DNA from: Thermodesulfobacteriota bacterium
Lineage (GTDB): Bacteria; Desulfobacterota; DSM-4660; Desulfatiglandales; HGW-15
Length of the DNA: 6,531 nt
Assembly (NCBI GenBank): GCA_025454125.1
Contig: JALOPA010000114.1
Coordinates: 1-6,531 of the forward strand
Reading direction: 5' to 3'
The position numbers were made by a program, and so were the translations under genes. Within the stretch, counting starts at the first letter, position 1. Each line of letters opens with the position of its first letter. The notes beneath the pieces are model-generated. The model saw only the letters and a program-made list of their open reading frames with translations. It had not been told where the DNA came from and ran no database searches. This document shows, in pieces, positions 1-6,531 of the stretch.

Positions 1-61
<61 letters not shown>

Positions 62-73
62 CTAACGACTACA

Positions 74-265
74 AAGAGCGTAGAGCAAATAAAACAAAGA
101 AAAGAGCTTAGAACCTTTCGACTGGCTCGCTTCGAGATCGTCAGGGTCTGCAACAGGATCTCCGACATAGAGCAAAGAGCTGAGAGTCGGGACCTCAAAC
201 ACAGCGCCGTTTGCCTTCGCTCTTTTACTCTGAGTTCCCTGCTCTATGCTCTACGCTTCTTACGA
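74..265. repeat. Degenerate heptad array, locus 1 (hairpin-forming intergenic repeat)
   Basis: This fills most of the 235-bp spacer between the tRNA-Leu and the end of radC. Purine-rich seven-base units run on the plus strand at 74-115 (AAGAGCG, TAGAGCA, ... AAGAGCT, TAGAACC) and 166-200 (CATAGAG, CAAAGAG, CTGAGAG). Complementary pyrimidine-rich units run at 227-261 (ACTCTGA, GTTCCCT, GCTCTAT, GCTCTAC, GCTTCTT). Positions 166-187 pair with 227-248 at 18 of 22 positions, including a perfect 9-bp outer stem (166-174 with 240-248). Positions 77-87 are a perfect 11-bp inverted repeat of 247-257. The section 116-165 shows no obvious heptad pattern. No T-run follows the hairpin on either strand, so it is not a classical intrinsic terminator. 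No convincing gene lies in 61-295. Confidence 0.75.
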
Positions 266-295
266 TATTTATTCTCATTTTTTTCCGAAATGCTG

Positions 296-1036
296 TCAAG
301 GGCTAACAAAACCCTGGAAGGCCCGGTGGAACTCCTTGATGAAGGTTTGGATCAGCCCGTCATCGGCAAAACTGTAGTAGGTGTTGTGGCCGACGATCAC
401 ATGGTCGAGGACCTGGATCATGAGGAGCTGGCTGGCCCATACGAGATCTCTGGTCAGTTTTCGATCTTCTGCCGAGGGAGAAGGATCCCCGGACGGGTGA
501 TTGTGGACAAACACAAGCGCTGCTGCTTTGCTCTCCAAGGCCTGGGTCATGATTTCCCTCGGATACACGGCGCTGCCCGTGAGGCTCCCCAGGAACACGT
601 CCTGATCTGCGATCAATTCATTCTTGCGGTTGAGGTAGAGCACCTTGAAGACTTCCCTCTTGAGGTCTCGCATAGAATGAAACAAATAGTCAAATACCGC
701 TTTGGAGGAACCGAAGAAATTCTTGCTTCTCACCGCGTCCCGCAGGTACCTGCCTGCGACGTGATGAACGAGGTTCAGGTAGAGGGCGTTCTTGGGGCCG
801 ATGCCTTTAATCTCCTTCAGCTTGGCGATAGGGGCCGAGAGAACGCCGGAGAGGGTTCCGAATTTTTTCAACGCCTCCCGCGCCTGAAGCTTCACGTCCT
901 TCCGGGGAGTGCCGAGGGTCAGGAGAAATTCCACGACTTCCTCGTCGGAGAAGCGGTCGAGACCGCCTTCTTCGAACTTGTCCCGAAGCCTCTGCCGATG
1001 ACCTTCACCGCGATTTTGCCAGTCTTCTTTTTCCAT
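296..1036 (-). CDS. radC: RadC family protein (UPF0758), JAB/JAMM-type putative metalloprotein
   Basis: The gene encodes 246 residues, near the usual length of the family. The N-terminal part resembles the UPF0758 helical domain, with a helix-hairpin-helix-like segment around residues 76-90 (KGIGPKNALYL). The C-terminal JAB/MPN-type domain shows the zinc-site pattern: Glu128, then His178-Asn-His180-Pro-Ser182-Gly, then Asp191, fitting the JAMM arrangement (E, HxH, S, D). The motif is intact, so a metal site is expected. Historically the name was tied to radiation sensitivity, but the molecular function of RadC proteins is unresolved; claims of a role in DNA repair are weak. The ATG at 1036 is preceded on the minus strand by AGGTGA at a suitable distance, which supports this start. 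The gene is divergent from mutL. Its leader probably includes the heptad array at 1055-1252. No clear minus-strand promoter or terminator was found. Confidence 0.93.
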   Translation of the reverse strand: MEKEDWQNRGEGHRQRLRDKFEEGGLDRFSDEEVVEFLLTLGTPRKDVKLQAREALKKFGTLSGVLSAPIAKLKEIKGIGPKNALYLNLVHHVAGRYLRDAVRSKNFFGSSKAVFDYLFHSMRDLKREVFKVLYLNRKNELIADQDVFLGSLTGSAVYPREIMTQALESKAAALVFVHNHPSGDPSPSAEDRKLTRDLVWASQLLMIQVLDHVIVGHNTYYSFADDGLIQTFIKEFHRAFQGFVSP

Positions 1037-1054
1037 GAGTCACCTGCCAGTCAC

Positions 1055-1252
1055 GACCGCCGACTACGGACCGCCGACGGCTGATAAACAGATAACGACG
1101 ACCGACCACCAAGAGCTGAGAGCTGGAACCTCAAAACCAAGTCATTCGCCTTTAATTGTTTGCTCTAGGCTCCCTGCTCTATGCTCCCTGCTCTTAGCTC
1201 TACGCTTCTTACGACCACCGACGGACAACGGACTGCGGACAAGTGACAACGT
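1055..1252. repeat. Degenerate heptad array, locus 2 (largest; between radC and mutL)
   Basis: Seven-base units stay in one phase from 1055 to 1138 (12 units). The first eight are mostly of the form GACNNNN (GACCGCC at 1055 and 1069, GACTACG at 1062, GACGACC at 1097, GACCACC at 1104), followed by AAGAGCT, GAGAGCT, GGAACCT and CAAAACC. After 23 bp without the pattern, a second phased run of 13 units covers 1162-1252. It has seven GCTC/GCTT-headed units (GCTCTAG, GCTCCCT, GCTCTAT, GCTCCCT, GCTCTTA, GCTCTAC, GCTTCTT), then units of an ACNNCGG type. The AGAGCT units pair with the GCTC units: 1112-1123 against 1190-1201 is 11 of 12. The outer GAC-type units lie in the same orientation on both sides, so they are direct, not inverted. 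Short open frames across this region are by-products of the repeat. From 1253 to the mutL promoter I see nothing notable. Confidence 0.8.
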
Positions 1253-1319
1253 AGCACAGGTCCTTTGATTTGTTAAGTTCGGGACGGTAGCCGATTCCTC
1301 TAAGGGGGATCTTTGGCGA

Positions 1320-1347
1320 TTGAACAAGAAGACGGATCTGGTATAAT
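1320..1347 (+). promoter_or_regulatory. Sigma70-type promoter for mutL with extended -10
   Basis: A perfect TATAAT (1342-1347) is preceded by TG in the extended -10 position (TGG at 1339-1341). A TTGAAC box at 1320-1325 lies 16 bp upstream and shares four of six bases with TTGACA. Transcription should start near 1353-1355, leaving a leader of about 60 nt before the mutL ATG. The placement just outside the heptad array and directly upstream of mutL supports a real promoter for mutL and possibly the genes behind it. Confidence 0.8.
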
Positions 1348-1412
1348 GCGCCACTCGGCATGCGCTTGAGGAGAACGGAATTTTCGCGTGAGAAAGTGGG
1401 TTTGAACAAACT

Positions 1413-3128
1413 ATGGGCTTGATCAGGATTCTTTCAGAAAAGGTGGCCTCTCAGATTGCGGCAGGGGAGGTGGTGGAGCGGCCGGCCTCGGTGGCGCGCG
1501 AGCTCATCGACAACAGCATCGATGCAGGGTCCACCCGTATCCTGGTCAAGATCGAGAACGGCGGGAGGAACCTGATCCGCGTCATGGACAATGGAGCGGG
1601 CATGGATCGGGATGACCTGCTCTTGTGCGCCGAGCGGCATGCCACAAGCAAAATCAGCGAGATTGAGGATCTCTTCAGCGTCCGCACCCTCGGGTTCAGA
1701 GGGGAGGCCGTGCCCAGCATTGCAGCGGTCTCCCGAATGGTGATCACCTCCCGCACGAACGAACACATGGGTGGTTTCCGGCTGAGGATCGAGGGCGGAA
1801 AGATAAAGGAAATCGTGGAGACGGGCGCTCCGGTCGGTACCACCGTGGAGGTGAAGGATCTCTTTTTCAACACTCCGGCCCGGAAGAAATTCCTGCGGAG
1901 CGCGGCTACGGAGACCGATCACATCGTGGACACCCTGTCGCGAATCGCTCTTCCCTTCACGGCGCTCTCCTTCAGGCTGGATGACAGGGACAAGACTCTG
2001 CTCAGTCTTCCCTCAGTGGACAATGACGTGAGCAGGCTTTCAGCCCTTTTCGGGCACGAGGTGGCTGGTTCCTTGGTGCCGCTGGAGCGGGAGGTCGAGG
2101 GCCTGGGCCTGAGCGGATACCTATCCCCGCCGGAGTGGGACAGGGCCAGGGGAGATCACCTGTTCGTGTATGTGAACCGAAGAAGCGTACGGGAAAGGCT
2201 TCTGACGCACGCGGTTATCGAAGGCTATGGGTCGCGCCTCATGAAGGGGCGTTATCCCTATGCCGTCATCTTCATCGAAATCGATCCTTCTCAGGTCGAC
2301 GTGAACGTGCATCCTGCCAAGCAGGAAGTCCGATTTCACCAAAGTCGCCTGGTTCATGAAGCCGTGAAAACGGCGGTGGATGAAACCCTGAGGCAGAAAG
2401 CCGCCAGGCTTTTCGAAGTGCCTGCCTCCTTCGTTAAGAGCGCGGGAGAACCGGTCGGAGCCATTGCTGAGACCATGGGCTGGTATTCGGCCGTTCCCGC
2501 TGAGCGAAGGGCCCCCCGCGAGCCGGAGCCTCAGGTTCCCCTGATCAACAAAGAAACGCCGGTCGTTCTCGGTCAGCTCAAAGAGACCTACATCCTCTGC
2601 GAGACCAGAGAGGGGCTTCTCCTCGTGGATCAGCATGCGGCGCATGAAAGAAGAGTCTTCGAGAAGCTGAAGAAATCCTATGACTCCGCTGCGCTGGAGT
2701 GCCAGCCTTTCCTGATTCCTCCCAGGGTGGAGTTTTCCCCTTCCGAGACCAGAACGATTGTGAAGAGGCTCGGAGATCTCTCGCAACTGGGCATAAGCCT
2801 CGAGCCCTTCGGCGGCGGGACTTTCCTGGTTCGCTCTGTTCCGAGCCTTCTGGTCGATGTTCAATGGGAATCCTTTTTGCGTGAAATCCTGCCTCTCCTG
2901 GAAGAGCAGGGGGCTGTGAAAGGGGACCAGATGGTCGAGCGGCTTCTCGCGCTCATGGCTTGCCACGGCGCCATCCGCGCAGGCCAGCGGTTATCCAGGG
3001 AAGAGATGGTCTCCCTGGTGGAGCAGTTGGGTGAAGCGGAGGTGCCCACGAACTGTCCCCACGGCCGTCCCGTGCTCAAGAGGCTGAGCTTCTATGAGAT
3101 AGAGAAGATGTTCCGGAGGGTTGTGTAA
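1413..3128 (+). CDS. mutL: DNA mismatch repair protein MutL, endonuclease-type
   Basis: MutL links mismatch recognition by MutS to strand removal. The N-terminal GHKL ATPase is complete: QIAAGEVVERP (14-24), catalytic Glu30, Asn34, DNGAG (59-63), HATSK (76-80), GFRGEA (94-99), and the second-subdomain lysine in NVHPAKQEVRF (298-308). One variation is Asp33 where Escherichia MutL has Glu32. The C-terminal dimerisation domain starts near 385 (GQLKETYIL). It carries the nicking motif DQHA-x2-E-x4-E at 406-417, plus ACHGAIRA (516-523) and CPHGRP (548-553). Compared with Bacillus MutL, the metal ligands would be His408, Glu412, Cys517, Cys548 and His550. QPFLIP (431-436) fits the sliding-clamp-binding pattern Qxx[LI]xP. 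At 571 residues it is on the short side, and the interdomain linker is only about 50 residues. An in-frame stop (1389-1391) rules out an upstream start. The ribosome site is weak. A promoter lies at 1320-1347 and miaA follows. Confidence 0.98.
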   Translation: MGLIRILSEKVASQIAAGEVVERPASVARELIDNSIDAGSTRILVKIENGGRNLIRVMDNGAGMDRDDLLLCAERHATSKISEIEDLFSVRTLGFRGEAVPSIAAVSRMVITSRTNEHMGGFRLRIEGGKIKEIVETGAPVGTTVEVKDLFFNTPARKKFLRSAATETDHIVDTLSRIALPFTALSFRLDDRDKTLLSLPSVDNDVSRLSALFGHEVAGSLVPLEREVEGLGLSGYLSPPEWDRARGDHLFVYVNRRSVRERLLTHAVIEGYGSRLMKGRYPYAVIFIEIDPSQVDVNVHPAKQEVRFHQSRLVHEAVKTAVDETLRQKAARLFEVPASFVKSAGEPVGAIAETMGWYSAVPAERRAPREPEPQVPLINKETPVVLGQLKETYILCETREGLLLVDQHAAHERRVFEKLKKSYDSAALECQPFLIPPRVEFSPSETRTIVKRLGDLSQLGISLEPFGGGTFLVRSVPSLLVDVQWESFLREILPLLEEQGAVKGDQMVERLLALMACHGAIRAGQRLSREEMVSLVEQLGEAEVPTNCPHGRPVLKRLSFYEIEKMFRRVV

Positions 3129-3129
3129 C

Positions 3130-3227
3130 AGGACTGAGGGATGAGCGATGAGGACTGAGTGGATTTCCAAAAACGCCCTTCTTTGTCCTGCTCAGTCCTC
3201 AGTCCTCGTGACTCATCACTCTCACAG
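3130..3227. repeat. Degenerate heptad array, locus 3 (hairpin-forming; between mutL and miaA)
   Basis: The array begins one base after the mutL stop codon. Units on the left arm are AGGACTG (3130), AGGGATG (3137), AGCGATG (3144), AGGACTG (3151) and AGTGGAT (3158). After about 20 bp the right arm runs in phase: CAGTCCT (3193 and 3200), CGTGACT (3207), CATCACT (3214), CTCACAG (3221). The right arm is the approximate reverse complement of the left. AGGACTGAG at 3151-3159 pairs perfectly with CTCAGTCCT at 3191-3199 or 3198-3206, and AGGGATG/AGTGATG align at six of seven. The unit sequence differs from loci 1 and 2, but period and arm symmetry are the same. No T-run follows, so termination between mutL and miaA is not evident. 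Confidence 0.75.
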
Positions 3228-3279
3228 GCGCCTTTCATGCCGGGGAATTTGCATCTGATCGAGCGAAGAACGGACTGAG

Positions 3280-4209
3280 ATGGCCGTAGAAAAGGAAAAA
3301 GTGGTGGTGATTGCCGGGCCCACGGCCTCGGGGAAGAGCGGGCTTGCGGTGGATCTCTCGCTCCGCCTTCAGGGCGAAATCGTCAATGCCGACTCCATGC
3401 AGGTCTACCGGTACATGGACGTGGGCACGGCCAAACCCTCTCCAGCGGAGCGGAGCTCGGTCCCTCATCACCTCCTGGACGTTGTCGACCCGGACCAGGA
3501 ATTCAATGCCGCCCTCTATCGCTCCCTTGCCGTGCCCGCGATCCGGGACGTCCTGGCGAGAGGGAAGGTGTGTTTCGTGGTGGGAGGCACAGGGTTGTAC
3601 ATTAAGACATTGCTGGGAGGGCTTCTCCAGTGCCCGGCTGGGGATCAGGGCCTGCGCCGGGAGCTGCGGGATCAGGCGGAGTCCCAGGGACTCGACGCCC
3701 TGTACCGGAGGCTGGAACAACTCGATCCCTTGTCCGCGAAGAAGATCCATGCTCACGACAGGGTGAGGATCCTCAGAGCCTTGGAGATCATCGAGCTCAC
3801 GAAAGGGCCGCTCTCCGCCCTGGTCCAAGGCCACGGATTTCAGGACTCCCCTTTTCAGGCTCTCAAAATTTGTTTGCAAATCGACCGCGAGGAGCTTTAT
3901 CATCGCATCAACGAAAGGGGTCTCCTCATGGTCGAAAGAGGCCTTGTCGAAGAGACGAAGACCCTCTTGACCATGGGATACTCTCCTGATCTAAAGCCCA
4001 TGAAGTCCTTGGGTTACAGGCATGCCGTGCGCTACCTCGAAGGTCGTTACGATCGAGAGGAGATGGTTCGGGAGCTTCAGGCGGACACGCGGCGATATGC
4101 AAAAAGACAGTTGACCTGGTTCAGAGCAGATCCTTCCATCCATTGGGTAGACCCTCATAGGAATGAACACCTTGTTGAAACGATCACCTCGTTTGTTCAG
4201 GACCCTTGA
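3280..4209 (+). CDS. miaA: tRNA dimethylallyltransferase MiaA
   Basis: MiaA transfers a dimethylallyl group from DMAPP to N6 of adenosine 37 in tRNAs that read codons beginning with U. It is the first step toward ms2i6A and acts in the cytoplasm. The 309-residue product has the family's usual length and motifs: P-loop GPTASGKS (13-20), DSMQVYR (38-44) with the catalytic aspartate, GTAKP (49-53), GGTGLYI (102-108), HDRVRILRALEI (159-170), SLGYRHAV (243-250), and TRRYAKRQLTWFR (270-282). The family often shows GYRQ where this protein has GYRH. The ATG at 3280 has only a poor ribosome site, but an in-frame stop at 3256-3258 rules out an upstream start and the P-loop lies at the normal distance. 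The neighbour mutL matches a common bacterial gene order; hfq, often next to miaA, is not here. The 3' end overlaps the next gene by 47 nt. Confidence 0.97.
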   Translation: MAVEKEKVVVIAGPTASGKSGLAVDLSLRLQGEIVNADSMQVYRYMDVGTAKPSPAERSSVPHHLLDVVDPDQEFNAALYRSLAVPAIRDVLARGKVCFVVGGTGLYIKTLLGGLLQCPAGDQGLRRELRDQAESQGLDALYRRLEQLDPLSAKKIHAHDRVRILRALEIIELTKGPLSALVQGHGFQDSPFQALKICLQIDREELYHRINERGLLMVERGLVEETKTLLTMGYSPDLKPMKSLGYRHAVRYLEGRYDREEMVRELQADTRRYAKRQLTWFRADPSIHWVDPHRNEHLVETITSFVQDP

Positions 4210-5050
4210 GCGGCCACGCGGTCTTCCTCTGGGAAGGGTGCTGCTGTTTTTCTGGACAGCCGGTATCCTCGTCCTCACCGGGACGAACGGGGTTTTTGCA
4301 GAGACCTACATCCAATCCCTTGAGCGTGGAAAAGTGGACTGGACCAACGGGATCGTGGAGGTCTCGGCCACAGGGATGCCGCCGGCCCATGCTCTTAGCC
4401 CTGCCCAAGGACGGGCACTCGCAGAGACCGAAGCGGAGACCCTTGCCCGGGGCGAACTGATCGGGCTCCTTCAGGCGATACGGGTGGACTCCAAAAGCAC
4501 GGTCAAAGAGGTCCTCGACCAGCAGCGCGCCGGTGATCAGCTCGTGGCCGCAGTCCTGAGGGATTCCCATGTGGTGGAGAAGTCCGTTTCGCCCAACGGG
4601 GCCGTGAGGCTCATGGTGGCGATGAAGTTGAACGGGCCCTTCGGCGACCTGGTCCTCCCGAAAACCATCGCGAGCATCCAGGCGGTGGAGCAGTCGCAGA
4701 AAAAGGAGGAGCCGTTCACCGGGCTCATTGTGGATTGTCGGGGAATCCCTCTCAGCCCTGCAATGGCGCCCATGATCATCGGGGAAGACGGACAGGTGGT
4801 TTACGGAACAGCGCACGTCAGCCGTGACCAGGCTCTGGAACGAGGGGTGGCTGCTTACGCGAGAGGGTTGGCCAAGTCGCGGGACAACCCTCGGGTGGGC
4901 CTCAAACCGCTGATCGTGAAAGGGTTGAGAGCGGCAAAGGGCAGGCCCTGCGACATTGTCATCAGCAACGCCGACGCGGGAAAAATCAAGGGGGCCGGGA
5001 GCAACCTCAGTTTTCTTCACCGAGGCAAAGTGCTGTTTGTGATGGAGTAA
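4163..5050 (+). CDS. Exported protein of unknown function, LPP20/FlgT-like
   Basis: Function is not known. The 295-residue product opens with a long basic N-region and a hydrophobic stretch (about 25-40) ending in GVFA before Glu47, which fits a signal peptidase I site, so export across the inner membrane is expected. The mature part starts with TYIQSLERGKVDWTNGIVEVSATG, then a helix rich in Ala and Glu (83-106) followed by strands. This pattern recalls the LPP20/FlgT N-terminal fold (inferred from sequence style, not searched). A second segment (185-295) contains GLIVDCRGIPLSPAMAP, a VYG stretch, NPRVGLKPLIVK, DIVISNADAGKI and a hydrophobic end (KVLFVME), which look like conserved blocks. 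There is no lipobox. The start is uncertain: ATG 4163 has AGGA immediately next to it, and GTG 4238 would remove the basic N-region. It overlaps miaA by 47 nt in another frame and precedes the TPR lipoprotein by 5 nt, so the two may act together. Confidence 0.8.
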   Translation: MNTLLKRSPRLFRTLERPRGLPLGRVLLFFWTAGILVLTGTNGVFAETYIQSLERGKVDWTNGIVEVSATGMPPAHALSPAQGRALAETEAETLARGELIGLLQAIRVDSKSTVKEVLDQQRAGDQLVAAVLRDSHVVEKSVSPNGAVRLMVAMKLNGPFGDLVLPKTIASIQAVEQSQKKEEPFTGLIVDCRGIPLSPAMAPMIIGEDGQVVYGTAHVSRDQALERGVAAYARGLAKSRDNPRVGLKPLIVKGLRAAKGRPCDIVISNADAGKIKGAGSNLSFLHRGKVLFVME

Positions 5051-5055
5051 CAGGC

Positions 5056-5706
5056 GTGGTGAGTCTTGCGAAAAGCCGGCGATCGGCCGGAGTGGAAGCC
5101 GCGGTGCTGAAAGCGCTGACCCTCCTCTGCTGCATGGGTTTGTTTTTGGGAGGGTGCGGGCCTCGTTCCGGCCTGGTCCCGGAGGGCAGGTTGGGCACTC
5201 CAGAACATCACGTCTTCAACGGGTTCGCCCTGCTCCGAATGGAGAGACCTGACGAGGCTCAATGGGAATTTGAGCAGGCGCTCCGGCTTGACCCGAAATG
5301 CTCCGGTGCCTACAGGGGCCTGGGGTGGATCGAGGGCCGGAAGGGCCAGTTCGCCGAAGCCTTTGCGTTAATGACCCGGGCGCAGGAGACGGCTGAAAGA
5401 AATGAGGAAAAGGCGCTCGCGGAAGTGGGCTTCATGGGGATTTACACGGTGCAGAGGCCGCCGGACTGGGTTGAACAGGTCGAGCAACGTTTCAGGGCCG
5501 CCTGTTCCTTTGAAGAGGATCTGCCGGAGGCTTATTTCTATTTGGGTATAGCCTACAAACAGGCGCATCGTTACGCCGATGCGGAAAAGGCATTCAAGAA
5601 GGTCATCTGGATCCACGGGTCCCTGCTGAGCGAAGCAAAAGAGGAATTGCAATCGATCCAACAAACCCCGGGGGCAGGCCCCGGATCGTCTTCCCCACAA
5701 AAATAA
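5056..5706 (+). CDS. TPR-repeat lipoprotein
   Basis: The 216-residue product begins with a basic N-terminus, a hydrophobic stretch (17-31) and the lipobox LGGC (31-34), so Cys34 should be lipidated and the protein anchored in a membrane facing the periplasm. Tetratricopeptide-like helix pairs follow: one at about 50-82 (FNGFALLRMERPDEAQWEFEQALRLDP region), one at about 84-113, a less regular helical part (115-150), and a clear repeat at 157-190 (AYFYLGIAYKQ, then YADAEKAFKKVI). TPR proteins are scaffolds for protein contacts; no enzymatic role is indicated. The tail is low complexity (Pro, Gly, Ser). The start is GTG at 5056, with GGAG eight nt upstream inside the end of the previous gene; GTG 5059 is an alternative. 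The 5-nt gap to the exported LPP20-like gene suggests translation coupling and a shared envelope function (inference). Confidence 0.88.
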   Translation: MVSLAKSRRSAGVEAAVLKALTLLCCMGLFLGGCGPRSGLVPEGRLGTPEHHVFNGFALLRMERPDEAQWEFEQALRLDPKCSGAYRGLGWIEGRKGQFAEAFALMTRAQETAERNEEKALAEVGFMGIYTVQRPPDWVEQVEQRFRAACSFEEDLPEAYFYLGIAYKQAHRYADAEKAFKKVIWIHGSLLSEAKEELQSIQQTPGAGPGSSSPQK

Positions 5707-5730
5707 TCCGCTGAACGGACGTCTGCCACC

Positions 5731-6315
5731 ATGACGATTCCCAATTTGATTACCGCGTTCCGAATCATCCTGGCCCCTGTGTTCGTCATCTATTTGATCA
5801 ACGATCGGCTCACTTCCGCCTTGATTGTCTTTCTGGTCTGCATGATCAGCGACGGGATCGACGGCATGGTGGCCAGGCTTTTCAATCAGAAGAGCAGGCT
5901 CGGAGCGTACCTCGACCCTCTGGCCGACAAGACACTGCTGGTCACCGCCTTTGTCCTGCTCGGCGTGAGAGGGTATCTGCCCTCCTGGCTGACGGTCACG
6001 GCCATTGCCAGGGACGTCATGATCCTGCTGGGCGTTCTGGTTTTTCACCTGAATCGGCTGGAGATCAAGATCAGGCCTTCCGCGGTGAGCAAAATCAACA
6101 CCTGTTTCCAGTTCATCACCCTGACCATGGTTCTCCTCAAAGGCTGCGTGTTATTGCCCGCTGCGATCTACGACGCGCTTTACTATATTACGGCGGCGCT
6201 CACGATCATTTCCGGCCTGCATTACATGCAGTACGGGCTGAGGGTCATGGGAGAGGGGACGGGAAGCAACGCGGGGCGCGGGGAACGAAAAGAGAAGGCG
6301 GAGGAATCCAAATAG
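5731..6315 (+). CDS. CDP-alcohol phosphatidyltransferase, PgsA-like (putative phosphatidylglycerophosphate synthase)
   Basis: Enzymes of this integral-membrane family move a phosphatidyl group from CDP-diacylglycerol to an alcohol. The complete active-site signature D-x2-D-G-x2-A-R-x8-G-x3-D-x3-D is present: Asp41, Asp44, Gly45, Ala48, Arg49, Gly58, Asp62, Asp66. The N-terminus (TIPNLITAFRIILAP) and the RPSAVSKINTCFQ segment (115-127) resemble PgsA, which uses glycerol-3-phosphate, but the acceptor cannot be proved from sequence and a paralogue is possible. Around six membrane segments are visible (about 5-22, 27-40, 68-90, 92-106, 124-143, 148-165). The 194-residue length is typical. The C-terminal ~20 residues are a charged, Gly/Lys/Glu-rich tail, likely disordered and cytoplasmic. 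The ATG at 5731 lies 24 nt after the TPR gene with a poor ribosome site, but the family's PNL start motif begins immediately after it. Confidence 0.9.
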   Translation: MTIPNLITAFRIILAPVFVIYLINDRLTSALIVFLVCMISDGIDGMVARLFNQKSRLGAYLDPLADKTLLVTAFVLLGVRGYLPSWLTVTAIARDVMILLGVLVFHLNRLEIKIRPSAVSKINTCFQFITLTMVLLKGCVLLPAAIYDALYYITAALTIISGLHYMQYGLRVMGEGTGSNAGRGERKEKAEESK

Positions 6316-6318
6316 GTC

Positions 6319-6349
6319 TTGACATGAATGGGTAAAGCTGGTAGCTAAT
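6319..6349 (+). promoter_or_regulatory. Likely promoter of the tRNA-Val gene
   Basis: A perfect -35 hexamer TTGACA at 6319-6324 begins four bases after the stop codon of the preceding gene. The best -10 candidate is GCTAAT (6344-6349, four of six) at a 19-bp spacing, longer than ideal; at 17 bp only TAGCTA is found. A start near 6356 would leave a short leader before the tRNA at 6365. The -35 is convincing, the -10 is not. Confidence 0.5.
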
Positions 6350-6364
6350 CATTTCCCGTACAGC

Positions 6365-6439
6365 AGGCACGTAGCTCAGGGGGAGAGCACTACCCTGACA
6401 CGGTAGGGGTCAAGAGTTCAAATCTCTTCGTGCCTACCA
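6365..6439 (+). tRNA. tRNA-Val (anticodon GAC), CCA encoded
   Basis: All arms fold. The acceptor AGGCACG (6365-6371) pairs with CGTGCCT (6429-6435), followed by A73 and an encoded CCA (6437-6439). The D-stem is GCTC/GAGC. The anticodon stem CTACC/GGTAG encloses the loop CTGACAC with anticodon GAC at 6397-6399, reading GUC (and GUU by wobble). The T-arm is AAGAG/CTCTT around TTCAAAT. The gene is 75 nt long with a short variable loop. It has its own likely promoter upstream and a strong terminator directly downstream, so it can be expressed as a single-gene unit. Confidence 0.96.
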
Positions 6440-6448
6440 GGACAAAAA

Positions 6449-6480
6449 AAGAGGCTGGTTTAAACCAGCCTCTTCTTTTT
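6449..6480 (+). terminator. Rho-independent terminator after tRNA-Val, probably bidirectional
   Basis: Positions 6449-6474 are a perfect 26-bp palindrome (13-bp arms, AAGAGGCTGG... with TTTAAA at the centre). CTTTTT follows at 6475-6480, giving a strong intrinsic terminator on the plus strand. Seven A's (6444-6450) run into the 5' arm, so the minus-strand transcript also gains a hairpin followed by a T-run, and the site should stop transcription from both directions. Confidence 0.93.
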
Positions 6481-6500
6481 CAAGGCCTTGAACGGTTTTT

Positions 6501-6531
6501 TCACGATGGCTTCAGCAGGACATCAGGGTCC
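6501..6531 (-). other. Possible 3' end of a convergent minus-strand gene
   Basis: On the minus strand one frame is open from the window edge and ends in TGA at 6503-6501, giving the tail DPDVLLKPS. A minus-strand gene ending here would sit just upstream of the bidirectional terminator, which is the arrangement expected for convergent genes. Ten codons are far too few for identification, and a short plus-strand frame from ATG 6506 is equally open. Confidence 0.2.

Follow-up and report, generated by a model that had tools for sequence, protein, structure and literature searches.

Degenerate heptanucleotide arrays in bacterial intergenic spacers: period, palindromic arrangement and strand polarity

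Introduction

The spacer between radC and mutL on contig JALOPA010000114.1 (GenBank assembly GCA_025454125.1, Thermodesulfobacteriota bacterium) contains a 7-bp periodicity at positions 1055-1252, in which only a few positions of each unit are conserved. Cyanobacterial STRR heptanucleotides have the same period and consist of near-exact copies. The question raised by the locus is how a period can be kept while the sequence is not, and whether such an array is a coded element or the product of a process acting on the DNA. The window (the whole stretch of 6,531 nt) was analysed together with related genomes.

Results

The periodic region of the radC-mutL spacer

The 7-bp period was borne out. 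Lag-7 identity across 1055-1252 was 0.52 (z 8.3), a value reached by none of 1000 dinucleotide-preserving shuffles, with weaker harmonics at lag 14 (0.48, z 6.8) and lag 21 (0.44, z 5.4). The two runs were each significant alone (1055-1138, z 4.7; 1162-1252, z 6.7). Lag-7 signal was not significant in two controls, part of mutL (p 0.39) and the remainder of the spacer, 1253-1412 (p 0.63). The top 198-nt sliding lag-7 score in the window was 0.52, starting at 1052, and the maximum for starts below 701 or above 1400 was 0.39.

The single phase-locked array that had been proposed resolved into four abutting sub-arrays (GAC, AGAGC, GCTC and GAC; Table 1). On the left, GAC recurred at 1055, 1062, 1069, 1076, 1097 and 1104, with two poor units in between. 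GCTC started at 1162, 1169, 1176, 1183, 1190 and 1197 with three variable positions per unit, and five such units in succession (GCTCNNNx5) occurred twice in the window and not at all in 200 window shuffles. At the word changes, 1111 and 1211, 2 of 7 positions matched in each case, which is approximately chance. The right GAC sub-array includes a 4-nt phase step, the motif moving from 1220 to 1224, and the left and right runs lie in different registers (1055 mod 7 = 5, 1162 mod 7 = 0). Because of these three features, the original prediction of twelve and then thirteen units in strict phase with drifting identity was not demonstrated inside the window; drift with a kept period was instead found in other genomes, where similarity decays with unit distance. 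Nor does a kept phase with changing sequence, as had been argued, set the region apart from ordinary tandem repeats. Gain and loss of 7-nt units combined with point mutation gives that pattern, and since gaps of 7, 7 and 14 nt were seen, an ordinary tandem-repeat process is a candidate.

With neighbouring units matching at 2 to 6 of 7 positions and the lag-7 identity given above, the region does not consist of near-exact tandem copies. Nor is it a CRISPR, as repeat searches of 1-1412 and of the whole window gave no identical repeats with spacers, or a described RNA family, as Rfam 15 at gathering thresholds matched only a tRNA (6365-6436) in the window.

Table 1. Heptad features of the window and the genes that flank the central spacer.
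Feature	Coordinates	Strand	Evidence or remark
Second AGAGC/GCTC palindrome	158-266		Gap beside radC 3' end; arms 166-187 and 227-248
radC	296-1036	-	ORF; Pfam RadC E 1.5e-43; left neighbour of arrays
Left GACNNNN sub-array	1052-1110	+	Lag 7 0.52, p 0.001 (2000 shuffles)
AGAGC heptads, 5' arm of inverted pair	1109-1138	+	Lag 7 0.61, 0/2000 shuffles
Non-periodic stretch between arms	1139-1161		Direct reading
GCTCNNN heptads, 3' arm of inverted pair	1162-1210	+	1159-1210 lag 7 0.60, p 0.0005 (2000 shuffles)
Right GAC sub-array	1211-1252	+	1209-1252 lag 7 0.57, p 0.001 (2000 shuffles)
mutL	1413-3128	+	ORF; Pfam MutL_C E 1.9e-43; right neighbour of arrays
Different heptad palindrome (GGACTGAG.../...CTCAGTCC)	3130-3221		Between mutL and miaA

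A sigma-70-like site at 1320-1347, upstream of mutL, matches the consensus at 10 of 12 positions, a consensus match only. Other Pfam names in the window were IPP transferase (miaA), a TPR protein and CDP-alcohol phosphatidyltransferase. A 295-aa protein (4163-5047) gave no Pfam match, and its peptide patterns found no relative in the genome contigs. The MutL search returned 80 loci at 35-43% identity; the best match among the 247 genomes of the phylum sample was 55% (G095). By eye, positions 1-60 resemble the cut end of a minus-strand tRNA-Leu gene, which the tRNA search did not call, and a perfect palindrome with a T-rich end at 6450-6480, directly after the tRNA-Val gene, resembles a terminator.

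Palindromes and a second copy in the window

The AGAGC and GCTC sub-arrays are mutually inverted, a relation overlooked in the original prediction, so that the centre of 1055-1252 is a palindrome with periodic arms. The GAC arrays that flank it both have the same orientation. Two further heptad arrays in the window had also been overlooked, the palindromes at 158-266 and 3130-3221, bringing the word types to GAC, AGAGC/GCTC and ACTGAG.

The arms of the 158-266 copy are 82% complementary over 22 nt. This copy is related to the central palindrome on both sides: 1109-1138 matches 175-199 (88% over 25 nt), and 228-265 is 87% alike to 1177-1214. Part of the stretch between the arms, 1139-1161, is alike as well. 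Compared with 1162-1214, the right arm of the second copy lacks exactly 14 nt, that is two units, the sequences flanking the gap matching at 21 of 26 and 13 of 13 positions. In the 3130-3221 palindrome, 24-nt arms are 83% complementary, and 3125-3232 has a lag-7 z of 4.2. Folding gave z -3.9 for 3125-3225 and only -1.5 for both AGAGC/GCTC copies. The G-rich strand faces into the spacer at 1111-1210 (AGAGC, then GCTC), 158-266 and 3130-3221, which are convergent pairs; the outer GAC arrays form no such pair.

Occurrence, period and location in sampled genomes

GCTCNNNx5 was found in 25 of 247 Desulfobacterota-phylum genomes, and the same pattern read backwards in 8, by our count of the listing. 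Five genomes (G254, G145, G268, G108 and G283) and 120 viral loci were chosen for having this pattern; G073 and G110, congeners of G145, also contain it. Spacers were approximate, defined by greedy ORFs of at least 100 aa. The spacer lag-7 excess was 5.7 percentage points in G145 (z 26) and 2.5 in G254 (z 13). It was 0.8 in G268 (z 5) and 0.3 in G002 (z 2), in both of which other lags were larger. An unselected 333-kb sample of G002 had no arrays. On a few contigs of G002 (L237-L240), very long GCTACCC, GCTCCTT and GCTCCCC arrays were observed, for which clustering or contamination is possible.

Seven was the best period for 86 of 133 calls in G145, 45 of 64 in G073, 15 of 17 in G110, 24 of 43 in G254, all 5 in G268 and 9 of 11 in G108. 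The one call in G283 was of period 14, and there was none in G002. Period 9 came second in G145 (31 calls), and periods 8 and 10 were called in G254 (7 and 4). Examples of drifting arrays with these other periods are L293:15866 and L305:11028 in spacers of G145 (period 9) and L254:9514 and L260:14218 in G254 (periods 8 and 10); steps other than 7 thus occur, though less often. Among the 80 MutL loci, which were unselected for arrays, period 7 accounted for only 6 of 29 calls, equal to period 3; array-rich genomes are therefore a minority.

Arrays were concentrated in spacers, with 147, 109 and 56 per 100 kb of spacer in G145, G073 and G254 against 4.4, 7.0 and 1.9 per 100 kb of ORF, a 15- to 33-fold difference in density in these genomes. 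No type of spacer was preferred (divergent 29/158, tandem 93/528, convergent 22/152), and tandem spacers had no sense bias of arrays (68 vs 62). Promoters, terminators and Rho sites are therefore disfavoured, and no regulatory role of the arrays was seen in this analysis.

Comparison of congeners and orthologous arrays

G145 (C13) and G073 (C189) share a collinear block of 70 kb. It contains 18 spacer pairs, of which four were dropped for length and 14 compared. By our count, an array was present in G145 only in seven, in G073 only in one, in both in three and in neither in three; thus 3 of 11 array-bearing orthologous spacers had arrays in both congeners, with words that differed by eye. Nine rows of array matches were listed, one array with a 7-nt gap and a low-identity match filling two rows each. 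A single gap of exactly 7 nt lay inside each of two orthologous arrays, and the one that filled a single row also had a 32-nt gap between its arms. One further array had replaced units and no gap, and another was consistent with an extra unit. Two matches were weak: a doubtful one, interrupted by gaps of 12 nt and 1 nt, and one of low identity with many small gaps. One orthologue pair retained GGT while other positions varied.

A loop-bearing heptad palindrome was found at L367:15988-16265 (G145) and L366:1655-1794 (G110), with a related form from L367:18399 onward (G145). In the orthologous G145/G110 pair, the right arm differs by one 7-nt unit and the loop by 32 nt. Also observed in spacers of G145 and G110 were heptad arms beside or around other dispersed palindromes, of the types GTCATTCCGG...CCGGAATCCAG and GTCATCCTGAGC...GAAGGATCTC (e.g. 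L305:11028-11471 and L357:3025-3380), an arrangement that looks like hairpin elements nested within one another.

These loop-bearing forms, and the arms and partial intervening stretch common to the two window copies, would be expected if a MITE- or REP-like palindrome, ending in the heptad arms, were dispersed by moving as a whole; Y1 transposase domains were found in 13 of 13 genomes tested. However, genomes lacking the GCTC pattern had these domains just as often (G190, for example, with 17 matches), and array words vary within one genome. An 18-mer common to both window copies had three viral contig matches, none of them adjoining a lag-7 array. No non-array motif was prominent near arrays in G254, G145 and G268, where the most frequent k-mers were dominated by array words and A/T runs. 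Movement as a unit is thus considered unlikely. In G254, AAAAACAG occurred in 7 of 26 array spacers vs 5 of 176 others. A single common loop motif was rejected, AACAGAT and CAAGTC having seemed shared by eye only.

Words, drift and indels

The genus of G145 used 203 of 1172 canonical heptads in its arrays, so there is no fixed template. Words common to this genus and G254 numbered 21 vs 13 expected from composition (p 0.007), and other pairs were weaker. A shared lexicon was rejected; 1 of 7 window words was common to the G145 genus vs 1.5 expected.

Similarity between units decayed with distance. For 20 arrays of G145, each 70 nt or longer, identity at unit distances 1 to 9 was 0.69, 0.62, 0.55, 0.49, 0.45, 0.41, 0.38, 0.35 and 0.27. 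Across 70 runs without junctions (488 units) in the genus of G145, identity fell from 0.76 to 0.52 over seven units, in comparison with 0.75 to 0.30 in simulations of pure drift and a flat 0.73 for a fixed core. As the decay falls between these two, units copy their neighbours yet retain part of an older word. Elsewhere, junction-free runs decayed from 0.78 to 0.46 in G254 and only from 0.87 to 0.79 in the viral loci; decay was approximately absent in G108, G283 and G268 together (0.74 to 0.73, five runs). The clearest drifting array by eye was L262:6329-6561. In three of four genomes, G145, G073 and G110 but not G254, variation was spread over the seven positions slightly less evenly than under a copy-with-errors null. 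This unevenness, and the ancestral word retained beyond neighbour copying, suggest that some selection on a core may occur.

Single-base indels were rare. Seven were called per 3397 adjacent-unit substitutions (G145 four, G073 two, G254 one, G110 none), an indel:substitution ratio near 0.01 by matched simulation in the four genomes, and viral arrays gave 10 calls per 1922 substitutions, near 0.05. The two arms of a palindrome share phase (0.57-0.66 vs 0.26) but not register. Selection for a hairpin was rejected, the best register scoring 0.09 vs 0.096 in a unit-shuffled control.

By analogy with the proposal for inverted heptanucleotide sites in Geobacter metallireducens (PMC2700814, from the portion of the paper available), the arrays might be selected sites for an oligomeric DNA- or RNA-binding protein that needs a short core every 7 nt. 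In the window, units in which GCTC is conserved and the other three positions vary would fit such a protein, as would the part of the core retained with distance and the GGT of the orthologue pair. The 203 heptads in one genus argue against one regulator, however, as do the lack of spacer-type preference and sense bias, the rarity of arrays common to a congener and arms without register; on this evidence, a role as binding sites is quite unlikely.

Strand polarity

Arrays in spacers were oriented with respect to the genes. The G-rich strand ran toward the spacer centre in 194 and away in 91, the corresponding counts being 121 vs 53 for spacers with a single array and 154 vs 68 with one vote per spacer. 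Array-free spacers of G145 and G254 had no G-strand contrast. The polar property was purine content, since A over T (185 vs 103) followed G over C (194 vs 91) and keto content did not (130 vs 155). At 3' gene ends the sense strand of the array was G-rich in 111 vs 48, and at 5' ends it was C-rich in 83 vs 43. Among 112 neighbouring arrays within 150 nt of each other, a G-rich array preceded a C-rich one in 57, the reverse was found in 10 and the two were alike in 45 (L201-L235, L241-L252, L313-L352 and L400-L402 were excluded from these counts). The 41 inverted pairs from ten sets agreed, the G-richer arm being 5' in 36 and the purine-richer arm in 34; by locus, the count was 26 vs 3 with one tie.

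An artefact of ORF calling was considered: as no stop codon contains C, arrays with a G-rich sense strand might be over-represented at 3' ends. The same direction was found at 5' ends (43 vs 83) and among neighbouring arrays, whose count does not depend on ORFs (57 vs 10). The polarity was clear only within 30 nt of a gene and not significant farther away (35 vs 25 and 40 vs 27), and it was also not significant in divergent spacers alone (37 vs 25). For array hairpins with strict ungapped stems it was not significant (12 vs 5 by G/C, 7 vs 8 by purine). For hairpins elsewhere than in arrays, there was no G/C polarity (87 vs 76) but a purine excess (106 vs 71, p 0.01). G145 contributed the largest share (78 vs 25), and the inverted pairs of G110 ran opposite (1 vs 2).

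A canonical quadruplex motif was present in 23 of 337 arrays, and (G3+N1-7)x4 was absent from the four window stretches. When only arrays without GGG or CCC were counted, the polarity remained (65 vs 38, p 0.01). These counts bear on whether the arrays could have been selected at gene ends for a transcribed or folded structure, such as a terminator, a Rho-utilisation site or a G-quadruplex. The arms can pair, as in the fold of 3125-3225, and quadruplex formation in vitro by the G-rich heptamers of Xanthomonas is reported in the accessible part of PMC4692102. Against this, the folding of both AGAGC/GCTC copies was weak, neither convergent spacers nor the sense strand were preferred and the arms had no hairpin register; with so few quadruplex motifs and a polarity that does not depend on G-tracts, selection for structure is highly improbable.

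A purine strand running from the gene to the spacer centre on both sides is also the geometry of joined telomere-like ends. By analogy with the interstitial telomeric repeats of vertebrates (PMC7215372, in the section available), purine-rich heptads could have been added to both 3' ends of a spacer break, which were then joined. Pfam domains in 13 genomes were RVT_1 in 6, Ku in 1, Y1_Tnp in 13, IMS in 12 and PDDEXK_1 in 10; of these five families, only RVT_1 and Ku bear on a model. RVT_1 was matched in G231, G108 and G268 but not in G145, G073, G110, G254 and G119, and Ku was missing from 12 of the 13, all being genomes of unstated completeness. These gaps and the lack of a fixed word, hence of a fixed template, make break healing very unlikely.

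Discussion

On balance, the intergenic heptanucleotide arrays were probably built and turned over by a copying process at the DNA level, and are not a coded or regulatory element. A small fold-back palindrome would seed two arms, each of which would grow or shrink by slippage in whole 7-nt units, with point mutations causing the units to drift. Arrays would survive mainly in spacers because elsewhere genes would break. The length differences of exactly 7, 7 and 14 nt in three comparisons, one of them within the window, are consistent with such slippage. The palindromic seed is not directly visible, because the arms lack a base-by-base register. The available part of PMC4692102 cites a published guess that steps of 7 nt are favourable for the polymerase.

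In the array-rich relatives, neighbouring arrays are often on opposite strands with the purine-rich arm 5'. Slippage alone does not predict this polarity, and a further step is needed. Speculatively, a purine-rich nascent strand might fold back; PMC4666352, as far as its available text extends, describes purine-motif triplexes and the arrest of polymerases. A tentative and rather doubtful proposition is that palindromes of 7-nt period are laid down between bacterial genes by a strand-polar process that does not depend on the word, with the purine-rich strand running from gene to spacer on both sides. If true, one DNA transaction, purine nascent-strand fold-back or the healing of spacer breaks, would be the common source of the heptamer excess, and the quadruplex and regulator accounts of heptamers would become special cases.

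Comparison with known systems

The following comparisons refer to the available portions of the papers cited. Arrays that look like these should not be annotated as regulator sites or small RNAs by look alone. In G. metallireducens, which by name belongs to the same phylum-level group (Delta-proteobacteria), tandem heptanucleotides include five MTYCTGA units and four GGACCGG units, each class has one consensus and was predicted to be regulator sites or RNA elements, and class 3 is drawn as opposite-strand pairs (PMC2700814). The window resembles class 3 in geometry but not in its words, which are not the MTYCTGA units of that class.

REP/REPIN elements are recognised as a conserved palindrome family of 20-40 bp together with a RAYT Y1 transposase. 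Here, the array words were highly variable and the Y1 domains occurred whether or not a genome was array-rich. TAACTGA direct repeats of Beggiatoaceae, cyanobacteria and Bacteroidetes are likewise intergenic heptamers of unclear role (PMC4679880); unlike the window arrays, they are short, have one exact word and mostly lie directly upstream of start codons.

A close likeness is to the G-rich heptamers of Xanthomonas and Nostoc, which are heterogeneous 7-nt repeats, (GGGANTN)n, mostly intergenic and genome-wide, with lengths and units that vary between close species (PMC4692102). Two sites in convergent orientation were reported in 70 and 75 cases in Xanthomonas, and the gene-relative polarity in Xanthomonas and Nostoc is as here. 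The convergent pairs with the G-rich strand into the spacer, in the window and in the relatives, are thus shared. Heterogeneous heptamers with convergent pairs were already published for Xanthomonas (PMC4692102). There are also differences. Xanthomonas and Nostoc have one G-quadruplex word per genome with four G-tracts able to form a quadruplex, whereas many words per genome were found here and the window stretches lack such a motif; and PMC4692102 reports a deficit in divergent spacers, where none was found here. A word-independent polarity, mostly without quadruplex motifs, seems new relative to the published polarity of G-rich words, no title or abstract on it having been found in literature whose coverage took in few subscription papers.

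In the SPADE survey of 7006 prokaryotic genomes, tandem heptamers were the most abundant intergenic repeats, with unclear function (PMC6344855). The period and intergenic location are the same as here; degenerate, inverted or strand-polar arrays are not described in the available text of that survey. The form seen here matters because the heptamer excess came without a clear clue to its cause (PMC6344855). Being degenerate, many-worded, inverted and polar, this form argues against a specific sequence, quadruplexes, transcription direction or a fixed template as the cause, and leaves as the remaining option a mechanical process that can be tested.
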